Origin: an uncultured Selenomonadaceae bacterium
GTDB lineage: Bacteria > Bacillota > Negativicutes > Selenomonadales > Selenomonadaceae
Assembly: GCA_902778455.1 (NCBI GenBank)
Contig: CACYXR010000009.1
Coordinates: forward strand, 62,001-126,000
Direction: 5' to 3'
Length of the DNA stretch: 64,000 nt
In this document: positions 1 to 64,000 of the stretch, one piece after another
How the letters are laid out: each line of letters opens with the position of its first letter
Position numbering within the stretch: the stretch's first letter is position 1
The notes under the pieces: generated by a model
Told to the model about the DNA's origin: nothing
Database searches by the model: none
What the model saw: only the letters and a program-made list of their open reading frames with translations
Made by a program: the position numbers and the translations under genes

Positions 1-656
1 TCGACCAGATCGTCAAAATCCACCCCGTGAAGCTCCGCAAGCGACCGATTATATTCCAGGAGGAACTCCGCACCCCGCTGCGCGAAGAAATCGGCCAGGC
101 TCGCGTCGAATTGGTATTGGCGAACGCAAAGGGAATTCATCTTATCTCGTTGTTCCTCAAAAAGCCGGGCGACAGTCTGCCGATAATCCTCCGTCTCGTT
201 TCCCGAGTATAGGTCGTAAATCGCCCGGCTTCTCTTGACAAAACCGACAAGATTCTGAAGCAACGAAAGCGAAAAGCCGCCCACATTCAGATCCTTAAGC
301 AATTCCCGGCAATCCTCCTCGTCGAAAACCGTAAAATCCGAAAACAGCGCGGCCTGCCGCTTCGCCTCCTGTCGTACGATCTCGCAGCAAAGACCGTGAA
401 TCGTCTTCACCATGACGCACCGCCCTTCGGCGGGAAGCGCCGCCTCGACGCGTTCCGTCATCTCCCTGCAGGCTTTGTTGGTAAAGGTAAGGCAAAGGAT
501 TTCCTCCGGCGCGGCCAGTTTCCGTTCCAGGATATGCGCGATACGCATAGAAAGCGTATCGGTCTTCCCGGTACCCGCCGGAGCAAGAAGCAGAAGGTTT
601 CGGTCGAGGGTATTCGCGACCTTTTGCTGGTCTGGATTCAATGCGGACAGATCCAT
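1..656 (-). CDS. UvrD/Rep-type SF1 DNA helicase, N-terminal part
   Basis: The first 218 residues of a superfamily 1 DNA helicase are visible; the frame stays open to the window edge, so the gene is partial. Residues 6-14 (LNPDQQKVA) look like a Q-motif region. Walker A (APAGTGKT) is at 25-32, motif Ia (LTFTNKA) at 56-62 and a TIHG motif at 85-88. The family uses ATP to unwind DNA during repair or recombination. The ATG at 656 follows AAAGAGG at a usable distance and gives a typical N-terminus. The gene diverges from the symporter at 790. The later helicase motifs lie outside the window, so UvrD, PcrA, Rep and AddA-like members cannot be told apart. Confidence 0.8.
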   Translation of the reverse strand, partial: MDLSALNPDQQKVANTLDRNLLLLAPAGTGKTDTLSMRIAHILERKLAAPEEILCLTFTNKACREMTERVEAALPAEGRCVMVKTIHGLCCEIVRQEAKRQAALFSDFTVFDEEDCRELLKDLNVGGFSLSLLQNLVGFVKRSRAIYDLYSGNETEDYRQTVARLFEEQRDKMNSLCVRQYQFDASLADFFAQRGAEFLLEYNRSLAELHGVDFDDLV

Positions 657-701
657 TATATGAGCCTCTTTTCCATATTTGCCTTCCCCTATTTCCTTTC
701 C

Positions 702-730
702 TTGACGACTCAGCCCGAAATCGCTACAAT
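702..730 (+). promoter_or_regulatory. Sigma-A-type promoter of the symporter gene
   Basis: TTGACG (702-707), a 17-base spacer and TACAAT (725-730) form a near-consensus promoter directed at the symporter gene starting at 790. It lies in the divergent gap with the helicase gene. Confidence 0.65.
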
Positions 731-789
731 GTTGCCATGCGGTGCGACGTTTTGCTCCGCGAGATGCAATAAGAAAGGAAGGATTTTCC

Positions 790-2085
790 GTGACTGATCG
801 GAACCCAAATACAAATGTAGACGAAACGGCGCGCGCCGTCCTGGAGGCAAATCGCCCGCAGGGGCAAGGCAAGCAGCTGATGCTTTGGATTGCGGCGCTG
901 GCCATCGGCGGCGTTCTCGGCTGCCTCGGCATCCCGCAGCTCAATGAGCTGTTTTCGTTCATCGCCGCCGTTTTCACACGTTTCTTCCAGTTCATCGCCG
1001 TGCCGACCATCGCTCTCGCGGTGATTACCACGCTGTCGGAGCTCGGCGCGGACAAGAACACGAAAAGCATTTTCGCCCACGCCGTCACCTATACGCTCTT
1101 AACAACCTTCGCGGCAGCTTTCGTCGGGCTCGCGCTGTACCTCTGGATCGCGCCCGGGAACCTGCCCGCCGAGGTCATCGGCCGCGGCGCGGCGGACGTA
1201 CCGCTGGAAAAGCTTGGCTCCCTTTCCTATTATAATCATTTTCTGACAGTCGTGCCAAACAATATGCTCCAACCCTTCCTTTCCGGCAACGTGCTTTCGA
1301 TCATCTTCATCGCGGCGGCGGCGGGCATCGGCCTCGCCTTCATGCCGAAAACGGAGAACCGCGCCGTGCTGCTGAAAGGGCTTCTCGGAGCGCAGGAACT
1401 CCTTTTCACGATGATCCGCGGCCTGCTCAAAATCCTGCCGCTGGGTATCATGGCCTTCGCCGCGGAGCTTTCGGCGCAGATCGCGGCAGGCGTCATCGTC
1501 GGCGCTCTCGGCAAATATGTCGCCGTCGTCCTCGGCGGCAACGCCATCCAGTTTTTCATCGTGCTGCCGCTGTTCTTACTGGCACGCGGGCTGAACCCGA
1601 TCCATGTGTTCCGCCAGATGTCTCCCGCCCTTGCCGTGGCTCTGTTCACGAAGAGCTCGGCGGGCACACTGCCGGTCACGCTGGCCTCGGCGGAGCAGAA
1701 CCTCAAGGTCAATCCCGCCGTCTCCCGCTTCGTTCTGCCGATCTGCACTACTATCAACATGAACGGCTGCGCGGCGTTCATTCTCGTGACCTCCCTTTTC
1801 GTGATGCAGAACGCAGGATTTGAGCTGACAATGGGAACTATGCTCTCATGGGTCGTCATTGCCGTCCTGGCCGCCGTCGGCAACGCCGGCGTCCCAATGG
1901 GCTGCTATTTCCTTACCCTGTCGCTGATGTCCTCGGTGGGCGCGCCGCTGGGACTCATGGGCGTGATCCTGCCGATCTACACCATCATCGACATGATCGA
2001 GACGGCGGAAAACGTCTGGTCTGACTCCACGGTCTGCGCGATGACGAACCATGATCTGGAAGGAAAACTGGGGGAAGCGGTGTAA
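790..2085 (+). CDS. Dicarboxylate/amino acid:cation symporter (DAACS family)
   Basis: A 431-residue polytopic inner-membrane protein of the sodium:dicarboxylate (GltP/SstT-like) family, which imports dicarboxylates, glutamate or serine with a cation. The family signature is clear: SSAGTLPVTLASAE, the re-entrant-loop region, followed by PICTTINMNGCA, the transmembrane 7 substrate and sodium site. Eight or more hydrophobic segments span the length. I chose the GTG at 790 because AAGGAAGG lies 7 bases before it and the family N-terminus follows directly. An upstream in-frame start at 742 lies within the leader and lacks a ribosome site. It is a single-gene unit ended by the hairpin at 2113-2151. 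Substrate cannot be assigned from sequence. Confidence 0.9.
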   Translation: MTDRNPNTNVDETARAVLEANRPQGQGKQLMLWIAALAIGGVLGCLGIPQLNELFSFIAAVFTRFFQFIAVPTIALAVITTLSELGADKNTKSIFAHAVTYTLLTTFAAAFVGLALYLWIAPGNLPAEVIGRGAADVPLEKLGSLSYYNHFLTVVPNNMLQPFLSGNVLSIIFIAAAAGIGLAFMPKTENRAVLLKGLLGAQELLFTMIRGLLKILPLGIMAFAAELSAQIAAGVIVGALGKYVAVVLGGNAIQFFIVLPLFLLARGLNPIHVFRQMSPALAVALFTKSSAGTLPVTLASAEQNLKVNPAVSRFVLPICTTINMNGCAAFILVTSLFVMQNAGFELTMGTMLSWVVIAVLAAVGNAGVPMGCYFLTLSLMSSVGAPLGLMGVILPIYTIIDMIETAENVWSDSTVCAMTNHDLEGKLGEAV

Positions 2086-2112
2086 AATAATCACCAGTAG
2101 CCCCTGAATAAT

Positions 2113-2151
2113 AAGAACCCGTCCAATCTGAAAATGATTGGACGGGTTCTT
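2113..2151. terminator. Bidirectional intrinsic terminator
   Basis: A perfect 16-bp stem (AAGAACCCGTCCAATC and its complement) with a 7-base loop, followed by a T-rich stretch on the plus strand. It lies between the convergent symporter and hydrogenase-chemoreceptor genes and can serve both. Confidence 0.85.
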
Positions 2152-2165
2152 GTTTCCTATAAGTG

Positions 2166-4001
2166 TTATTCTTCCGCCATCATCGACGACGCCGTGCGGG
2201 AGACTTCCTCGCATTGCGCGGAGACCTCCTCCGTGGCTGCCGAGATTCTGAGGATATAATCCTTGATAGCGCGGACCTGGTCTCCCATTTCCGTCGAGGC
2301 CGCTGTCATGCCGCGGACTTCCTTTGCCGCCGACTCCTGGTTCTTTTGGGTTTCACGCACCGTCTCGTCGGTGGCCTGGGCCAGCTTTCGCACCTCGTCG
2401 GCGACCACGGCGAAGCCGCGGCCCGCGTCTCCGGCGTGGGCGGCCTCGATGGCCGCGTTCAGCGCGAGAAGGTTCGTCTGTCCCGCGATCTTCATGATGT
2501 CGTTGGACGCGGCGGCAAAATCGTCCATTTTCTTGGAAACCGTATCCGTGCTGTTCTTCAACCGGTCGGAGGATTCCGTGAGGGTCTCGATCTGCCGGGT
2601 GATATCGTTGACGTGCTTCGCGTTTTCGGAACTGGCGTCCGCCACCTGCTTGATTGCCTCGATGATTTCCTTGACCTTGCCCGAGATTTGGTTCTTCCGG
2701 CGATCGGCTTCCGCTACGAGGACGCGATGACGCTCGTAGTCCACGCAGCTGTCCGGCACGTTCTTTCCGCGCTTCACTGCCTGGGCAAACCGCTTGCAGC
2801 TTCCGTACCCGCAGGCGAAGCAGTTGATCTCCCGGGAGGCCTGCGTGGTTTTCCCGAGGCTGTTGAACACGTCCTCCAAATATTCGTCGTCAAAGAATCC
2901 GTGCACGTCCTTGGCCGTATAATTCCTCCGGAAATCATCAACATTCAGGTGCTGGTCGAAATAGACGAAGGGCGCGTATTCCGTCCCCTGCTCGGTATGG
3001 CGGACCTGCGCATCGGCCTTGGCCTTCTTTTTCCGGTTCGTCTTCGCGTCGATATCGTCCAGTACGGCTCTTTTCGTTGTGCCCGGGCCCCGATTGCAGC
3101 CCTCGCCGCAGTTCAGGATGTCCACCACCGTCGGTACCGCTTTTCCCATTTGCCGCCGCTGCAAATATTCGCGCAAATACGGGTAGGCGTGCTTCGGCGA
3201 CTCGATCTGCCGAACCCAGATCTCAGGATTCGTCACAAAGATATTTTCCTTGAGCCCGCCCGGCCGGCTGTAAGTGTGGCCGAGGCCCGCCTCCATGCCT
3301 TCGAAGTCCTCGGCGGGGAAACTGCGGAGATTGATATGCTCGCGCTCAATCTTTTCCTGCAATTTCTTGAAGGTCACATTGTAATGCACGAGCCCGCTGT
3401 TGTTCGAATCTCCGATCTCGTCGGCCTTCGCCACGCAGGGAGAAAGGAACGCCAGCTTTTCCGTCACATTCATATACTTCCGCAAATAAACCGCCAGGCA
3501 CATCATCGGACTATGGATTGGCGACAGATAGGGCAGGATATCCGGGATATACCGCTCGCAATAATTGATGATCGCCGGGCAGGGCTGCGCCACGACAGAC
3601 TCCAGCCGATATTTCTCAATCGCCCTGAGATACGCCCAGGTGGTGATATCCGCGCCCATGGACACGTCGTAGATATGTTTGACGCCTTTGGATTTCAGCC
3701 AGCCGAAAAGATGCTCCGCATCCTCGAAATTGACCTGCGCCGCCGGAGCCGCGATCACGGAAATAGCTTGCCCGGCCGCCAAATCGTGGAAAAATTCTTC
3801 CGTATCGTCCGTGTAATCGCGGGCGTCGTGGTCACAGATGCCGAGGCACGCGCCGCAATGGATGCAATACTGGTCGTCCACCCGCACCTTCCGTTTCCCG
3901 TCCGAAGAGAGATACGCCTCATTGGCGCAGTCCACGGGGCACGCTTCGATACATTTGTTGCAGCCGGTGCATTTGTCTTCATAAGTAAAAACCCTGCCCA
4001 T
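2166..4001 (-). CDS. [FeFe]-hydrogenase-like / methyl-accepting chemotaxis fusion protein
   Basis: A 611-residue soluble protein with no signal peptide or membrane segment. Two ferredoxin-type 4Fe-4S sites come first (Cys 11, 14, 17, 21 and 46, 49, 52, 56). An [FeFe]-hydrogenase large-subunit domain follows; its four H-cluster cysteines are at 141 (QPCPAI), 189 (SPCVAK), 298 and 302 (NCGEGCNRG). A further Fe-S motif is at Cys 394, 397, 402 and 419. Residues from about 440 form a chemoreceptor signalling hairpin with the conserved tip ([15 protein letters not shown]). The L1 motif reads QPC instead of the catalytic SCC, so the proton-relay cysteine is missing, as expected of a sensor. Inferred role: cytoplasmic hydrogen or redox sensor feeding CheA. 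It lies 95 bases downstream of a rubrerythrin on the same strand. Confidence 0.85.
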
Positions 4002-4096
4002 ACAATGATCCCCTTTTCATCGCCCATGCAACCGCCGCCACGCTGTTTCTACAGGCCTGCCGACGGTTGCGAATCAGATATTGTCGTGATAATTTA

Positions 4097-4669
4097 TTAC
4101 TCCATTTCCTGACGGATCGCGAAGAACGACTGCGGATGGCCGCAGACCGGGCATTCCTGCGGAGCCTCTACGGACTCGGCGATGAAGCCGCAGTTCGCGC
4201 ACATCCAGAGCTTTTTCTCGCCGCGCTTGAACAGCTTCTCGTTCTCCACGTTGGCCAGCATCAGGCGGTACTGCTTCTCATGGCGCTTCTCGATTTCGGC
4301 GACCCGCTCAAACAGGAACGCGATCTGCTCGAAGCCTTCTTCCTTCGCCTTTTTCGCGAATTCGGGGTACATGCTGGTCCATTCCTCGTTCTCGCCGTCC
4401 GCTGCCATCTTCAGATGCTCGGAGGTCGGTTTTGTCAAGCCGCCGAGAAGCCAGAACCAAATCTTCGCGTGGGCGCGCTCCTGCGCCGCCGTCTCGTCCA
4501 GCACGTCGGCAATCTGCCGCGACATCTTCGGATCCTTTTCCGCCTGACGGGCAAAGAATGTGTACTTGACGTGCGCCTGGGATTCCCCGGCGAAGGCCGC
4601 CGCGAGATTCTTCTCCGTCTCCGTGCCTTTCAGCCGCTTCATTTCCTCCATTGCTTTCTTTTCGTCCAT
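4097..4669 (-). CDS. rbr: Rubrerythrin
   Basis: A 190-residue rubrerythrin, a non-heme di-iron peroxidase that reduces hydrogen peroxide in the anaerobe cytoplasm. The N-terminal four-helix domain carries the iron ligands ([11 protein letters not shown], then ERAHAK and paired E-x-x-H in EIEKRHE). The C-terminal rubredoxin domain has the two Cys pairs CANCG and CPVCGH. GAGGAGG lies 8 bases before the ATG. It is about 60 percent similar by eye to the second rubrerythrin at 8746-9279. A PerR-box-like palindrome lies just upstream (4687-4701). The hydrogenase-chemoreceptor gene follows and may be co-transcribed. Confidence 0.93.
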
Positions 4670-4686
4670 CTCATTTTCCTCCTCAC

Positions 4687-4701
4687 ATATAATGGTTATA
4701 T
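4687..4701. promoter_or_regulatory. PerR-box-like operator upstream of rubrerythrin
   Basis: ATATAATGGTTATAT fits the PerR consensus TTATAATnATTATAA at 11 of the 14 defined positions and is palindromic. It sits 18 bases upstream of the rubrerythrin start. Peroxide-regulated rubrerythrins are standard PerR targets; binding here is inferred. Confidence 0.45.
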
Positions 4702-4775
4702 TTCTTGCCCTCCCTTTGAGGGGAAGGGGGACCGCTTTAGCGGTGGATGAGGTGTTCCGGGGTGATGATTCCCCT

Positions 4776-5600
4776 TTATGGTTTCAGCGGTTCCAGCGAA
4801 AAGCCCTGCCACGAATCGAGCATCAGAGTTCTCATGCCGTTCGGCTGCATTTTTGCCTCGCGCAGCGCCTGTACCGGCCGCCAGCCGATGCTTACGCGGA
4901 AACGCTCCTCGCAGCCCGCCGCGTAATCCGAAGCGACGGAAGAAAAAGCGCTCCGGCTCAATTCTTTGCCGTAGCGGTCCACGGCATGGTCGAAAACGGC
5001 CTCCGGCGTTCCCTGTTCTTGATAAATCCCGTAATTCCCGAATTCGGAAGCCAGCGTCTGGATTTGCAAGCCGCCGTTTTGCAGGGAAACGCCCTGGATG
5101 GAAACGCGGTAGCCGGCGTCGCCGACGCGGGTCAGCGTAGAAACGCTGTAATAGGTGATATTACGCTTCGTATCGCGGTAAGCAAAATCCGGATATTTGA
5201 GATTCGGGTCGATCTCGTCGTCGGTAAACACGATGGCAACGGGATCGAGCCGTTTCCCGTTTTCGCTGACTTCATAAGCATAGAGCTTTCGATACACCGG
5301 AATCGCAGCGATATGCTGCCATGCCGATTGGACGTTTGCGTTGTCCTGCCCTTCGAATGTCTCCGGCACGCCGTTTTTCATTTCCTGCAAAAACAGCAGC
5401 TCCAGACGTCCGTTCCCGTCGAGATCCGTGACCGCGAAATCGCTGTTCTCGCGCATGCGCATTTCCAAATCGTCGCCGTTCGTGACCGGCAGATTCAGGA
5501 CGCAGTCGATTTGCTCCTCCGGCAAAGCCGCAGCCTCCGCCCCGCCGAGGCACGCGGCCGCAAGCGCCAGGGCCGCCGCCAAAATTTTCCCGCATCTCAT
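4776..5600 (-). CDS. Secreted protein of unknown function
   Basis: A 274-residue exported protein. Residues 1-24 are a signal peptide: basic start MRCGK, then a hydrophobic stretch rich in Ala and Leu. The mature part has no family I recognise. It contains [14 protein letters not shown], a phrase typical of FG-GAP or EF-hand-like repeats in surface and secreted proteins, and a second acidic stretch ([13 protein letters not shown]). I placed the start at 5600, where AGGGGG lies 8 bases upstream and a signal peptide begins; the longer frame to 5720 adds an unlikely leader. It stands alone between the ferredoxin/NapH-like pair and the rubrerythrin. Downstream are small GC-rich inverted repeats but no obvious T-run. 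Confidence 0.6.
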
Positions 5601-5781
5601 CACAGCATCCCCCTGTTGCAAAATCCCATAAACATGAGTCTTTATAATGCCGTAAATCCAATTTTTCTCCGAAGGAGAAATCACTCTAACGTAACATTTA
5701 TATATTTCGCCACACGGCAAAAAATTCCTTCCATAAAATAGCTTTTGTCGAAGAGGAATTCACCGGGGCAAAAACTTGCCA

Positions 5782-6372
5782 TTATTTCAGTGCTTCCGGT
5801 TTCGTCCCCGCTTTCAGCCTGCAGATCATTTGCGTCATCGTCCCCATCGGGCAGTAGACGCACCAGGAACGGGGCTTGTAGGCCAACATGGTCAGTATGC
5901 CGAGAATCGCCGAGGTCAGCATCATGCTGTAAAAGCCGAAGGCGAACTGCGCGGCCCACGGCTCGACGCCGCCCGCATAGGCAAAACTCCACGGCACGGG
6001 AATCGACCAGAAAAACGTCACGACCTCGTGAAGTTCCGACGCGCCGGTGTAGACTTGGTATGTCATATAAAGCATATTCATGAACATCGCCATGAAAAAC
6101 GCCAGGAACCCGTATCGAAACGCCCTGCTTTTCATCCAGTCCGGCACGTCCTTCCGGCGCGAAAAGCCCTTCTGGTTCCCCAATGCGCGCAAAAGCTGCC
6201 CCCGGTCGCAGTAGCGATTGCAAAAGCCTTTGCTGCCGAGGCCGACGGCGAAAACCAACGGCAGGAAAAAGCTGATCAAACCGAGCCACGCAAACAGGAT
6301 GTGAAAAAACCCCATCCCGAAGTAAAACACCGACCAAATCCAGAGATAATTGTACCAATGCGATTTTTTCAT
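5782..6372 (-). CDS. NapH/NosR-like membrane 4Fe-4S electron-transfer protein
   Basis: A 196-residue inner-membrane protein with about four hydrophobic segments. Two cysteine motifs flank the helices, FCNRYCDRG near residue 48 and WCVYCPMG near 170, matching positions of the polyferredoxin membrane family (NapH, NosR, YccM), although the usual ferredoxin-like CxxCxxCxxxCP block is absent here. That block seems to be supplied by the separate ferredoxin encoded immediately upstream; the two genes overlap by ATGA, so they are translationally coupled. The inferred job is moving electrons across or along the membrane from the quinone pool or a flavoprotein. Partner and direction are unknown. Confidence 0.7.
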   Translation of the reverse strand: MKKSHWYNYLWIWSVFYFGMGFFHILFAWLGLISFFLPLVFAVGLGSKGFCNRYCDRGQLLRALGNQKGFSRRKDVPDWMKSRAFRYGFLAFFMAMFMNMLYMTYQVYTGASELHEVVTFFWSIPVPWSFAYAGGVEPWAAQFAFGFYSMMLTSAILGILTMLAYKPRSWCVYCPMGTMTQMICRLKAGTKPEALK

Positions 6373-6572
6373 GGCCGCGCCTCGATTCTGATGACGGAAG
6401 CGGGGCATTCCCTCGCGCAGAGGCCGCAGCCGATGCAGAGCGCGTCGTCCACCACGGAATACGAACCCTTCCAGACTGTAATCGCGCCCCGCGGACAGAC
6501 CTCCATGCATGCGCCGCAGGCGACGCAAAGGGAGGTATTGACTACCGCATGGCGTTTCGATTGTGTTGCCAT
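6369..6572 (-). CDS. Small 2x[4Fe-4S] ferredoxin
   Basis: A 67-residue cytoplasmic ferredoxin with two complete cluster motifs, CVACGACMEVCP and CIGCGLCARECP. I placed the start at 6572, where GAGGTGAT precedes the ATG; the frame extends further upstream but without a ribosome site. Its stop overlaps the start of the NapH-like gene (ATGA), so the pair forms a two-gene electron-transfer unit. A TTATAA-type stretch about 25 bases upstream may hold the -10 element; I could not fix a -35. Confidence 0.85.
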   Translation of the reverse strand: MATQSKRHAVVNTSLCVACGACMEVCPRGAITVWKGSYSVVDDALCIGCGLCARECPASVIRIEARP

Positions 6573-6744
6573 CGTATCACCTCGTCTGCATTTTATAATA
6601 TTTGCACGAAGATAAGCTGAAAGTTGTTTCTCTTGCGATTTTATCCCCAAACGCCTATAACTCGGCAAAAAATGTCCCCAAGGGGATTGGGCAAATAACC
6701 AGCGTTGCATATATATCTCCCGCCTCGTTGCGACGCGAAGCTAG

Positions 6745-6810
6745 TCCTCTAGGGAAACGCTGACAGCGGAAGTTTTGCCTGTGGCAAAACCGGAACGAAT
6801 GCGTTATAAT
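6745..6810 (+). repeat. Hairpin/promoter-like repeat, dispersed copy of the array at 25611-25893
   Basis: The stretch contains GGGAAACGCTGACAG, then a hairpin (GTTTTGCC/GGCAAAAC), then GAATGCGTTATAAT. The same order (GAAACGCTGACAG, a TTTTGTC/GACAAAA hairpin, GGCGTTATA) is found on the opposite strand in each unit at 25611-25893. The copy ends in TATAAT (6805-6810), about 30 bases before the AEC transporter start, so it may supply that gene's promoter. Confidence 0.6.
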
Positions 6811-6839
6811 TGGACAGAAATAATTACTCGTATGAAAGA

Positions 6840-7799
6840 ATGACTCCTATGCCTATCGACTTTTCCAACCTCGTCGTCGCGTTCCAGGCAGTCGTCCCGA
6901 TGTTCTGCCTGATGTTCATCGGCGTCATGGTCAAATATTTCGACCTGCTGAACGCGGCGGAGCTGAAGCGCGTGAATCGGATGGTGTTCCGCGTGTTCTT
7001 CTCGATCATGATGTTTTACAACCTCTATACGACGAATATCGCGACCACCTTCCGCCCGCGATTGATCGCTTTCGCGCTGGGAGCGCTGGCTGTGGTCTAT
7101 ATCTGCGCCTTCGCCGCCGTCTGTTTCACGGAAAAAACGCCGAAACGACGCGGCGCGATGATCCAGGCGATTTATCGCAGCAATTTCGTATTGATGGGCA
7201 TTCCTTTGATAGCAAACCTGTTCGGCGACGATAATATCGCGGTCACGACCATGATGGTCGCCGTCGTCGTGCCGATCTACAACGTGCTCGGCGTGTTCAC
7301 ACTGGAATTTTTCCGGGGCGGGCGCGTCAGCTATCCGCATTTGTTCCTCGACGTACTGAAAAATCCGATGATTCTCGGGGCTTTAGTCGGCGCGGCGTTC
7401 CTGCTGCTGGGGATTCCCGTGCCGAAACCGGTACTGCGGCCTCTCGCGCAGATCACGGCGGCGACCACGCCGATCGCCTTGATCATCCTCGGCGCATCGT
7501 TCCGTCTCGGCTCAACGAAAGAGCACAAATCGCAGCTTGTCGCCTGCGTATTCTCGCGTCTCGTACTGATTCCCGGCATCGTCCTGACAGCGGCCATGTG
7601 GCTCGGCTTCCGCGGCATGGAATTCGCGACGCTGATCAGCATTTTCGCGACGCCCTGCGCCGTAGCGGGCTTCGTCATGGCGCAGCAGATGGACAGCGAC
7701 GCCGACCTGGCCGGGAACTGCGTCGTGTTCACCTCGGCGCTGTCCTGCCTGACGATTTTTTGTTGGATTGTCTTATTTAAGGAATTGGGCGTGCTGTGA
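6840..7799 (+). CDS. AEC family (auxin efflux carrier-like) permease
   Basis: A roughly 319-residue inner-membrane protein with about ten hydrophobic segments. It resembles the auxin efflux carrier/malonate-malate exporter family: paired N- and C-terminal bundles, an N-terminal MFCLMFIGVMVK helix, RSNFVLMGIPL in the middle and FATPCAVAGFVMA near the end. Bacterial members export or import organic acids such as malate, lactate or malonate. Three in-frame starts (TTG 6810, ATG 6840, ATG 6849) are close together and none has a good ribosome site; 6840 is a compromise. A repeat-derived TATAAT is just upstream. The substrate cannot be read from sequence. Confidence 0.82.
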   Translation: MTPMPIDFSNLVVAFQAVVPMFCLMFIGVMVKYFDLLNAAELKRVNRMVFRVFFSIMMFYNLYTTNIATTFRPRLIAFALGALAVVYICAFAAVCFTEKTPKRRGAMIQAIYRSNFVLMGIPLIANLFGDDNIAVTTMMVAVVVPIYNVLGVFTLEFFRGGRVSYPHLFLDVLKNPMILGALVGAAFLLLGIPVPKPVLRPLAQITAATTPIALIILGASFRLGSTKEHKSQLVACVFSRLVLIPGIVLTAAMWLGFRGMEFATLISIFATPCAVAGFVMAQQMDSDADLAGNCVVFTSALSCLTIFCWIVLFKELGVL

Positions 7800-7805
7800 C
7801 ACAAA

Positions 7806-8031
7806 GAATAGGGATTGCGTAATCGCAATCCCTATTCAAAGATGGAGTCCAAAATGCCGTACACAATATATGCCTAAACCTGCATGTGCAGGTGGGTGCC
7901 CTAAGTCTTGTTTTTGTTCCTCGCGTCGAGGCGATCCAACAGCCGCAAGCTCAAATCGGGTTCCCATTTGTGAAGAAGTCGGTTAGACACCTATATTTGC
8001 TTACGCACATCCCAGACGGCTCCGTCTTTAT
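7806..8031 (-). ncRNA. ssrS: Probable 6S RNA
   Basis: This 410-base gap contains no credible ORF but a long rod-like RNA on the minus strand. GGTGTCTAA near the 5' side pairs with TTAGGGCACC near the 3' side; GCAAATATA pairs with TATATTGT, and ATGTGCGTA with TACGGCAT. Unpaired or weakly paired central strands and an internal GGGCACCCACCTG block recall 6S RNA. A promoter (TATGAT at 8038-8043) precedes it and a 14-bp hairpin (7806-7837) followed by TTTGTGT on the minus strand ends it. 6S RNA binds sigma-70 RNA polymerase in stationary phase. The family call rests on shape and short motifs only; a different structured RNA is possible. Confidence 0.6.
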
Positions 8032-8037
8032 GTGCCC

Positions 8038-8066
8038 ATCATATCACAAAGGACGACTGTATACAA
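8038..8066 (-). promoter_or_regulatory. Promoter of the 6S-like RNA
   Basis: On the minus strand TTGTAT (8061-8066), a 17-base spacer and TATGAT (8038-8043) lie just before the predicted 5' end of the structured RNA. Confidence 0.55.
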
Positions 8067-8209
8067 GACTTGACAAGCGCGAAAATAGTGGTTTTACAAG
8101 ATTTTTTCAAAAAAGTTCCATAAAATCCCGAAGGGCAAAAATAAAAGCAGACAAATCGCGCGGAAACGGTTATAATAATATAGATATGACTTGTGCAAAG
8201 GAGACGACT

Positions 8210-8572
8210 ATGGAACAGGAAAATAAGTTCAGCGTGGCGATCCATTACGGGGATTCCCTCGGATACATCGAATACGACGGCGACGCCAAAAAGGCGGTCG
8301 TGACCTTGCCCGACGAGGAAGGAAAGAAAAAAGCCGAAGCATATCTCAGCACGACACATGAGATTGCCGTGCCCAACATGACGCTGCTCGATTTCGAGAC
8401 GAAAACCATCGACCCGATGGCCGACGTCCGCAGCTTCCAGATCGCGATGACGCGCATTTGGGAAGAAACGGAGGTCTATGTGGACTGGAGCCGCCCGGTC
8501 GCCTTCGTGAAAAAATACCCGACCCTCGACAGCCTGCCGAAAGGCGGCGGGGAATTCACGCTGGAAGAATAA
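8210..8572 (+). CDS. Conserved small cytoplasmic protein of unknown function
   Basis: A 120-residue protein without signal peptide or membrane segment, opening MEQENKFSVAIHYGDS. It is mixed alpha/beta in composition and acidic. I do not recognise the family. The ATG is preceded by AAAGGAG, and a TATAAT element (8171-8176) lies about 35 bases upstream, so this is an expressed single gene. It ends before the interrupted parS-like sequence and the bidirectional hairpin at 8705-8737, which it shares with the convergent rubrerythrin gene. Confidence 0.7.
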   Translation: MEQENKFSVAIHYGDSLGYIEYDGDAKKAVVTLPDEEGKKKAEAYLSTTHEIAVPNMTLLDFETKTIDPMADVRSFQIAMTRIWEETEVYVDWSRPVAFVKKYPTLDSLPKGGGEFTLEE

Positions 8573-8612
8573 AGCGGCTTTATTTTTCAGCTTTTTTCAT
8601 GTTATGTTCGTT

Positions 8613-8684
8613 TGTTACGAGCATTGCCTGCATAAGAGACTGTAAAAAGCCAACGCATTCAACAGTCTCTTATCGCGTGAAACA
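8613..8684. repeat. Interrupted parS-like site with a 59-base palindromic insert
   Basis: The flanks match the two intact parS contexts in this window (GTTATGTTCGTTTGTT on the left, CGTGAAACAAT on the right), but the centre TCA of the 16-bp parS is replaced by 59 bases (8617-8675). The insert contains an 11-bp inverted repeat, TAAGAGACTGT and its complement. The left parS half is cut to TGTT; the right half is intact. Confidence 0.6.
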
Positions 8685-8704
8685 ATTTGCCCGTTTTTGC
8701 AAAA

Positions 8705-8737
8705 AACAATCCCGCGCGGAAACTGCGCGGGATTGTT
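8705..8737. terminator. Bidirectional intrinsic terminator
   Basis: A 13-bp stem (AACAATCCCGCGC and complement) with a 7-base loop has T-runs on both strands. It separates the 120-residue protein gene from the convergent rubrerythrin. Confidence 0.9.
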
Positions 8738-8745
8738 TTTTGTCC

Positions 8746-9279
8746 TCAATAGTTCTTTGCGACCTGTTGGAAATACGCTTTCGGATGCTCGCAGACCGGG
8801 CATTTCTCCGGGGCTTCCTTCGCCTCGCAGACATAACCGCAGTTCAGGCACTGCCAGATAATCTTGTCTGTCTTCTTGAAGACCTTGTCCTGCTCGATAT
8901 TCGCCAGCAACAGGTTGTAGCGTGCCTCATGCTCCTTCTCGATCTCGGCGACCTTCTCGAACAGCATGGCGATCTTGTCGAAGCCTTCCTCTTTCGCGAC
9001 CTTCGCGAACTCCGGATACATACTGGTCCACTCGTCGTGCTCGCCCGCCGCCGCAGCCTTCAGGTTCGCCGCCGTGTCGCCGATGCCCTCGACCAGCTTG
9101 AACCAGATTTTCGCGTGCTCCTTCTCGTTGCCCGCCGTCTCCTCGAAGATACGCGAAATCTGCTCATAGCCGTCCTTTTTCGCCTTTGAGGCGTAATAGG
9201 TGTACTTGTTGCGCGCCTGCGACTCTCCGGCAAACGCCGCCCAGAGATTCTTTTCGGTTTTCGAGCCTTTCAGTTCCAT
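8746..9279 (-). CDS. rbr: Rubrerythrin
   Basis: A 177-residue rubrerythrin, the second in the window. The di-iron domain has [19 protein letters not shown] and EIEKEHE; the C-terminal rubredoxin domain has CLNCGY and CPVCEH. It detoxifies peroxide using electrons from rubredoxin or NAD(P)H-dependent reductases in the cytoplasm. The start at 9279 follows AAAGGAGAG; the frame runs 30 codons further but that part reads as leader. A promoter with a PerR-type palindrome over its -10 region lies about 100 bases upstream (9376-9412), so peroxide induction is likely. Confidence 0.95.
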
Positions 9280-9375
9280 GCGTTTCTCTCCTTTCTCTCC
9301 TGTCCCGGCCCCCCGCCGGGACAAAGAAACCGCTGCACAAACCCTCTCGGCCTGATCAGCGATTTCCAAAACACT

Positions 9376-9390
9376 TCATAATCATTATAA
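9376..9390. promoter_or_regulatory. PerR box over the rubrerythrin -10 element
   Basis: TCATAATCATTATAA differs from the PerR consensus TTATAATnATTATAA at a single defined position. The minus-strand -10 TATAAT (9384-9389) is inside it, with TTGTTA (9407-9412) 17 bases upstream. Repressor binding here would block initiation. Confidence 0.7.
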
Positions 9391-9412
9391 GAAAATTCCG
9401 TCCAAATAACAA
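9384..9412 (-). promoter_or_regulatory. Promoter of the second rubrerythrin
   Basis: TTGTTA, a 17-base spacer and TATAAT on the minus strand, directed at the rubrerythrin starting at 9279; its -10 overlaps the PerR box. Confidence 0.75.
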
Positions 9413-9514
9413 GAACTTTTTCTTTTTTCATCTCACGAAAAAAATTTTTCTCTATTCCGTGTACCGTATGCTATAATATCAAAAGAGATTTTAATTAAGA
9501 AAGAAGGTTTTTCA

Positions 9515-9985
9515 ATGAAATTGGCAACGAAATGGAACCGTCGGATTTTTGCCGCCGTACTGGGCGCAACAGTCGTAGGCGCGCCGCTTTTCGCGGTTCA
9601 CGCAGATCCCGCCTTCTCGCACGACGGGGAGCGATACGATGTGCGCCGCGGCATGTACGAACAGGAGGGCGGCAGCGACGAGCACGTCCGCCTCGGCCAG
9701 TTCGCCGACAAGGAACACCAGGCAGCACGTGAAGAACAGCGCCGCACGGACGAAGAGAAGCGCAAAGCCGAGGAACGCCGCGAGGAAACCCAGGCGGAAG
9801 CGACGGTCGCCGAGCAAAAGGAAGCTCAAAAAGAAACACAAAAGGAGCAGCAGGAAAAACGCGAGTACGCTTACGATGTGCGCCGCGGCATGTACGAGCA
9901 GGAAGGCGGCAGCGACACCCAAGTCCGCCGCGGCATGTACGAGCAGCCCAGTGAGGACGGCAACAGAAACAGTCTGGTCCGTTGA
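9515..9985 (+). CDS. Secreted low-complexity protein with VRRGMYEQ repeats
   Basis: A 156-residue exported protein with a signal peptide (residues 1-30, ending FAVHADP). The mature chain has two copies of YDVRRGMYEQEGGSD, near residues 41 and 119, and a third VRRGMYEQ right after the second. Between them is a highly charged helical segment rich in Glu, Lys, Arg and Gln (about 60-118), probably a coiled coil or long single helix. No known family. It could bridge envelope layers or bind a partner at both ends through the repeats. An extended -10 promoter (TGCTATAAT, TATAAT at 9472-9477) precedes the gene and a strong hairpin follows. Confidence 0.7.
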   Translation: MKLATKWNRRIFAAVLGATVVGAPLFAVHADPAFSHDGERYDVRRGMYEQEGGSDEHVRLGQFADKEHQAAREEQRRTDEEKRKAEERREETQAEATVAEQKEAQKETQKEQQEKREYAYDVRRGMYEQEGGSDTQVRRGMYEQPSEDGNRNSLVR

Positions 9986-9995
9986 CATCGAAATG

Positions 9996-10037
9996 AAATC
10001 CCCCTTATGTTGTTTTTCAGCAACATAAGGGGGATTT
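9996..10037. terminator. Bidirectional intrinsic terminator
   Basis: A 17-bp stem (AAATCCCCCTTATGTTG and complement) with an 8-base loop, followed by T's on the plus strand and A-rich sequence before it. It is shared by the repeat-protein gene and the convergent mlaD. Confidence 0.9.
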
Positions 10038-10054
10038 TTTACGCAGCGAAAACA

Positions 10055-11329
10055 TCAAAACTCCTGTCGGACGCCGACATAGGTCGCCCTTCGGTCGCCG
10101 TCGTTGACGTCGTCCACCTGTCCGAATATGTAGGTGCTTTTTGCGACGCGGACGCTGGCTCTCGGCCGCAGACGGATATTGTTCAGGTCGTAAGCGTCGA
10201 GGGAGAAACGCCAGTATTTTCCAGCGTCGGCGTCAAGACCGAGGCCGACCTCGCCGTCGATAATGCCTGCCCTCGCCGTCAGCGCCCCCATTCTGGTGCC
10301 TGCCTGCAGGTTGAAACGGTTGCCTTCGCCGATGTCGTTGACGCCGATCTTGAACATGCTTTTCTCCGACAGGTTCGCCGTCACGTCAAAATTCGCGCGC
10401 CAGTTGCTTTCCTGCCCGCTGTACATGACCTCGAGGCCGGGAGTGATCGCGCCGCCGCCGAGGCCGCTCATCATCTTGTCCGCTTTTTCCGTAACCTCGC
10501 GAGTGTTGTGCAGAACCGCCTTCAAATCCTCCGCAGTCTGTGGATCGGTCACGACACCTTCGAGGCTTTTCGCCATATTGTCGATACGCGCGCTGGTAGA
10601 CGCAATATTCGCCACTGTCGTACGAAGATTCGCCGCCGCCTCACCGTCGCCGGAGAAATCCTTGACCATCCCCTCAACTTCCCGCGCCGCACTGGAAAGA
10701 CTTACGGACAGCATGGACAGTTCATGCACCATGCGGTTGATTTCTCCCTCATTATGCACGGCCATCCGGGAAAACGCTCCGGTCATATCGCGCACATTGC
10801 CCGTGATGTCCTTCAGATTCACAGCAGTGGCGACGAGAGAGGAGTTCAGTTCAGGATTGTTGATGACGGCGTTGATACCGTTCATCATTTCATGGGCCTG
10901 CTCGATCAGCACCGTCATTTTTGCCATCATCGTGTCCATGGATTCTTCCGGAGTCCCCGCCACGCGATCGCCGCTTTCCAGATATGCGCCGACGTCTCTC
11001 GCCGGCAGAATGTTGATGTATTTTTCCCCGAGGAAGCCGCTGGCGCTGACCGTAATTTTCGAAGCGTGGGGAATGCGGATGTCTTCGTTGACCGCCATCG
11101 TAACGAGGATGTGCATACCCTCGGCCTCGACGTTCAGCACCTTGCCCGCGGGCACGCCCGCGAAACGAACCTCCGCCGCCGGATTCAGACCGATGACTTC
11201 GGGAAACGTCGCGTAAAGCGTATACTGGCTCGGGCCGAACAACGTGACGCCGGAAAGCCCGACCAGCATGGCCGCCAAAAGCGCCAAACCGCATACGGTA
11301 AACGCGCCAACCTTTACTTCATTTGACAT
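10055..11329 (-). CDS. mlaD: MlaD-type lipid-transport protein with C-terminal beta-barrel
   Basis: A 424-residue envelope protein. Residues 7-29 form a membrane anchor and about 35-115 an MCE domain (YATFPEVIGLNPAAEVRFAG, pore-loop region GFLGEKYINI). A long helical region (about 120-265) follows, then a beta-rich C-terminus ending in aromatic GVRQEF, as in outer-membrane barrels. E. coli MlaD stops after the MCE domain; the long fused form that spans the envelope is known from Veillonella, a diderm Firmicute. It takes phospholipid between membranes with MlaE and MlaF. ATG 11329 follows GGAGGAAGGG. A 214-bp MITE separates it from mlaF. Confidence 0.88.
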   Translation of the reverse strand: MSNEVKVGAFTVCGLALLAAMLVGLSGVTLFGPSQYTLYATFPEVIGLNPAAEVRFAGVPAGKVLNVEAEGMHILVTMAVNEDIRIPHASKITVSASGFLGEKYINILPARDVGAYLESGDRVAGTPEESMDTMMAKMTVLIEQAHEMMNGINAVINNPELNSSLVATAVNLKDITGNVRDMTGAFSRMAVHNEGEINRMVHELSMLSVSLSSAAREVEGMVKDFSGDGEAAANLRTTVANIASTSARIDNMAKSLEGVVTDPQTAEDLKAVLHNTREVTEKADKMMSGLGGGAITPGLEVMYSGQESNWRANFDVTANLSEKSMFKIGVNDIGEGNRFNLQAGTRMGALTARAGIIDGEVGLGLDADAGKYWRFSLDAYDLNNIRLRPRASVRVAKSTYIFGQVDDVNDGDRRATYVGVRQEF

Positions 11330-11379
11330 GCCCTTCCTCCTCAATTCCAATCCCTTATACCGGACACTGTTAGAAATCT

Positions 11380-11593
11380 TTAAGGAAACACTGATTAAGT
11401 CAATTCGTGCATCTGTCGAGGGATTTTTTCGACTGTCTAGGACGTGACATGCCAGTGGCATATCACACCTCGAAGGCGTAGCATCGCTACGTCGAGAGGG
11501 ATTTGACGACGACAGGCGGAAAAAGACCCGGCAGCGAAATAGTCCAGTGGACTGTTTCGCGGAGGGGGAGGGACTTATTCAGTGGTTCCTTAA
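11380..11593 (+). mobile_element. MITE-like element, copy 1 (214 bp)
   Basis: The ends are near-perfect terminal inverted repeats (TTAAGGAAACACTGATTAAG at the left; the complement of TTAAGGAACCACTGAATAAG at the right). TTAA at both outer edges may be a target duplication of the YTAR type used by IS5-like transposases. Inside are at least three separate palindromes: GACATGCCAGTGGCATATC, a CGTAGCATCGCTACG hairpin and GCGAAATAGTCCAGTGGACT with its partner TTTCGC. No transposase is encoded. It is the longest of three copies in the window and lies between mlaF and mlaD. Confidence 0.8.
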
Positions 11594-11694
11594 TTCCTTA
11601 CAGTGTCTGCATGAGACGACAATCGCAACGCAGGTGCGATTGCCGCACGCGAAGCATGCGTCAACTGATTATAACATTTTATCAGTTGTTAGTA

Positions 11695-12426
11695 TTAATC
11701 TATCGCGAAGCTTCCGAGAAATTCCCGGATCCGCGGGTCTTTCATCCGCCGAAACTCTTCCGGCGTTTCCATCGCTATGATCCTGCCCTCGTACAGCATG
11801 GCGATACGGTTCGCCACGAGACAAGCGCTTTCCATATCGTGCGTCACGACAATGGAAGTGACGCCGAGTTTTTTTCGCGTCTCGATAATCAGATCGTCGA
11901 TCTTTCGCGTCATCACAGGGTCCAGCCCCGAATCCGGCTCGTCGTAGAAAATGATCGACGGACCAAAGGCCAACGCCCGGGCCAAACTCACCCGCTTCTT
12001 CATGCCGCCCGAAAGCTCGCCGGGCATCATGTCCTCCGAACCGGGCAATCCGACCAGCAGCAGCTTCTCGCGCACGATCTCCTGTATTTTTTCCTCGTCG
12101 TAATCGGTGTGCTCCCGAAGGCCGAAGGCCACATTATCCCCGACGGTCATCGAGTCGAACAGCGCCGAGTATTGGAACACCATGCCCATCGAGAGCCGCA
12201 CATCGTCAAGCTCGTCCTCGGAAAGCTCCGTGATCTCCGTGCCGTCAATCCAGATCTCGCCCGCCGTAGGACGGTCAAGGCCGATCATCAGCCGGAGCAG
12301 GGTGCTCTTGCCCGAGCCGGAGCCGCCGATCAGCGCCAGCGTCTCGCCGTCCTCCACCCGAAAACTGACGTCCCGCAGCACTTCTTTATGCCCGAAGGAT
12401 TTGTCCACATGCTTCAGTTCAATCAT
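11695..12426 (-). CDS. mlaF: ABC transporter ATPase MlaF
   Basis: A 243-residue cytoplasmic ATPase of the phospholipid/MCE transporter. It has Walker A GGSGSGKST (about 34-42), Q-loop MVFQYSALFDSMTV, signature LSGGMKKR, Walker B IIFYDEPDSGLDP and the H-switch VTHD. FDSMTV and the P-D-S-G-L-D-P form are usual for MlaF. It works with MlaE, whose gene lies 11 bases upstream, and MlaD downstream. The 365-base gap to mlaD contains a MITE, which may affect cotranscription. Confidence 0.93.
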   Translation of the reverse strand: MIELKHVDKSFGHKEVLRDVSFRVEDGETLALIGGSGSGKSTLLRLMIGLDRPTAGEIWIDGTEITELSEDELDDVRLSMGMVFQYSALFDSMTVGDNVAFGLREHTDYDEEKIQEIVREKLLLVGLPGSEDMMPGELSGGMKKRVSLARALAFGPSIIFYDEPDSGLDPVMTRKIDDLIIETRKKLGVTSIVVTHDMESACLVANRIAMLYEGRIIAMETPEEFRRMKDPRIREFLGSFAID

Positions 12427-12437
12427 AGGACGCCCCG

Positions 12438-13211
12438 TTATTTATACAGAATCAGCGAAAGGAAACAATTCATGATGAAAATGACGATAATCGCGCTGAC
12501 CACCGAGCGGGTCGTCGCAATGCCGACGCCTTCCGCCCCGGCGGGCGCCTTCAGACCGCAGTAGCAGCCAAGCACCGCGATGAACATGCCGAACACCGCC
12601 GCCTTGATCAGTCCGCCGGTAATATCGTGAACCACCGCGAAGGTCGAAATCGAATTCCAATAGAGATATGTGGAAATCCCGGACCAGCCCGTGGCAATCA
12701 GCCAGCCGCCCATGATGCCGATCACGTCGCCGAAAATCGTCAGCACCGGCACCATTGCCATGCAGGCGATCATGCGCGGCACGATCAAATACCCGATAGG
12801 ACTTGTCGCCATGACCCTGAGCGCATCGATCTGCTCCGTGACCTTCATCGTGCTGATTTCCGCCGTAATGGCCGAGCCGACACGGCCTGCCGCCACGACG
12901 CCCACCAGCACCGGTCCCAGTTCTCTGCCGATGGCAATCGTAATGACGCCGCCGATGGTCGACTGCGCGCCGAATCGGATAAATTCATGGGCAATCTGGA
13001 GCGTCATGACCATACCGGTAAATAGCAGCGTCAGCCCCACGATAGGCAGCGAATCCGCGCCGAGATGCGCCATCTGCCAAAAGACATGACGCATACGGGG
13101 CGGCTGCCTGAGCTGCCTGATGGTCTCCGCCAGCAGCATTACGACCTCCCCGGTATATTGCAGCCATCGGATCACAAACCGCCCGACGCTCCCCAAAAAG
13201 CGCTCCACCAT
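12438..13211 (-). CDS. mlaE: ABC transporter permease MlaE
   Basis: A 257-residue inner-membrane permease of the MlaE family with about five or six hydrophobic segments. Conserved features include the GRELGPVLVGVVAAGRVGSA segment, EQIDALRVMA (the family EQidALrvma signature) and the C-terminal block AAVFGMFIAVLGCYCGL. It is the membrane partner of MlaF and MlaD in phospholipid movement between the membranes. ATG 13211 follows GAGGGGAAGGCGA; the frame's eight further upstream residues lack a site. First gene of the mlaE-mlaF-mlaD operon. Confidence 0.93.
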   Translation of the reverse strand: MVERFLGSVGRFVIRWLQYTGEVVMLLAETIRQLRQPPRMRHVFWQMAHLGADSLPIVGLTLLFTGMVMTLQIAHEFIRFGAQSTIGGVITIAIGRELGPVLVGVVAAGRVGSAITAEISTMKVTEQIDALRVMATSPIGYLIVPRMIACMAMVPVLTIFGDVIGIMGGWLIATGWSGISTYLYWNSISTFAVVHDITGGLIKAAVFGMFIAVLGCYCGLKAPAGAEGVGIATTRSVVSAIIVIFIMNCFLSLILYK

Positions 13212-13391
13212 TCGCCTTCCCCTCAACGAACACAAGATACATATGTCCTGTTTCTTTTCTCATTGCTTTACAGCCATTCTTTATAATACTATTTTTCCCC
13301 GCGCTGTGCAACTGTTTCACCATTCTTGACAAACAAAACATTTCCTATACAATAGAGTCGTTGATGAATTTCAGGGAAGGGGGCGCAAACG

Positions 13392-14468
13392 GTGGACGAC
13401 GAAAAATCCGCGCCGCAGCATCCGGGCAAACGGCTCGCGGGGATACTGGAGCTTGTCGGAATGACACGCAAGGAGTTGTCGCTTCGCACCGGCGTTTCCG
13501 AAAAATATATTGAAACGGTTGTCAGCGGGGCGAAGGATATCACCTTCGCCTTCGCAAGGCGGCTGGAATATGCGGTTGGCCTCTCCATGCAGCAGTGGAT
13601 CGACATGCAGGCCCGATATGACGAATACCGCTTTGAACAAAAGGCACGGGCAGGGATTCACCCCGACGAGCTGGAAATCCCGCTGCATCTGGTGGACGTC
13701 GTGCCGCACCTGAAAAAATATCGGCTGCTGGGAGAACCGAAAAGCGATATCGACGCCATCCTCGCGCTCCGAAGCTTCATGGGCGTCAGCGACCTCCGCG
13801 TCATCCCGGACATCACCCATGCCATACTTTACCGCGCCCGTCACAAGGGCACGAACGACATCGATCCCTATGTTTTCCACGCCTGGCGGCAGATGTGCGT
13901 GCGGCTGACGGAAAACGCCAAGACCGCGCCCGCCATGGACATCCAAAAGCTGGGGGACAGCCTGCCCGCCATCAAGCACTTGATGATTTATGAAGAAGAA
14001 GAAATCCCGATGCATCTGGAAAAAACCTTCGCCGCCTGCGGCATCGCCTTCCGCCTCGTCCCGTCCTTCGAGGGCGTACCGGTGCGGGGCTTCGTCCGGA
14101 GAATGGCCGACGGCCGGGGCATGCTTTGCCTGACGGCCCGACGGGAACGGCAGGACGTCTTTTGGCGCGAGCTGTTCCGCGAGATCAGCCGGATCGTCAA
14201 CGGCAACTCAAATTTCATCGACTTCTTTTTCAAGGAAACGGCGGAAACCTACATCGACAACTTCACCGACGAAGTCCTCGTCCCAGAGAAACGATACGAA
14301 CGCCTCGTCAGGAACGGGAATTTCTCTTTCGACATCGTCCGCCGCTTTGCCGAAAGCCAGATCGTCGCCGAACACATCGTCCTCGCCCGCCTGATCCGCG
14401 ACGGATGGATAGAAGAAACGGACGAGGTCAAAAAGCATTTGCCGGAATACGGCTGGGAGAATATATAA
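13392..14468 (+). CDS. XRE-family regulator with a degenerate IrrE-like domain
   Basis: A 358-residue soluble protein. Residues 10-65 are a Cro/C1-type helix-turn-helix (ILELVGMTRKELSLRTGVSEKY), similar to HigA-type antitoxin HTHs. The C-terminal half matches the ImmA/IrrE-like (DUF955) domain, but where metallopeptidases carry HELxHE the sequence is WRELFREISR: both zinc histidines are replaced by Arg, so it should not cleave protein. It may be a transcription factor using the dead domain for signal sensing. GTG 13392 follows GGAAGGGGGCGC. No toxin gene is adjacent. Single gene with its own terminator. Confidence 0.78.
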   Translation: MDDEKSAPQHPGKRLAGILELVGMTRKELSLRTGVSEKYIETVVSGAKDITFAFARRLEYAVGLSMQQWIDMQARYDEYRFEQKARAGIHPDELEIPLHLVDVVPHLKKYRLLGEPKSDIDAILALRSFMGVSDLRVIPDITHAILYRARHKGTNDIDPYVFHAWRQMCVRLTENAKTAPAMDIQKLGDSLPAIKHLMIYEEEEIPMHLEKTFAACGIAFRLVPSFEGVPVRGFVRRMADGRGMLCLTARRERQDVFWRELFREISRIVNGNSNFIDFFFKETAETYIDNFTDEVLVPEKRYERLVRNGNFSFDIVRRFAESQIVAEHIVLARLIRDGWIEETDEVKKHLPEYGWENI

Positions 14469-14500
14469 GAAGCGCTGCTTTCATCCGCAGCGCTTCTTTT
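14469..14500 (+). terminator. Intrinsic terminator of the XRE regulator gene
   Basis: GAAGCGCTGC and its complement with an 8-base loop, then TTTT, directly after the stop codon. Confidence 0.85.
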
Positions 14501-14599
14501 CTCATACTTATCTTCGCACGTGTGCTGCACCCGAGCTGCGCTCGTGTGACGTCTCATGCACTCTCTGTAAAGATTTAAATATCTTAACAGAGAGTAGTA

Positions 14600-14785
14600 T
14601 CATATCATCCGTTCCTCCAGGCAGTTTTCGATGGCTTCCTCTATCGCGTAGCGCGTCATGTCGAGATCCCTGCCTTTTTCCATACATGCGATGTAAAGCT
14701 CGTTCAGCTCTTTTCCGCGCTTTCCCTCGCTTCGCGCGGTTGCGTATCTGCGGCACATCTCTATGAATTCCTTGTCCGCCACCAT
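14600..14785 (-). CDS. Small protein of unknown function (61 residues)
   Basis: MVADKEFIEMCRRYATARSE opens a 61-residue, mostly helical, charged cytoplasmic protein. GGGAGGCG lies 6 bases before the ATG, which supports it as a gene. I recognise no family. It reads away from the EF-G-like gene's terminator toward the end of the XRE gene. Confidence 0.6.
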   Translation of the reverse strand: MVADKEFIEMCRRYATARSEGKRGKELNELYIACMEKGRDLDMTRYAIEEAIENCLEERMI

Positions 14786-14806
14786 ACAATCGCCTCCCTT
14801 TTATCG

Positions 14807-14851
14807 AAAACGCCCCTGCCCTGTTCGTCGTTCTTAGGGCAGGGGCGTTTT
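14807..14851. terminator. Intrinsic terminator of the EF-G-like gene
   Basis: A 16-bp stem (AAAACGCCCCTGCCCT and complement) with a 13-base loop follows the EF-G-like gene on the minus strand. It is symmetrical, with A/T runs on both sides. Confidence 0.9.
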
Positions 14852-14857
14852 TATCCC

Positions 14858-16933
14858 TTATTTCTTTTCCTTATCCGCCTGATACTTCGCGATAATTTCC
14901 TCCGCGATCCGCTGGGGCATTTCCTCATAATGGGAGAACTCCACCGAGAAATCGCCGCGCCCCTTCGTTTGGGAGCGAAGCTCCGTCGCATACTTGTAAA
15001 GCTCCAATGCCGGAATCTGCGCCTTGATCTCGCTCATGTCGCGGCCCTTCGACTCCATGCCGAGGATCTTCGCGCGCTTCGTGTTGAGCTGACCCATGAC
15101 GTCGCCCATGAAATACTCAGGGGCGGTAATCGTCATATTGAAGATCGGCTCAAGAAGCGCCGGGCTCGCGTCCATGACGCCCTTCTTCAGCGCGATGGCC
15201 GTCGCTGTCTTGAACGCCGCTTCCGACGAGTCGACCGTGTGATACGAACCGTCATACAGATTGACCTTCACGTCGACCACCGGGAAGCCGGCGAGGATGC
15301 CTGCCGCCAATGTTTCCTCGGTGCCCTTCTCGACCGCCGGGATGTACTGGCGCGGCACGCTGCCGCCGAAAATCGTCTCGGTGAACGCGTTGCCCTCGCC
15401 CGCCGGCTGCGGACTGATTTCCAGCCAAACATGGCCGTACTGGCCGTGGCCGCCACTCTGCTTCTTGTGCTTGCCCTCGACCTTGACGCTCTTGCGGATC
15501 GTCTCGCGCAGCGCCACCTTCGGCTCGCGGAAATCGACCTCGGCGCCGTATTTGCGCTGGATGCGCTCTTTCAGGATCTCAAGCTGTACTTCGCCGATGC
15601 CGCGCACTAGCGTTTCCTTCGTTTCCTTGTTCTTGACGATCTGGATCGTCGGATCCTGGTCGCCTTCCTTGCCGATGGCGGAGAAGACCTTGTCCTCTTC
15701 GCCTTTTTTCGCCGGATAAGCGGCGAACACCATCATGGAGCCGGGATAAGCGGGCGCTTCGAACAGGATCGGGGCCGACTTGTCCGCCAGCGTGTCGCCG
15801 GTCTTCGTGACCGTCAGCTTCGCCACGACCACGATATCGCCGGCATGAGCCTTCGGCAGCGGGATCTGCTGCTTGCCCTGCATCGTGAAGATACCGGACA
15901 TGCGCTCATCCGCTTCACGGTTGACATTGTAATACGTTGCGTCACCCTTCATCTCGCCGGAAACGATGCGCAGGAACGTCAGCCGCCCCACGAACGGATC
16001 CACGATCGTCTTGAAGACCTGCGCTGCGAACGAGCCGTCCGTGCCGCGCTCCACCGGTTCCTCCGTCTTCGGGTCGGTGGCGATAAACGTCCTGTCTTCC
16101 GGCGACGGCATCAAAGCGCCGAGCCCTTTCAGCAGTTTTTTCACGCCGATATTCTGGAGCGCCGAGCCGCAGAACACCGGGAAGACCTTCGCAGCCTTCA
16201 CGCCCGCCGCCAGCGCCTCGCGAATCTCATCTTCCGGAATGTCCTCGCCCTCGAGGAATTTTTCCATCAGCTTGTCGTCAAAATCCGACAGCGCCTCGAT
16301 CAATTGCTGCCGCGCTTCCTCGACGGCCTCCTGCATGAACTCGGGGATGTCGGTCACAAGCTCCTCGTCCTCATGGGTGATAATCTTCATGTGCAGCGTC
16401 AAAAGGTCGGCGACGCCCTGGAAGGTGTCCTCCTTACCGATCGGCAGCTGCACCGGGACAATACCCGAGCCGAAGCGCGCGCGCAGCTCGTCCACCGCAC
16501 GTTCGAAGTCCGCGTGCTCGCGGTCCATCTTGTTGACGAAAATCGCGCGGGGCAGTCCCAAATCCTCGACGGTCAGCCACGCCTTTTCCGTTCCGGTCTC
16601 CATGCCGCTGGGCGCGGAAACGACAATCAGCGCCGCGTCCGACGCATTCAGCGCCGAAATCATTTCGCCGACGAAGTCGGGATAGCCCGGCGTATCGATG
16701 AAATTCATCTTGCAGCCGCGCCATTCAACAGCGGCCAGCGCGCTGGAAATAGAGAGCTTCCGCTTGCTTTCCTCCGGTTCGTAATCGAGCGCCGAAGTCC
16801 CGTCATCCACCTTGCCGAAGCGGCGCGCACCGCCCGCGTTGAAAAGCGCAGCGTCCAAAAGGCTCGTCTTCCCCGTCCGCCCGTGACCGATCACGGCGAT
16901 ATTCCTCAGATCCGCGCTTTGATATTCCTGCAT
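14858..16933 (-). CDS. Elongation factor G-like translational GTPase (EF-G2 type)
   Basis: A 691-residue paralogue of EF-G. The G domain has GHGRTGKTS (G1), DTPGYPDFVGE (G3) and NKMDRE (G4), followed by EF-G domains II-V (for example GGHGQYGHV and MTITAPEYFMGDVMGQL). The catalytic His of EF-G (DTPGHVDF) is Tyr, and the switch-I ERGITI element is replaced by KRKLSISSA. Both are typical of the EF-G2/FusA2 subfamily rather than canonical FusA, which sits with rpsL/rpsG/tuf. Its exact task is unclear; members bind ribosomes and GTP. GAGGAGGG precedes the ATG. A hairpin with a T-run lies in its leader. Confidence 0.88.
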   Translation of the reverse strand: MQEYQSADLRNIAVIGHGRTGKTSLLDAALFNAGGARRFGKVDDGTSALDYEPEESKRKLSISSALAAVEWRGCKMNFIDTPGYPDFVGEMISALNASDAALIVVSAPSGMETGTEKAWLTVEDLGLPRAIFVNKMDREHADFERAVDELRARFGSGIVPVQLPIGKEDTFQGVADLLTLHMKIITHEDEELVTDIPEFMQEAVEEARQQLIEALSDFDDKLMEKFLEGEDIPEDEIREALAAGVKAAKVFPVFCGSALQNIGVKKLLKGLGALMPSPEDRTFIATDPKTEEPVERGTDGSFAAQVFKTIVDPFVGRLTFLRIVSGEMKGDATYYNVNREADERMSGIFTMQGKQQIPLPKAHAGDIVVVAKLTVTKTGDTLADKSAPILFEAPAYPGSMMVFAAYPAKKGEEDKVFSAIGKEGDQDPTIQIVKNKETKETLVRGIGEVQLEILKERIQRKYGAEVDFREPKVALRETIRKSVKVEGKHKKQSGGHGQYGHVWLEISPQPAGEGNAFTETIFGGSVPRQYIPAVEKGTEETLAAGILAGFPVVDVKVNLYDGSYHTVDSSEAAFKTATAIALKKGVMDASPALLEPIFNMTITAPEYFMGDVMGQLNTKRAKILGMESKGRDMSEIKAQIPALELYKYATELRSQTKGRGDFSVEFSHYEEMPQRIAEEIIAKYQADKEKK

Positions 16934-16954
16934 TCCGATCCCTCCTCAGTCTCG

Positions 16955-16983
16955 AAAACGCCCCGAAAGTCACGGGGCATTTT
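16955..16983 (-). promoter_or_regulatory. Leader hairpin before the EF-G-like gene
   Basis: TGCCCCG and CGGGGCG form a stem whose minus-strand 3' side is followed by TTTT, 22 bases before the start codon and just before the ribosome site. It looks like an attenuator or a leftover terminator of an upstream unit. Confidence 0.4.
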
Positions 16984-17345
16984 CCACATATCTGTAATAT
17001 TCGCCCTTTTTCAGACATTTCCTTCTTTTCTTCGCAAAAAATTATGAGAGGGTTTGAAAAAATATGAGCCTATACCCAAACCTCATGATTTCTTCTCATT
17101 TGCCCCCATATTTTCCTGTGCGAAATGGAAAGAGAAAAGGGAAGCAAATGCAACGATATGCTTCACTACGGAGCGGAGAGGCAGTACGCTATGAAATCCA
17201 CCACCGTCGGGTATTCTTTGTGTTGCGGACAGCACCGGCGACTGTTTTGTTGCACGCGAAGCCATCGGAAAGCTGGAAAAACGACGTTTCCAATCTTGCG
17301 CACCGCCGAAACACTCCTCCTACATGCGTAAGATTGAAAGCAATC
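16984..17345. other. Intergenic stretch without a credible gene
   Basis: About 360 bases. Short overlapping ORFs exist on both strands, but none has a ribosome site or a recognisable product. The translated fragment MASRATKQSP on the minus strand resembles the kind of phrase produced by decayed dispersed repeats. It probably holds the EF-G-like promoter; no element is clear enough to place. Confidence 0.5.
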
Positions 17346-17391
17346 AAAAACACATCCGACGCAGAAACACATTTGCATCGGATGCGTTTTT
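17346..17391 (-). terminator. Intrinsic terminator of the AAA ATPase gene
   Basis: CGCATCCGATGCA pairs with TGCGTCGGATGTG across a 10-base loop and is followed by TTTTT on the minus strand. Confidence 0.8.
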
Positions 17392-18585
17392 CTATTCCAA
17401 CAACCACTCGGCAATGTCCACAATGGATATTCCCTCGAATGTGTAGGCTCCATGCCTCGTGCGGGCGATAATCAGCTTTGGGTATGCATCCTTGATTTTC
17501 AGCAAAGGCTCATATTCCCGCCGAAAGGTATCAGGATGCTCGATATTGTCGCTGACTTGGATATAAATCTGTTCCCCCGCCTTTTTCGCAACAAAATCAA
17601 CCTCTTTAGCATACAGCTTTCCTACATAGACTTCATATCCGCGCCGAAGCAGCTCTATACATACAATATTCTCGTATAGCCGGCCGTAATCCATATTACG
17701 GCTGCCAAGTACGCTTTGCCGCACGCCCGTATCGCTCAAATAGTATTTTTCAGACGTCCCCAAATATTTCTTGCCTCGAATATCGTATCTTTTGACCGGA
17801 TAAAACAGAAATGCACTGCAAAGATATTTGATATATCGTCCAATCGTGACATGATTGGTCGCAATCTTGTTGGAAGTCAGCGTATCGCTGATATTGTTTG
17901 CCGAAGTGAGATTGCCGATATTGTCCATCAGGAATTCCGCCAGTCGATCCAGCACGAACGTATCAGGCAAACGATATTTCTGCACCAAATCCCTGTTGAC
18001 AACCGTATGATAGACTTCCGCGATATACGCGCTGCGATCTTGCTCCGTACGATACGCATACGAACCCGCCAAACCGCCCTTTATCGCATACTCGTCAAAC
18101 AGCGCATCCCGCCCTCCCCTATCGCCGTGATAGCGGCAATACTCCTCAAAGCTGAACGGGAAAACATGAAGCTCGATGTATCTGCCCGTAAACAAAGTGG
18201 CTAAATCGGCGCTAAGCAGGAACGCATTGGAGCCAGTGACGTAAATATCGTATTTTTCTTTCGCATGAAGGCTGTTTATGGCAAGCTCAAAGCCGGAACA
18301 CATTTGGACTTCGTCGATAAAAAGAAAATTTTCGACGCCCTGCCGGAAATGCGCTTCCACATACGCATAAAGAGCATGATATTCTTTCAACGGCTCATTG
18401 ACAAGCTCCATAAAATCCACAAAAATGATATTGGCGTCCGGCGTATCGGCGGACACCCGCGCCATAAACGCCTGCAATAATTTGGATTTCCCGCTTCGAC
18501 GCAGGCCTGTGATAATTTTTATATCCGGAGTCCCCCGCAGCCCGATAAGCCGCTGCAAATATTGAGGACGCTCTATCAATTTCAT
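17392..18585 (-). CDS. AAA ATPase with DUF4143 domain
   Basis: A 397-residue cytoplasmic protein. The N-terminal AAA_14 domain has Walker [12 protein letters not shown] (near 27-37), Walker [10 protein letters not shown] and sensor [10 protein letters not shown]-like VTGSNAFLL. The C-terminal DUF4143 domain includes KEVDFVAKK near residue 335, a possible nuclease-like E-V-D-F-V motif. These ATPases occur widely as lone accessory genes in anaerobes; function is unknown, with toxin-like or defence roles suggested for some. The gene is flanked by non-coding sequence and lies between the EF-G-like gene and dnaB on the same strand. Confidence 0.85.
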
Positions 18586-18800
18586 AACCGCCGCCCCTTT
18601 GGTTTCGAAACTTAAAAAATTTTAAAGTTTTGAAACTGTCTTCAATATACCATAGAATAACTCTGTTTTCAATCGCAAGAACTGACCGAAAGGGCTGTAT
18701 TTTCCTCTTGCCGAGACGCGGCTGCATTGGGCTTGAGCTTTTGCAGGCTCATATATTCTCCCTTGCAAACGCAATCACAAGAAATACTTTCCGCGCAAAC

Positions 18801-18839
18801 AAAAACTGCCGCAGAAGATTTTTGTCTCCGTGCGACAGT
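18801..18839 (-). terminator. Intrinsic terminator after dnaB
   Basis: ACTGTCGCACGGAG pairs imperfectly with CTTCTGCGGCAGT and is followed by TTTTTG on the minus strand, just after the dnaB stop. It ends the DUF2232-gdpP-rplI-lonC-dnaB operon. Confidence 0.7.
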
Positions 18840-18847
18840 CTTTCTGT

Positions 18848-20185
18848 TTATTCTGCCGTAAAATCAAGGGTTGTGAATTTCGTGAAGCGTTTCTCGAAGA
18901 ACAGCGTGATGGTGTCGATGGGACCGTTTCTGTGCTTTGCGATGATGACGTCCGCCTGGTCTTTCCTTTCGCTGTCTTCATTGTAATATTCGTCCCTGTA
19001 CAGGAACATCACGATATCCGCATCCTGCTCCAGCGAGCCGGACTCGCGCAGGTCCGAAAGCATCGGTCGCTTGATGGTCCTCGACTCCACGCTTCGGGAA
19101 AGCTGCGAGAGCGCGATGATCGGCACCCCCAGCTCGCGGGCCAACGCCTTCAGCGAACGGGAAATCTCGGAAATTTCCTGCTGCCGGTTGTCGCTGTTCT
19201 TGCTGGACCGGCCCTGCATCAGCTGCAGATAGTCGATGACCACGAGGGAAAGGCCGTGATCCGATTTGATCCGGCGCGCCTTGGCCCGAAGCTCCGCGAC
19301 AGTGATGCCCGGCGTGTCGTCGATATAGATCGGCGCCTTTGTCAGGCGATCGGACGCGATGATCAGCCGCTTCCAGTCGTCATCGGTCAGTTCCCCGGCC
19401 CGAAGCGCCTGGGAGTCGATGGCGCCCTCGGCGCAGAGCATACGCTGGACGAGCTGCACATTCGACATTTCCAGCGAAAAAAAGGCCACGGGCTGCTTCA
19501 GCTTCACCGCTACGTAAGAAGCGATATTCAACGTGAAGGCCGTTTTTCCCATCGACGGACGGGCGGCCACCAGGATCAGATCCGAGGGCTGGAAGCCCGA
19601 GGTCAGGCGGTCGAGATCGCGGAAGCCGGAGGCGAGGCCGGTCAGCGCGTTTTTCTCCTGCGAGCGCTTCTCGACTTTTTCAAATACGTCGATGACAAGT
19701 TCGCCGATGGGCGTAAAATCGAAGGACGTGCCGCGCCCCGTGACTTTCAGGATGTCTTTTTCCGCCTTTTCCATCAGGTCGCCGATTTCCTCGACGTCCT
19801 CGTACGCCATGCCCGCAATCTCGGTAGTCGTATTGATCAGGTTCCGAAGTTGGGCCTTTTCCAGCACAATCTTCGCGTGGTATTTGACATTAGCCGCCGT
19901 CGGCACGGCGTTGGCCAGCGAGGTGACGAACGCGATGCCGCCCGCCTTTTCCAGCTTTTCGGTCTTCTTGAGCTGCTCGACGACGGTAACGAGATCGACT
20001 GCCTCGTCGCGCCTGGCCAGCTCGACCATCGCCTCAAAGACGAGCTTGTGGGCCTCGCGATAAAAATCGTCCGATTTCAGCAGTTCCGTCGCCGCGACGA
20101 TGGCCTGCTTTTCCAAGAGCATGGCGCCGAGCACCGCCTGCTCCGCCTCGATGTTTTGCGGCGGAATCCGCTCAATCATGGCCAT
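18848..20185 (-). CDS. dnaB: Replicative DNA helicase DnaB
   Basis: A 445-residue hexameric 5'-3' helicase of the replication fork. The N-terminal DnaB domain (IPPQNIEAEQAVLGAML) is followed by a linker and the RecA-like domain with Walker A ARPSMGKTAF, Walker B LVVIDYLQLM and the motif H4 region (LSDLRESGSLEQDAD). The first ATG overlaps the end of lonC by 14 bases and lies 8 bases after AAGGAGG. It is the last gene of the operon. The length and order (rplI, Lon-type protease, dnaB) are those seen in other Firmicutes near the origin. Confidence 0.97.
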   Translation of the reverse strand: MAMIERIPPQNIEAEQAVLGAMLLEKQAIVAATELLKSDDFYREAHKLVFEAMVELARRDEAVDLVTVVEQLKKTEKLEKAGGIAFVTSLANAVPTAANVKYHAKIVLEKAQLRNLINTTTEIAGMAYEDVEEIGDLMEKAEKDILKVTGRGTSFDFTPIGELVIDVFEKVEKRSQEKNALTGLASGFRDLDRLTSGFQPSDLILVAARPSMGKTAFTLNIASYVAVKLKQPVAFFSLEMSNVQLVQRMLCAEGAIDSQALRAGELTDDDWKRLIIASDRLTKAPIYIDDTPGITVAELRAKARRIKSDHGLSLVVIDYLQLMQGRSSKNSDNRQQEISEISRSLKALARELGVPIIALSQLSRSVESRTIKRPMLSDLRESGSLEQDADIVMFLYRDEYYNEDSERKDQADVIIAKHRNGPIDTITLFFEKRFTKFTTLDFTAE

Positions 20186-22130
20186 CGTCGCCGCCTCCTT
20201 CCTTCCATCCGTCCGCGAAAAGAAGGCGGAAGGCTTCTTCCGCCGTTTCCACCGGATGTATCGAAAGCCCCAAATGGGACTCGGGAATATCTTTTTTGTT
20301 CTCCGCCGGAATCACCAGCGTTTTCATGCCCGCCTGCTTCGCGCCGTAAGCCTTCTCGAACACGCCGCCAACAGGACGTACATAACCATAGAGAGAAATT
20401 TCACCGGTGACCGCCACATCCTGCCGCAGCGGCCGTTTCGTCAGCGCGCTGGTGATCGCCGCGAGGATCGCCGTGCCCGCCGAAGGGCCGTCGATATTGC
20501 CGCCGCCCACCACGTTGATATGCAGATCATAATCGGAAAGCTCCAATCCCGTCATGCGCCGCACAACGGAAGCCGCGTTAAACACGGAATCCTTCGCCAT
20601 GCTGCCCGCCGTCTCATTGAACCGGACGGCGCCCTTCCCTTTTTCATGCGCGGGAAATGCGACGGCCTCGATCTCGATGACCGAGCCAAGATAGCCCGAA
20701 ACGCCGAGACCGAAAACGTGGCCGATCTCCGGCTTTTCCGACGAGCGGTCCTTGACATACTGGTAGAGACGACTGACCTGCGCCACCTCGTAAATATCTT
20801 CCTTGCCGATGACGACGGGCGTCCCTTCCTCGGAGCGTTCCAGCGCAAAACTGTATGCGTCGGCGAGGATATTGATAGCCTTGCGCCCTTCGACGGTATA
20901 GTCGCTGATCAGCGGCGCCACGCCGTCCGCCAGCACCGCGTCCAGTTTTTTCGCGGCTGTCTCGACGATGCGGACGATATGCGCGGGCGTCAGCGGCTCG
21001 AAATAAATCTCCGCGCAGCGCGAACGGAGCGCGGGGCTGATGTCCCTCGCCTCCCGCGTCGTCGCGCCGATCAATACGAAATCGGCGGGCGCACCTTCGT
21101 CGAACAGCTTCTTGATATAGGGCGGCACCTTCGGGTCTGTGGGATCGTAATAGGTGGACTCAAAATACGCGCGCTTGTCCTCAAGCACCTTCAGCAGCTT
21201 GTTCTGGAGCATCACGTCCATTTCGCCGATCTCGTCGATGAAAAGAACACCGCCGTGGGCGTCGGTGACAAGCCCCGGCTTCGGCTCCGGCACGCCGATA
21301 TCGGCCAAATCGCGCCGCGCCCCCTGATAGATCGGATCGTGAACCGAGCCGATCAGCGGGTTCGTCATATCCCGAGGATCCCAGCGCAGCGTCGTGCCGT
21401 CCGTTTCGACAAACGGCGCGTCCTCCGCGAAGGGCGACGCCGCGACGCGCTTCGCCTGTTCCAGCACAAGCCGGGCAGCCGTCGTCTTGCCGATGCCGGG
21501 CGGCCCGTACAAAAGCAAATGCTGCGGGTACGGGGACGAAAGCTTCGCCAGGAGCGAACGGACGGCGCGGGGCTGCCCGACAATCTCGCCGAGATTCTGC
21601 GGACGCAAAAGCTCCATCACCGACTGGGTCAGCTTTACCTTGTCCAGCCTTTCAAGTGCTTCCCGACGGTTCTTTGCCTGGGGCGATTCCTTCTGCGGAT
21701 TTTCCTCGTCCAACACCTGCATGCGGATATCTTTGACATAGTCCTGATGATTTTCTTCCAGCTTCTCGGCAATCTTCTTCTCGATCTTGTCCTCCAGCGA
21801 ACGCCGCGCCATCAGGTCGGCAATGCGCTCCGAAAGCTCCGTCAGGAGCTTCGGGATTTCCGCGTCGGAGGGAATGGTTTCAATTGTAGGATTTTCGAGA
21901 ATAATTCGTTCCAACGCAAGAACGCGTTCCCCTCGCCGAGGGGAACGCATAAACCGCATGGCGTCCATCTTGCCCGCCTTGATCACAAGCTTGTCCGAAC
22001 CGAGGATGTCCGCCAGCATCCCGTAGAGCGCGTCAATCTCCCGATCGAGAGGATGCTCCGGCTCCGTCATATAGCCGTTGTTATCCTCCGGCGAGGAATC
22101 CCGCCGGAAAAAATTGAACAGGCTTTTCAT
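20172..22130 (-). CDS. lonC: Lon-family ATP-dependent protease (LonB/LonC type)
   Basis: A 652-residue protein. A helical N-terminal region (1-180) is followed by an AAA domain with Walker A YGPPGIGKTTA (about 209-219), Walker B GVLFIDEIGEM and arginine fingers (ALRSRCAEI). The C-terminal Lon protease domain has the Ser-Lys dyad in GGGNIDGPSAGTA and YGAKQAGMK. The AAA domain precedes the protease directly, without the LonA N-terminal domain, as in LonB/LonC. It should degrade unfolded or regulatory proteins in the cytoplasm. It lies 6 bases after rplI and overlaps dnaB, a common Negativicute order. Confidence 0.88.
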   Translation of the reverse strand: MKSLFNFFRRDSSPEDNNGYMTEPEHPLDREIDALYGMLADILGSDKLVIKAGKMDAMRFMRSPRRGERVLALERIILENPTIETIPSDAEIPKLLTELSERIADLMARRSLEDKIEKKIAEKLEENHQDYVKDIRMQVLDEENPQKESPQAKNRREALERLDKVKLTQSVMELLRPQNLGEIVGQPRAVRSLLAKLSSPYPQHLLLYGPPGIGKTTAARLVLEQAKRVAASPFAEDAPFVETDGTTLRWDPRDMTNPLIGSVHDPIYQGARRDLADIGVPEPKPGLVTDAHGGVLFIDEIGEMDVMLQNKLLKVLEDKRAYFESTYYDPTDPKVPPYIKKLFDEGAPADFVLIGATTREARDISPALRSRCAEIYFEPLTPAHIVRIVETAAKKLDAVLADGVAPLISDYTVEGRKAINILADAYSFALERSEEGTPVVIGKEDIYEVAQVSRLYQYVKDRSSEKPEIGHVFGLGVSGYLGSVIEIEAVAFPAHEKGKGAVRFNETAGSMAKDSVFNAASVVRRMTGLELSDYDLHINVVGGGNIDGPSAGTAILAAITSALTKRPLRQDVAVTGEISLYGYVRPVGGVFEKAYGAKQAGMKTLVIPAENKKDIPESHLGLSIHPVETAEEAFRLLFADGWKEGGGDDGHD

Positions 22131-22136
22131 GCAAAA

Positions 22137-22583
22137 TCAGCCTTCCGTAACATGAACCATAATTTTCGCCGACGCCTCCGGGTGCAGCTTGATCACGGCC
22201 TCGTAATCCCCGACGCCCGTAACCTCCTGCGCAATTGAAATCTTCCGCTTGTCGATCTCGACGCCGTGCTCCTTTTTCAAAGCCTCGGAAACGTCTTTGC
22301 CCGAGACCGAACCGAACAATTTTCCGCCCTCGCCGACCTTCACGGCGATCGTGACCTCCGCCTTCGCGAGCTGCGACGCAAGAAGCTTCGCCTCGTCGGC
22401 CTCCTGCGCCTTCCTGTGCGCCGCCGATCCCGCCTTCTGCTTCGCAAGATTCACGTTCTGTGCGTTGGCCAGCACGGCCAGCTTTTTCGGGAGCAGGAAA
22501 TTCCGCCCGTACCCCTCCGAAACCTCGATAACCTCGCCTTTCTTGCCAGTACCTTTTACGTCCTGCTGCAGTATAACTTTCAT
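22137..22583 (-). CDS. rplI: 50S ribosomal protein L9
   Basis: A 148-residue L9. The N-terminal domain (MKVILQQDVKGTGKKGEVIEVSEGYGRNFLLPKK region, 23S binding) is joined by a helix to a C-terminal domain ending MVHVTEG. The start at 22583 gives the family N-terminus MKVIL and follows GGAGAA; a start three codons upstream overlaps gdpP. The gdpP stop codon is one base away, so the two are translationally coupled. Confidence 0.97.
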   Translation of the reverse strand: MKVILQQDVKGTGKKGEVIEVSEGYGRNFLLPKKLAVLANAQNVNLAKQKAGSAAHRKAQEADEAKLLASQLAKAEVTIAVKVGEGGKLFGSVSGKDVSEALKKEHGVEIDKRKISIAQEVTGVGDYEAVIKLHPEASAKIMVHVTEG

Positions 22584-22584
22584 T

Positions 22585-24570
22585 TTAACCATTCTCCTCT
22601 ATGTATTTTCTTGCAACCTCTACGGCCTTTGCCTCGATTTCGTCGAGGTTTCCGTTTTTGATTTGCGCGCCTGCCACGTTTTGGTGCCCGCCGCCGCCGA
22701 ATTCCTCCATGATGACCTGCACGTTCAGCTCGCCCACGGCTCTCGCGCTGATGCCGACCACGTCCGGCGCGAGCTGGAAGACCACGATGCTCATGCGGAC
22801 CTTTTCGATCAAGAGCAGCCCGTCGGCAATCTGCGCGGCAATGGCCTGGATATTCGGCTGAACCTCCCTGCATGTGGCGACAATCAGGCAGCCGTCGTAC
22901 ATCGTGGAGGCCGCCATCGCCTTCGCCATCGTCAGATTTGTCTCGTAGTCCTCGCGGAAAAGCTGGCGGATCAAGACAGGATCGGCACCCGCTTTTCGGA
23001 GATAAGCCGCCGCCTCCAATGTCCGAACGCCGGTCTGCACGCCGAAATGCTTGGTATCGACGACGATGCCCGCATAAAGCGCGGTCGCGTCGAAGCGCGT
23101 CAGCTTCAAATCGTCGGCGTAATAAATGGTCAGCTCCGACACCATCTCACTGGTGGACGAAGACGAAGGCTCGATATAGGAAAGCTGGTGATTCTCGATC
23201 ATGTCCTCGCTGCGGCGGTGATGGTCGATGATGATTTTTTTCGGGATAGCCGCCAAGAGCCTCGGTGAAGCGACCATTTTCGGTATATGGGTATCGACGA
23301 TAATCAGCAGGGCCTTCGGCCCCGGCATCATGATTTCCAACGCGTTCTCATGGATGAACAGCGACGCGTATTCCGGCTTGTCCATCATCCGCTCGGTAAA
23401 TTTGTCGATGCCTTCATTCAGAGCGGAGAGCAGGATATGGACCGGCTTTTTCGAGAACCGCACCATCTGCGCCACGCCCATCGCGGCGCCCAAAGCGTCG
23501 AAATCCTCGTTCTTGTGCCCCATGATGAAGACCTCGTCCGAGGCCTCAATCTGCTCACGCAGGGAATGGGCGACAACACGAACCTTGACCCGCGTGTATT
23601 TTTCCACCGCCGGCGACTTTCCGCCGAAAAACTGCGTCTTGCCTTCGATGGAAACCGCCGCCTGGTCGCCGCCCCGGGCAAGGGCCAGCTCCAGCGTTTT
23701 CAACGCCTGCCGCGCCGCGTCATGAATCGTCTGCTGTTCCACGGCCACAACGCCGAAGGACAGCGTGATCGGCAGCTTGTTGGAACCCTGCAGGGAATGG
23801 ACGCGGTCGAGAATGTCGAACTTGCTCTGTATGGCCTGGTCGAGGGCGCGGCGTTCCATGACCGCCACATATTTTTCCTCATTGAGACGCTGAATCAAAA
23901 AACCAAGCTCCTTCGCCCAGGCGTCGAGCATATTCGTGATCGTCGAGGACAGCGTCGAGCGCTCCGCCTCCACAAGGCTTTGCAGCGCTTCATCGTAATT
24001 GTCGATCTGGATATAAGCGAGAACCGTCTGGCCTGCCGCGAACTCGGCACGCATCTGTTCCAGCTCCGTCACATCCGTGACGTAAAAAGCCATCAGGATC
24101 GAACCGTCCTTCAATGGGACGGGGCGGTACTCAGCGCGGTACGAAATCTCCTTGTCGCGGAAAATGTATTCCCCGGTCATGCCCCAAATCGGCTTCAAGA
24201 TCATTTCGGGCCAAAAACTGCTGACCGGCGTCCCGTATTCGGGATGGGGAAGCGGGGATATCCGCGCCGCAAGCTCCGCGTTTGACCACAGAAGGCGGCC
24301 CTCCTCGTCCACCATCAGAATCGACACCGGCATACGGTCGACGGCATAATTCATGACCGGCTTGATATAGCTGACCACGTCGCGGAAATACGCTTCAAGG
24401 TCGCGCTCACGCCTGATCTGCCGTTCCCGCGCGAAAAACGCGAGGACAAGCACCAACACCAGCGCGCCGCTCCCGAGAAACTTGTCAAAGGGGACCAGCC
24501 CCGCGGCAAGAAGCCCGCAGGCCGCCAGCATGATACAAACGTCGGGCCAGGACGAGGTATGTTTAGGCAA
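22585..24570 (-). CDS. gdpP: Cyclic-di-AMP phosphodiesterase GdpP
   Basis: A 661-residue membrane protein. Two N-terminal transmembrane helices (about 8-48) are followed by a PAS-like domain (70-170), a degenerate GGDEF domain (about 175-300) and DHH/DHHA1 domains with MGHKNEDFDALGAA, VDTHIP, IIDHHRR and the terminal FGGGGHQNVAG. It hydrolyses c-di-AMP to pApA, so it controls potassium and wall homeostasis. The start is TTG at 24570 after AAGGAGGG. It is cotranscribed with DUF2232 and rplI. Confidence 0.95.
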   Translation of the reverse strand: MPKHTSSWPDVCIMLAACGLLAAGLVPFDKFLGSGALVLVLVLAFFARERQIRRERDLEAYFRDVVSYIKPVMNYAVDRMPVSILMVDEEGRLLWSNAELAARISPLPHPEYGTPVSSFWPEMILKPIWGMTGEYIFRDKEISYRAEYRPVPLKDGSILMAFYVTDVTELEQMRAEFAAGQTVLAYIQIDNYDEALQSLVEAERSTLSSTITNMLDAWAKELGFLIQRLNEEKYVAVMERRALDQAIQSKFDILDRVHSLQGSNKLPITLSFGVVAVEQQTIHDAARQALKTLELALARGGDQAAVSIEGKTQFFGGKSPAVEKYTRVKVRVVAHSLREQIEASDEVFIMGHKNEDFDALGAAMGVAQMVRFSKKPVHILLSALNEGIDKFTERMMDKPEYASLFIHENALEIMMPGPKALLIIVDTHIPKMVASPRLLAAIPKKIIIDHHRRSEDMIENHQLSYIEPSSSSTSEMVSELTIYYADDLKLTRFDATALYAGIVVDTKHFGVQTGVRTLEAAAYLRKAGADPVLIRQLFREDYETNLTMAKAMAASTMYDGCLIVATCREVQPNIQAIAAQIADGLLLIEKVRMSIVVFQLAPDVVGISARAVGELNVQVIMEEFGGGGHQNVAGAQIKNGNLDEIEAKAVEVARKYIEENG

Positions 24571-24607
24571 GATTATCCCTCCTTACAGAAAAGGAATGGC
24601 AGGCGGA

Positions 24608-25561
24608 TCATTTCCCGCCCCAATATCTTCTCCGATAGTCCAGTACCATGTCGAAAAGCCCGACAAGGCACAGCAGACGGAGCAGGAACGCGTTCAAAAA
24701 AATGAACGTCAATGCGAACGCGCCGAAAAACTTCGGCCAGCGGTAATGCCGCCACGCGTACATATAAATGACAACGCCTTCCACAAGTCCCGCAAACGTC
24801 GCCAGCATCGAAAGATTCAGCGACGCCCGGTAAAGCAGGTCGATTTCCCTCGTCGTGCCCCAATAAGCGCCGATCAGGGAAAAAGCGAACATATAGACAA
24901 AAACGGACGGGAGCCGCCACTCGACAAACGCCGGCAGCGTCTTGACGTCATGCCCGAGGCGGCGGAGTACCTTGCCGCCGATCAGGTAATTGACCATCGT
25001 ATCCATCACTCCCATCATGACGACGACCAGCGGCACCAAAAGGCGCATCAGCGAAAGATTCTGCACGAGATTTTCCTGAACCTCGGACAGCTGGTCCTCG
25101 GACATGCCGACCCCCCGGTAAAACTCTATGGTCTGGTCGAAGGACGCCTCCATCATATCGAACTGCGCCGAAAACGGCTCAATACCCGTAATCGCGAACA
25201 AAAGCGCAAGCGCCGCCAGCTTCGAGACCATCGAAGCGGCTATACCCGTCGCCAGCGTCCGCACCGACGACCAGTCGTTCCGAAAACCGAGGCCGAGGGC
25301 GATGCCGCCCGGCGCAAACGCGAGAGCCAGGCGAAGGGAAACCGCCGGCTCCACCAGCGCCGCCGTCAGCACAGCCGAGACGAAAACCGCCATCAATCCC
25401 CATCGCAGGCCGTGCCGCACAATCAAAATAAGAATCGGCAGCGGCCACATCAAAACCGCCACAGTCCCCAAAAGAGGCACATAAACGCCGATCAGCGCCA
25501 TGACAACGGTAATAGCGGCCAAAAGCCCGCTCTCCGTCATCGAGGTAACGCGAGTTGCCAT
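24608..25561 (-). CDS. yybS: DUF2232 (YybS-like) membrane protein
   Basis: A 317-residue polytopic inner-membrane protein with about eight hydrophobic segments, matching the DUF2232/YybS family that is usually next to gdpP. The exact role is not known; S-component-like transport has been suggested for the fold. ATG 25561 is preferred to the TTG four codons earlier, since AAAGGTG would be too close to that TTG. It is the first gene of the operon. The repeat array at 25611-25893 lies immediately upstream and ends with a GCGTTATAAT promoter-like block. Confidence 0.85.
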   Translation of the reverse strand: MATRVTSMTESGLLAAITVVMALIGVYVPLLGTVAVLMWPLPILILIVRHGLRWGLMAVFVSAVLTAALVEPAVSLRLALAFAPGGIALGLGFRNDWSSVRTLATGIAASMVSKLAALALLFAITGIEPFSAQFDMMEASFDQTIEFYRGVGMSEDQLSEVQENLVQNLSLMRLLVPLVVVMMGVMDTMVNYLIGGKVLRRLGHDVKTLPAFVEWRLPSVFVYMFAFSLIGAYWGTTREIDLLYRASLNLSMLATFAGLVEGVVIYMYAWRHYRWPKFFGAFALTFIFLNAFLLRLLCLVGLFDMVLDYRRRYWGGK

Positions 25562-25610
25562 AAAGATATACAAACACCTTTCCGATTTTTTAAAAAAATG
25601 CTTTGCCTAT

Positions 25611-25893
25611 TATAACGCCATTGTTCAGATTTTGTCGATAGACAAAATATTCCTCTGTCAGCGTTTCACCGAGGACGCCTTGTTGTCCTCGGTATAACGC
25701 CTTGAATCAGATTTTGTCGAGAGACAAAATCTCCTCTGTCAGCGTTTCACCAAGGACACCTTGTTGTCCTCGGTATAACGCCTTGAATCAGATTTTGTCG
25801 AGAGACAAAATCTCCTCTGTCAGCGTTTCATCGAGAACGCCTGCGTTTTCGATATAACGCCTTGAATCAGTTTTTGTCGATAGACAAAATATC
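25611..25893. repeat. Tandem array of 81-bp hairpin repeats (three units and a partial)
   Basis: Units begin with TATAACGCC at 25611, 25693, 25774 and 25853 and are about 80 bp long (82, 81, 79 and a 41-base partial). Each unit carries a GATTTTGTC/GACAAAATC hairpin and CTGTCAGCGTTTCA; the first two also have a CCGAGGAC/GTCCTCGG-type hairpin. On the minus strand each unit ends in GGCGTTATA; the last, next to the DUF2232 gene, reads GGCGTTATAATA, a good -10. There are no spacers or ORFs. A diverged copy lies at 6745-6810. Confidence 0.85.
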
Positions 25894-25936
25894 CACGTTC
25901 TGATCCTTCCCCTTTGGGAAAGGCAAGTTATCCCCT

Positions 25937-26587
25937 CTATTTTATTTTATCCGGATACCGCAGCACGAACGCCTCCGGCGGGAGCGGCGCGGGCATCATG
26001 CCGCCGGAAATTGCCGCCGCCCGACAGGCGACCTCGGCCAGTTCCTCCACATAGGCCGCCTTCAAAAGCGCATCGTCCAATGAAGTCCCCACCGCCAGCG
26101 CGCCATGTCTGGCCAGCAGCATCGCGTCGCCCATCCGAAGCGGCGCGCGCACGGAATCGGCCAGCTCCTGCGTTCCCTGCGGCGCGAAGGGCGCAACGGG
26201 AACCGAGCCGCCTTCGCAGTGAAGATGCGCCGCCTCCAGCACAAGGCCGGGAATCGGACGCTCCAACGCGGCGAAAACCAGCGCAAAGGGAGAATGGGTA
26301 TGCGCAATCGCGCAAATATCCGGCCTCACCTCATACGCGGCGAGATGCATCAGCGCCTCGCTGGACGGCTTCCTGCCGTTCGCCGCCTCCGCTACTCGCC
26401 CGTCCAAATCCATCACGACAATATCTTCCGCAATCATCAACCGCCGATTGACGCCCGACGGCGTCATGCAGACAAGCCCTGTCGCTTTATCCCGCGCGCT
26501 GAAATTCCCGGACCGCCAACGACAAAGCCCCTGCGCCTCCGCCTCCTGCGCGCAGCGCACCACTTCGCCCCGCAAAGCCTCCAGCAT
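25937..26587 (-). CDS. Class II aldolase/adducin family protein
   Basis: A 216-residue zinc-type aldolase fold (L-fuculose-phosphate aldolase/ribulose-5-phosphate epimerase group). The metal site is formed by HTH in AIAHTHSPFA (residues 97-99) and a later His in ARHGALAVG; a Glu in the GRKPSSEAL stretch is the usual catalytic acid. Members cleave or rearrange sugar phosphates or methylthioribulose phosphate. GGAGG precedes the ATG. It stands alone, between the repeat array and a MITE, so no pathway can be inferred from neighbours. Confidence 0.85.
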   Translation of the reverse strand: MLEALRGEVVRCAQEAEAQGLCRWRSGNFSARDKATGLVCMTPSGVNRRLMIAEDIVVMDLDGRVAEAANGRKPSSEALMHLAAYEVRPDICAIAHTHSPFALVFAALERPIPGLVLEAAHLHCEGGSVPVAPFAPQGTQELADSVRAPLRMGDAMLLARHGALAVGTSLDDALLKAAYVEELAEVACRAAAISGGMMPAPLPPEAFVLRYPDKIK

Positions 26588-26673
26588 CCGCTTTACCTCC
26601 TTTTCAATACCAACTTAACTTTATTATTATTCGCGAAACAAAAGAAAAATCCTTGTTTCATGCAGCGAGATTT

Positions 26674-26830
26674 TTAAGGAAACACTGATTAAGTCAATTC
26701 GTGCATTTGTCGAGGGATTTTTTCGACTGTCTAGGAAAAGCCCTCGAAGGCGTAGCATCGCTACGTCGAGAGGGATTTGACGACGACAGGCGGAAAAAGA
26801 CCCGGCGGGACTTATTCAGTGGTTCCTTAA
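26674..26830 (+). mobile_element. MITE-like element, copy 2 (157 bp)
   Basis: The same terminal inverted repeats as copy 1, TTAA at each edge and 90 percent or more identity by eye over the shared parts. It keeps the CGTAGCATCGCTACG module but lacks the GACATGCCAGTGGCATATC and GCGAAATAGTCC modules. No coding capacity. It lies between the aldolase and the parS site upstream of mnmA. Confidence 0.8.
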
Positions 26831-26861
26831 GCTTCCATTTATTTTTCATGTTATGTTCGTT

Positions 26862-26877
26862 TGTTTCACGTGAAACA
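26862..26877. other. parS: parS centromere-like site
   Basis: TGTTTCACGTGAAACA is identical to the 16-bp consensus bound by ParB/Spo0J in most bacteria. It is embedded in a longer conserved context (GTTATGTTCGTTTGTTTCAC) that recurs at 48387 and, interrupted, at 8613. ParB loads here to organise and segregate origin regions. Confidence 0.93.
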
Positions 26878-27000
26878 ATCCGAGGATTTTTCCTTCCGCA
26901 CATAGCCGTGGAAATATAAGATCTATGATATAATATGAACGTTTCGCAAACGCAATCCGAACGCAAAGCGTGCGTTCAGCAAAAATGTATACCCTTGTAG

Positions 27001-27006
27001 TATAAT
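27001..27006 (+). promoter_or_regulatory. -10 element of mnmA
   Basis: TATAAT 38 bases upstream of the mnmA start codon. A second TATAAT lies at 26933-26938, so two start points are possible. The -35 elements are weak. Confidence 0.45.
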
Positions 27007-27043
27007 ATATAAGATTTTAGACACGGAAAGGCGAGGAAACAGT

Positions 27044-28096
27044 ATGAGCAGAGTGGTTGTCGGCATGTCCGGCGGCGTGGACAGCGCGGTGGCGGCCTAT
27101 CTTTTGAAGGAAGCGGGGCATGAGGTTATCGGCGTCACGCTGAAAACCTGGGAGGGAAAGGACAGCCGCTGCTGCGACCTTTCGGAGGCGCGGGAAATGG
27201 CGCTGCGGATGGGAATCCCCCATTCCGTCCACAGCGCCGCGTCGGATTTCGAGTGCCGCGTGGTGCAGCCTTTTATCGACGATTATTTGCACGGCCGAAC
27301 GCCGAATCCCTGCGTGGAATGCAACCGCTATGTGAAATGGGCGCAGCTGCTGGACGCCGCCGAAGCAATGGGCGCAGAGTTCGCGGCTACCGGACACTAC
27401 GCGCGGATCGCACGGCTCCCGAACGGGCGGTTCTCGATCCGCCGGGCGGCGTCGCTGCGGAAGGACCAGTCCTATGTGCTTTACAAACTGACGCAGCAGC
27501 AGCTTTCCCGCACCATGCTGCCGCTCGGCGACTACGACAAGGAAGAGGTTCGCGCCATCGCGGAGCGCGCCGGAATCTCGGCGGCGCAAAAGCCGGACTC
27601 GCAGGAAATCTGTTTCGTCACCGAAGGGAATTATACCGACTACATCGAGTGCGAGACGGGCGCGGAGCTGCCCCCGCCGGGGCATTTCGTCGACAAGGAG
27701 GGAAACGTCCTCGGCGTCCATAAGGGAATCGCCCATTACACCGTCGGCCAGCGCAAGGGTCTCGGCATCGCTCTCGGCTATCCCGCCTATGTGACGGCCA
27801 TCGACCCGGAAAAAAACGAGGTCGTGATCGGCGGCGAGGAATCGCTGTACCGCCCCACGATACTCTGCGGCGACCTCAATTTCATGAGCGTGGAGGATAT
27901 TGCACCGGACGAAACGCTTCGTGCCTTCGCCAAAATTCGATACAATCACAAGGGCGCGATGGCGACGCTGCAAAAAAAAGACGACGGCACATTGGCCGCC
28001 GTATTCGACGATCCCGTCCGTGCCCCGACGCCGGGGCAGTCGGCAGTGTTTTACGACGAGGACGGGTATGTCATCGGCGGGGGGAAAATCAAATAA
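27044..28096 (+). CDS. mnmA: tRNA-specific 2-thiouridylase MnmA
   Basis: A 350-residue PP-loop ATPase that adds sulfur to U34 of tRNA Lys, Glu and Gln. It has the PP-loop GMSGGVDSAVAA (residues 7-18), the catalytic Cys in NPCVECN, the second catalytic Cys in QEICFV and the tRNA-binding FARI-type centre domain (GHYARIARL, KDQSYVLYKL). GAGG before the ATG supports the start. It is cytoplasmic and needs a cysteine desulfurase partner not seen here. The gene ends inside the long palindrome shared with recQ. Confidence 0.97.
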   Translation: MSRVVVGMSGGVDSAVAAYLLKEAGHEVIGVTLKTWEGKDSRCCDLSEAREMALRMGIPHSVHSAASDFECRVVQPFIDDYLHGRTPNPCVECNRYVKWAQLLDAAEAMGAEFAATGHYARIARLPNGRFSIRRAASLRKDQSYVLYKLTQQQLSRTMLPLGDYDKEEVRAIAERAGISAAQKPDSQEICFVTEGNYTDYIECETGAELPPPGHFVDKEGNVLGVHKGIAHYTVGQRKGLGIALGYPAYVTAIDPEKNEVVIGGEESLYRPTILCGDLNFMSVEDIAPDETLRAFAKIRYNHKGAMATLQKKDDGTLAAVFDDPVRAPTPGQSAVFYDEDGYVIGGGKIK

Positions 28097-28155
28097 CAGG
28101 AAATAAAAAACGCGGAACGTCAATGCGCGACGTTCCGCGTTTTTTATTTCCTGTT
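28095..28155. terminator. 27-bp-stem bidirectional terminator shared by mnmA and recQ
   Basis: Arms 28095-28121 and 28129-28155 are perfect complements with a 7-base loop. The arms include the last codons and the stop of recQ and the stop of mnmA. Runs of A and T on both sides suit termination in both directions. Confidence 0.9.
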
Positions 28156-29952
28156 CTCCGCAATCACCGCAAGAAACGCTTCCCCGTATCTTCGGAGCTT
28201 TCGCTCGCCTACGCCCTTGACCTCGGCCATCTCTTCAAGTGTTCGCGGCGTCAGGCGGCACATGTCGCGCAGCGTGGCGTCCGAAAAGACCACGAAGGCG
28301 GGGACGTTTTCCTTCTCCGCGAGGCGCCGCCGCACGCTCCGCAGCGCGTCGAAAAGGCCGTCCGCCGCTTCGGCGGGCTTGCGCTCCTCCGGCTCCTTCG
28401 GCAGCGACAGCATCACCGTCGCCTGCCCCTTCAGTACAGGATACGACGGCGGCAGCAGCCGAAGCGTCGAATGTTCGCTTTCCACTTCCAGATACCCCGT
28501 GGCCACGAGGCGCTGGATCAAAAGATTGACTGTTTTCTGGGATCGTCCCTTGAAAAGCCCGAAGGTTGAGAGCTTCTCGAAACCGAATTGTTTGACCCGC
28601 TTATTCTCGGAACCGGTCAGCACCTGCGCGACCAGTGCCATGCCGAAATGCTGGCGCATCCTATAGACGCAGGAAAACACCTTTTGCGCGTCCACGGTCA
28701 GGTCCACCGCTTCGACTTCGGCGGCGCAGCTTCCGCAGTTTTCGCAGCGGTCCGGCGCGTCCTCGCCGAAATAGCCGAGAATGAATTTCCGAAGGCAGCC
28801 CGGCGTATGGCAATAATCGATCATGCGCTGGAGCCGCTCATTTTCAAAGGAGCGCCGCGTTTCGTCCTCCACGGAATGCTCGATCAGGAAGCGCTGCGTC
28901 TGCACGTCCGCCGGAGAATAAAGCAGGATACACCATCCCGGCTCGCCGTCGCGTCCCGCTCGGCCAGCCTCCTGATAGTAGGCCTCGACATTCTTCGGCA
29001 TATTGTAATGGACGACATAGCGCACGTTGGATTTGTCGATGCCCATGCCGAAGGCGTTCGTCGCGACGATGACCGACAGCCGGTCGTAGAGAAAGTCCTC
29101 CTGCATCGTGCGGCGTTCCTCGTCGGAAAGGCCCGCGTGGTAACGCCCCACGGGGACCCCCTTCTTTTTCAACAATTCGTAGACGGCGTCGGTCTGCTTG
29201 CGCGTGGCGGCGTAAACGATGCCGGATTCTTCGGGATGCGCTTTGACATAGCGCAGCAGGAATTTGTCCTTGTCTTCGCCGCGCCGCACATCGAAGAAAA
29301 GATTCGGGCGGTCGAAGCCGCTGACATGGACGTCGGGGGAGCGAAGCCCCAAAAGGCGGATGATGTCGTCCCGGACCTCCGGCGTCGCGGTGGCGGTGAA
29401 TGCGCCCACCACGGGGCGGCGGGGCAGCGATGAGATGAACGGCGCGATGGCGCGGTAGCTGGGGCGAAAATCGTGCCCCCATTGGGACAGGCAGTGCGCC
29501 TCGTCCACAGCCACAAGAGCCACATCCATTTCCGCGACGGCGGACGCGAACCACGGGTCGTCAATCCTCTCCGGCGCGACGTAGAGCAGCCGGATTTTTC
29601 CCTCCCGCGCGTCCGCGAGGCGATGGGAAACCTCCTGCGGGGACAGGGAACTGTTGATGAACGCGGCGGGAACGCCCTGCCCCGTCAACCCGTCCACCTG
29701 ATCCTTCATCAGCGAGATCAGCGGAGAAAAAACGATGGCGACGCCGGACGACAGCAGCGCGGGAATCTGGAAGCAGACCGATTTCCCCGCGCCCGTCGGC
29801 ATGATCGCCACCGTATCGCGCCCATCCAGCAGGCTCTTGATTACCGGCGCCTGCGCCGGGCGAAATTCTTTGTAACCGAAAAAGCGGCGCAGATACGCGC
29901 GGGCATTCCCGAGCGCGTCTGCGCCGTTCATCGCGGCGGAATTATTTTCCAT
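28144..29952 (-). CDS. recQ: ATP-dependent DNA helicase RecQ
   Basis: A 602-residue RecQ. Motif 0/I ([20 protein letters not shown]), DEAH box ([14 protein letters not shown]), motif VI ([10 protein letters not shown]), a zinc site with four Cys (CLRKF, CENCGSC region) and winged helix follow the standard order. An HRDC domain is at the C-terminus (about 525-600). It unwinds recombination and stalled-fork structures. It overlaps the end of nfo by 11 bases, so nfo-recQ form a repair operon. Confidence 0.95.
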
Positions 29953-30796
29953 TCTTGTCCTCCCCGAAGCGCCCGCGAAGCAGTGCGATTTCCCGCGCGT
30001 AGCCGTCGTGGTCGTTCGGCGTCTCCAGGATAAAGGGCAGACGGCGGAGCAGCGGATGGTTGATCACGCGCACCAAAGCCTCCAATCCAATCTGTCCCTC
30101 TCCGATTTTCGCGTGGCGGTCCTTGTGGCTGCCGCGCGGATTCAGGCTGTCGTTCAAATGCACGGCGAAAAGCCGGTCGATGCCGATCACGTCGTCAAAC
30201 TCCGCCAGCACGTCGTCGAGATGGTCGACGATGTCATAGCCGCCGTCCCAGATATGGCAGGTGTCGAGGCAAACGCCCACATGGTCGGAAAGCTCCACGC
30301 GGTCGAGAATCGCCCGCACCTCGGCGAAGGTCTTGCCGATTTCCGAGCCCTTGCCCGACATGGTTTCCACCAATACCGTCGTATGCTGGGTCGGACGCAG
30401 CACCGCGTTCAAAAGCGCAGCGCAAAGCTCGATGCCGGTCTGCGTTCCCTGCCCGACATGACTGCCCGGATGGAAGTTGTAATAATTGCCCGGCGTGAAT
30501 TCCAGCCGCCGGAGGTCGTCCGCCATCGTCTCCCGGGCGAAGGTCCGCAGGCTGTCCTTTTCCGCGCAGGGATTCAAAGTATAGGGCGCGTGCGCGACGA
30601 GACGCACGATCTTGTTCTTCTTCGCGAAGGTGAGGAACGCGTCCACATCCTTCGGGTCGATTTCCTTCGCTTTGCCGCCGCGCGGATTCCGCGTGAAAAA
30701 CGCGAACACGTCCGCGTCCAGCTCTTTCGCTTCCTTTCCCATAGCGAGATACCCGCCCGCGGAAGAAAGATGATTCCCGATATGCAGCGATTCCAC
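29942..30796 (-). CDS. nfo: Endonuclease IV
   Basis: A 284-residue AP endonuclease of the Nfo family: a TIM barrel binding three zinc ions, cutting 5' of abasic sites. Family blocks: [37 protein letters not shown] and ILETPND near the end. The start is probably GTG 30796, with GGAGAG 7 bases upstream and the N-terminus then reading like other members; an ATG 18 bases earlier is possible. Operon with recQ. Confidence 0.95.
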
Positions 30797-30896
30797 AACA
30801 TTCTCTCCAATCATGTCTATATATGTTCCTCTATTGTAGCAAATCCCGCACGGAATGTCGAAGGATTTATTTTCGCGCGCCGCTTTTTCCAAAACA

Positions 30897-30928
30897 AAAA
30901 ATGCGCCTTCGCAGTGAAAGCGCATCTG
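30897..30928 (-). terminator. Terminator between the small unknown gene and nfo
   Basis: GATGCGC and GCGCAT arms with an inner CTT/AAG pairing are followed by TTTTTTG on the minus strand, after the stop of the gene at 30952. Confidence 0.75.
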
Positions 30929-30951
30929 TGGAAGTATTCGTCTGTCCCGGC

Positions 30952-31398
30952 TCAAAAATATCCGCCTACGGACCTTGCCGCCATCATGGACGCGTAAGCC
31001 GCCGAGAACTGTCGGTTCAGCTTTGTCATCTCCATGTTGGAAACGCTGCCCTTCAGCACGCCGAGGCTGTTCAGATGGTTGAGCATCGAGATATTATCCG
31101 AAAGTTTTTCCAAGGCCTCCGTTCCCATCTGGCCCTGATGGCGTTTTAAATAGTTCGAGATATGCTTTCTCGAGTCGGCCTGACTGCACCAGAAGCTGTC
31201 CGCCAACGCCAATTTATACTGGGCGATGTCCACCTGGTCCATCAGCGCGTCCCAGTCGTCCTGCTCCTTCTGCATCTTCGCAAGGACGTCATTGAAGGAT
31301 TTCTGCTCCTCCGTCGTCTTCTTCGTATCCGCAGTCGAGCCGCTTTTCGCCGCCAAAGCCTGAAGCGCGGCCAGCGCGTTCATCGAATCCATGCTCAT
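30952..31398 (-). CDS. Protein of unknown function (148 residues)
   Basis: A helical, Met-, Ala- and Lys-rich soluble protein without signal peptide. The start MSMDSMNALAALQALAAKSG is preceded by GGGGAGG. The central part (KSFNDVLAKMQKEQDDWD) looks like a coiled coil, and the C-terminus (MEMTKLNRQFSAAYASMMAARSV) is amphipathic. The pattern recalls small flagellar or secretion-associated helical proteins, but no family can be named. Its own terminator (30897-30928) separates it from nfo. Confidence 0.6.
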   Translation of the reverse strand: MSMDSMNALAALQALAAKSGSTADTKKTTEEQKSFNDVLAKMQKEQDDWDALMDQVDIAQYKLALADSFWCSQADSRKHISNYLKRHQGQMGTEALEKLSDNISMLNHLNSLGVLKGSVSNMEMTKLNRQFSAAYASMMAARSVGGYF

Positions 31399-31567
31399 GG
31401 TATTGCCTCCCCGTTCACAATCGTTCTTGTCTATATATCGAAAAACCCGAAAAAAACTTAATGGGGAAATTTTACCTACGGCAGGAAAAAATAATTTTAT
31501 GACGAATAGATAGAAAGGACTAATAAATATGCTAATCAGGTCCTATATAGGTAAGGAGTGAAACGGA

Positions 31568-32260
31568 TTGAAAGCGGTGATCCTTTCCAGCGGCGGCGTC
31601 GATTCGACCACCTGCCTCGCGATGGCGGTCAGGGAATATGGCGCGGATAATGTCGCGACTATTTCCGTTTTTTACGGGCAGAAGCATCAGCGGGAGCTTG
31701 CCGCCGCGCGGCACGTGGCGGCGCATTACGGCGTTCGCCACAACGAATACGACCTTGCCCCTGTTTTTCGCGGTTCGACCTGCGCGCTGCTGTCCGGCGC
31801 GCCCCACGACATTGAACACCGGAGCTACGCCGAGCAGCTTGCGGAACGGAACGGGTGCGGCGTCTCGACCTATGTGCCGTTCCGCAACGGACTGATGCTT
31901 TCAGTGGCGGCCAGCGCGGCAGGCAGTATTTTCGAAGGGGAGGATCTTCGGCTGTATCTCGGCGCCCACGCCGACGACGCCGCAGGGAACGCTTACGCCG
32001 ACTGCAGCGAGACGTTTATAACCGCGATGGACAGCGCGATTTCTGTCGGCACTTACGGACGCATCCGCCTCGTCGCCCCCTTCGTCGGAAAAACAAAGGC
32101 CGAGGTCGTGAAAACAGGACTTGCCCTCGGCGTGCCCTACGAGCTGACATGGAGCTGCTACGAGGGCGGCGAGAACCCCTGCGGCGTCTGCGCCACATGC
32201 CGCGACAGGGCGGCGGCGTTCCGCGCCAACGGGGCGGAGGACCCGGCGCTGAAAAGATAA
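31568..32260 (+). CDS. queC: 7-cyano-7-deazaguanine synthase QueC
   Basis: A 230-residue PP-loop enzyme that converts 7-carboxy-7-deazaguanine to preQ0, the queuosine precursor. The PP-loop is LSSGGVDSTTCLA (residues 6-18), followed by FYGQKHQRE, a TYVPFRNG block and the four-Cys zinc site CYEGGENPCGVCATC near the C-terminus. The start is TTG 31568 with AAGGAG about 10 bases upstream. The other queuosine genes are not in the window. I looked for a preQ1 riboswitch in the leader and found only a short hairpin. Confidence 0.95.
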   Translation: MKAVILSSGGVDSTTCLAMAVREYGADNVATISVFYGQKHQRELAAARHVAAHYGVRHNEYDLAPVFRGSTCALLSGAPHDIEHRSYAEQLAERNGCGVSTYVPFRNGLMLSVAASAAGSIFEGEDLRLYLGAHADDAAGNAYADCSETFITAMDSAISVGTYGRIRLVAPFVGKTKAEVVKTGLALGVPYELTWSCYEGGENPCGVCATCRDRAAAFRANGAEDPALKR

Positions 32261-32277
32261 TAAAATCGGAGGCTTCA

Positions 32278-32310
32278 TCCGTCGCTAAAATTGCGGCGGA
32301 TTTTCTTTTT
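32278..32310 (+). terminator. Terminator of queC
   Basis: ATCCGTCGC and GCGGCGGAT arms with a 7-base loop, followed by TTTCTTTTT. Confidence 0.8.
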
Positions 32311-32312
32311 GA

Positions 32313-32341
32313 TTGTCGGGAACAAAGTTTTATATTATAAT
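32313..32341 (+). promoter_or_regulatory. Promoter of the met transporter operon
   Basis: TTGTCG (32313-32318), a 17-base spacer and TATAAT (32336-32341), 38 bases before the metN start. There is no SAM riboswitch or T-box between it and the gene, so control is not by a leader RNA of those kinds. Confidence 0.7.
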
Positions 32342-32379
32342 GTAGCAATCGTATTATTATCATACTAGGAGACTTTTCC

Positions 32380-33417
32380 ATGATTACCCTTTCCCATATC
32401 GAAAAAACATACGCGGGGGCGGACGGGGCGGTTACTGCCCTGAAGGACGTCAGCCTGACCGTCGCCAGGGGCGAGATTTTCGGCGTGATCGGGCTGTCCG
32501 GCGCCGGCAAGTCCACGCTGATCCGCTGCATCAACCTTTTGGAGCGTCCCACCAGCGGCTCCGTCATCGTGGACGGGCTCGACATGATGGCGCTTTCCGA
32601 CGCGGAGCTTCGCGAGGCGCGGAAATCCATCGGCATGATTTTCCAGCATTTCAATCTGCTGTCGTCGGCGACAGTCTATGACAATGTGGCGTTCCCGCTC
32701 AGGCTCTCGGGCATGGACGAGGACGCCATCCGCGCGAAAGTGGAGCCGCTGCTGGCCCTCGTTTCCCTTGACGACAAGGCGCAGCAATATCCGTCCCAGC
32801 TTTCCGGCGGACAGAAACAGCGCGTCGGCATCGCCCGGGCGCTGGCCTCGGAGCCAAAGGTATTGCTCTGCGACGAGGCGACCTCGGCTCTTGACCCGCA
32901 GACCACGAAAGCAATCCTGGAATTGATCCGCGACATCAACCAAAAGCTGGGCCTGACCGTCGTGATCATCACCCACGAAATGCAGGTCATCAAGGACATC
33001 TGCGACAAGGTGGCGGTCATCGAGAACGGCGTGATTACCGAATCCGGGCGCGTCATCGACGTATTCACCGATCCTCAGCGGGACATGACGAAGGAATTCA
33101 TCAGCGTGCTGATGGGCAGCGGCTTTCCGCCGGACCTTCAGAACGCGCCGATTTCCGCCGAGCCGATTCCCGGCGGGCGGCTCTTGGTGCGGCTGACTTT
33201 TGTGGGCTCGTCGGCGGGAGAGCCGGTGATTTCCACCCTGATCCGAAAATACGAAGTCGAAGCCGATATCCTTTACGGCAATATCGACTCCATCAAGGAC
33301 ACGCCTTACGGGCGGATGCTCCTGGGGCTTTCCGGCGCACCGGAGGCCGTGGAAAACGCGCTTGCGTTCCTGCGCGAAAAAGACCTGCGAATCGAGGTGA
33401 TTGGCTATGTCGCCTGA
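32380..33417 (+). CDS. metN: Methionine ABC transporter ATPase MetN
   Basis: A 345-residue ATPase of the methionine importer. Walker A GLSGAGKST, Q-loop MIFQHFNLLSSATV, signature LSGGQKQR, Walker B LLCDEATSALDP and H-switch ITHE form the ABC core; a C-terminal ACT-like NIL domain (about 270-345) is the methionine sensor that inhibits transport. It works with MetI, whose gene overlaps its 3' end, and the MetQ lipoprotein. Confidence 0.96.
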   Translation: MITLSHIEKTYAGADGAVTALKDVSLTVARGEIFGVIGLSGAGKSTLIRCINLLERPTSGSVIVDGLDMMALSDAELREARKSIGMIFQHFNLLSSATVYDNVAFPLRLSGMDEDAIRAKVEPLLALVSLDDKAQQYPSQLSGGQKQRVGIARALASEPKVLLCDEATSALDPQTTKAILELIRDINQKLGLTVVIITHEMQVIKDICDKVAVIENGVITESGRVIDVFTDPQRDMTKEFISVLMGSGFPPDLQNAPISAEPIPGGRLLVRLTFVGSSAGEPVISTLIRKYEVEADILYGNIDSIKDTPYGRMLLGLSGAPEAVENALAFLREKDLRIEVIGYVA

Positions 33418-34066
33418 CGTTATCCCGCTTCTGATGAAAGCCCTCGGCGAGACCGTGGCCATGGTCGTCGTCGCGATGATTGCCGCCACGGCCATCGGCG
33501 TGCCGCTGGGCGTACTGCTGGTCGTCACGGCCAAGGGCGGCGTACTTGCCTGCCCGGCGCTGAACCGTGTCGTCGCCGCCGTAGTAAATGCCGTGCGTTC
33601 GATTCCTTTTATTATACTGATGGTGGCGATTATCCCTTTCACCCGACTCGTGGTGGGAACCTCCATCGGCACGACCGCGGCGATGGTGCCGCTGACCCTG
33701 GCCTCGATTCCCTTCATCGGACGGCAGGTCGAGACCTCGCTTCGCGAAGTACCGTACGGCCTGATTGAAGCAGCTCTCGCCATGGGCGCGACGCCGATGC
33801 AGATCATTCGCCGCGTCTATCTGCCGGAAGCGCTTTCCAGTATCGTCGCCCAGCTCACCACCGTCGTCATCGCCCTGGTCGGCGAATCGGCCATGGCGGG
33901 CGCCATCGGCGGCGGCGGCCTCGGCGATCTGGCTATCCGCTACGGTTACCAGCGTTTCCGTCCGGAAATCATGCTGGCGACGGTCGTCGTTCTGATCGCC
34001 CTGGTCCAGCTCGTCCAATTCGCGGGAAATTCACTGGCGAAGCGGCTGAATAAAAAGGAAATGTAG
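33407..34066 (+). CDS. metI: Methionine ABC transporter permease MetI
   Basis: A 219-residue inner-membrane permease with five hydrophobic segments and the EAA-type loop (EAALAMGATPMQIIRRV). The start at 33407 follows GAGGTGA and overlaps metN by 11 bases; translational coupling is likely. It pairs with MetN and MetQ to import methionine. Confidence 0.95.
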   Translation: MSPDVIPLLMKALGETVAMVVVAMIAATAIGVPLGVLLVVTAKGGVLACPALNRVVAAVVNAVRSIPFIILMVAIIPFTRLVVGTSIGTTAAMVPLTLASIPFIGRQVETSLREVPYGLIEAALAMGATPMQIIRRVYLPEALSSIVAQLTTVVIALVGESAMAGAIGGGGLGDLAIRYGYQRFRPEIMLATVVVLIALVQLVQFAGNSLAKRLNKKEM

Positions 34067-34086
34067 GGAAGAAAGAGGATGCAGTG

Positions 34087-34950
34087 ATGCGCAAACTGTG
34101 GATTGCCCTGTCGATTCTGCTTTTCCTGTTCTCGATGTCTGTCGGGCACATGTTTTTCCAGTTGCGGAATGCGGATCAGGAGCGGAAACGCCATGAGCAA
34201 ATCACGCAGGAGCAAGTGGACCGCATCGTCTTCCTGATGGACGTCATCACGAAAAAGGGCGACAGATTGAGGAAGGATATCCAAAACCGCCATGCGAAAA
34301 ACATCAACTTTCAGGAAGAAGCCCGAACCCTTTCCGACGCCGTGCAGGCGGAAACCGGCGTCTCGCTGAAAATCGTGGCGCTCGCGCCGCGGGGCAAAAT
34401 TTCGGAAGTCTACCCCCGCGCCAACAACGAGGGCCTGATCGGGCTCAACTTTTTTGACCGCAAAAGATACAGGGGCGACCTGGAAAAACAAGCCTTCCAG
34501 AAAGGGGAATACTTGCTGGATGTTCTGGTTCCGTCGGAAAGGAGCCGCGGCCTCATCGGCTGCCGTGCACCGATACTTTGGAAAGTAAAAGACGCGCAAA
34601 AGTTTTGGGGGCTCTTAGCCCTGGCCGCCGATCTTGAAGATTTCTGCCGAGCCGCGGAAATTGACGACCTGGACGAACAGGGACTGGATTATCGCCTTTC
34701 CCTCATATCCAACCATGGGGAATCGTTCATCCTTCGGGAAAAAGGAAACTTTAACGACAAGGCCGATCCCATCCGGATTTTCTTCCATCTGAAGAATCTC
34801 ACATGGGAGCTGCAAACCTCGCCGAAGGACGAGCCGCCTCCCTCCTCTTTTTACGGCATCGCCGGCGCCGTGATCTCCGGCCTCGCCATTTTCTGCCTGA
34901 TCGGACTGGTCGTCAAAAGGCAGCGAATCCCTGACTATGAAACGGACTGA
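34087..34950 (+). CDS. CHASE-like sensor protein without output domain
   Basis: A 287-residue membrane protein: an N-terminal transmembrane helix (about 4-22), an extracytoplasmic region of about 230 residues and a second transmembrane helix (about 258-278), then only a short cytoplasmic tail (KRQRIPDYETD). The outer domain resembles CHASE domains (TGVSLKIVALAPRGKI, EGLIGLNFFDRKRY, APILWK). Such domains usually sit on kinases or cyclases; here no output domain is present. It lies between metI and metQ, 20 bases after metI, with AGAGG before the ATG. Function is open: an accessory ligand-binding subunit or a truncated receptor. Confidence 0.65.
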   Translation: MRKLWIALSILLFLFSMSVGHMFFQLRNADQERKRHEQITQEQVDRIVFLMDVITKKGDRLRKDIQNRHAKNINFQEEARTLSDAVQAETGVSLKIVALAPRGKISEVYPRANNEGLIGLNFFDRKRYRGDLEKQAFQKGEYLLDVLVPSERSRGLIGCRAPILWKVKDAQKFWGLLALAADLEDFCRAAEIDDLDEQGLDYRLSLISNHGESFILREKGNFNDKADPIRIFFHLKNLTWELQTSPKDEPPPSSFYGIAGAVISGLAIFCLIGLVVKRQRIPDYETD

Positions 34951-34961
34951 TGATGAGCCGT

Positions 34962-34999
34962 AAAAAGGAAGCCGTCCTTGTTGACAGCTTCCTTTTTTT
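34962..34999 (+). terminator. Terminator between the CHASE gene and metQ
   Basis: AAAAAGGAAGC and GCTTCCTTTTT arms with a 14-base loop and a T-run. Read-through or a second promoter must serve metQ. Confidence 0.8.
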
Positions 35000-35053
35000 G
35001 CATTACGATACAGAAGGATATTTCTATGTATATATTTAGGAGGGGAAAGTCAA

Positions 35054-35893
35054 ATGAAAAAACTGGTATTGATTCTCTCGGTGCTGCTCCTTGTCGTATT
35101 CGCGGCGGGCTGCGGCGGCGGAGACAAAAAGCCTGCGTCCTCGGGCGCGCCCGCTTCGTCCGGCGGCGCGAAGGTCACGCTGAAGGTCGGCGCTTCGCCG
35201 GTTCCGCACGCGGAAATTCTCGAGCAGATCAAGCCGATGTTGGCAAAGCAGAACATCGAGCTGAAAGTCATCGAGTTCTCCGACTACATCCAGCCGAACA
35301 TGGCGTTGGGCGACAAAGAGCTGGACGCGAACTTCTTCCAGCATGAGCCGTATCTCCTGAACTTCATCGGAGAGCACAAGAACCTGAAACTGAAGAATGC
35401 CGGCGGCGTCCATGTGGAGCCGATGGGCGTTTACTCGAAGAAGGTCAAGAAGCTGGACGAGCTGAAGGACGGCGACACCATCGCCATCCCCAACGATCCG
35501 ACGAACGGCGGCCGAGCGCTGCTGCTGCTTGAAAAAGCCGGCGTCATCAAGCTGAAAGCGGGACTCGGCGTCAAGGCCACAATCCAGGACGTCACCGAAA
35601 ACAGCAAGAAGCTCCAGTTCAAGGAAATCGAGGCTGCACAGCTTCCACGCTCCCTTGACGACGTGACGATCGCCGTCATCAACACGAACTTCGCGATGCA
35701 GGCGAGCCTGAACCCGACGAAGGATTCGCTCTTCATCGAGGACAAGACCTCGCCGTACTCGAACATCGTAGCCGTCCGCGAGGGCGACGAAAAGCGTCCC
35801 GAGATCCAGGCGCTGATGAAAGCGCTCCAGTCGAAGGAAGTCAAGGAATTCATCGAAAAGAAATACGGCGGAGCAATCGTTCCGGCGTTCTGA
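35054..35893 (+). CDS. metQ: Methionine-binding lipoprotein MetQ
   Basis: A 279-residue NlpA-family substrate-binding lipoprotein. The signal peptide ends in a lipobox (FAAGC, Cys near residue 20), followed by a low-complexity linker and the binding domain (VGASPVPHAEIL, EFSDYIQPNMALGDKELDANFFQHEPYL, IAIPNDPTNGGRALLLLE). It delivers methionine to MetNI at the outer face of the inner membrane. It has GGAGG upstream. The terminator at 35971-36000 follows. Confidence 0.96.
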   Translation: MKKLVLILSVLLLVVFAAGCGGGDKKPASSGAPASSGGAKVTLKVGASPVPHAEILEQIKPMLAKQNIELKVIEFSDYIQPNMALGDKELDANFFQHEPYLLNFIGEHKNLKLKNAGGVHVEPMGVYSKKVKKLDELKDGDTIAIPNDPTNGGRALLLLEKAGVIKLKAGLGVKATIQDVTENSKKLQFKEIEAAQLPRSLDDVTIAVINTNFAMQASLNPTKDSLFIEDKTSPYSNIVAVREGDEKRPEIQALMKALQSKEVKEFIEKKYGGAIVPAF

Positions 35894-35970
35894 TGAAAAT
35901 AACAGAAAACCCCGCCTTACTGTGGGCATGAAATAAGGATCTTATCAAAAAATCGATAATCTCCGAGCGA

Positions 35971-36005
35971 AAGAGCCATGCAGGTTCCTGCATGGCTCTT
36001 ATTTT
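35971..36005 (+). terminator. Terminator of metQ
   Basis: A perfect 14-bp stem (AAGAGCCATGCAGG and complement) with a two-base loop, then TATTTTAT. Confidence 0.85.
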
Positions 36006-36019
36006 ATAATTGAACGCCG

Positions 36020-36177
36020 AAAAAAAGCATTCCACGATGCAGAGGAGGGCAGGCGTTCTGCACCTACTACTGCCGAAACTCCTTCGGCAGAGGGAATGCT
36101 TAATATGATGCACTGGTATCTCCCAGAACTGAATCCTCAAATGAGGCCAACATCTCCCCGGTCGTCAGTGCATCTAT
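36020..36177 (-). ncRNA. Structured small RNA A, unknown family
   Basis: A complete transcription unit on the minus strand with no ORF. The promoter is TTGTCT (36207-36212), 17 bases, TAAACT (36184-36189). A first domain is closed by GATGCACTG/CAGTGCATC, with an inner CCTCA/TGAGG hairpin. A second domain is closed by AGCATTCC/GGAATGCT, which with its T-run is also the terminator (36020-36033); it contains a CTGCCGAA-GGAG-TTTCGGCAG hairpin. It shares ACGACCGG, ATTCAG, GGGAG and AGTAGGT blocks in order with RNA B next to it. Five GGA motifs, at least one in a loop, raise a CsrA-sponge possibility. Family unknown. Confidence 0.6.
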
Positions 36178-36183
36178 GACAAA

Positions 36184-36212
36184 AGTTTATCACAGTATCA
36201 GGAAATAGACAA
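36184..36212 (-). promoter_or_regulatory. Promoter of small RNA A
   Basis: Minus-strand TTGTCT, 17-base spacer, TAAACT, about 7 bases before the predicted RNA start. Confidence 0.55.
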
Positions 36213-36231
36213 GAAAACGGCAATCATCTTA

Positions 36232-36373
36232 AAACAAAAAGAAGCACCGCTGGATATGGGTAAGCCGTAAGATTCGACCTACTCCAACGATACTTCCCTT
36301 GAAGGCCTCCCCGGATGCTGAATGCAAAATCCCCCAGCTTAAACGTCCAAAACGACTCCGGTCGTCTGCCTTC
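36232..36373 (-). ncRNA. Structured small RNA B, unknown family, similar to RNA A
   Basis: A second transcription unit directly upstream of RNA A. The promoter is TTGTTG (36404-36409), 18 bases, TATACT (36380-36385) with an extended TG. The first domain is closed by TGAAGGC/GGCCTTCA and has an ACGAC-CGGA-GTCGT hairpin. The second is a 14-bp stem (36241-36254 with 36283-36296) followed by TTTTTG. The order of ACGACCGG, ATTCAGC, GGGGAG and AGTAGGTC matches RNA A although the stems differ, so the two look like paralogues with compensating changes. No ORF. Confidence 0.6.
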
Positions 36374-36379
36374 ACCCAA

Positions 36380-36409
36380 AGTATAGCACAGGATTAACAA
36401 GAACAACAA
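36380..36409 (-). promoter_or_regulatory. Promoter of small RNA B
   Basis: Minus-strand TTGTTG, 18-base spacer and TATACT preceded by TGTGC. Confidence 0.55.
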
Positions 36410-36466
36410 GACCATTATGTGAAAATAATCCAGTATATTTAGCTGTGACACTTAATTGTGAGTATT

Positions 36467-38083
36467 TTATTTTGCCCACCAACAATCTTTTCCTTTTATT
36501 GTTTTACCGCCATCCTTTTTGAAAGTGAAATAGAAACCTAATTTACGCGCTTCCTCTACTACCGGTTTTAATTCGACACCGCCAAGAATCCACAATGCGC
36601 CTTTGAATGGGCGCTTGTCCACATACTTAATATTGTAATTCTTGAGCAAGGCAATGATATCCTCCTCTTTTAGCGTTTCGTTTTCAAATCCCGGCAGTCC
36701 CGTCTGAACAGTGGTTGTAGTTTTTTGTGGTTGTGTAACATGCGTTGGAAATTCAGGTTTGAGATTATCTTTTTCCTCTACATCCGTGCGGCAGTTTCCC
36801 ATAAGTTCATTGAGCTGTGCATCAGGAATGTTACACTTTGACTCGTCTTCGCCTAGCTGCGCTTGGTCATCGTCATCATCGTAGTCGTCGAGAGACGCTT
36901 CTGCCAAAATTTCTTTTACTTCATCCGCAGTTAGGTCTAAGTCGTCAAACTCAATATCTTCTTCCGTGTCAGTATCGCTATCAGTGTTATAATAATCATA
37001 ACGCTCGTCGTCGGTGGGTTCTGAATACGTGTCTTGTGTGGGAAAAAGATTTTGTTCTAATGTTTCTTCTTGTGAAGGCAAACGCACAATATCTTCATTG
37101 TCTTGCACGTTTTTACTGTTGGCGAGAGACAAAATTTCCTTCATACCCCACAGTTCAAGCGTTATCATTCCAGCGGCATTTAGTTGTTTTGCATATTCTT
37201 TTGCATTATCGTTGTATGGGCAAGTTGCAATAAAAATAGCGCGTTTTACATTTGCACCGACGGCAGAACCGACTAATTTCTGGACGAGTTCCCGACCAAT
37301 AGAGGATTCGTTGCGCCAATGTTTACATTCAATATAGTATGTTTCTCCATCTTTTTGGGCAATAATATCTTTGCCACCATCATTCGTCGAGGCAGTAGTA
37401 TATGCTTTATAGCCATTTAAGTTCAGCATATAGGCAATCCATTCTTCAAATGCTCTCCAATCCATAGAACGGACAAAGAATTCGTTATTTTTAAAATCAC
37501 CTATTTCTTTAGGCTTCTTTATCTCTTTTTTTATTTCGATTGCTTTATCAAGTATAAGGCGATTTATTATTTCCGCAACTGCACCTGAAGAAATGCCTAA
37601 ATTGATATTCGAAATAGGGCGCCCATTTTTCTTAATAATGCCACCGACATTGGAATTAAAATTTAGACGAAAAACAGTAGTATCCATTCTTCTTACATAT
37701 AATTCGTCTAATTGGCACGAATACGTTGTTATATCAAATACGTTTGTCTGATGCCCATATTCTTGAATTGAAGATTTATCATAAATTTTAAACGCACAAT
37801 AACAAGGCCCACTAGAAAGTCTATAAAATCTAAAACAGGGGAATGATCTTGTAATGTCGTATTCAATGCTATTTACTTCACTAGAATAATCATAATTTAT
37901 ATGATTCGATATAATTGCCAACAATTGATCTTCTGTTGACGGTAGATTATTTTCAGAACGGGCGGATAATCGACTGAGGGCGAAGTTATTTGCCTTTATG
38001 GTATCTTTTTTTTCGGGCCATATTCTCTCTATAAGCCAAATAAACGGAGATAACACTATAGCAATCGCTCCAAACATTAACAT
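36467..38083 (-). CDS. Membrane-anchored Mrr-type restriction endonuclease-like protein
   Basis: A 538-residue ORF. An N-terminal hydrophobic segment (2-21) is followed by an unassigned domain (50-200) and an Mrr_cat nuclease domain (about 205-310) with the PD-(D/E)xK core: Glu 213, Asp 239 in GGKD, Glu 252 and Lys 254 in IECKHW, Gln 268. A very acidic linker (about 355-420) leads to a C-terminal domain (465-538; KYVDKRPFKGALWILGG) resembling one appended to other bacterial DNA-processing proteins. The first ATG lacks a ribosome site. An upstream ATG at 38145 after AGGAGGGAAAGG is out of frame by one base at an A6 run (38113-38118); joining them completes the membrane segment. AT-rich compared with the core genome. 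Likely defence function. Confidence 0.75.
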   Translation of the reverse strand: MLMFGAIAIVLSPFIWLIERIWPEKKDTIKANNFALSRLSARSENNLPSTEDQLLAIISNHINYDYSSEVNSIEYDITRSFPCFRFYRLSSGPCYCAFKIYDKSSIQEYGHQTNVFDITTYSCQLDELYVRRMDTTVFRLNFNSNVGGIIKKNGRPISNINLGISSGAVAEIINRLILDKAIEIKKEIKKPKEIGDFKNNEFFVRSMDWRAFEEWIAYMLNLNGYKAYTTASTNDGGKDIIAQKDGETYYIECKHWRNESSIGRELVQKLVGSAVGANVKRAIFIATCPYNDNAKEYAKQLNAAGMITLELWGMKEILSLANSKNVQDNEDIVRLPSQEETLEQNLFPTQDTYSEPTDDERYDYYNTDSDTDTEEDIEFDDLDLTADEVKEILAEASLDDYDDDDDQAQLGEDESKCNIPDAQLNELMGNCRTDVEEKDNLKPEFPTHVTQPQKTTTTVQTGLPGFENETLKEEDIIALLKNYNIKYVDKRPFKGALWILGGVELKPVVEEARKLGFYFTFKKDGGKTIKGKDCWWAK

Positions 38084-38109
38084 TACAGGCGCACAAAATA
38101 TTGCAACTA

Positions 38110-38145
38110 TTATTTTTTAATGCCTACCAATATATCTTCAACCAT
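38110..38145 (-). pseudogene. Probable true 5' end of the Mrr gene, separated by a frameshift
   Basis: ATG at 38145 with a strong AGGAGG-type site opens MVEDILVGIKK and then stops. A one-base shift back at the A6 run gives KIIVAIFCAPVMLMFG, which continues into the main ORF and forms a complete transmembrane start. Either the run has lost one A or the shift is programmed. Confidence 0.5.
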
Positions 38146-38407
38146 AACCTTTCCCTCCTTTCTTGGACTGATAATAGCATAAAGTAGAAAGCGATAGGTC
38201 GCTTTGGAAGAGACATTTCTATTTTCCACCTTTCGCTCTGGAAGCGTCCTCCTTTGCTTTGGATTGTCTTATGATAGAAAAGACAATCCAACAAGGATGG
38301 AAAAAAGAACGAATAGGTGAAACGACGGAACTTTAAAGGAAATATTTATGTTGTGTCGAATTGATAAACAAAATCTATTATGATACATGAATGGGGGAAT
38401 CATGACC
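38146..38407. other. Intergenic region with two hairpins, start of the HTH gene leader
   Basis: It contains AAAGCGA-TAGG-TCGCTTT (about 38190) and a strong GGATTGTCTT/AAAAGACAATCC hairpin at 38262-38291 between the divergent Mrr and HTH-like genes. No gene seen. The hairpins may be transcriptional signals or operators. Confidence 0.45.
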
Positions 38408-38890
38408 ATGAATGAAACCTTGCTTACACAGATTGAAGCGTATATAGAAGAAAATTATTCTGAGCCAGTAAAATATTCTATCAACCTCAGTCATGAGACC
38501 TGGACTGACCGATTGAAGAATCGAATAGAATCCTTTGTTGACAACAAAAAAGAAGATTCCTTTGCTGAACATCTATGGAAACTGATTCTAGAAAAAGGGA
38601 AAGACGATGTTGAGGTCTATAAGAAAGCGCATCTGGATCGGCGCCTGTTCTCGAAAATCAGAACGGACAAGGGTTACAAGCCAAGCAAAAGTACTGCTGT
38701 GGCTTTGGCTATTGCATTGGAATTGGAGTACACAGAAACGCAAGATTTGTTGCAACGCGCGGGCTATTACTTATCAGTGAGTTCGAAGGAAGATCTTATC
38801 ATTCGATATTTTATCGAGCATCAACAATATGACATTTTTTTAATCAATGAAGTTCTGTATCACTACGGGTTCAAGCCGTTAAGGGATTGA
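38408..38890 (+). CDS. HTH-like accessory protein
   Basis: A 160-residue soluble protein starting MNETLLTQIEAYIEENYSEP. The C-terminal two thirds (HLWKLILEKGKDDVEVYKKAHLDRRLFSKI...) is an all-helical domain with the KPSKSTAVALAIALELEYTETQDLLQRAGY block typical of a family of small proteins in Firmicutes, found alone or appended to macrodomain proteins and looking like an XRE-type HTH. GGGGGAA lies 8 bases before the chosen start; two earlier in-frame ATGs exist. The protein at 41941-42168 has a similar first 20 residues. It is inside the accessory island. Confidence 0.6.
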   Translation: MNETLLTQIEAYIEENYSEPVKYSINLSHETWTDRLKNRIESFVDNKKEDSFAEHLWKLILEKGKDDVEVYKKAHLDRRLFSKIRTDKGYKPSKSTAVALAIALELEYTETQDLLQRAGYYLSVSSKEDLIIRYFIEHQQYDIFLINEVLYHYGFKPLRD

Positions 38891-38963
38891 AAAAGCTACA
38901 TTTGCTTCATATGTTTTTTCCATACTGCCACCTCTTATCTCAAGTGCTCGACATCCCCATCTT

Positions 38964-39878
38964 TTATTCGTCAGGTTCCCGCGTCCAGAGTAGTTTACAA
39001 CTTGCCAATCGACGGTCTCGATCTGGGGATTGAGTTCCCTTTTGTACGTTTTCGGGACTATCTCCCGACTGTTTCAGTTGCTCCTGATTCCATGGATACC
39101 AGAACACAGGATGGAACCACTCCTTATTTCTGCTGAGTAATATTTCATTAATCCGTCCTTCATCATCGGTCTTAAATAAAACATACATAACAATATCATG
39201 CGGCTTTTCATAATAGCCTAATTCCAGAAACCACTCATTGTACCCTTGTTCTTGTAATTCCCGGTTATCGTAGTCAATTCTGTATAAATAATTTCCGTTT
39301 TCCTTCTGATCATAACTCCTATCCAATAGTTTGTATTTCAATACTTTCAGCACTTCTTCGCGCCCAGAATATACCTTCGGATTGAAATCAGACTTCAGAA
39401 TACACAAACTGCTGAGATTCTCCGCTAAATAATTAAATCTAAGCTCGTCCGACCATACCGTGAATACATTGCCGATATAATATGCCAACCTTCTGCTTTC
39501 CATCCATTGTATGATTTTATCCACTTCAGTATAGTATTGCTTTTTTTCAAAGGCAAACAGTACATCCGGATCTCTATATTCACAATTCTGGATGAAATCA
39601 TACCAAATAACAAAATGCTCTGTTTCATCGATATGAACTTCTGTGTCACAGCACCCCACACATCCGCAGCAACACACACGTATATTGACTGGCTCGTCTT
39701 TTAGGGCATATACTCTCATCAAGCTTGTATATAACTCAGACGGCCACAAAGGCAAGCTACAAGAAATGATATCACTAAGTTCTTTACCATCAATATAGAT
39801 TTCAACTACATCCGTAGGTTCCTTATCTGGACCAAAAGTATGAGCCGAAAGCTTAAAACCGATTATGTTGACCTTCAT
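38964..39878 (-). CDS. Unknown protein with a Cys-rich CCCGCxGCC motif
   Basis: A 304-residue soluble protein. Residues 1-65 have a beta-rich part (EIYIDGKELSDII). A cysteine-rich motif (VCCCGCVGCC, about 68-77) is followed by VIWYDFIQ; this order resembles a widespread family of uncharacterised proteins with C-x-C-G-x-x-G-C then V-x-W-x-x-F. The rest is mixed and tyrosine-rich. GGAGAGGTGG precedes the ATG. It lies at the left end of the small-gene run and on the same strand, so might be part of that unit. Function unknown; immunity-type roles are only a guess. Confidence 0.5.
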   Translation of the reverse strand: MKVNIIGFKLSAHTFGPDKEPTDVVEIYIDGKELSDIISCSLPLWPSELYTSLMRVYALKDEPVNIRVCCCGCVGCCDTEVHIDETEHFVIWYDFIQNCEYRDPDVLFAFEKKQYYTEVDKIIQWMESRRLAYYIGNVFTVWSDELRFNYLAENLSSLCILKSDFNPKVYSGREEVLKVLKYKLLDRSYDQKENGNYLYRIDYDNRELQEQGYNEWFLELGYYEKPHDIVMYVLFKTDDEGRINEILLSRNKEWFHPVFWYPWNQEQLKQSGDSPENVQKGTQSPDRDRRLASCKLLWTREPDE

Positions 39879-39990
39879 GAAAAACCACCTCTCCAGAGAT
39901 ATCAGTCTTTCTCCTACTCATAGTTCTTGAACTAATCCTCACTCGCATCCGTATTTTTAATTCTATGGATATACTCGTCCTTCTCACATT

Positions 39991-40404
39991 TCACCCATCT
40001 CCTTCTTGCGACTTCGCATCTCTGTCCATTAAAAAATCCATATCCTCTTTACTCAGTTTCCAACAGTCACCTTCTAAAAGATTGCGCCAAGCGGCTTCCC
40101 TTTCCGAGTCTGTCTTTGCTTCTTGCAGATCGTACCATTTCTCCTCGGTCTTGGGAGCAATGTTGCAGCCTTTATTATCTTTTTCCTTAACCTCCGTAAC
40201 GCTTGATTCTCCTTGGAACTCCTTATTCTCCTCGGACATACCGCTATTCTCCTTTAATGCGATTTTCCCAGCTTCATCTGCCAGCCTCTCCGCTTCTTCC
40301 CTGCTGATACCTGGAAGGAATTTTGGCGTCAGTCGAATATGCTCTTCCCTGTCCTTTGTCGTAATCCACCGGAAAAATTCATCTTTCTCTGATTCGCTCA
40401 TCAT
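39991..40404 (-). CDS. Small acidic island protein 1 (137 residues)
   Basis: A soluble, Glu- and Lys-rich helical protein without signal peptide. The segment WITTKDREEHIRLTPKFLPG followed by SREEAERLADEA is shared with the next two genes. Its C-terminal LQEAKTDSEREAAW recalls LQEAKTIEEVKAIL in the gene at 41581. AGGAGGTG precedes the ATG pair at 40404. No known family. Last gene of the tandem run on the minus strand. Confidence 0.5.
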   Translation of the reverse strand: MMSESEKDEFFRWITTKDREEHIRLTPKFLPGISREEAERLADEAGKIALKENSGMSEENKEFQGESSVTEVKEKDNKGCNIAPKTEEKWYDLQEAKTDSEREAAWRNLLEGDCWKLSKEDMDFLMDRDAKSQEGDG

Positions 40405-40462
40405 TTTCAAAGCACCTCCTTGTCTTTAAAACTCTATAGAATGTGAGCCCTCCATTAGCTTA

Positions 40463-40624
40463 TTATTTATCCTCATTGATTGACCCGAGCACTCTGTCTG
40501 TTACTTCTTCTGCTTCTTCTCTCGTCATTTCTGGCGATAACTGCATAACTAAATTTATTGCTTCTTCTCTGTCTGTAGTGCTTACCAGCCTACACATCAA
40601 ATCCAGCTCTTGTTCTTTCGTCAT
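40463..40624 (-). CDS. Small acidic island protein 2 (53 residues)
   Basis: MTKEQELDLMCRLVSTTDRE opens a 53-residue protein with STTDREEAINLVMQL and TREEAEEVTDRV, clearly like the core of the neighbouring 137-residue protein. The 5' end overlaps the gene at 40590 by 35 bases, which supports coupled translation. Function unknown. Confidence 0.5.
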   Translation of the reverse strand: MTKEQELDLMCRLVSTTDREEAINLVMQLSPEMTREEAEEVTDRVLGSINEDK

Positions 40625-40781
40625 TGTCCCCGTTCACGCTCTCCTTGTATGATTTCTCGAATTCCTGTATTAGAAACTCCGTCGTTGTTTTTGGGAAAAG
40701 TTTCTTCCCAATTTCCACAAACTCCTGAAGGTCATCCGTCATAGCCCACTTGAAAATTAAACCACTTTTCGATTCGTTCAT
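40590..40781 (-). CDS. Small acidic island protein 3 (63 residues)
   Basis: MNESKSGLIFKWAMTDDLQE opens a short helical protein. KWAMTDDLQEFVEIGKKLFPKT aligns in pattern with the WITTKDREEHIRLTPKFLPG segment of the 137-residue protein. No family. Start-site signal is modest. Confidence 0.45.
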   Translation of the reverse strand: MNESKSGLIFKWAMTDDLQEFVEIGKKLFPKTTTEFLIQEFEKSYKESVNGDNDERTRAGFDV

Positions 40782-40832
40782 TTATTTTCCCCTTCTTGTA
40801 TCTCAGCGATGCTAGAAGCTGAGCGCAGTTTT

Positions 40833-41111
40833 TTATTCAACTCTCTTTCTTGCTGTGGTGACAATTCTTTTTTCTCGCCCATACGGGCAGTCCTCCTCCG
40901 CTTCTTTGATAGATATTTCCGCCGATCGGTTCAAGGCTTCCTCTGTCGGGATCGTCAAGTCTAATATTACATCTAACGCCGCTTGTGATACTTCCTTGCT
41001 TTCCTTGCGCTTCTTCTCTACCCATTCTATCCACTCGTCCGCCGTCATTTTTCCTGACGCTAACATTCTCATTTCTTCCTCAGTGATTCCGTTTTCTATA
41101 TTTCCTGACAT
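40833..41111 (-). CDS. Small acidic island protein 4 (92 residues)
   Basis: MSGNIENGITEEEMRMLASG opens the protein; the ITEEEMRMLASGKMTADEWI segment matches LTPEEMLEILSGEVSPEEMI of the gene at 41180, so these two are paralogues. The C-terminus is basic. AAAGGGGCGG lies before the ATG. Unknown function. Confidence 0.5.
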   Translation of the reverse strand: MSGNIENGITEEEMRMLASGKMTADEWIEWVEKKRKESKEVSQAALDVILDLTIPTEEALNRSAEISIKEAEEDCPYGREKRIVTTARKRVE

Positions 41112-41179
41112 TACTGCCGCCCCTTTCTTTCGTTCCAGTTTAACAATGCACCTAAAAAATGCATGCGGTCAGCCTATTG

Positions 41180-41353
41180 TCAATTTCCGTTCTCCTTTTC
41201 AGCCTCCTTCTCCCAACGTCTGATCATTTCCTCCGGTGATACTTCCCCTGATAGAATTTCCAACATTTCCTCTGGCGTTAAAACGCTTCCTTTTTCGTCT
41301 TTCACTTTCTTCGGCTCGTTCTGATCTTCCGGTATAGGCTTTTTCTTTTTCAT
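41180..41353 (-). CDS. Small acidic island protein 5 (57 residues)
   Basis: MKKKKPIPEDQNEPKKVKDE opens a 57-residue protein with LTPEEMLEILSGEVSPEEMI, the paralogous core of the previous entry. AGGAGG lies 9 bases before ATG 41353; a longer frame to 41431 would start at a poor site that overlaps the upstream gene's stop. Confidence 0.5.
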   Translation of the reverse strand: MKKKKPIPEDQNEPKKVKDEKGSVLTPEEMLEILSGEVSPEEMIRRWEKEAEKENGN

Positions 41354-41420
41354 CTTTCCATTCCTCCTGATGTAATCTCTGGACAAATCTGTACCCCTAT
41401 ATTTCTGATTCGCTGCTGAT

Positions 41421-41570
41421 TTAGTTGTCATCCTCGTCCATTTCTTCTTCCTCGAGTTTTTCAGCGAAGTGCATTTCAGGCATCAAGGCGTCAAGCCATT
41501 CAACAAACTGTTCCCACGAGGAGGATATGCATTGGAACCATATATAGTTCGAGTCTTTTTCCATCTTCAT
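41421..41570 (-). CDS. Small acidic island protein 6 (49 residues)
   Basis: A very short acidic protein opening MKMEKDSNYIWFQCISSSWE and ending in a Glu/Asp-rich tail. The ATG at 41570 lies 10 bases downstream of the stop of the gene at 41581, with GAGGGGCG as ribosome site. The core WEQFVEWLDALMPEM has the same W-x-x-x-V-x-W character as the 92-residue protein. Function unknown; a weaker call because of length. Confidence 0.4.
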   Translation of the reverse strand: MKMEKDSNYIWFQCISSSWEQFVEWLDALMPEMHFAEKLEEEEMDEDDN

Positions 41571-41580
41571 CCATCGCCCC

Positions 41581-41934
41581 TCAAAGCGGTTTTTCTTTCA
41601 TATCGCGTTGCAACCTTTCCATTTCTTCGTCAATCTTGTATGCCTCATCCCAACGGGCGTCCTCTTGTTGCGGATCGTCACAAAGAACCGCTTTAATAAG
41701 CGTGTCTGCATATTGTTCTTCCAAGTGAATCATCAACTCATCACAACTCATTTCGCTTTTCTGTTGTTTGAAATCATCCGTTTCCTCCGTTAAATCAGGA
41801 AGGTTCCAGAATTTCGGAGCCTCTTTGATATCCTCCTCCGTCAAATCCGGGTCTGTTCTTAAAATTGCCTTGACCTCCTCGATGGTCTTCGCTTCTTGCA
41901 ATTTCATTGCCCGCTCAAAAATTTTGTCGTCCAT
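41581..41934 (-). CDS. Small acidic island protein 7 (117 residues)
   Basis: MDDKIFERAMKLQEAKTIEE opens a 117-residue, strongly acidic helical protein; TDPDLTEEDIKEAPKFW is a further conserved-looking block. The C-terminus is Glu/Arg-rich. AAGGAGG precedes the ATG, at the end of the preceding gene. No family recognised. The largest intact member after protein 1. Confidence 0.5.
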   Translation of the reverse strand: MDDKIFERAMKLQEAKTIEEVKAILRTDPDLTEEDIKEAPKFWNLPDLTEETDDFKQQKSEMSCDELMIHLEEQYADTLIKAVLCDDPQQEDARWDEAYKIDEEMERLQRDMKEKPL

Positions 41935-41940
41935 GAGAAA

Positions 41941-42168
41941 TCAATCCTCCTTCCACTGACTTCTCTCATTTTCCGTCCTTCGTAGGCTGCTGTCGCCTCG
42001 AAGATGTATTTTTCTTCTAATTCCCAAGTTTTCGCCATCCGTTCTTCTTTGTTGTCCATCATCAAATGTCTTCTCAATTCGTGAACTCATTGGGTGGTCT
42101 ATTCGTTGAGGCTCGATGTAGTTGTCATTGAGATATTTCTCTATCTTTGCCAGTAGTTCCTTATCCAT
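41941..42168 (-). CDS. Small island protein 8 (75 residues), similar N-terminus to the HTH-like protein
   Basis: MDKELLAKIEKYLNDNYIEP is the same pattern as MNETLLTQIEAYIEENYSEP in the gene at 38408. After about 30 residues the similarity is lost; a one-base shift gives MDNKEERMAKTWELEEKY, which looks more like the continuation in the intact protein, so this may be a frameshifted remnant. AGAGGTGG precedes the ATG. First gene of the run on the minus strand. Confidence 0.45.
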   Translation of the reverse strand: MDKELLAKIEKYLNDNYIEPQRIDHPMSSRIEKTFDDGQQRRTDGENLGIRRKIHLRGDSSLRRTENERSQWKED

Positions 42169-42248
42169 AAATCTCCACCTCTGAACTAAAACTTCCATAT
42201 CACTGCTTTAGTCAGATTATATACGAACGAAAAACAAAAAAGGTCGCT

Positions 42249-42872
42249 TTGAAAGCGACAAATGAAATAAGCAAAGCATGGCTGGACGTTCGCGCCTTCG
42301 GACAGTTGTTTGCGTTCAAGGGAGGAAAAGGGAGCGATGACGAGGGCAATACGGACGGCGTTTCCATCGGAGTCAGAGGACCGGTCTCCGTCCATACGGC
42401 GGTCAGCGTCGATCCAATCAATGCTTCCAGTATGCAGATTACCAAGAGCGTAAACGGCGAGCCTACCAAAGACGGAAAGAAAAGCAGCGATACGATGGGA
42501 ATGAAGCATCGCGTGGATTTCGGCGTATATAAGATGCAGGGCAGTATCAACGTACAGTTAGCCGAAAAGACCGGCCTCAGCGAGGAAGACGCAGAGCATA
42601 TCAAGAACGCCTTGGTCACTTTGTTTGAAAACGACGTATCGTCCGCACGGCCGGAAGGAAGCGTGGAAATGACAGAGTTTTATTGGATCGTGCATCCGAA
42701 CAAGTCGGGAAAAGTTGCGTCGGCAAAAATCCATCGCAGTGTAAAAGCCCAAAAGAAAGAAGGGGTATCTCGTGCGCGGGAATTGGCGGACTATAACTTC
42801 GACGACAGCGAATTGAAAAGCATCGATGGCCTGAAGATTGAGCATTATCGCGAGGGTGAATTGGTTTCGTGA
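42249..42872 (+). pseudogene. cas7: cas7 (csd2) of type I-C CRISPR-Cas, 5'-truncated
   Basis: The 207-residue frame is the C-terminal two thirds of Csd2/Cas7, the backbone subunit of the type I-C Cascade that binds crRNA. Recognisable blocks are WLDVRAFGQLFAF, GVRGPVSVHTAVSVDP, QITKSVNGE, DTMGMKHRVDFGVY, SARPEGS and the end GLKIEHYREGELV. Intact relatives have about 95 further residues at the front (a RAMP-like fold start). No start codon with a ribosome site is present; only TTG 42249 opens the frame. cas3, cas5, cas8, cas4, cas1 and cas2 are absent, so the system is dead. The island's small genes abut its broken 5' end. Confidence 0.85.
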
Positions 42873-42923
42873 GATTGACAATATGCACGGAAAGGTTGAA
42901 TGACAAGGGGTCTTTTTGCCCCC

Positions 42924-42956
42924 GTCGCCCTCCGCATGGAGGGCGTGGATTGAAAT
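42924..42956 (+). CRISPR. Solitary type I-C CRISPR repeat
   Basis: A 33-base repeat with the type I-C form: GTCGCCCTCC, GGAGGGCG stem partner and GTGGATTGAAAT end. It is 51 bases downstream of the cas7 remnant and in the expected orientation. No second repeat is found in the window. The base after it is the first base of the recombinase-derived sequence. Confidence 0.85.
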
Positions 42957-43751
42957 ATCAGCTTCCTGATTGTCGAGAATACGCACGAAGCCATCATTGA
43001 CAAAGACACGTTTGACATTGTTCAGCGCATCCGAGACGGAAGACGGCGGTTGACTCCCCTTGGAGAGCCGAATATGCTTTCGGGTATGCTGTACTGCGAG
43101 GATTGCTGCAAGAAACTGTACCAAGTTCGGACGAGATGCCTCAAACCCGGCCACGAATATTTTGTCTGTTCGTCATATCGTATGAAGCGGCGCGGATGCA
43201 CGGCGCATTCGATTCGCAACGTGGTAATCGAGAAAATCCTGCTGAAAGAGATTCAAAGGATTGTCTCTTATACGCGCACGAAAGAGAAAGAGTTCGTTGA
43301 GCTGGTCATGAACAAGTCCAAGGCGGAACTGGCCAAGGCCTTGCGCGAATCCAGAAAAGAGCTTGACAAAGCCCAAGAGCGGCTAAAGAAGATAGACGCT
43401 ATCTTCAAGAAGCTTTACGAAGACAACGCGGACGGCAAACTCAGCGATGAACAGTTTGCTAAAATGTTAGCGAGCTATGAGTCGGAACAGGATGAATTGA
43501 AAAGCCGTTCGGAGGAACTCAAAGCGGTCATTGCGCAGAACAACGCCAGCGCGGAGGACGCCAATCGGTTCATTTCCAAAGTGCGGAAGCACAACGACAT
43601 TAAGGAACTCAGCGCTGGGTTGATCCGTGAGTTTGTGGAAAAGATTTACGTATCTGAGAAGCAAGTAGTTGACGGTAAAAAGGTGCAAAAAATAAGAATC
43701 CTGTGGAACTTTATCGGAGAATTCACTCCACCCACAGGATTCAAGGGTTAA
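42957..43751 (+). pseudogene. Large serine recombinase, 3' fragment
   Basis: A 264-codon frame that opens immediately after the CRISPR repeat (ISFLIVENTHEAIIDKDTFD), with a stop codon inside the repeat upstream. It includes the end of the Recombinase domain, a zinc ribbon (CEDCCKKLY, C-x-x-C-x-x-C-like with later CS and GC), a long coiled coil (about 120-210) and a C-terminal DUF4368-like end. The N-terminal catalytic Ser-recombinase domain is missing, so it cannot act. It is a remnant of an integrative element. AT-rich bias ends near 43750. Confidence 0.85.
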
Positions 43752-43806
43752 AAATGATCTTTATTGCGCATTGACTACGGCGGGGTTTTCTGTTGGAAGG
43801 AATTCC

Positions 43807-46683
43807 TTATGCGCAGTCGTGAGCCTCGATAAACTCGACGTATTTCTCCTTCGGCATCGGGCGGGAGAACAGGAAGCCCTGACCGTAGGTGCAGCCGTTT
43901 TCCAGCAGCAGGCGCTCCTGCTCCTCGGTCTCGACGCCCTCACAGAGCACCAGCATATCAAGACTGGCGCCGAAATTCACCACGTTTTTGAGGATCATCA
44001 GACCACGGTCGGATTTCTCGGAAGCCAGCAGCATGCTCCTGTCGATTTTCATCACATCCATCGGCAGATGCTGCAGCATGGCGATGGACGAATAGCCGGT
44101 GCAGAAATCGTCCATGGCGATGATGTACCCCATGTCCCGGAGCGCCGCGACAATCGACGCCGCGCTGGTAGACTCCTCCTTCGTGTCGTAGTCGATGAAA
44201 GCGGTCTCGGTCAGCTCCAGCTCGACCGCGTTGTCAGGCAGGCCGGAGGACTCCTTGAGCTCGCGCATGCGCTCGACAAACCCCGCCTCGCGCATGTGCA
44301 GCCCGGACAGGTTCACCGCGATGGGAACCAGTTTCCCGCTCTCCTCCAAAAATTTCTGCTGCAGCTTGCAGACCTGCTCCAGCATATAGTAGTCGAAAGA
44401 AATAATAAAGCCGTTCTTCTCAAAGAGGTCGATAAACTTGAAGGGCATCAGGAAGCCAAGCTCCGGGCTTTGCCAGCGAACCAGCGCCTCGGCGCCGATG
44501 ATTTTATGGGTGCGGAGGTCGTATTTCGGCTGGAGCCAAACCTCGAACTCCTCGTTTTCCAGCGCCTTGCCCATCAGGGATTCGATTTTCTTTTCCTGCA
44601 CCCGCCGTTTTTGCAGTTCCTCATCGTAGACGCCGATGATTTCCCCATGCTGCACGGCCTCGTTCCGCGCCACGTCGGCATGCGCCATCATGTGACGCAA
44701 ATCCACGGGAATCTCCGTCGGGAGGTCACAGAGACCGGCCCTGTAGCTCATGCGGACATCCGCGTTCTCGCCCTCGAACTCGGAAACCTCCGCCATCAGC
44801 TTTTCCGTCGCTTCCTTGGAGGTTATGCCTTCCACCTTCCGGCAGACCAGGAACATTTCCGAAAGCTCCGAGCTGATGCCGTCGTAAAGAATCCAGTCGT
44901 TCTTCGCCTTCATTTCCCCGATCAGCTTCCGGATTCCTGCGTACAGGACTTCCGGGTCGTAAGCGGCCCTCAAAAGGTCGAAGCGGTAGACGCTGAGGTT
45001 CATCACAAACAGCGCGCCAGCCAGCAAATCTTCTTTATGGCGTTTCCGGATCAGGTCCGGCGCGAATTGTTCCAGCCAGCTTATGGTGTGCGTGCCGGTC
45101 AGGGGATTCCGATAGGCCGCGTCGAAAAGCTGCAGCGAGGATTTTTCGCGGATCCGGCCGATATAGGCCAGCACGCCGATGGCGATCGCGGCGGCTGCCA
45201 GCACCGCGCCGACAACCCCCAACGGATTCTCGTAAATAAAGGTCTTCCAGTTTTGCTCCGGCGTTGTCTGCGTCATATATTTCTGCACAATCTGCTGGAT
45301 TCTCGCTTCACCGATATGGGCAATTTCCTTGTTGATGATGCTGAGCAGCAGCGGGTCGGCCTGCTCGCTGACGGCCATCGCCATGTGGGAACGGGCGACG
45401 CCCTGTCCGCTGGTATAGAGGTCGTTGTAATTGGCAAGCTCCTGCTGGACCGTGAAGGATTTCGCGAAAAGCACGTCCGCTTTCCTTCGGCTCACTGCTT
45501 CGTAACAGTCCGAAAAGGTTTCGCACCAGAGAATCTTATCGGGGGGGAAGTTTTTCGAGACGTAATTCTGAATAAAGAAATGATTGCGGGGGCAAGCCAC
45601 CTTCGGCGAGTCGGGGATTTCCCCGTATCGGCGCATAACCGGCACATATTCAAAATCCAAATACGGGGTCGTGATATTCGCCTTGTGCTCATCGGCCCGG
45701 TTGTAGTTCGCGTTGAAATGGGTCGCGACGTCGATTTTTCCCTCGCCCAGGAGCCACATCATTTCCGTGTTGTTCTTTGTCTTTTGCAGCTCGAAGCGGA
45801 CGCCCAGATCGGTCTCTGCAATGTCCAATATGTCCCGGATAACCCCCTTGGCCTCGTCGCCCTCGAAATAGGTCAGCGGCGGCTGGTGACCGGAGGTGGC
45901 CGCGAGGATGACCGGATGGGCGCGCAGATATTCCCGTTCCTCACCGCTCAGCACCAGCGGGACGCCGCCCGTATGATGCAGGGAAACGGCCCGGAAATTC
46001 GGGTCGATCAGCAGCGTCTTCTGGATGCCCGACTCGAGAACCTGCTTGACGTCCGTCCTGCCCTTCCGCACGGCAAGAAGGATATTGGCCGGAAACAGGA
46101 TCCGCTCCACGGGCACCGCTTCGTCAAACACGAAATCGCTGGTGATATAGCCGCCGATATACCCATACCGGAAATCCTTGTGCAGCGAATCCAAGTCGTC
46201 ATAAGGCACAAGCTCGAATTCGCCGAGAGCGCCCAGCGCGGTTTCTTCGGGATGGCTTTGGAAATAATCGACCATCACGCCGTAAAGCGGCGTGTAATAG
46301 CCGACACGGAGCGGTCCGCTCTGCGTCGTACCGTAAGGGTGTGAAAGATAGACGGGAGTCGCGGCGATATACCGCCCCACGAAGTCCATCGTCTCCGTCC
46401 CGTTGGTCAGGCGCGTCACAACCCCCGCGAACACATCGATTTCCCCTTCAGCCAGCGCGCGCTCCGCGTCCCCCGGCGCGATTTCATGGTAAGACGTGTT
46501 GTATTCCGTATAGGCCATGGCCTTCTCGATATTCTCGTAAATCGCCCCGGAATAATCGCCGTTCGCGTCCTGCGTGAAATACTCCGGCGATTTCACATAG
46601 CCGACCTTCAGCAAGGGCTCTGCTTCACACGGGCTCGCGAAAAAGATCGCCGCCAGCAAAATGAGACACAACCGGCACAACAT
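43807..46683 (-). CDS. c-di-GMP phosphodiesterase with two solute-binding sensor domains
   Basis: A 958-residue protein: signal peptide (1-21), two tandem periplasmic solute-binding type 3 domains (about 24-245 and 255-490) as in BvgS-type sensors, one transmembrane helix (about 500-520), a degenerate GGDEF (NPLTGTHTISW; GGDEF motif absent) and an EAL domain (about 700-955). EAL residues are present: EALVRW, NLSG, ELTETA, DDFCTGYSS (DDFG is DDFC), KIDR, CEGVET and YGQGF. It should break down c-di-GMP in response to a periplasmic ligand, perhaps an amino acid. Next to a cyclase. Confidence 0.9.
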   Translation of the reverse strand: MLCRLCLILLAAIFFASPCEAEPLLKVGYVKSPEYFTQDANGDYSGAIYENIEKAMAYTEYNTSYHEIAPGDAERALAEGEIDVFAGVVTRLTNGTETMDFVGRYIAATPVYLSHPYGTTQSGPLRVGYYTPLYGVMVDYFQSHPEETALGALGEFELVPYDDLDSLHKDFRYGYIGGYITSDFVFDEAVPVERILFPANILLAVRKGRTDVKQVLESGIQKTLLIDPNFRAVSLHHTGGVPLVLSGEEREYLRAHPVILAATSGHQPPLTYFEGDEAKGVIRDILDIAETDLGVRFELQKTKNNTEMMWLLGEGKIDVATHFNANYNRADEHKANITTPYLDFEYVPVMRRYGEIPDSPKVACPRNHFFIQNYVSKNFPPDKILWCETFSDCYEAVSRRKADVLFAKSFTVQQELANYNDLYTSGQGVARSHMAMAVSEQADPLLLSIINKEIAHIGEARIQQIVQKYMTQTTPEQNWKTFIYENPLGVVGAVLAAAAIAIGVLAYIGRIREKSSLQLFDAAYRNPLTGTHTISWLEQFAPDLIRKRHKEDLLAGALFVMNLSVYRFDLLRAAYDPEVLYAGIRKLIGEMKAKNDWILYDGISSELSEMFLVCRKVEGITSKEATEKLMAEVSEFEGENADVRMSYRAGLCDLPTEIPVDLRHMMAHADVARNEAVQHGEIIGVYDEELQKRRVQEKKIESLMGKALENEEFEVWLQPKYDLRTHKIIGAEALVRWQSPELGFLMPFKFIDLFEKNGFIISFDYYMLEQVCKLQQKFLEESGKLVPIAVNLSGLHMREAGFVERMRELKESSGLPDNAVELELTETAFIDYDTKEESTSAASIVAALRDMGYIIAMDDFCTGYSSIAMLQHLPMDVMKIDRSMLLASEKSDRGLMILKNVVNFGASLDMLVLCEGVETEEQERLLLENGCTYGQGFLFSRPMPKEKYVEFIEAHDCA

Positions 46684-46703
46684 ACCCGCGTCCCCCCTTC
46701 TTT

Positions 46704-48260
46704 CTATCGTATCGCGGTTTCCCTCCGCAGTGTTTTCGCCTTGTACAGGCTCTTGTCGGCCTCGCGCATCAGTCCCAAAATATCGGCGTCCGGCGAGCAG
46801 ACAAACTCCGCTGCGCCCATGGAAAGCTCCACGAGGTACGGTTTCCGGCTGCTCTCGTTGTATTCCCGAAGCAGCCTGCGCACCCCTTCAATAGCCTTGG
46901 CGCTGTCGCCATGCTGCCCAAAAGCCAGAATCACGAACTCGTCGCCCCCCGAGCGGCTGATCACAGCATCCTCGCCGAAGCCCTCCATGAGCAGCCGGGC
47001 CGCGGCACAAAGCGCATCGTCCCCCGCCGCATGGCCGATTTCGTCATTGATGTGCTTCAGATGGTCAAGATCGGCAAGAACAATCATCGCTACCTGCCCT
47101 TCGTGCTCGGCCATCGCTTCCCCGGCCTTCCGCTTGAATCCGAAACGATTGAACAGTCCTGTCAATTCGTCGGACAAAGCCTGCTGCTCCATCTTTTTGT
47201 TCTCGTCTTGGATGGAGCGCATTTTCTCGACGCCCCGCGCCAACGCCCCGATCTCGTCCACGCCGCTTTCCAGCGCCGGCTCGTCACCGATGCTTTGGAA
47301 CTCGCTGGCGATTTTATGCAGGGGCTCCGAGATGGTGTGCGCGAAAAACCGGACAATCACGAAGGCCAAAAGGATCGTGACGAAGAACACCGCCGCTACA
47401 GCCTCCAAAAGCTGGCGGATCCGGGCGTTCACCCGCTCCTGGGGAAAAGAGGAAACAATCGCCCATCGGTTGCCCGAAAGATCGAAAGGCGTCACAGCGG
47501 CAAATCGCTCCGTGCCGTCGGACGCGCGGAACTTCGTGAAGGTCTGCTCCTCCGCGGCGATTGCTGTCCGGATCGCCTCTTCCAGCCGGTCGTCCGTCGC
47601 GTTTTCCCCGACAAACTTCGGGGGATCGGCGATCCCCGATTGCTCTCTGCACCCGACCACCAGCCCGTCCTCAGCGATGATGTAAATACTTTCGTCCGAG
47701 AAAATCTCTTTCTCCAACACCTTTTCCACCAAGGTGTAAAGATGGACGGAAGCGAACAGCACGCCGCGCAGCTCGCCGTCCGAGAAAACCGGCTGGAGCA
47801 CCATTGTCTGCATTTTCCGCGTTGTCTCGCCGAGGAACGGTTTGGTGATATAGGGCAGTCCGGTACGGACCACCCGCTGGAAGTATTCCCGCGAGCCGCG
47901 GTCGAGACGCACGCCGTCGGCGCGAATCGTCTGCCCGTCCGGGCGGGCGAACAGAATCTGCCCATTCAGCGGGCTCGTCTTTTTCAATGCGTTCAGTTCC
48001 CCCAGGACGACCGCCTCGTCCTCCGAAAGCAGCGCGTCGGGATGGGCCGCCGCCACCTTCAGCGGCAAATGGATATCCGCCACGGAAATCTGCATCCGCA
48101 GCGCCGCCTCGTTCCCGATGCACCGCGCTAACAGCACGTTGCCTCGTGAAAGGAAATCGCTGGCCATATAATAGGTGACGCCGGAACTCAGTACAAAGCA
48201 AAGCGCCAACAGCGGAAGCAGCAGCAGCATAAACTTGGCATTGACCGATTTGATCCTCAT
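46704..48260 (-). CDS. Cache-GGDEF diguanylate cyclase
   Basis: A 518-residue membrane protein: transmembrane helix (about 10-32), dCache-like extracytoplasmic domain (35-275), second helix (about 285-308), HAMP-like linker and GGDEF domain (about 350-515). The active site reads RSGGDEFVIL and substrate residues are seen in LADLDHLKHINDEIGH. The RxxD inhibitory site before GGDEF is missing, so feedback inhibition is unlikely. It makes c-di-GMP and sits 20 bases upstream of the EAL protein gene on the same strand, forming a make/break pair. A parS site lies 127 bases upstream. Confidence 0.92.
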   Translation of the reverse strand: MRIKSVNAKFMLLLLPLLALCFVLSSGVTYYMASDFLSRGNVLLARCIGNEAALRMQISVADIHLPLKVAAAHPDALLSEDEAVVLGELNALKKTSPLNGQILFARPDGQTIRADGVRLDRGSREYFQRVVRTGLPYITKPFLGETTRKMQTMVLQPVFSDGELRGVLFASVHLYTLVEKVLEKEIFSDESIYIIAEDGLVVGCREQSGIADPPKFVGENATDDRLEEAIRTAIAAEEQTFTKFRASDGTERFAAVTPFDLSGNRWAIVSSFPQERVNARIRQLLEAVAAVFFVTILLAFVIVRFFAHTISEPLHKIASEFQSIGDEPALESGVDEIGALARGVEKMRSIQDENKKMEQQALSDELTGLFNRFGFKRKAGEAMAEHEGQVAMIVLADLDHLKHINDEIGHAAGDDALCAAARLLMEGFGEDAVISRSGGDEFVILAFGQHGDSAKAIEGVRRLLREYNESSRKPYLVELSMGAAEFVCSPDADILGLMREADKSLYKAKTLRRETAIR

Positions 48261-48386
48261 AGACGTTCTCCATTATCGTCATTTTATCGTTCCAATAATA
48301 ATTATATATTGAAAATAAGCGTCTGACAACAATAGGAATAAGAAATCGCAGCTCGTTTTTCATTTTATTTTCAGGTTATGTTCGTT

Positions 48387-48402
48387 TGTTTCACGTGAAA
48401 CA
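48387..48402. other. parS: parS centromere-like site
   Basis: TGTTTCACGTGAAACA, a perfect 16-bp parS, in the same longer context (GTTATGTTCGTTTGTTTCAC) as at 26862. It lies between the cyclase gene and the terminator of the DUF6765 gene. Confidence 0.93.
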
Positions 48403-48413
48403 ATTTCGTAAAT

Positions 48414-48445
48414 AAAAAACGCCGACGGGATGGTCGGCGTTTTTT
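48414..48445 (-). terminator. Terminator after the DUF6765 gene
   Basis: AAAAAACGCCGAC and its complement with a 6-base loop; T-runs on both strands. Confidence 0.85.
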
Positions 48446-48453
48446 ACGTAGTC

Positions 48454-49464
48454 TCAATAGATCGGCGTGCTTTTCAGCACAAAGATGTCGTGTTCCTCCA
48501 GTTCGTCGCGGACCCAGTCGAAATGGTCGTTGATCTCGTCGTAGAACTGGCGGCGGAAGTCCATGTCCTCGAAGATATACGGGATGCTGTATTCCGCCGT
48601 CGCGTCGTTGTCGTCGAAGTCCTCGATCTCGAAATAATTCTCGTGGATGCGCCGCAGCCATTCCTGATACCGCTCGTTGATGTCGTCGGACTGGATGCCT
48701 TTGAAGCTCTTCATGATCTTCTTTTTTTGCTCCTCGGACAGACCGGTGACTTCCTCGCCGCTGACCTTCTGCAGGATGCGGAAGATTTCCTCGGCGGCCT
48801 CCATGAACTCGTCCCAGTTCTTGCGCCCGTCGGTGAAGCGCTCGCCGCTCTTCCACCAGAGATAGGGCATGTCGGGGCAATGGACGGCGGCGGCGTGGCC
48901 GAGGGGCATGACCTCGTCGAGAATCTTGCTGACGAAGGCCGACGCGCCGAGAATGTCGTCCAGCACCTTCTCGACGACGGAGCCGGAGGTCACGAAGATC
49001 AGGTCCTGCACCTTGTTGACGATGTTGTTGATGCCGGCGAACTCCTGATGCGCCCAGGTGTCGGCAAAGACGTGCAGGCCGACGCCGAGGCGGAACGTGT
49101 AATTCGTATTGTCCAGCGTCGTTTCCAGCAGACGGTCGGCGAGCTTGTGGGAAAGCTCGCTGTTCTTCTTGCAGATCAGCTGCTCCTCCTGCGTGTCGCC
49201 CTCGAGGCCCGGCAGGAAGTGGAACGGGATCCAGATCTCGCGATTGCCCTTGCCGCTGACGTTGCCCCAGATATTCTGGCAGGAATAACGGACATGGACG
49301 CCCTCGGCGATGTTCCTCTTTTCCTCCTCGTCGGAGAAGGGCGTCGAGTCGAAATTGTCGTCCACCAGCTGAGACGCGGAAGCGATCAGATTCGCGTTCT
49401 CGCTGCCGAACTTCGCCCAGCGGGCAAGCACATAGACCGTGCCGTAGTGAAAATCGATATCCAT
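48454..49464 (-). CDS. DUF6765 family protein
   Basis: A 336-residue soluble protein with the DUF6765 pattern: MDIDFHYGTVYVLARWAKFG at the start, then GVGLHVFADTWAHQEFAGI, which looks like a zinc-binding core similar to that of bacterial phospholipase C-type helical enzymes. No signal peptide is seen. Function unknown, possibly hydrolase. The start 49464 follows AGGTGT and gives the family N-terminus. It is followed by the terminator at 48414-48445. Confidence 0.75.
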   Translation of the reverse strand: MDIDFHYGTVYVLARWAKFGSENANLIASASQLVDDNFDSTPFSDEEEKRNIAEGVHVRYSCQNIWGNVSGKGNREIWIPFHFLPGLEGDTQEEQLICKKNSELSHKLADRLLETTLDNTNYTFRLGVGLHVFADTWAHQEFAGINNIVNKVQDLIFVTSGSVVEKVLDDILGASAFVSKILDEVMPLGHAAAVHCPDMPYLWWKSGERFTDGRKNWDEFMEAAEEIFRILQKVSGEEVTGLSEEQKKKIMKSFKGIQSDDINERYQEWLRRIHENYFEIEDFDDNDATAEYSIPYIFEDMDFRRQFYDEINDHFDWVRDELEEHDIFVLKSTPIY

Positions 49465-49486
49465 AGTACACCTCAATCGTCAAAAA

Positions 49487-49744
49487 TCATTGTTCACACT
49501 GTGTGACCCCGTATTCGTAAATCGTATCGCTCGGGAGATCGATCGCATCGTTCCAAAACACGCAGGTACGGCTTTCGTCCAGCTGCACCTGCTGGAAAAG
49601 TCCTGTTATTGTCATTAAATCCTCATACCCCGGAAGCGTGCGGATATCTTCCTTCACGTCGTAAATCACAGTCCGCCCGTCATCAAAAACAGCACGCAGG
49701 CAATAATCCGGGAGCGGATTGATCTCTTTGATTCGCTGCAGCAT
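49487..49744 (-). CDS. DUF2442 protein
   Basis: An 85-residue protein of the DUF2442 type (NPLPDYCLRAVFDDGRTVIY and FWNDAIDLPSDTIYEYG). Such genes lie next to DUF4160 genes in many bacteria, in a toxin-antitoxin-like arrangement, and here too: the DUF4160 gene ends 24 bases before it. The operon role is inferred. Confidence 0.85.
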   Translation of the reverse strand: MLQRIKEINPLPDYCLRAVFDDGRTVIYDVKEDIRTLPGYEDLMTITGLFQQVQLDESRTCVFWNDAIDLPSDTIYEYGVTQCEQ

Positions 49745-49768
49745 GAAAACCCCCTCTTCTGACGTTGG

Positions 49769-50023
49769 TCAAACAAGCGGCGGAAGCTTTTTGATGTTTT
49801 GGCAGTCCCACATTTGTTGCAGTTCTTTCTGATATTTTTTCAACCACTCCGTAACAAGTTCCTGTGCTTTTTTCGGCAAATCGCCTTGTATCATTTCCAA
49901 CGTTTGGATATTGAACTCGCCTATATATTCGCCGTAAAGCGCATGGATATGGCTCAGCTCATGTTCTTTCGGTTTGAAGAACATTTTAATGACAATTCCA
50001 TAAAATCGTGTTATTTCCGGCAT
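49769..50023 (-). CDS. DUF4160 protein
   Basis: An 84-residue DUF4160 protein: MPEITRFYGIVIKMFFKPKE and HELSHIHALYGEYIGEFNI, with the family H-x-x-H-x-H pattern. The ATG at 50023 has GGCGGTG upstream; the frame's 17 earlier codons lack a site. It forms a two-gene unit with DUF2442. Confidence 0.85.
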   Translation of the reverse strand: MPEITRFYGIVIKMFFKPKEHELSHIHALYGEYIGEFNIQTLEMIQGDLPKKAQELVTEWLKKYQKELQQMWDCQNIKKLPPLV

Positions 50024-50084
50024 ATTGTCACCGCCTTTTTCTTCATTATATATCAGCGGATTTGCCAACGTCAATAAACATCCG

Positions 50085-51992
50085 TTATTCGACCTGTCGC
50101 CCCGCGCCCGGGCCGTCGTTGGCTACCGGGACTTTTGCTTCGGAAAAGGTCTTCATGTCGTTCAGGATATGGAGCGCGGCGTCGACCAGCTTCAGGCCGA
50201 GACAGGCGATCGCTCCACCGGGGACCGTCATATCGAGCGTCAGCAGCGCGGGCTGGACGTGCAGGACGTAGGGCGCGAGGGCCGGGCAGAGAGCCTCTGC
50301 GTAGCGCGCTATGATTTCCGTCGATTCGTCGTCCAGCACGATCATCGAGTTGTTGTGCGCGCCGGCGATCATCGCGCCCAGGAGCGCGGCGGCGTCTGGC
50401 TGCAGCTCTTTCGGCACATGGGCAAGGAATTCCTGCGGCTCGAATTTCAGGCTTCCGTCCTCGTTCAGCAGCGCCTCGCGCATGGCTTTCGCTTTCGTGC
50501 CGAAAGCGTCCTTTTCGTCTGTTTCCGTCAGCGCCAGCGCCAGCAGCGACGACGAGAAGGAAATGTCCTCCGCCGTCTCGCGCCCGAAGTCGAAGGCGTC
50601 GGTCAGCGGGCGGTCCGGCCGCAGCCGCGCGACCTTGACCTCCGCCTCCGCGTGGGTCGCGAAGGCCGCCGTGAGTTGACGCTGCGCCGCGCTCATTTCC
50701 CCGTCCGTGAATACGAGCAAGGTGCGGGAAAGGTCGGTATCCGGCCGTTCCTCGTCCAGGATTCCCGCCAGCTCCACGGCGATCTCCTCCAGATAGCCGA
50801 GGCAGTGGATCGGCTTCGCCAGATTGTCGAGCCGGAATTGGCAGGCCTCCATCGCCGCCCGGGACGGCTTCGGGAACGTCTCCAGATAAAAATCGAATGT
50901 TTTGTCCGTCAGCGGCACGGCTTTCGCAGGCATGGTCTGATGCTCGAAAAAGTCGTCCCCGTCGTCGAGGTCGAGATAGCCGGAGGCGAGCGCCGCCGCG
51001 TCCAGCAGATTCACCGCGATGGAGGAACCCGTCGCCTCGCCGAGACGGAATTTCATGTCCATATAGGGGCGGATGCCAAGCTTTTCGAGCGTCGCTTTAT
51101 GGGCAGGCTCGGCGGCGATATGGGAGCCCATCAGGTAAGGGGGAACGAGCGGGCAGAGCGCCTGCGCGATCAATGCCGCGGCGCCGGTGTTGAAGCCGTC
51201 CAGCATGACAAAAGCGCGGTGCGCCGCCGCGCCGAGGATAATGCCGGCGATGCAGCCGAGCTCGAAGCCGCCGACCTTCGAGAGCAGGTCGATCCCGTCC
51301 GTCGGGTCGGGGCGGTTGATCTCCAGCGCCTGACGCACGACCTCGATTTTCACCTTCAGCCGCTCGTCGGAAATATTCGTGCCGCGCCCGGTCGCCTGCT
51401 CCGGCGTCAGCCCGCAGGCGGCGGCGACGATGCAGGCCGAGGAGGAAGTGTTGGCGATGCCCATTTCCCCCGGCAGGAAGCAGCAGACGCCTTCCGACGC
51501 GCATTTTTCCGCCAGCTCGATACCGGTCTCGACGGCGCGTACGGCTTCCTCTCGCGTCATGGCCGGACCTTTCGCGAAATTTTTCGTGCCGAAGGCGATC
51601 TTCCTTTGGATCAATCCGGGAATCCATGTCGTGTCCGACGCGATGCCGAGGTCGACGACGAGCAGCTCCGAACCGGAAAAGTTCGACAGCGCGTTTGCCG
51701 TCGAGCCGCGCGAGATCAGGTAATTCGCCGTCATCTGCACCGTGGTCGAGACCGGGTAGGCGCTGACGTTCATTTCCGCGACGCCGTGGTCCGCGCAGCA
51801 GATGATCGCGCATTTCTTGATTTCCGCTGGGGAATCGTTGCCCGTGATCGCGGCAAACTTTTCCAAGAGCTCGCCCAGCGCGCCCATCGGCGCGGCGCCG
51901 CCAAAAACATCTTCCAGCCGCGCCCGCACAGAGCCGCCCGCGGCATCATCCGGCGGCTGTATGCGGGCGAGCGTATCGTCCAAGAGGGACAT
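50085..51992 (-). CDS. cobT: CobT with an added CobT-like C-terminal domain
   Basis: A 635-residue protein, about twice normal CobT. Residues 1-350 are a complete nicotinate-nucleotide:dimethylbenzimidazole phosphoribosyltransferase (CADHGVAEMNVSAYP, GEMGIANTSSSA, catalytic Glu 319 in RLGEATGSS), which activates the lower ligand of cobamides. The rest (about 375-635) repeats the second half of the fold with an equivalent of ALCPLVPPYLMG (ALCPALAPYVLH) and GLKLVDAALHILND, but the catalytic Glu position reads VPGG. It is probably a non-catalytic domain. AGGAGG precedes the ATG. An extended -10 (TGCTATAAT; 52031-52036) is upstream. Confidence 0.88.
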   Translation of the reverse strand: MSLLDDTLARIQPPDDAAGGSVRARLEDVFGGAAPMGALGELLEKFAAITGNDSPAEIKKCAIICCADHGVAEMNVSAYPVSTTVQMTANYLISRGSTANALSNFSGSELLVVDLGIASDTTWIPGLIQRKIAFGTKNFAKGPAMTREEAVRAVETGIELAEKCASEGVCCFLPGEMGIANTSSSACIVAAACGLTPEQATGRGTNISDERLKVKIEVVRQALEINRPDPTDGIDLLSKVGGFELGCIAGIILGAAAHRAFVMLDGFNTGAAALIAQALCPLVPPYLMGSHIAAEPAHKATLEKLGIRPYMDMKFRLGEATGSSIAVNLLDAAALASGYLDLDDGDDFFEHQTMPAKAVPLTDKTFDFYLETFPKPSRAAMEACQFRLDNLAKPIHCLGYLEEIAVELAGILDEERPDTDLSRTLLVFTDGEMSAAQRQLTAAFATHAEAEVKVARLRPDRPLTDAFDFGRETAEDISFSSSLLALALTETDEKDAFGTKAKAMREALLNEDGSLKFEPQEFLAHVPKELQPDAAALLGAMIAGAHNNSMIVLDDESTEIIARYAEALCPALAPYVLHVQPALLTLDMTVPGGAIACLGLKLVDAALHILNDMKTFSEAKVPVANDGPGAGRQVE

Positions 51993-52030
51993 AAACGCAC
52001 CTCCTATGAATCTGAAAAATCATATCCTAC

Positions 52031-52036
52031 ATTATA
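52031..52036 (-). promoter_or_regulatory. Extended -10 promoter of cobT
   Basis: TGCTATAAT on the minus strand, 39 bases before the cobT start. It is divergent with the porin promoter at 52070-52097. Confidence 0.55.
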
Positions 52037-52069
52037 GCAGATTTTGCCGATGGGCAACACATTTTCAGC

Positions 52070-52097
52070 TTGCAAATTGTTCCGCACGTGCTATCAT
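52070..52097 (+). promoter_or_regulatory. Promoter of the SLH porin gene
   Basis: TTGCAA (52070-52075), a 16-base spacer and TATCAT (52092-52097), about 95 bases before the start codon. The leader is long. Confidence 0.5.
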
Positions 52098-52192
52098 AAG
52101 GGAGAACACGTTTGGCAGGAAACGAAAGCCCTGGAATCTACGGGGCGAAAAATGGGGTGTTGGTTATGTTTTACATATCGGGAGGAATTCGT

Positions 52193-53530
52193 ATGAAAAA
52201 ATTTCTTGTTTCCGCGCTGACAGCAGCCATGTTCACAGGCTCGGCCTCCGCCGTGTTCGCCGCGGTAAATCCTTTTGAGGACGTCCCAGCCGACCACTGG
52301 GCCTATGACGCGATCGCGCAGCTTGCCGCCGACGGCGTTATCGAGGGCTACGGCGACGGCACCTATCGCGGCGATCAGGAGATCACCCGCTACGAGATGG
52401 CGCAGATGGTTGCCCGCGCGATGGCGAAGGGCGGCGGGGACAAGGCATTGATCGACAAGCTGGCCGCCGAGTTCGCCGACGAGCTGAACAGCCTCGGCGT
52501 CCGCGTCTCCGCCCTGGAGAAGAAGGTCGACAATGTCAAATGGCAGGGCACACTGGCCTATGTGTATTCCACCAAGCAGTGGGACGATGATGGAGGGCAC
52601 TGGAACTCGCAGTATGTCCGTCTCCGCCTCGAGCCGGAAATGACCATCAACAAGAACTGGACAGGCCATGCGCGGCTCGAATACAACTCGGATTTGAACA
52701 GCGCCAGGAATGTGACCGGCGGCGGCAATGTGGTTGGAGAAGATGGCCCGGACGAGTTCGTGGTCGACCGCATCTGGGCGCAGGGCGACTATAAGAACCT
52801 CCAGATACTGCTCGGCAAGCTGCCCTATGTCACCAACGTCGACGGCGGCATGATTTTCGACGAGAGAGTTTCCGGCGGCCAGATTACCGTAGGCAACGAG
52901 ATCAAAGGCACGCTGACGGTCGGCCGTGTGAACGTCCTGGATGATATGGATGAGAATGGTGATATTGTTCAGCGCACAGGCAGCTATCAGGCTGTCGAGC
53001 TGTACAACGACCGCGACTCGAAGTTCACCTGGGGCGTCGGATACCATCATCTACGAAATAAAGACTATTATACAGATGTTATTGCCGAGGGGGATAAGGA
53101 CCTGAATATCTGGGAAGTCGGTCTCGGCTACCGGATAACCGACACGTTGAAGCTGAACGGCGCTTATGCCTGGAATCCGTCTGTGGATGAGGAATGGCTG
53201 GACCCATATAATGAGCTTCATAATTGGAATTCCAAACAGGCCTGGTCCGTTGAGCTCGACTACAAGGGCGCCGACGAAAAAGACAAGGGCTCCTGGGGCG
53301 CGTATATCGCGTACCGCAAGCTTGGCAACTGGGCGGTAATCATGCCGACCTACGACGCGATGTACGCCCGACAGAAAGGCTGGGAGCTTGGATTGGACTA
53401 TGTGCCGATGAAAAACTTCATGACGACCTTCAAGTATTTCCGCGGCAAGAATATGGCCTGGGGGGGGGCCAATGACCCCGAAGATTATAATGCCCAGAAC
53501 TTCTACACCGAGCTGAACTTCTACTTCTGA
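52193..53530 (+). CDS. ompM: SLH-domain outer-membrane porin (OmpM type)
   Basis: A 445-residue outer-membrane protein typical of Negativicutes. The signal peptide (residues 1-24; ASAVFAA) is followed by one SLH domain (NPFEDVPADHWAYDAIAQL with VIEGYGDGTYRGDQEITRYE), a short coiled-coil stalk (about 85-120) and a C-terminal beta-barrel ending in Phe (FYTELNFYF). The SLH domain binds polyamine-modified peptidoglycan and tethers the outer membrane. GGGAGG precedes ATG 52193. The stop codon is directly followed by MITE copy 3, and the terminator comes after that. Confidence 0.95.
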   Translation: MKKFLVSALTAAMFTGSASAVFAAVNPFEDVPADHWAYDAIAQLAADGVIEGYGDGTYRGDQEITRYEMAQMVARAMAKGGGDKALIDKLAAEFADELNSLGVRVSALEKKVDNVKWQGTLAYVYSTKQWDDDGGHWNSQYVRLRLEPEMTINKNWTGHARLEYNSDLNSARNVTGGGNVVGEDGPDEFVVDRIWAQGDYKNLQILLGKLPYVTNVDGGMIFDERVSGGQITVGNEIKGTLTVGRVNVLDDMDENGDIVQRTGSYQAVELYNDRDSKFTWGVGYHHLRNKDYYTDVIAEGDKDLNIWEVGLGYRITDTLKLNGAYAWNPSVDEEWLDPYNELHNWNSKQAWSVELDYKGADEKDKGSWGAYIAYRKLGNWAVIMPTYDAMYARQKGWELGLDYVPMKNFMTTFKYFRGKNMAWGGANDPEDYNAQNFYTELNFYF

Positions 53531-53660
53531 TTAAGGAACCACTGAATAAGTCCCTCCGCGAAACAGTCCACTGGACTATTTCGCTACCGGGTCTTTTTCC
53601 GACTGTCGTTGTCAAATCCCTCGACAGATGCACGAATTGACTTAATCAGTGTTTCCTTAA
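53531..53660 (-). mobile_element. MITE-like element, copy 3 (130 bp), at the porin stop codon
   Basis: The shortest and inverted copy: TTAAGGAACCACTGAATAAG at 53531 and TTAATCAGTGTTTCCTTAA at the end. It has the GCGAAACAGTCCACTGGACT module but lacks the CGTAGCATCGCTACG one. The element begins on the base after the porin's TGA and lies between that gene and its terminator. No coding capacity. Confidence 0.8.
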
Positions 53661-53668
53661 ACAACTGC

Positions 53669-53718
53669 AAAAAAGCGATATATCTCATTCCCCTGCGGAA
53701 CAGATATATCGCTTTTTT
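53669..53718 (+). terminator. Terminator of the porin gene
   Basis: AGCGATATATCT and its complement with a 16-base loop, then T's. A-run and T-run are symmetrical. Confidence 0.85.
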
Positions 53719-53733
53719 CCATTCCCGCCCATC

Positions 53734-53762
53734 TTGACCTGCTCCCGCAATCACGGTAATAT
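53734..53762 (+). promoter_or_regulatory. Promoter of fliB
   Basis: TTGACC (53734-53739), a 17-base spacer and TAATAT (53757-53762), 28 bases before the start. A close sigma-A match. Confidence 0.7.
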
Positions 53763-53790
53763 GGAAAGCAAGAAAGGCGGGAAATGAAAC

Positions 53791-54960
53791 ATGGGGGGAC
53801 GGACCGGACAATCGAATCAGGAGAAAAGATCCGAGGAGCGCGTATTCGCGCCCTCATATCTTTGGGACTTCCGCTGCGACGGCGCGGCCTGCGGAAGCCA
53901 TTGCTGCCGGGACTGGCGCATTCCCGTGGACATGGCGGCGTGGGAACGTATGGCGCGGCTGCCCTCAAAAGAACGCAAAACGATTTTCGCGAAGCTCACC
54001 GAAAAGGAAGGGACGGGCTGGGAAACCAGTCACAATGAAGACGGAGCCTGCGCGTTCCTCGATGAGGACGGCCTTTGCAGTTTACAGAAAAGACACAGCA
54101 AATCCTATCTTCCCGACATTTGCGAGTCGTATCCCCGTGTCTCCTATCGCTTCGGCGATTATGTCGAGCGTTCGCTGGCGATGACTTGCCCCGTTGCGGC
54201 ACGGCTCGCGCTGCTTCCCGATGCGCCGATGCAGTTCAGGGAACGGACAGCTCCGGCGCGCCGCGCCTCCTCGTCCACACATCCACCGATGGAGGCGCTT
54301 CTGCTCAGGGACCATCTGCGCGCACTCCAGCTCCGGATGATTGCCATCCTGCAGAACCGGGAAAAATCCCTCCGGCTGCGCTTCCTGCATCTCGGACGAT
54401 TCCTCTCTACCATCGAGGCCCGATACGGGAACCGATTGCCCGACGAAGCGTCGCTTCTGGCCTGCGCAGAAAACGTGAAGCCCAGTGCGGAGATTCGTTT
54501 CCGCGCACCTCCGTACACACGCCTTCGCTATATAGCCGAGCTGCTGGCCGCGCTGTACGAAGCGGAGGAGGACTACACGCCGGGGCGTCTCAACCTCCTC
54601 GCATCATCTCTCGCGGAGCATGAAGCGGAAAGCGAGGAGCTGCTCCATTCGCTGCACGGCCATATCCTCGAAAACCTCGCGGTCAACGAACTTTTCCTTC
54701 GCCTGTACCCTTTTTCCTGCGCGGGCGGATTCCTTGCAAATTTCAAACTGTTCGTCCTGCGCTTCCGCGTCGCCGAATTCCCGCTGCTGCTCAAAGCCGC
54801 CGCAAAAAACGAACCTCCCGACCAGGAAACCGTGCTCCTGCTGCTGGGCCGCGTCATGGAAAAGCTCGACCACAACCGCGAGGCGGACAGGCTGCTGAAA
54901 CACCGTGCCGCCGAGGATTTCGACGGCATGGAACCCGATGAAATCCTGTCGTTTTTGTAG
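53791..54960 (+). CDS. fliB: Flagellin lysine-N-methylase FliB
   Basis: A 389-residue protein of the FliB family, which methylates surface lysines of flagellin. The family's cysteine pattern is here: FRCDGAACGSHCCRDWRIPVD near residues 27-48, CAFLDEDGLCSL about 86-97, PDICESYPRVS about 108-118 and MTCPVAARLAL about 130-140; the cysteines are thought to bind an Fe-S cluster. GGCGGGAAATG precedes ATG 53791. It stands alone; flagellar genes are outside the window. It implies a motile cell. Confidence 0.88.
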   Translation: MGGRTGQSNQEKRSEERVFAPSYLWDFRCDGAACGSHCCRDWRIPVDMAAWERMARLPSKERKTIFAKLTEKEGTGWETSHNEDGACAFLDEDGLCSLQKRHSKSYLPDICESYPRVSYRFGDYVERSLAMTCPVAARLALLPDAPMQFRERTAPARRASSSTHPPMEALLLRDHLRALQLRMIAILQNREKSLRLRFLHLGRFLSTIEARYGNRLPDEASLLACAENVKPSAEIRFRAPPYTRLRYIAELLAALYEAEEDYTPGRLNLLASSLAEHEAESEELLHSLHGHILENLAVNELFLRLYPFSCAGGFLANFKLFVLRFRVAEFPLLLKAAAKNEPPDQETVLLLLGRVMEKLDHNREADRLLKHRAAEDFDGMEPDEILSFL

Positions 54961-55009
54961 ATTTCTCAAAAAAATCACGAAAAATCGCGGAAAAATCGCC
55001 GGAAAAGGG

Positions 55010-55038
55010 TTTACAAACATATTATCCTATGGTATATT
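55010..55038 (+). promoter_or_regulatory. Promoter of lexA with a possible SOS-like motif
   Basis: TTTACA (55010-55015), 17 bases and TATATT (55033-55038). Between them AAACATATTATC is a partial match to Gram-positive SOS boxes (GAACATATGTTC). Autoregulation is usual for lexA but this match is imperfect. Confidence 0.5.
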
Positions 55039-55071
55039 GAGACAAATCATACGTTCGAAAGGAGAGTTCCC

Positions 55072-55689
55072 ATGTCCAGAAAGAATAAAACGGCCCCGGA
55101 GCGCTGCGCGGAGATTTACAAGTACATCAAAGAATTCCTGATGAAGAAAGGCTACCCCCCCTCCGTGCGTGAGATCGGCGAAAAGGTCGGGCTCAGTTCC
55201 AGCTCCACCGTCCATTCCTACCTGCATATGCTGGAAGCCGATGGAAAAATCCATCGCGATCCGACGAAGCCCCGCGCCATCGAACTCGTCGGCGATAATC
55301 CGTGGGAGAGCCTTGTACGCGTCCCATTGGTGGGCAACGTGGCGGCCGGCGTCCCCATCACGGCAGAAGAAAACATCGAAGAAGTGTTCAACGTCCCGGC
55401 CTCGCTGATCGGCACCCAGGACGACACATTCATGCTGCGGGTGCAGGGCGAGAGCATGATCAACGTCGGAATCTTCGACGGAGACTATATCTTCGTCAAA
55501 GAGCAAAACACTGCGAAAGACGGCGAGATCGTCGTCGCCCTCGTCGAGAACGAGGAAGCCACGGTCAAGCGCATCTTCTTTGAAAAGGATCGCGTCAAGC
55601 TCCAGCCAGAAAACGACACGATGCAGCCGTTCTATGAAAAGAACGTGGCCGTGCTGGGCAAGGTCATCGGCGTCTATCGCCAGATGTAA
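55072..55689 (+). CDS. lexA: LexA SOS repressor
   Basis: A 205-residue LexA. The N-terminal winged HTH (about 15-68; PPSVREIGEKVGLSSSSTVH) binds SOS boxes. The C-terminal S24 peptidase domain has the cleavage site Ala92-Gly93 (NVAAGVPI), Ser128 (GESM) and Lys166 (ATVKRI). RecA-promoted self-cleavage opens the SOS regulon. AAAGGAGAG precedes the ATG. Confidence 0.97.
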   Translation: MSRKNKTAPERCAEIYKYIKEFLMKKGYPPSVREIGEKVGLSSSSTVHSYLHMLEADGKIHRDPTKPRAIELVGDNPWESLVRVPLVGNVAAGVPITAEENIEEVFNVPASLIGTQDDTFMLRVQGESMINVGIFDGDYIFVKEQNTAKDGEIVVALVENEEATVKRIFFEKDRVKLQPENDTMQPFYEKNVAVLGKVIGVYRQM

Positions 55690-55698
55690 TAGGAAACT

Positions 55699-55731
55699 GA
55701 AAAAGGGACTGTAACACGCAGTCCCTTTTTT
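55699..55731 (+). terminator. Terminator of lexA
   Basis: AAAGGGACTG and its complement with a 7-base loop, then a T-run. Confidence 0.8.
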
Positions 55732-55747
55732 CTTTGGAGGCATCCCT

Positions 55748-56878
55748 ATGAAACGTAAATTCTCGCTTTTCCTGGCCGCGCTGTTTGTCGCGCTGTTCTT
55801 CGCCGCGGGCTGCGGAGGCGCGGCCACGCAATCGAGGACGAACGGCGGCGCGTCCCCCATGACGCCGGAGGAACGGACGGACGCCGTCCTCTCGCAAATG
55901 ACGCTTTCCGAGAAAATCGGTCAGATGCTGATGATCGGCGTCCACGGCACGAAACTCGACGACGACAGCCGCTTCATGCTGTCTGAGTTCGCCGCCGGCG
56001 GCGTGATCCTGTTTGACCGGAACCTCGAAACGGCGGAAGGCGTGCGCCGCTTCACGAAGGAATTGCAGGAGGCGCGGCACGGCGAGCCGCCGCTTTTCAT
56101 CGCCATCGACGAAGAAGGCGGCCCGGTGGCGCGCATGACGGACATCTTGCCGCCGCCCCCCGCGCAGCAGGAAATCGGCGAAAGCGGAGACCCCGTCACG
56201 GCGCGGACATGGGCGAAGAAAACCGCGCAAAGCCTTCGCGACTTCGGCTTCAACCTGAACTTCGCGCCGGTGGCCGACGTGGGCGACGGCCCCCGCTATT
56301 ATTCAGCCGACGCGGAAACCGTCGCCGCCTTCGTCCGCGAAGCCGCCGCCGGCTACGCGGACGAAAAGACGCTCTGCACATTGAAGCATTTCCCCGGTCT
56401 CGGCAAAGGCGAGGCGGACACCCATCTCGATACCGTCGTCGTCAACGCGGACAGGGAAACTCTTGAAGCGGAAGACCTCGTACCGTTCCGCGATATGATT
56501 TCGCAAAGCGAACCGGATCGGTTTTTCGTCATGGTGTCCCATATCACCTATACGGCCCTCGACGAAAAACTGCCCGCCAGTCTTTCCCCCGCCGTCATGA
56601 TCAACCTTCTGCGAGAGGAACTGGGATGGCAGGGCGTCATCGTCACCGACGACCTGGAAATGGGCGCGGCGGATATTTTCCCGTTCAAAGAACTGGGCGT
56701 CCGCGCAGTAGAGGGAGGCGCCGACCTCGTGCTGGTCTGCCACGAATACGCGCATCAGCAGGACGTCTATAACGGCCTGCTGACGGCGGTGCAAAACGGA
56801 ACCATCCCCGAATCCCGCATCGACGAATCCGTCCGCCGGATTTTGCGGGCAAAAATGACGCTTGCAGAAGCAAAATAA
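55748..56878 (+). CDS. GH3 family glycoside hydrolase lipoprotein (NagZ-like)
   Basis: A 376-residue lipoprotein with signal peptide and lipobox (FAAGC, Cys 21). The mature part is a GH3 barrel: EKIGQMLMIG, the IDEEGGPVAR block, LKHFPGLGKGEADTHLD (family KHFPG-H-dTxxDSH) and the nucleophile Asp in VTDDLEMGA. It should cleave beta-N-acetylglucosaminyl bonds in the envelope, for example muropeptides. GGAGG before the ATG, downstream of the lexA terminator. Confidence 0.9.
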   Translation: MKRKFSLFLAALFVALFFAAGCGGAATQSRTNGGASPMTPEERTDAVLSQMTLSEKIGQMLMIGVHGTKLDDDSRFMLSEFAAGGVILFDRNLETAEGVRRFTKELQEARHGEPPLFIAIDEEGGPVARMTDILPPPPAQQEIGESGDPVTARTWAKKTAQSLRDFGFNLNFAPVADVGDGPRYYSADAETVAAFVREAAAGYADEKTLCTLKHFPGLGKGEADTHLDTVVVNADRETLEAEDLVPFRDMISQSEPDRFFVMVSHITYTALDEKLPASLSPAVMINLLREELGWQGVIVTDDLEMGAADIFPFKELGVRAVEGGADLVLVCHEYAHQQDVYNGLLTAVQNGTIPESRIDESVRRILRAKMTLAEAK

Positions 56879-56885
56879 CCGTAAC

Positions 56886-56921
56886 AAAAAAGGCCCGCGC
56901 CGAGTGGAACGCGGGTCTTTT
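56886..56921. terminator. Terminator shared by the GH3 and DUF401 genes
   Basis: AAAAAGGCCCGCG pairs with CGCGGGTCTTTT across a 10-base loop; convergent genes lie on both sides. Confidence 0.8.
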
Positions 56922-56945
56922 CCTTTGTCCGGAGTCATCCGTATT

Positions 56946-58166
56946 TTACGCCATCGTAAAATACGTGTAAATACTGAAAATCGTCAGCAAAACGACCTCC
57001 CCCAGCAGCACCGGGCGGAGGGTCCCGAAGAAATTCGACTTGAAATAATCGACGGTGACCACGAGGCACATGTGGGTGGGCGTCAGCATTTGACCGGCGA
57101 CGCCGAAGGCCATTGCCACGCCCGCCAGGTCGAGATTGCCCGTGCCCATCGCCGCTACGATCGGCATGACGATCGCGACGTGGCCCTGGGACATGCCCGT
57201 CAGCATGCCGATGATGAAGGACACGCAGGCGATGATGACGGGGATCGGCAGCGGCGACGCACGGAAGGCCGCGACGATTTCCGGCAGCACACCGGTGACG
57301 GTCAGGATCTGGATGAAATAGAGGATGCAGAGCACATTCCCCAGCATCTTCCCGTCCAGCGCGCCCACCACCGTGTCCCGCACGCTGACGAAGCGGCCCG
57401 TGGCGCGGAGCACGAAGAACAGCAGGAAAGTCACCGCGCCCATGGAAAGGGACGCGTTCATATCGAAGAGCACCACCAGCAAGAAGGTCGAGACCACCGG
57501 AGCGAATGCGAGGATGAGGTCCGCCGTCTCACGTTTCTTTCGCGCGCTGTCCATCGGCGGCTTTGGCTCTTCGTCAATTTGGAGCGGACGGATCAGAATA
57601 AACCAGCCCACGCAGAAGGCGAGGATGGTCAGCCAGCTCAGATGCTTGAGGAATTCGCTGAAGGGGACGTCCGCGATATTGCACGCCATGATCATGCCGG
57701 GGATGATCGGGTTGGAGAATTCGAAAATATGGCGGAACCAGAAATTGATGGCCGATTTTTGCTCATGGGAAATGGAAATGCCCTGGGAAAGCTCCTCCAC
57801 GATCGGCGCAGAAAACCGCGCGCCGCCCAAAGACGGCAGCAGGCCGAGGAAGGCCGGCATCAGCGCCAGCAGCGCCTTCGCGCCGGAAAAGGCGCGCCGA
57901 AGCGCATTCACCATACCGGAGAGGGTGCCGCTGAGCCGCAGCTCGATCTCGAGGCACATGACGAAATACAGCGCCAGCAGGATATCGTAGGTGCGCGACA
58001 GCGAAAGCGTCTCCTGCGCGGCGACGAAAAGCGTCGCCGGGTCCGCCGACCGCGCCAGCCAAAGCAGGAGCCCGCCGGCCAGCATGCACGGCCCAATGGG
58101 GACGTGCTTCCGGAGCAGCAGGATAATCAGAAGAAACGCCGCTGTGAGCGGAACAAAAACATTCAT
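56946..58166 (-). CDS. DUF401 family membrane permease
   Basis: A 406-residue polytopic inner-membrane protein with about ten hydrophobic segments, matching DUF401 (MPAFLGLLPSLGGARFSAPIVEE and EFSNPIIPGMIMA). Related to the ion transporter superfamily of anion permeases; substrate unknown, a di- or tricarboxylate is a guess. The ATG at 58166 follows AAGGTGG. It stands alone. Confidence 0.85.
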   Translation of the reverse strand: MNVFVPLTAAFLLIILLLRKHVPIGPCMLAGGLLLWLARSADPATLFVAAQETLSLSRTYDILLALYFVMCLEIELRLSGTLSGMVNALRRAFSGAKALLALMPAFLGLLPSLGGARFSAPIVEELSQGISISHEQKSAINFWFRHIFEFSNPIIPGMIMACNIADVPFSEFLKHLSWLTILAFCVGWFILIRPLQIDEEPKPPMDSARKKRETADLILAFAPVVSTFLLVVLFDMNASLSMGAVTFLLFFVLRATGRFVSVRDTVVGALDGKMLGNVLCILYFIQILTVTGVLPEIVAAFRASPLPIPVIIACVSFIIGMLTGMSQGHVAIVMPIVAAMGTGNLDLAGVAMAFGVAGQMLTPTHMCLVVTVDYFKSNFFGTLRPVLLGEVVLLTIFSIYTYFTMA

Positions 58167-58237
58167 GAGTTGCCACCTTGCATTCGTTTTTATTATTTCC
58201 TAGTATATCATTTCTGCAAAAAAATAAAACATAAGAC

Positions 58238-58266
58238 TTGCCGCCTACAAAAAAAGCAGATATAAT
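58238..58266 (+). promoter_or_regulatory. Promoter of the chemoreceptor gene
   Basis: TTGCCG (58238-58243), 17 bases and TATAAT (58261-58266), 51 bases before the start codon. Confidence 0.7.
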
Positions 58267-58316
58267 AAAGATTATAAATGTATACACGTTTTCGTATAAA
58301 AGGAAGGGGAAATCTT

Positions 58317-60098
58317 ATGTTTGGTTCGCTTCGGGCAAGGTTCATCATGATGATGGTCAGCGCATCGCTTGTCACGCTGGTCGGCGTGGTCGCCATATTC
58401 ATGCAGAACATGAACGCGCAAAAGGAATCGGAAATCAAGCTGTACCGCGAAACCCTCCGCGCCGACGTGGAGCGGGAAATCAAGATGGAGACGGAGGTGG
58501 CACGCAGCCTGATCCAGAAGCTCCACGACCGCCAGAAGAAGGGCGAACTGAGCGAAGCGCAGGCCAAAAAGATGGCCGCCGATCTGGTGCGCGATCTTCG
58601 CTATGACAACGGAGCCGGTTATTTTTGGATCGACACTTACGAGGGCGTCAACGTAGTGCTCCTGGGCCGCGACGCCGAGGGCAAGTCCCGCATCAACGCC
58701 AAGGACCCGCAGGGCCGGTTCTTCATCCAGGAAATGATCGCGAACGGCCGCAAGGACGGCGGCGGATACACGGAGCTCGCCTTCCCGAAACCGAACGAGA
58801 CGAAACCGCTGCCGAAAATCAACTACACGTTGGCCTTTGAGCCATACCAGTGGGTGCTGGGCACGGGCATCTGGGTAGACTATATCGACGATCGCGTCGC
58901 CCAGCGGCAGGCGGAATCCGACGCGGAATTCCGCGCTTCGCTGATGAAGATTGCCGGGCTGATCATCTTCATCGAGATCATCATTGCCGCGGTCGCCGCG
59001 TTCCTCGGCAACCGCATCGTCGCGCCGATCCTCCGCATCACGGAGCGCATGGGCGTCCTGTCCACCGGCGATTTCCGCGAAAGCTCCGATCACGCGGAGG
59101 ATATGGAACGTTCGGACGAGATCGGCGAGATGAGCCGCGCCATGCAGACGCTGCGGGGGAATGTGGCGAAGCTCCTGAAGCGGGTCATGGAATCCGCTTC
59201 CGACGTCACAACGGCCTCCGAATCCATGACGGAAAGCGCCGAGCAGTCCGCCGAGGCCATCAATCTCGTGGCGGATTCCGTGGTGAAGATTGCCGAGGAC
59301 TGCAACGAACAGTTCACTGAGGTAGAAAACGCCAACGCGCAGACGGAAGACCTGGCGCGGAACATGGCGCATTTCAAGGACACGCTGTCTGACGCGAACC
59401 AAAAGATCGACCGCACCAACGAGGCGGCGGACGAGGGCGCGAAGAACATCAACAACGCCGTGGAACAGATGAAGCTCATCGAGGCCTCGGTACGGCAGTC
59501 CGCCGACGTCATCGCGGAGCTCGGGCGCGAGTCCGACCGCATCGGCACCATCATTGACACCATCACCGCCATCGCGGGCCAGACGAACCTCCTGGCGCTG
59601 AACGCTGCCATCGAAGCAGCGCGGGCCGGAGAGCACGGGCGCGGCTTCGCCGTCGTAGCGGACGAGGTCAGGAAGCTGGCCGAGCAGTCCCAGCAGTCGG
59701 CCAGTGAGATCGCGACCATCATCCAGGCCATCCAGCAGAAATCCGGCAACGCCGTCCAGGTCATGCAGACAGGCGTCGAGCAGGTGGCCAACGGCACGGC
59801 GGCTGTAGACGGCGCGGGCGATACGTTCCGCGAGATCGCGAACATGGTCACCGAAGTCGCCGCCCAGTCGAAGCGCATGGAAGAAATCGTCGGCGGCCTG
59901 AATTCCAGCACGGACGTTATTTCCAACGCGGTAGTGAAGATCAGCGACATGAGCAAGAACGCCTCGCAGGAATCGGAAACAGTTTCCGCCTCCACCGAGG
60001 AACAGACCGCCACGGTCCACGAGATTGCCAACGCCTGCCGCAATCTTTCGTCCCTGGCCCAGGAGCTGCAAAGCGTGGTGCAGCAGTTCAAGATTTGA
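58317..60098 (+). CDS. Methyl-accepting chemotaxis protein with single Cache domain
   Basis: A 593-residue chemoreceptor. Transmembrane helix 1 (about 10-30), an sCache_2 ligand-binding domain (35-180; [25 protein letters not shown]), transmembrane helix 2 (about 195-220), HAMP (about 220-275) and a signalling hairpin (280-590; [34 protein letters not shown]). Cache_2 sensors often bind small organic acids. It uses the CheA-CheW pathway. AGGAAGGGG precedes the ATG. One of two receptors in the window, and the membrane-bound one. Confidence 0.95.
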
Positions 60099-60154
60099 CG
60101 CTGACAGCTTTTTGCATGAAGCTGCAGCGGCAGTCAAAATTGAATAATTCGCGC

Positions 60155-60203
60155 AAAAAAGGGGCTGCCCATGAAGATTTTGCCTTCATACGGCAGCCCT
60201 TTT
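60155..60203 (+). terminator. Terminator of the chemoreceptor gene
   Basis: AAAAGGGGCTGCC, inner ATGAAG/CTTCAT pairing and GGCAGCCCTTTT form a long hairpin followed by T's. Confidence 0.85.
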
Positions 60204-60354
60204 ACACTTCCTCCCACCTTTTGATTACGCTACGAAAGCACGGGCGCAATCCTCTGCCGCGAGTTGCGCACGGATAGGGACTCCGTTCCCTTGTGGCAAA
60301 AACGGCGATATGGTATGCTGAAAATATCCATTAAAAGATAAGGGAGGCTGTTCC

Positions 60355-61602
60355 ATGAAAAAGAAAACGATTTGCGCGCTGGCGCTTTGCGCGGCGCTTT
60401 CCGTCGGGGGCGCGCCCGTTCCGCAGTTCGATACGCCCGTTGCACTGGCGGCGGAGGCCGACGTGTCGATCCAATATCTGCCGCTGACAAAGCGCACGCG
60501 GTATTTCGCGGACGGCGACCAGACCGGGGAATTATTCCGCTCCCACTGGACCAGCGTCGATTTCGTCGGCAGCTCCGGAAGCTATAACGACATCGCAAAA
60601 GCCCTTGCCGCGTACACCGGGCAGGAAGCGAGAAACGCCGATGCAGCCCGCGCCGAGATGACCTCCGACGCGGCCCAGGAACGGGCCTCGCGCAAGGCGG
60701 ACGGCGGAACTTTCTATGGACCTTTCGAACGCACGCGGGATATCTTCATTCGCCGCGCCGACTCGCGAGTAGTCAGCCTGCTGGAATCCGGCTCGTCGTA
60801 CACAGGCGGCGTGCACGGCTCTTACGGCTCCGGCGGAGAAAATTTCGACGCCCGGACGGGAAAGAGACTCGCCCTGTCCGACGTCTGCCCGGACACCGAA
60901 GGGCTGATCGCGGCAATCATCGCCCAAATGGGCTTCGACTACCCGGACGCCTCCTTCATGCAAAACGGCAGCACGCTGATGCAGGACATGGTGCGGCAGA
61001 TGGTTTCGGACGGCTCGATTCCATGGACGCTGGACGCGCGGGGCATTTCCTTCTATTTCAACCCGTATCTGATTGCCTCCTACGCCGAAGGCATTTTCAC
61101 CACGACGATCCTTTTCTCCGAGCACCCGGAGCTTTTCGCCGGGGACTACGGCGTCGGCCCCGCGGCATACGCGATGGAGCTGCAGCCGTATCTCGTCACG
61201 CGGCTTTCCGACAGCCCGCGCGATCATCGACTGATGGTCAGTAATGGCTACAAAGAGCTTGTGATCACTTTCGGCGGCATGAATATCAGCGACCCCGTTT
61301 CCGTCGAGGACGTCCATCCCGTCGTGGTCGGGCTCGAGGACGGAAGGCACTATCTCTATGTGGACTGCCTGCAGGAGGGACGCCGCGTAATCCGCGTCTA
61401 CGACCTGAACATGCCGGAGCCGGCCTGCATCGGCGTCCAGCCCATGACGCTGCTGGCTTCGCCCGTTGACCGCGACGATGACAAAGAGTGGTATGTGATG
61501 GCGGATCCGATGAACTTCACGGCGACCTCAACGGAAAACGGAGCGCCAGTCCGCTGCCGCGTCGGAAGCGACGGACGCATTGAGTTTCTTGGCGAAGGAT
61601 AA
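60355..61602 (+). CDS. Secreted RsiV/DUF3298-type protein
   Basis: A 415-residue exported protein with a signal peptide (1-33). Residues about 130-265 fit DUF3298, as in the extracellular part of the lysozyme-sensing anti-sigma RsiV (SGSSYTGGVHGSYGS, RTGKRLALSDV, FYFNPYLIASYAEG). There is no membrane anchor after the signal peptide, unlike RsiV, so it is likely periplasmic. The C-terminal region is unassigned. Start MKKKTICAL after GGGAGG. It is followed by the terminator at 61611-61658. Confidence 0.75.
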   Translation: MKKKTICALALCAALSVGGAPVPQFDTPVALAAEADVSIQYLPLTKRTRYFADGDQTGELFRSHWTSVDFVGSSGSYNDIAKALAAYTGQEARNADAARAEMTSDAAQERASRKADGGTFYGPFERTRDIFIRRADSRVVSLLESGSSYTGGVHGSYGSGGENFDARTGKRLALSDVCPDTEGLIAAIIAQMGFDYPDASFMQNGSTLMQDMVRQMVSDGSIPWTLDARGISFYFNPYLIASYAEGIFTTTILFSEHPELFAGDYGVGPAAYAMELQPYLVTRLSDSPRDHRLMVSNGYKELVITFGGMNISDPVSVEDVHPVVVGLEDGRHYLYVDCLQEGRRVIRVYDLNMPEPACIGVQPMTLLASPVDRDDDKEWYVMADPMNFTATSTENGAPVRCRVGSDGRIEFLGEG

Positions 61603-61610
61603 CAAATAAT

Positions 61611-61658
61611 AAAAATACTGCCGCGGGAATGCGATTTTTCCCGCGGCAGTATTTTTTT
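61611..61658. terminator. Terminator shared by the RsiV-like gene and serS
   Basis: AATACTGCCGCGGG and its complement, 12-base loop, T-run on the plus strand. serS converges on it. Confidence 0.85.
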
Positions 61659-61678
61659 GCGCGATTCGTCGGGGATGG

Positions 61679-63034
<1,356 letters not shown>

Positions 63035-63397
63035 TTATTTCTCCGGCAGGACTTCCAGCCAATAGCCGTCCGGGTCGGAAATGAAGTAAATCCCCATGCC
63101 CGGATTCTCGTAACAGATGCAGCCCATTTTCTTGTGTTTCTCGTGGGCGCCGTCGAAGTCCTCCGTCGTGAAGGCCAGATGGAACTCGTTGTCCCCCAGA
63201 TTATACGGCTCCTTCCGATCCTTCAGCCAGGTCAGCTCCAAAAGATGATGGCTGTGACAGGCGTCGCCCAGATAGACGATGATGAAATTCTCGTCGGTGA
63301 TGCGGCGCACCTCTTTCAGCCCCAGGGCTTCCTCATAAAACTTCATGCTGCGGTCCAAATCCAGCACATTGAGATTGTTGTGGGCAAATTGAAACAT
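63035..63397 (-). CDS. VOC-family (glyoxalase I-like) protein
   Basis: A 120-residue single-domain VOC metalloprotein: MFQFAHNNLNVLDLDRSMKF, YLGDACHSHHLLELTW and the terminal YFISDPDGYWLEVLPE. Metal residues His 6, Glu (LELTW) and the C-terminal Glu are in the positions seen in glyoxalase I. It may detoxify methylglyoxal as lactoylglutathione lyase-like protein. GGGAGG precedes ATG 63397. Confidence 0.85.
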   Translation of the reverse strand: MFQFAHNNLNVLDLDRSMKFYEEALGLKEVRRITDENFIIVYLGDACHSHHLLELTWLKDRKEPYNLGDNEFHLAFTTEDFDGAHEKHKKMGCICYENPGMGIYFISDPDGYWLEVLPEK

Positions 63398-63580
63398 GGT
63401 TTTCGCTCCTCCCTTACTTTCGATAATCTTTATATCCGTATACAGCAACAAAGGAAAAGGGATTGATTTCCGTGCCGTAAAAGGGAACAAACTCAACTTC
63501 GCGCAAATCGCGCACACGATATATCATTACAAACGCAAGGATTTTTTCAGATGGACGAATTGCAGTCCCGGCGCAATTTG

Positions 63581-63608
63581 AAAACCGCCACGCATTTTGC
63601 GCGGCGGT
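63581..63608 (-). terminator. Terminator of the bactofilin gene
   Basis: ACCGCC and GGCGGT arms with inner GCG/CGC pairing are followed by TTTTC on the minus strand, after the stop at 63629. Confidence 0.7.
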
Positions 63609-63628
63609 CACCGATTTCTATAAGGGTT

Positions 63629-64000
63629 TCAATTCGCGGGGACGGTTGCCGCCGCTGCGCTTCCGAATCGGGTGTCCATTTCGCTGCGGCCTTTGAAAAT
63701 GCCGCCGTCCGCGATATTCAGGCTGCGGACGCGGACGTCCCCGACAAGCTGCCCCGTGGCGTGGATGCTCAGGTTGCCTTCGCAGTCCACATTCCCGGTA
63801 ACCATCCCGGCCACAGTCAGACTGCCCGCCTTGATATCGCCCTGCACATTGCCGCTTTCCCCGATCACCACATTGCCCGTGACGGAAATGCCGCCGTCAA
63901 TGCGCCCGTCGATCCGGATATTGCAGGAGCCCTGCAGCTGTCCTGTAATGGTCGTCTCTTTCCCGATGATTGTCTCAATGTCCCCCGTGGGATTGTCGAT
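63629..64000 (-). CDS. Bactofilin family cytoskeletal protein, partial
   Basis: The last 123 residues of a bactofilin (polymer-forming cytoskeletal protein); the frame runs off the window edge. The right-handed beta-helix repeat is visible: IRIDGRIDGGISVTGNVVIG, then VTGNVDCEGNLSIHATG. The C-terminal tail is short and unstructured (SAAAATVPAN). Bactofilins form filaments that organise the envelope. A GTG at 63871 opens a shorter frame, but the in-frame upstream sequence reads as the same fold. Confidence 0.88.
   Translation of the reverse strand: MDNPTGDIETIIGKETTITGQLQGSCNIRIDGRIDGGISVTGNVVIGESGNVQGDIKAGSLTVAGMVTGNVDCEGNLSIHATGQLVGDVRVRSLNIADGGIFKGRSEMDTRFGSAAAATVPAN

Follow-up and report, generated by a model that had tools for sequence, protein, structure and literature searches.

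Two small RNA units on the minus strand of the window (the whole stretch of 64,000 nucleotides analysed here, from an uncultured Selenomonadaceae bacterium) belong, as judged from their sequences and predicted folds, to an undescribed RNA family without a match in Rfam. Unit B is very probably a member of this family and unit A is probably one. Other copies are linked to the domain LPD3 of mobile-element genes, and the sequence data make it very likely that these LPD3-linked copies are antisense RNA genes.

Structure of units A and B

Unit A (36236-36373, minus strand) is about 138 nt long and unit B (36020-36177, minus strand) about 158 nt; the ends were inferred, for unit A from the -10 and the U-run. 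Each unit is preceded directly by a -10 motif and ends in an intrinsic terminator. By direct reading, the promoter of unit A is the extended -10 TGTGCTATACT (36380-36390, minus strand), and that of unit B is TTGTCT-17-TAAACT with TGTG before the -10 (36184-36212, minus strand). The motif TGTGNTATANT of the unit A promoter is also present upstream of most relatives. The promoter scanner flagged neither promoter. The sequence-only reading had described the units as twin, related and structured small RNAs, each with its own promoter and terminator. This description stands, the extended -10s and the U-runs being readable in the sequence and the promoters and terminators being predictions.

The ordered blocks ACGACCGG, ATTCAG, GGGAG and AGTAGGT, on which that reading had relied, are present in both units. 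As a spaced pattern, they occur at two places of the own genome (A and B) and at none in 189 genomes of the same family or 300 genomes of the same class. Five viral matches to the motif pattern look like chance matches in coding sequence and were discarded. The local alignment of A with B reaches z = 4.6 against dinucleotide shuffles, and 6.3 with the promoters added, and none of 1000 shuffles scores as high.

The folding energy is -58.2 kcal/mol for unit A (z = -4.8 against dinucleotide shuffles) and -60.4 kcal/mol for unit B (z = -3.1, same reference). The two-domain shape noticed earlier was recovered: domain 1 is composed of a closing stem with an inner stem P2, and domain 2 of a GUAGGU hairpin enclosed by a terminator stem. 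Domain 1 of unit A (36300-36374, minus strand), a divergent family member, displays the closing stem TGAAGGC/GCCTTCA and the P2 CCGG/CCGG; its domain 2 (36236-36296, minus strand) contains the terminator stem GAAGTATCGTTGG/CCAGCGGTGCTTC around the GUAGGU hairpin, followed by a U-run. In unit B, domain 1 (36107-36174, minus strand) is a clear family member with the closing stem GATGCACTG/CAGTGCATC, P2, and the P3 CCTC-ATTT-GAGG, and in domain 2 (36020-36101, minus strand) the terminator stem AAGCATTCC/GGAATGCTT encloses two hairpins and is followed by a U-run. The U-run thus follows domain 2 and not domain 1 in both units. Pairing was said to persist despite changes in the stems, and indeed 12 of the 26 pairs compared between A and B differ on both sides with pairing preserved, in an alignment that was fitted to structure. 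A separate terminator-like hairpin of 13 pairs, AAGAGCCATGCAGG/CCTGCATGGCTCTT (35971-36000), is located between unit B and the left end of the island described below.

The idea that A and B sequester CsrA/RsmA fared less well. The gene csrA is present in the genome, and the units contain 6 and 5 GGA motifs, one of them in a hairpin loop, which recalls the several GGA motifs and the two sibling RNAs of CsrA sponges of the CsrB/RsmY type. However, as counts alone, these motifs are barely enriched (6 against 2.9 expected, p 0.046, and 5 against 2.5, p 0.085), and the sole good GGA loop, CCGAA-GGAG-TTTCGG, lies in domain 2 of unit B, a domain without relatives, whereas the relatives are tied to LPD3. 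A function of A and B as CsrA sponges is thus extremely improbable.

Detection of relatives and covariation

An Rfam scan (Rfam 15) assigned A and B to no family at the gathering threshold, in agreement with the earlier remark that no Rfam family was known to match; the matches with E<=5 are unrelated and all far below gathering. The scan of the whole window returned 6S RNA only (RF00013, 7842-8021, minus strand, 75 bits), and the scan of the loci of seven relatives returned only the end of a group II intron. With blastn, the 441-bp region had no match in 40 relatives, phages or plasmids. An integron attC site was considered and rejected, no GTTRRRY/RYYYAAC ends being seen by eye.

The covariance search suggested in the sequence-only reading was run with models from A and B, and it recovered about 30 strong relatives. 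The model R1, from the hand-made alignment of A and B, was used to scan 189 genomes. Its only clear match was G012 (35.6 bits, E 1.9e-5), with G156 as a weak one, and both were matched in domain 1 only. Beside the match in G156, another unit was seen that shares the promoter motif, which makes a tandem pair in this genome too. The model R2, from five domain-1 sequences, gave about 20 strong matches in the 189 family genomes. Finally, R3, from 28 sequences, gave about 30 strong matches in 380 genomes of the class, nearly all from the same family, plus one genome (G258) of another family. With R3, domain 1 of unit B scored 65.2 bits, B being part of the training set. Domain 1 of unit A, which is without the AGAUAC strand, scored 25.6 bits (E 8.4e-5 in the window), a weak value for a sequence that is itself in the training set. 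The positions 10205-10288 of the window reached 17 bits with R3 and have no U-run; this match was taken as chance.

For domain 2 of either unit, the loci compared contain no relative. Two domains in a row are found in G125 and G155 (13 nt apart) and, further apart, in G156 and G075; as several relatives display it, the twin or two-domain arrangement appears as a theme of the family.

Across the 28 sequences, two-sided changes are seen in every one of the 15 base pairs of domain 1, and 95% of the cells are paired. This level of covariation was reached in 0 of 500 shuffles and was destroyed by sliding the partners. The alignment was fitted to the model, so the counts lean toward structure; given the size of the effect and the agreement with RNAalifold, the conclusion is considered as safe. 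The covariation of all 15 pairs upholds the earlier claim of a selected RNA structure.

Antisense position behind LPD3

Most relatives are located on the strand opposite to a long open frame that belongs to a "polyvalent" gene of a mobile element. The element starts about 30 nt behind LPD3 (PF18798 in Pfam). Three LPD3 loci that were retrieved through protein similarity and had no part in R2 (L092, L102 and L103) contain the RNA at the same place. In L112 and L103 the peptide frame is broken and the RNA is intact. Three LPD3-linked loci (L065, L066 and L081) have an extra hairpin, GGAAG-loop-CTTCC, inserted in frame between the -10 and domain 1.

The constraint on the codons was measured in 13 aligned LPD3 genes, by counting identical codons at identical residues. 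The share of identical codons is 47% within LPD3, 76% within the hairpin and 51-60% farther on. In the alignment columns 200-209, which contain the codons opposite the antisense -10, this share rises to 99% (166 of 168). Under the -10, isoleucine is encoded by ATA in all listed genes, a codon used for 29% of the isoleucines in the same frames. This pattern indicates selection on the nucleotides, in the antisense direction. A coding-only explanation of the relatives is ruled out by this codon test together with a synonymous reshuffling, in which, for 25 positive in-frame cases, the observed score was reached 0.28 times in total.

Extension to other LPD3 genes

LPD3 genes beyond the reach of the RNA model have, at the same place and on the same strand, a strong promoter followed by a long hairpin and a U-run of unrelated sequence. 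Several of these promoters are near-perfect (TTGACA-17-TATACT or TATAGT). A detector of an antisense promoter followed by a hairpin and a U-run was positive for 39 of 48 LPD3 genes against 25 of the 248 antisense windows taken elsewhere in these loci, values to be read with the fact that the detector was devised after examples had been seen and that the 48 genes are not all independent. The background was 0 of 48 in sense windows and 1.9% of the tiles of the window. The viral loci L147-L149 had been retrieved with a peptide pattern, part of which coincides with the promoter codons. Units A and B themselves fail the detector because their terminator is in domain 2.

Among LPD3 genes from outside the class, two of three score (L150 and L151). 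Six further LPD3 loci were examined later; five of the six are without a detector match, and two of these five have a unit by eye. The Burkholderia phage BgManors32 has a detector match and a Helicobacter prophage has a similar unit by eye; an Ochrobactrum phage and two Lessievirus giant genes do not score. In the viral contig L171, the antisense strand behind LPD3 reads TTGACA-17-TATATT, then a short hairpin and a T-run; this unit is shorter than the minimum span of the detector and was therefore missed.

The same copies could be seen as a palindromic element that has no function as an RNA in its own right, namely a dispersed (bidirectional) terminator or insulator hairpin that is tolerated as a linker behind LPD3. 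Such an element would account for the promoter-less copies found directly behind a murD stop codon in G146 (L080, 1501-1571) and G091 (L141, 1501-1564), for the copies present in the 3' UTR of a short LPD3 gene in G003 and G153, and for the symmetrical ends AAAAGA...TCTTTT. The gene ahead of the element in G146 and G091 was named from its sequence and is presumably murD. At this site, the hairpin is of type a in one genome and of type b in the other, which suggests independent insertion or exchange of elements. Palindromic elements of Rickettsia are tolerated within genes, and the family shares with them, and with MITE/REP-like hairpins, palindromes located both inside reading frames and between genes. 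It differs from them by its conserved directional promoter and U-run and by the location of most copies behind LPD3. The near-total codon identity under the antisense promoter, the near-perfect promoters ahead of unrelated hairpins and the absence of any unit in the 48 sense windows also speak against a palindrome without RNA function, which we regard as rather unlikely.

The LPD3 protein

LPD3 is treated as a polyvalent domain in the literature (PMC5512222), and the terms noncoding, antisense and small RNA are absent from that article. A literature search found neither a report of such LPD3-linked RNAs nor an assigned function of LPD3. A first structure model of LPD3 was too poor (pTM 0.36), and a second one was usable (pTM 0.72). 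The leading matches of this model in the PDB include the CdiA-CT toxin chains of 6cp9 (Foldseek probability 0.90-0.98, E 0.01-0.04), an entry which we take to be a BECR-fold tRNase. Chain A of 6cp9 is in the top rows of Foldseek (probability 0.98, E 0.019) and is the first match in VIA with Z 3.8, where Z < 8 can be chance. In the same VIA list, the MqsR/MqsA complex 3hi2 is third and the nsp15 endoribonuclease is lower. A PDB profile search with LPD3 had no match. These scores, which are within the chance range, give a hint that LPD3 may be RNase-like.

The structured RNA could also bind a protein, for example the LPD3 domain itself, in the manner of a type III antitoxin and not by base pairing. 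The persistence of structure, and not of sequence, across the family would fit such binding, as would the possible resemblance of LPD3 to the BECR tRNase toxins, and type III (ToxI-like) systems likewise associate structured, sometimes tandem RNA units with a possible RNase. However, the RNA of the family is antisense and downstream of its gene, whereas the type III repeats are upstream, in the same orientation and the same operon. Binding of this kind is very unlikely.

Genomic context of units A and B

The units are part of an accessory island of about 7.85 kb (7.9 kb when rounded; 35927-43777) whose insertion site is the loop of the metQ terminator. In the closest relative (G001, locus L005), the site is empty: an EAL gene directly follows metQ, and the flanks are 95-96% identical. 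The two halves of the terminator are AACAGAAAACCCCGCC on the left of the insert and GGCGGGGTTTTCTGTT on the right; the split is exactly in the loop, as if the terminator hairpin served as attachment site. Besides A and B, the cargo contains a gene for a Mrr-type nuclease, a Cas7 fragment and, at the right end, a C-terminal piece of recombinase (all identified with Pfam), the latter with the zinc-ribbon and DUF4368 domains found in large serine recombinases. The Cas7 fragment (42249-42872) has 207 aa and covers the positions 83-247 of the profile PF05107; no further cas gene was noticed in the stretch examined. The Mrr-type gene (36467-38083, minus strand) is on the same strand as unit A and directly upstream of it. 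A tie between the units and this gene was considered and rejected, R1 having no match in the nine loci of Mrr homologues searched. The sequence-only reading had placed the pair at the border of the core genome and the island. The pair does adjoin this border, but the empty site of G001 shows that it sits inside the island, at the left end. From the insertion in the metQ terminator and this empty site, we infer that the island is an integrated and partly decayed element, with A and B as cargo at its left end.

No LPD3 match was found in the own genome (G000), so A and B are orphans and do not have the antisense position behind LPD3; an RNA antisense to its partner gene, as in type I toxin-antitoxin systems, is found in the LPD3-linked relatives and not in A and B. 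Other orphan copies without LPD3 are present in G156 and G043. No long perfect pairing with the LPD3 genes seen was detected for A and B, which are too diverged; only a block of 18 nt of unit B matches G012.

The two units could also be decaying relics, that is two copies of an antisense RNA gene left by a former LPD3 mobile element and out of use. The lack of LPD3 in the genome and the decayed aspect of the island, with its fragment of Cas7 and its piece of recombinase, agree with such an origin, as does the opposite strand of unit B, which reads DALVSPRTESSNEANISPVVSAS, like the LPD3 linkers, until the frame is lost. Nevertheless, neither unit has lost its -10 or its terminator, the closing stems are intact and differ between A and B in a compensatory manner, and we consider that they are unlikely to be mere relics.

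Proposed mechanism and significance

The explanation that we put forward, with somewhat less than even confidence, is that the LPD3-linked antisense RNAs restrain LPD3 polyvalent proteins and that A and B are orphans which act in trans against incoming elements or are relics. The RNA gene, located on the opposite strand just behind the LPD3 coding region and composed of its own promoter, one or two hairpin domains and an intrinsic terminator, would be transcribed, and the RNA would pair with the LPD3 mRNA, to which its overlapping position makes it perfectly complementary. This pairing would lower the LPD3 output by a block of translation or by recruitment of RNase III, LPD3 being perhaps an RNase-like domain that needs restraint. 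A and B, released from the partner gene and with a second, terminator domain added, would either target incoming LPD3 elements in trans or persist as relics. The regulatory role of the RNA on the LPD3 gene is proposed tentatively.

The strength of the promoter fits such a role, and a compact hairpin that ends in a terminator resembles the antisense RNAs of plasmids and of type I toxin-antitoxin pairs. Like the latter, the family consists of short structured RNAs that lie opposite a gene of a mobile element and have a promoter and an intrinsic terminator of their own. It differs from them because its partner is either a domain in a giant polyvalent gene or else a short LPD3 gene, and not a small membrane toxin, and because the partner gene is missing from the window. 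In a wider and more speculative form, which we think improbable at present, the LPD3 domains of phages and conjugative elements would generally have a nested antisense RNA as antidote or switch, with its structure written in the linker codons, and the free twins would neutralise incoming LPD3 on the side of the host or of the island.

Phages and conjugative elements count polyvalent proteins among their largest weapons. An antisense RNA gene behind LPD3 would give a direct handle on the action of this domain and on its timing, and would reveal an overlapping RNA gene as a force that can shape the protein linkers of such giant genes. Whether bacteria or resident islands retain such RNAs as an immunity against incoming elements is a question that the orphan twins open to testing.

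Follow-up and report, generated by a model that had tools for sequence, protein, structure and literature searches.

Gene content of the array

The window analyzed in this study is a stretch of 64,000 nucleotides from an uncultured Selenomonadaceae bacterium. It contains eight small minus-strand ORFs (s1 to s8; 137, 53, 63, 92, 83, 49, 117, and 75 aa), which were all found where a preliminary description of the sequence had placed them. As that description held, the products resemble no recognized family, with no match above cut-off in Pfam, NCBIfam, PHROGs, or PADLOC, and a sequence search against solved structures returned no match for the array.

The first ORF, s1 (39991..40404), encodes an A domain in its N-terminal ~45 aa and a B domain in its C-terminal ~45 aa, the latter detected at E = 5e-6 by a profile built from other genomes, and is preceded by a strong ribosome site, AAGGAGGTG. 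Both s2 (40463..40624, 53 aa) and s3 (40590..40781, 63 aa) are lone A domains. These three ORFs form a true family, as the preliminary description had proposed: s1 scores z = 13 to s2 and z = 6 to s3 against shuffled sequences, and a profile from other genomes detects all three at E values of 1e-12 to 1e-15. The tail of s3, DNDERTRAG, overlaps the start of s2 by ~30 bases, in the same relative frame as that of the giant genes over the nested genes described below. A ninth minus-strand ORF absent from the earlier account (s4b, 40779..40883, 34 aa) encodes a truncated A domain (MGEKKELSPQQERELNKKLRSASSIAEIQEGENK) that is found by the A profile at E = 4e-4 and scores z = 4.7 to s1; it overlaps s4, and its stop codon overlaps the start codon of s3 (ATGA).

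The next two ORFs share a C motif. In s4 (40833..41111, 92 aa) the motif (ITEEEMRMLASGKMTADEWIEW) is followed by an unassigned tail and resembles the SHOCT-like family PF22746 at a sub-threshold score (E = 0.014, 15.5 bits against a cut-off of 27 bits). In s5 (41180..41353) the motif is LTPEEMLEILSGEVSPEEMIRRW, and the ATG at 41353, with AGGAGG 8 bases 5′ of it and a product of 57 aa, is more likely to be the start than 41431, which would give 83 aa. The suggested paralogy of s4 and s5 is supported, though over a short alignment (z = 4.1, reached by 0 of 1000 shuffles). Further along, s6 (41421..41570) encodes the C-terminal fragment (WxxFxxWLDxLMPEM, z = 12) of a 135-152 aa protein whose full-length version is present in two other genomes (G009:C22 and G008). 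The acidic 117 aa product of s7 (41581..41934) has a C-terminus weakly resembling the D module of other arrays (domain i-E 0.007). The N-terminus of s8 (41941..42168) is like that of an HTH-like neighbor at 38402-38890 (z = 7.1) and is followed by an unrelated tail, and s8 is probably a truncated copy of a protein similar to this neighbor. Because s6 is a C-terminal fragment and s8 begins as an N-terminal one, neither counts as a full small gene, and the array is thus in part debris. No solid relatives of s4 or s7 were identified among the 189 genomes of the family.

Some general features attributed to the array need qualification. A separate ribosome site for each gene is seen in most cases, being of the AGGAGG type for s1 and s7 and of the GGGG/GAGG type for s3 (AAGGGG), s4, s6, and s8, and it is weak in s2; among the free-standing A ORFs, s1 and s3 therefore have sites of their own. 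The overlaps said to be several are reduced to a few clear ones (s2/s3 and s4/ninth ORF), since s5 and s6 do not overlap unless the long start of s5 is used. Acidity holds for six of the eight ORFs (net charge -4 to -18), with s8 neutral and s5 at -3 only with its short start.

Genomic neighborhood

An Mrr nuclease gene (PF04471, E = 2e-25) and a cas7 remnant adjoin the array, in agreement with the preliminary description. The Cas7 remnant (42249-42872) lacks the N-terminal third and aligns to positions 83-247 of the PF05107 profile; in genome G010, a Cas7 that is 95% identical to it occurs alongside what appear to be other cas genes. A recombinase-like tail lies next to the array at 43050-43751, and no direct repeats of at least 20 bases are present in 42000-43900.

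The neighboring minus-strand gene n304 (38964..39878) encodes a conserved N-terminus of ~130 aa and a variable C-terminus. No known domain was recognized in it, and a search of viral contigs with n304 was empty. Relatives of n304 are located near A-domain genes in G038 (adjacent), G102 (~4 kb away), and G009 (~18 kb away). The n304 family occurs in 14 of the 189 family genomes, and two members lie directly downstream of an RtcB-like gene.

A gene nested within giant polyvalent-protein genes

Searching the 189 family genomes with the A-domain profile revealed that some of the matches are short open frames within far longer ORFs. These nested A ORFs, found at 17 Selenomonadaceae-type loci, start with ATG, span ~52 codons (range 50-64), and lie in the +1 frame of giant genes that carry the polyvalent-protein Pfam domains LPD38, LPD3, ART-PolyVal, and ddrB-ParB. 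Their start is conserved at all 17 loci, with a AGGAGGTG-type (GGAGGTG-type) site 8 nt before the ATG. Read in the giant frame, the site and start give YARRCF(D/E)NDER, and the remainder of the overlap is Gly/Arg/Ser-rich and poorly conserved. The preliminary description had tied the array to genome conflict, and this is borne out by the occurrence of both A and B modules within genes for polyvalent proteins in prophages and mobile elements.

The nested A ORF is present in 14 of the 15 family genomes that have the upstream giant domain, and in the fifteenth (G012) the corresponding position is occupied by another ORF, which is 47 codons long and has AGGAGG. The part of the giant protein that follows the nested A differs from locus to locus, and includes ART, zincin-like (HEQFH), and other LPD-like parts. 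One giant gene (L018) contains three nested ORFs, two of B and one of A, all in one shared relative frame. In three remnants (L070, L074, and L077) the giant frame is broken and the A ORF is open. A programmed frameshift from the giant frame into the A frame, for which s1 offers CTT TGA after the ribosome site, was considered and rejected, as the TGA is not conserved and the site and ATG are. No giant gene with an A4 domain was found in the window's own genome.

Several further observations were made at these loci. At L070 (8144), a decayed polyvalent piece with four giant-frame stops over the open A ORF is located between nadD-like and proA-like chromosomal genes. Two +1-frame ORFs of 85 and 117 codons, at L168 (9015-10313) and L079 (485), are alike (RAxALMxDxxxxNP) and may represent a second hidden family. 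The giant gene of L088 (4244 codons) contains, besides its A ORF, a 125-codon +1-frame ORF near codon 1551 behind AAAGGAG. Directly downstream of the giants at L071 (3801), L072 (11918), and L018 (2644) are genes that, by eye, resemble the antitoxin domain SocA/Panacea (DUF4065).

The AlphaFold2 model of s2 comprises three helices (mean pLDDT 86). Structural searches with this A model returned only generic helical matches (best Foldseek E value against the PDB, 2.2; best VIA-align Z, 5.3), and the best match to viral structures had an E value of 0.11.

Selection on the nested frame

The chance that a nested frame is open given the giant protein ranges from 0.11 to 0.84 per gene, hence openness alone is weak evidence, and the phase of substitutions was compared in seven disjoint locus pairs (six for the flank). 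Upstream of the nested ORF, differences at giant codon positions 1/2/3 number 119/89/221, the third position being fastest, as is typical of a gene. Over the nested ORF the counts are 158/116/98, so that giant position 3 is now the slowest (chi-square p = 3.6e-12), as expected if it equals the second position of nested codons; in the nested frame, differences at position 3 exceed those at position 2 (p = 2e-4). The usual phase order is back downstream of the nested ORF. Mean pairwise protein identity is 45% for the nested frame and 36% for the giant frame over the same bases, compared with 54% for the giant protein upstream. This flip of the substitution phase demonstrates, at the level of base comparisons, that the nested frame is under purifying selection.

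Relationship between window copies and nested genes

A profile built from the nested ORFs only was searched against 1249 ORFs of the window and retrieved s1 (E = 9e-16), s2 (E = 1.6e-15), and s3 (E = 1.5e-12), with no other noteworthy match in the window. The start region of s1, including the ribosome site, is identical to that of the nested gene at L083 at 31 of 32 bases, and s1 retains a footprint of the giant frame, RRCFENDERIRE. In a tree of 52 alignment columns, the window and nested copies, together with L070 and a Sel1 copy from G009, are separated from the other arrays by a fully supported split. Taken as sequences, s1, s2, and s3 are hereby established as free-standing members of the nested A subfamily.

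No single clade unites the three window copies, s3 pairing with the nested copy of L071 (97/95) and s2 standing apart, in an alignment of ~50 residues that is weak outside a few forks. Their separate positions among the nested copies argue, as far as so short an alignment allows, against simple tandem duplication and for separate acquisition, and the local duplication with divergence that had been suggested for this group is accordingly disfavored. A decayed giant gene beneath the entire array was also considered; it was rejected because giant proteins match the window at s1 only, through the overlap with the A gene.

Related arrays in other genomes

Named source records of A-domain relatives are from Selenomonadaceae. 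Among 300 genomes of the class, A-domain matches are confined to this same family, and collections of phage and plasmid records yielded no match. One related array, on contig C1 of G009, distributes modules A, B, and C and a D-like tail over five very small minus-strand ORFs within 1.4 kb. A 68% identical relative of the s5 C motif is fused behind a B domain there, which indicates that the modules have been shuffled. Additional A and B genes are located near an M78-type peptidase gene in G030 and G102, and in G101 an A gene adjoins the gene for a 701 aa protein. In-frame C-terminal A domains were identified in an 851 aa protein of G102 and a 240 aa Sel1 protein of G009. A comparison of neighborhoods revealed no Cas7 or Mrr close to the arrays of G009, G101, and G102. 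About 3 kb from the A/B array of G030 lies a 1235 aa ORF of Cas12a-like appearance (L068, 334-4041).

Discussion

Polyvalent proteins are believed to accompany the DNA of mobile elements and to fend off host defenses, and each of their genes is taken to be one giant ORF. The giants in this study carry the same signature domains (LPD38, LPD3, ART-PolyVal, and ddrB-ParB) as those described by Iyer et al. (2017; PMC5512222) and differ from them in encoding a separate, overprinted small protein; the text of that article does not mention nested genes and contains no word beginning with "overlap". The nearest parallel to the nested A gene is the ShiLan-type insertion, in which an HNH homing endonuclease of ~195 aa with a GTG start is inserted out of frame in a phage methylase gene (PMC11855218). 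In both cases a second frame hides an ORF without interrupting the host gene; the nested A, in contrast, is only ~52 aa long with three predicted helices, has a strong ribosome site, and has free-standing relatives in arrays.

We propose that the array is an accretion of modules from the mobile-element pool, that A is an overprinted adaptor or regulator, and that the chromosomal copies are partners or decoys, a reading to which we give an even chance. The modules (A, B, C, and fragments) would have been gathered from a gene pool common to Selenomonadaceae and their phages and mobile elements. On the giant transcript, internal initiation would yield a separate small acidic protein besides the giant one, which we infer with moderate confidence. 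As the following domain changes while A stays, the A protein might serve polyvalent proteins generally, and not one toxin, as adaptor, chaperone, or regulator, a role that we assign with low confidence; immunity to a specific toxin inside the giant was rejected on the same grounds. The chromosomal copies may have been captured singly into a decaying locus, represented by the Cas7 remnant and the HTH-like and s6 fragments. If still functional, they could serve as partners or decoys upon entry of an element, and a chromosomal pool of decoys or partners against incoming elements is speculative. The combined scenario in which a +1-overprinted helical partner controls or accompanies the giant protein, copies of it were freed, arrayed, and fused to Sel1, and host arrays act as decoys against elements, seems rather unlikely.

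The strongest competing explanation is that the locus is a graveyard of mobile-element and decayed-gene fragments, in which some ORFs are open by chance and have no current function. The fragmentary nature of s6, s8, and the ninth ORF agrees with this, as do the adjoining Cas7 remnant and recombinase-like tail, and s4 and s7, which have no clear relatives, need no explanation by adaptors or overprinting. However, in s1, s2, and s3 the A domain is still full-length, the starts are kept, and the ribosome sites are mostly good, and comparable arrays occur in G009, G030, and G102; debris as a full account appears possible but doubtful.

An array of immunity proteins, antitoxins, or anti-CRISPR proteins, in which each small acidic protein neutralizes a nuclease or toxin, would fit the acidity, paralogy, and sequence variability of the products, the sharing of modules with conflict proteins, the adjoining Mrr and Cas7 remnant, and the variable C-terminus of the n304 family. 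No toxin gene adjoining the array was recognized with Pfam or PADLOC, however, no array protein has a PADLOC match, and the effector or structural parts that come after the A ORF differ among the giants; we regard this function as improbable.

Similarly improbable is that the A proteins are leader-only relatives of Nif11-type RiPP precursors, with the core lost and the leader fold reused. Nif11 and Nif11-like leader peptides (PF07862, TIGR03798; PMC2887384) have a short leader domain and form tandem paralogous arrays, a likeness shared with the A family. The C-terminal A modules of the 851 aa protein of G102 pass the Pfam Nif11 cut-off (35.1 against 23.8 bits), the A8 profile matches Nif11 leaders from the window's own and related genomes (E = 1.4e-5), and the window A6 matches A8 (E = 5e-7). 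The same genome contains true tandem arrays of Nif11 RiPP precursors (L193, 4045-7411, on C19; L197, 6683-9342, on C11), with double-glycine sites and varied cores, one of them beside a radical-SAM-type gene. The window and nested members nevertheless fail the Nif11 profile: no window-array match was obtained in a search of the window's own genome and none for 20 A members in Pfam, and the direct comparison of A6 with Nif11 fails at 1.8% probability. The array sequences contain neither a double-glycine site nor a core peptide, and no maturase or transporter was evident next to the array when the genes of 35000-47000 were read by eye. Nif11 identity was thus rejected for the window members at the 23.8-bit threshold and the remote link was kept, in that the A family appears remotely Nif11-like, via intermediate arrays, yet without RiPP features. 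A literature search, with most subscription journals outside its scope, found no papers joining Nif11 with prophages or polyvalent proteins.

That the nested ORF is no gene but a by-product of giant-gene codon usage is very improbable, for although a single nested frame can be open by chance, the ribosome site and ATG are conserved, the substitution phase is flipped, and in-frame and free-standing relatives exist.

Under the proposed accretion of mobile-element modules, the array looks like mobile-element genes standing alone. The conservation of, and selection on, a small gene in a second frame imply that a product of mobile elements is overlooked by standard annotation. The free-standing arrays provide a handle on it: expressing this protein from them needs no giant gene, which opens its binding partner and its influence on the entry of phages or plasmids to direct tests.
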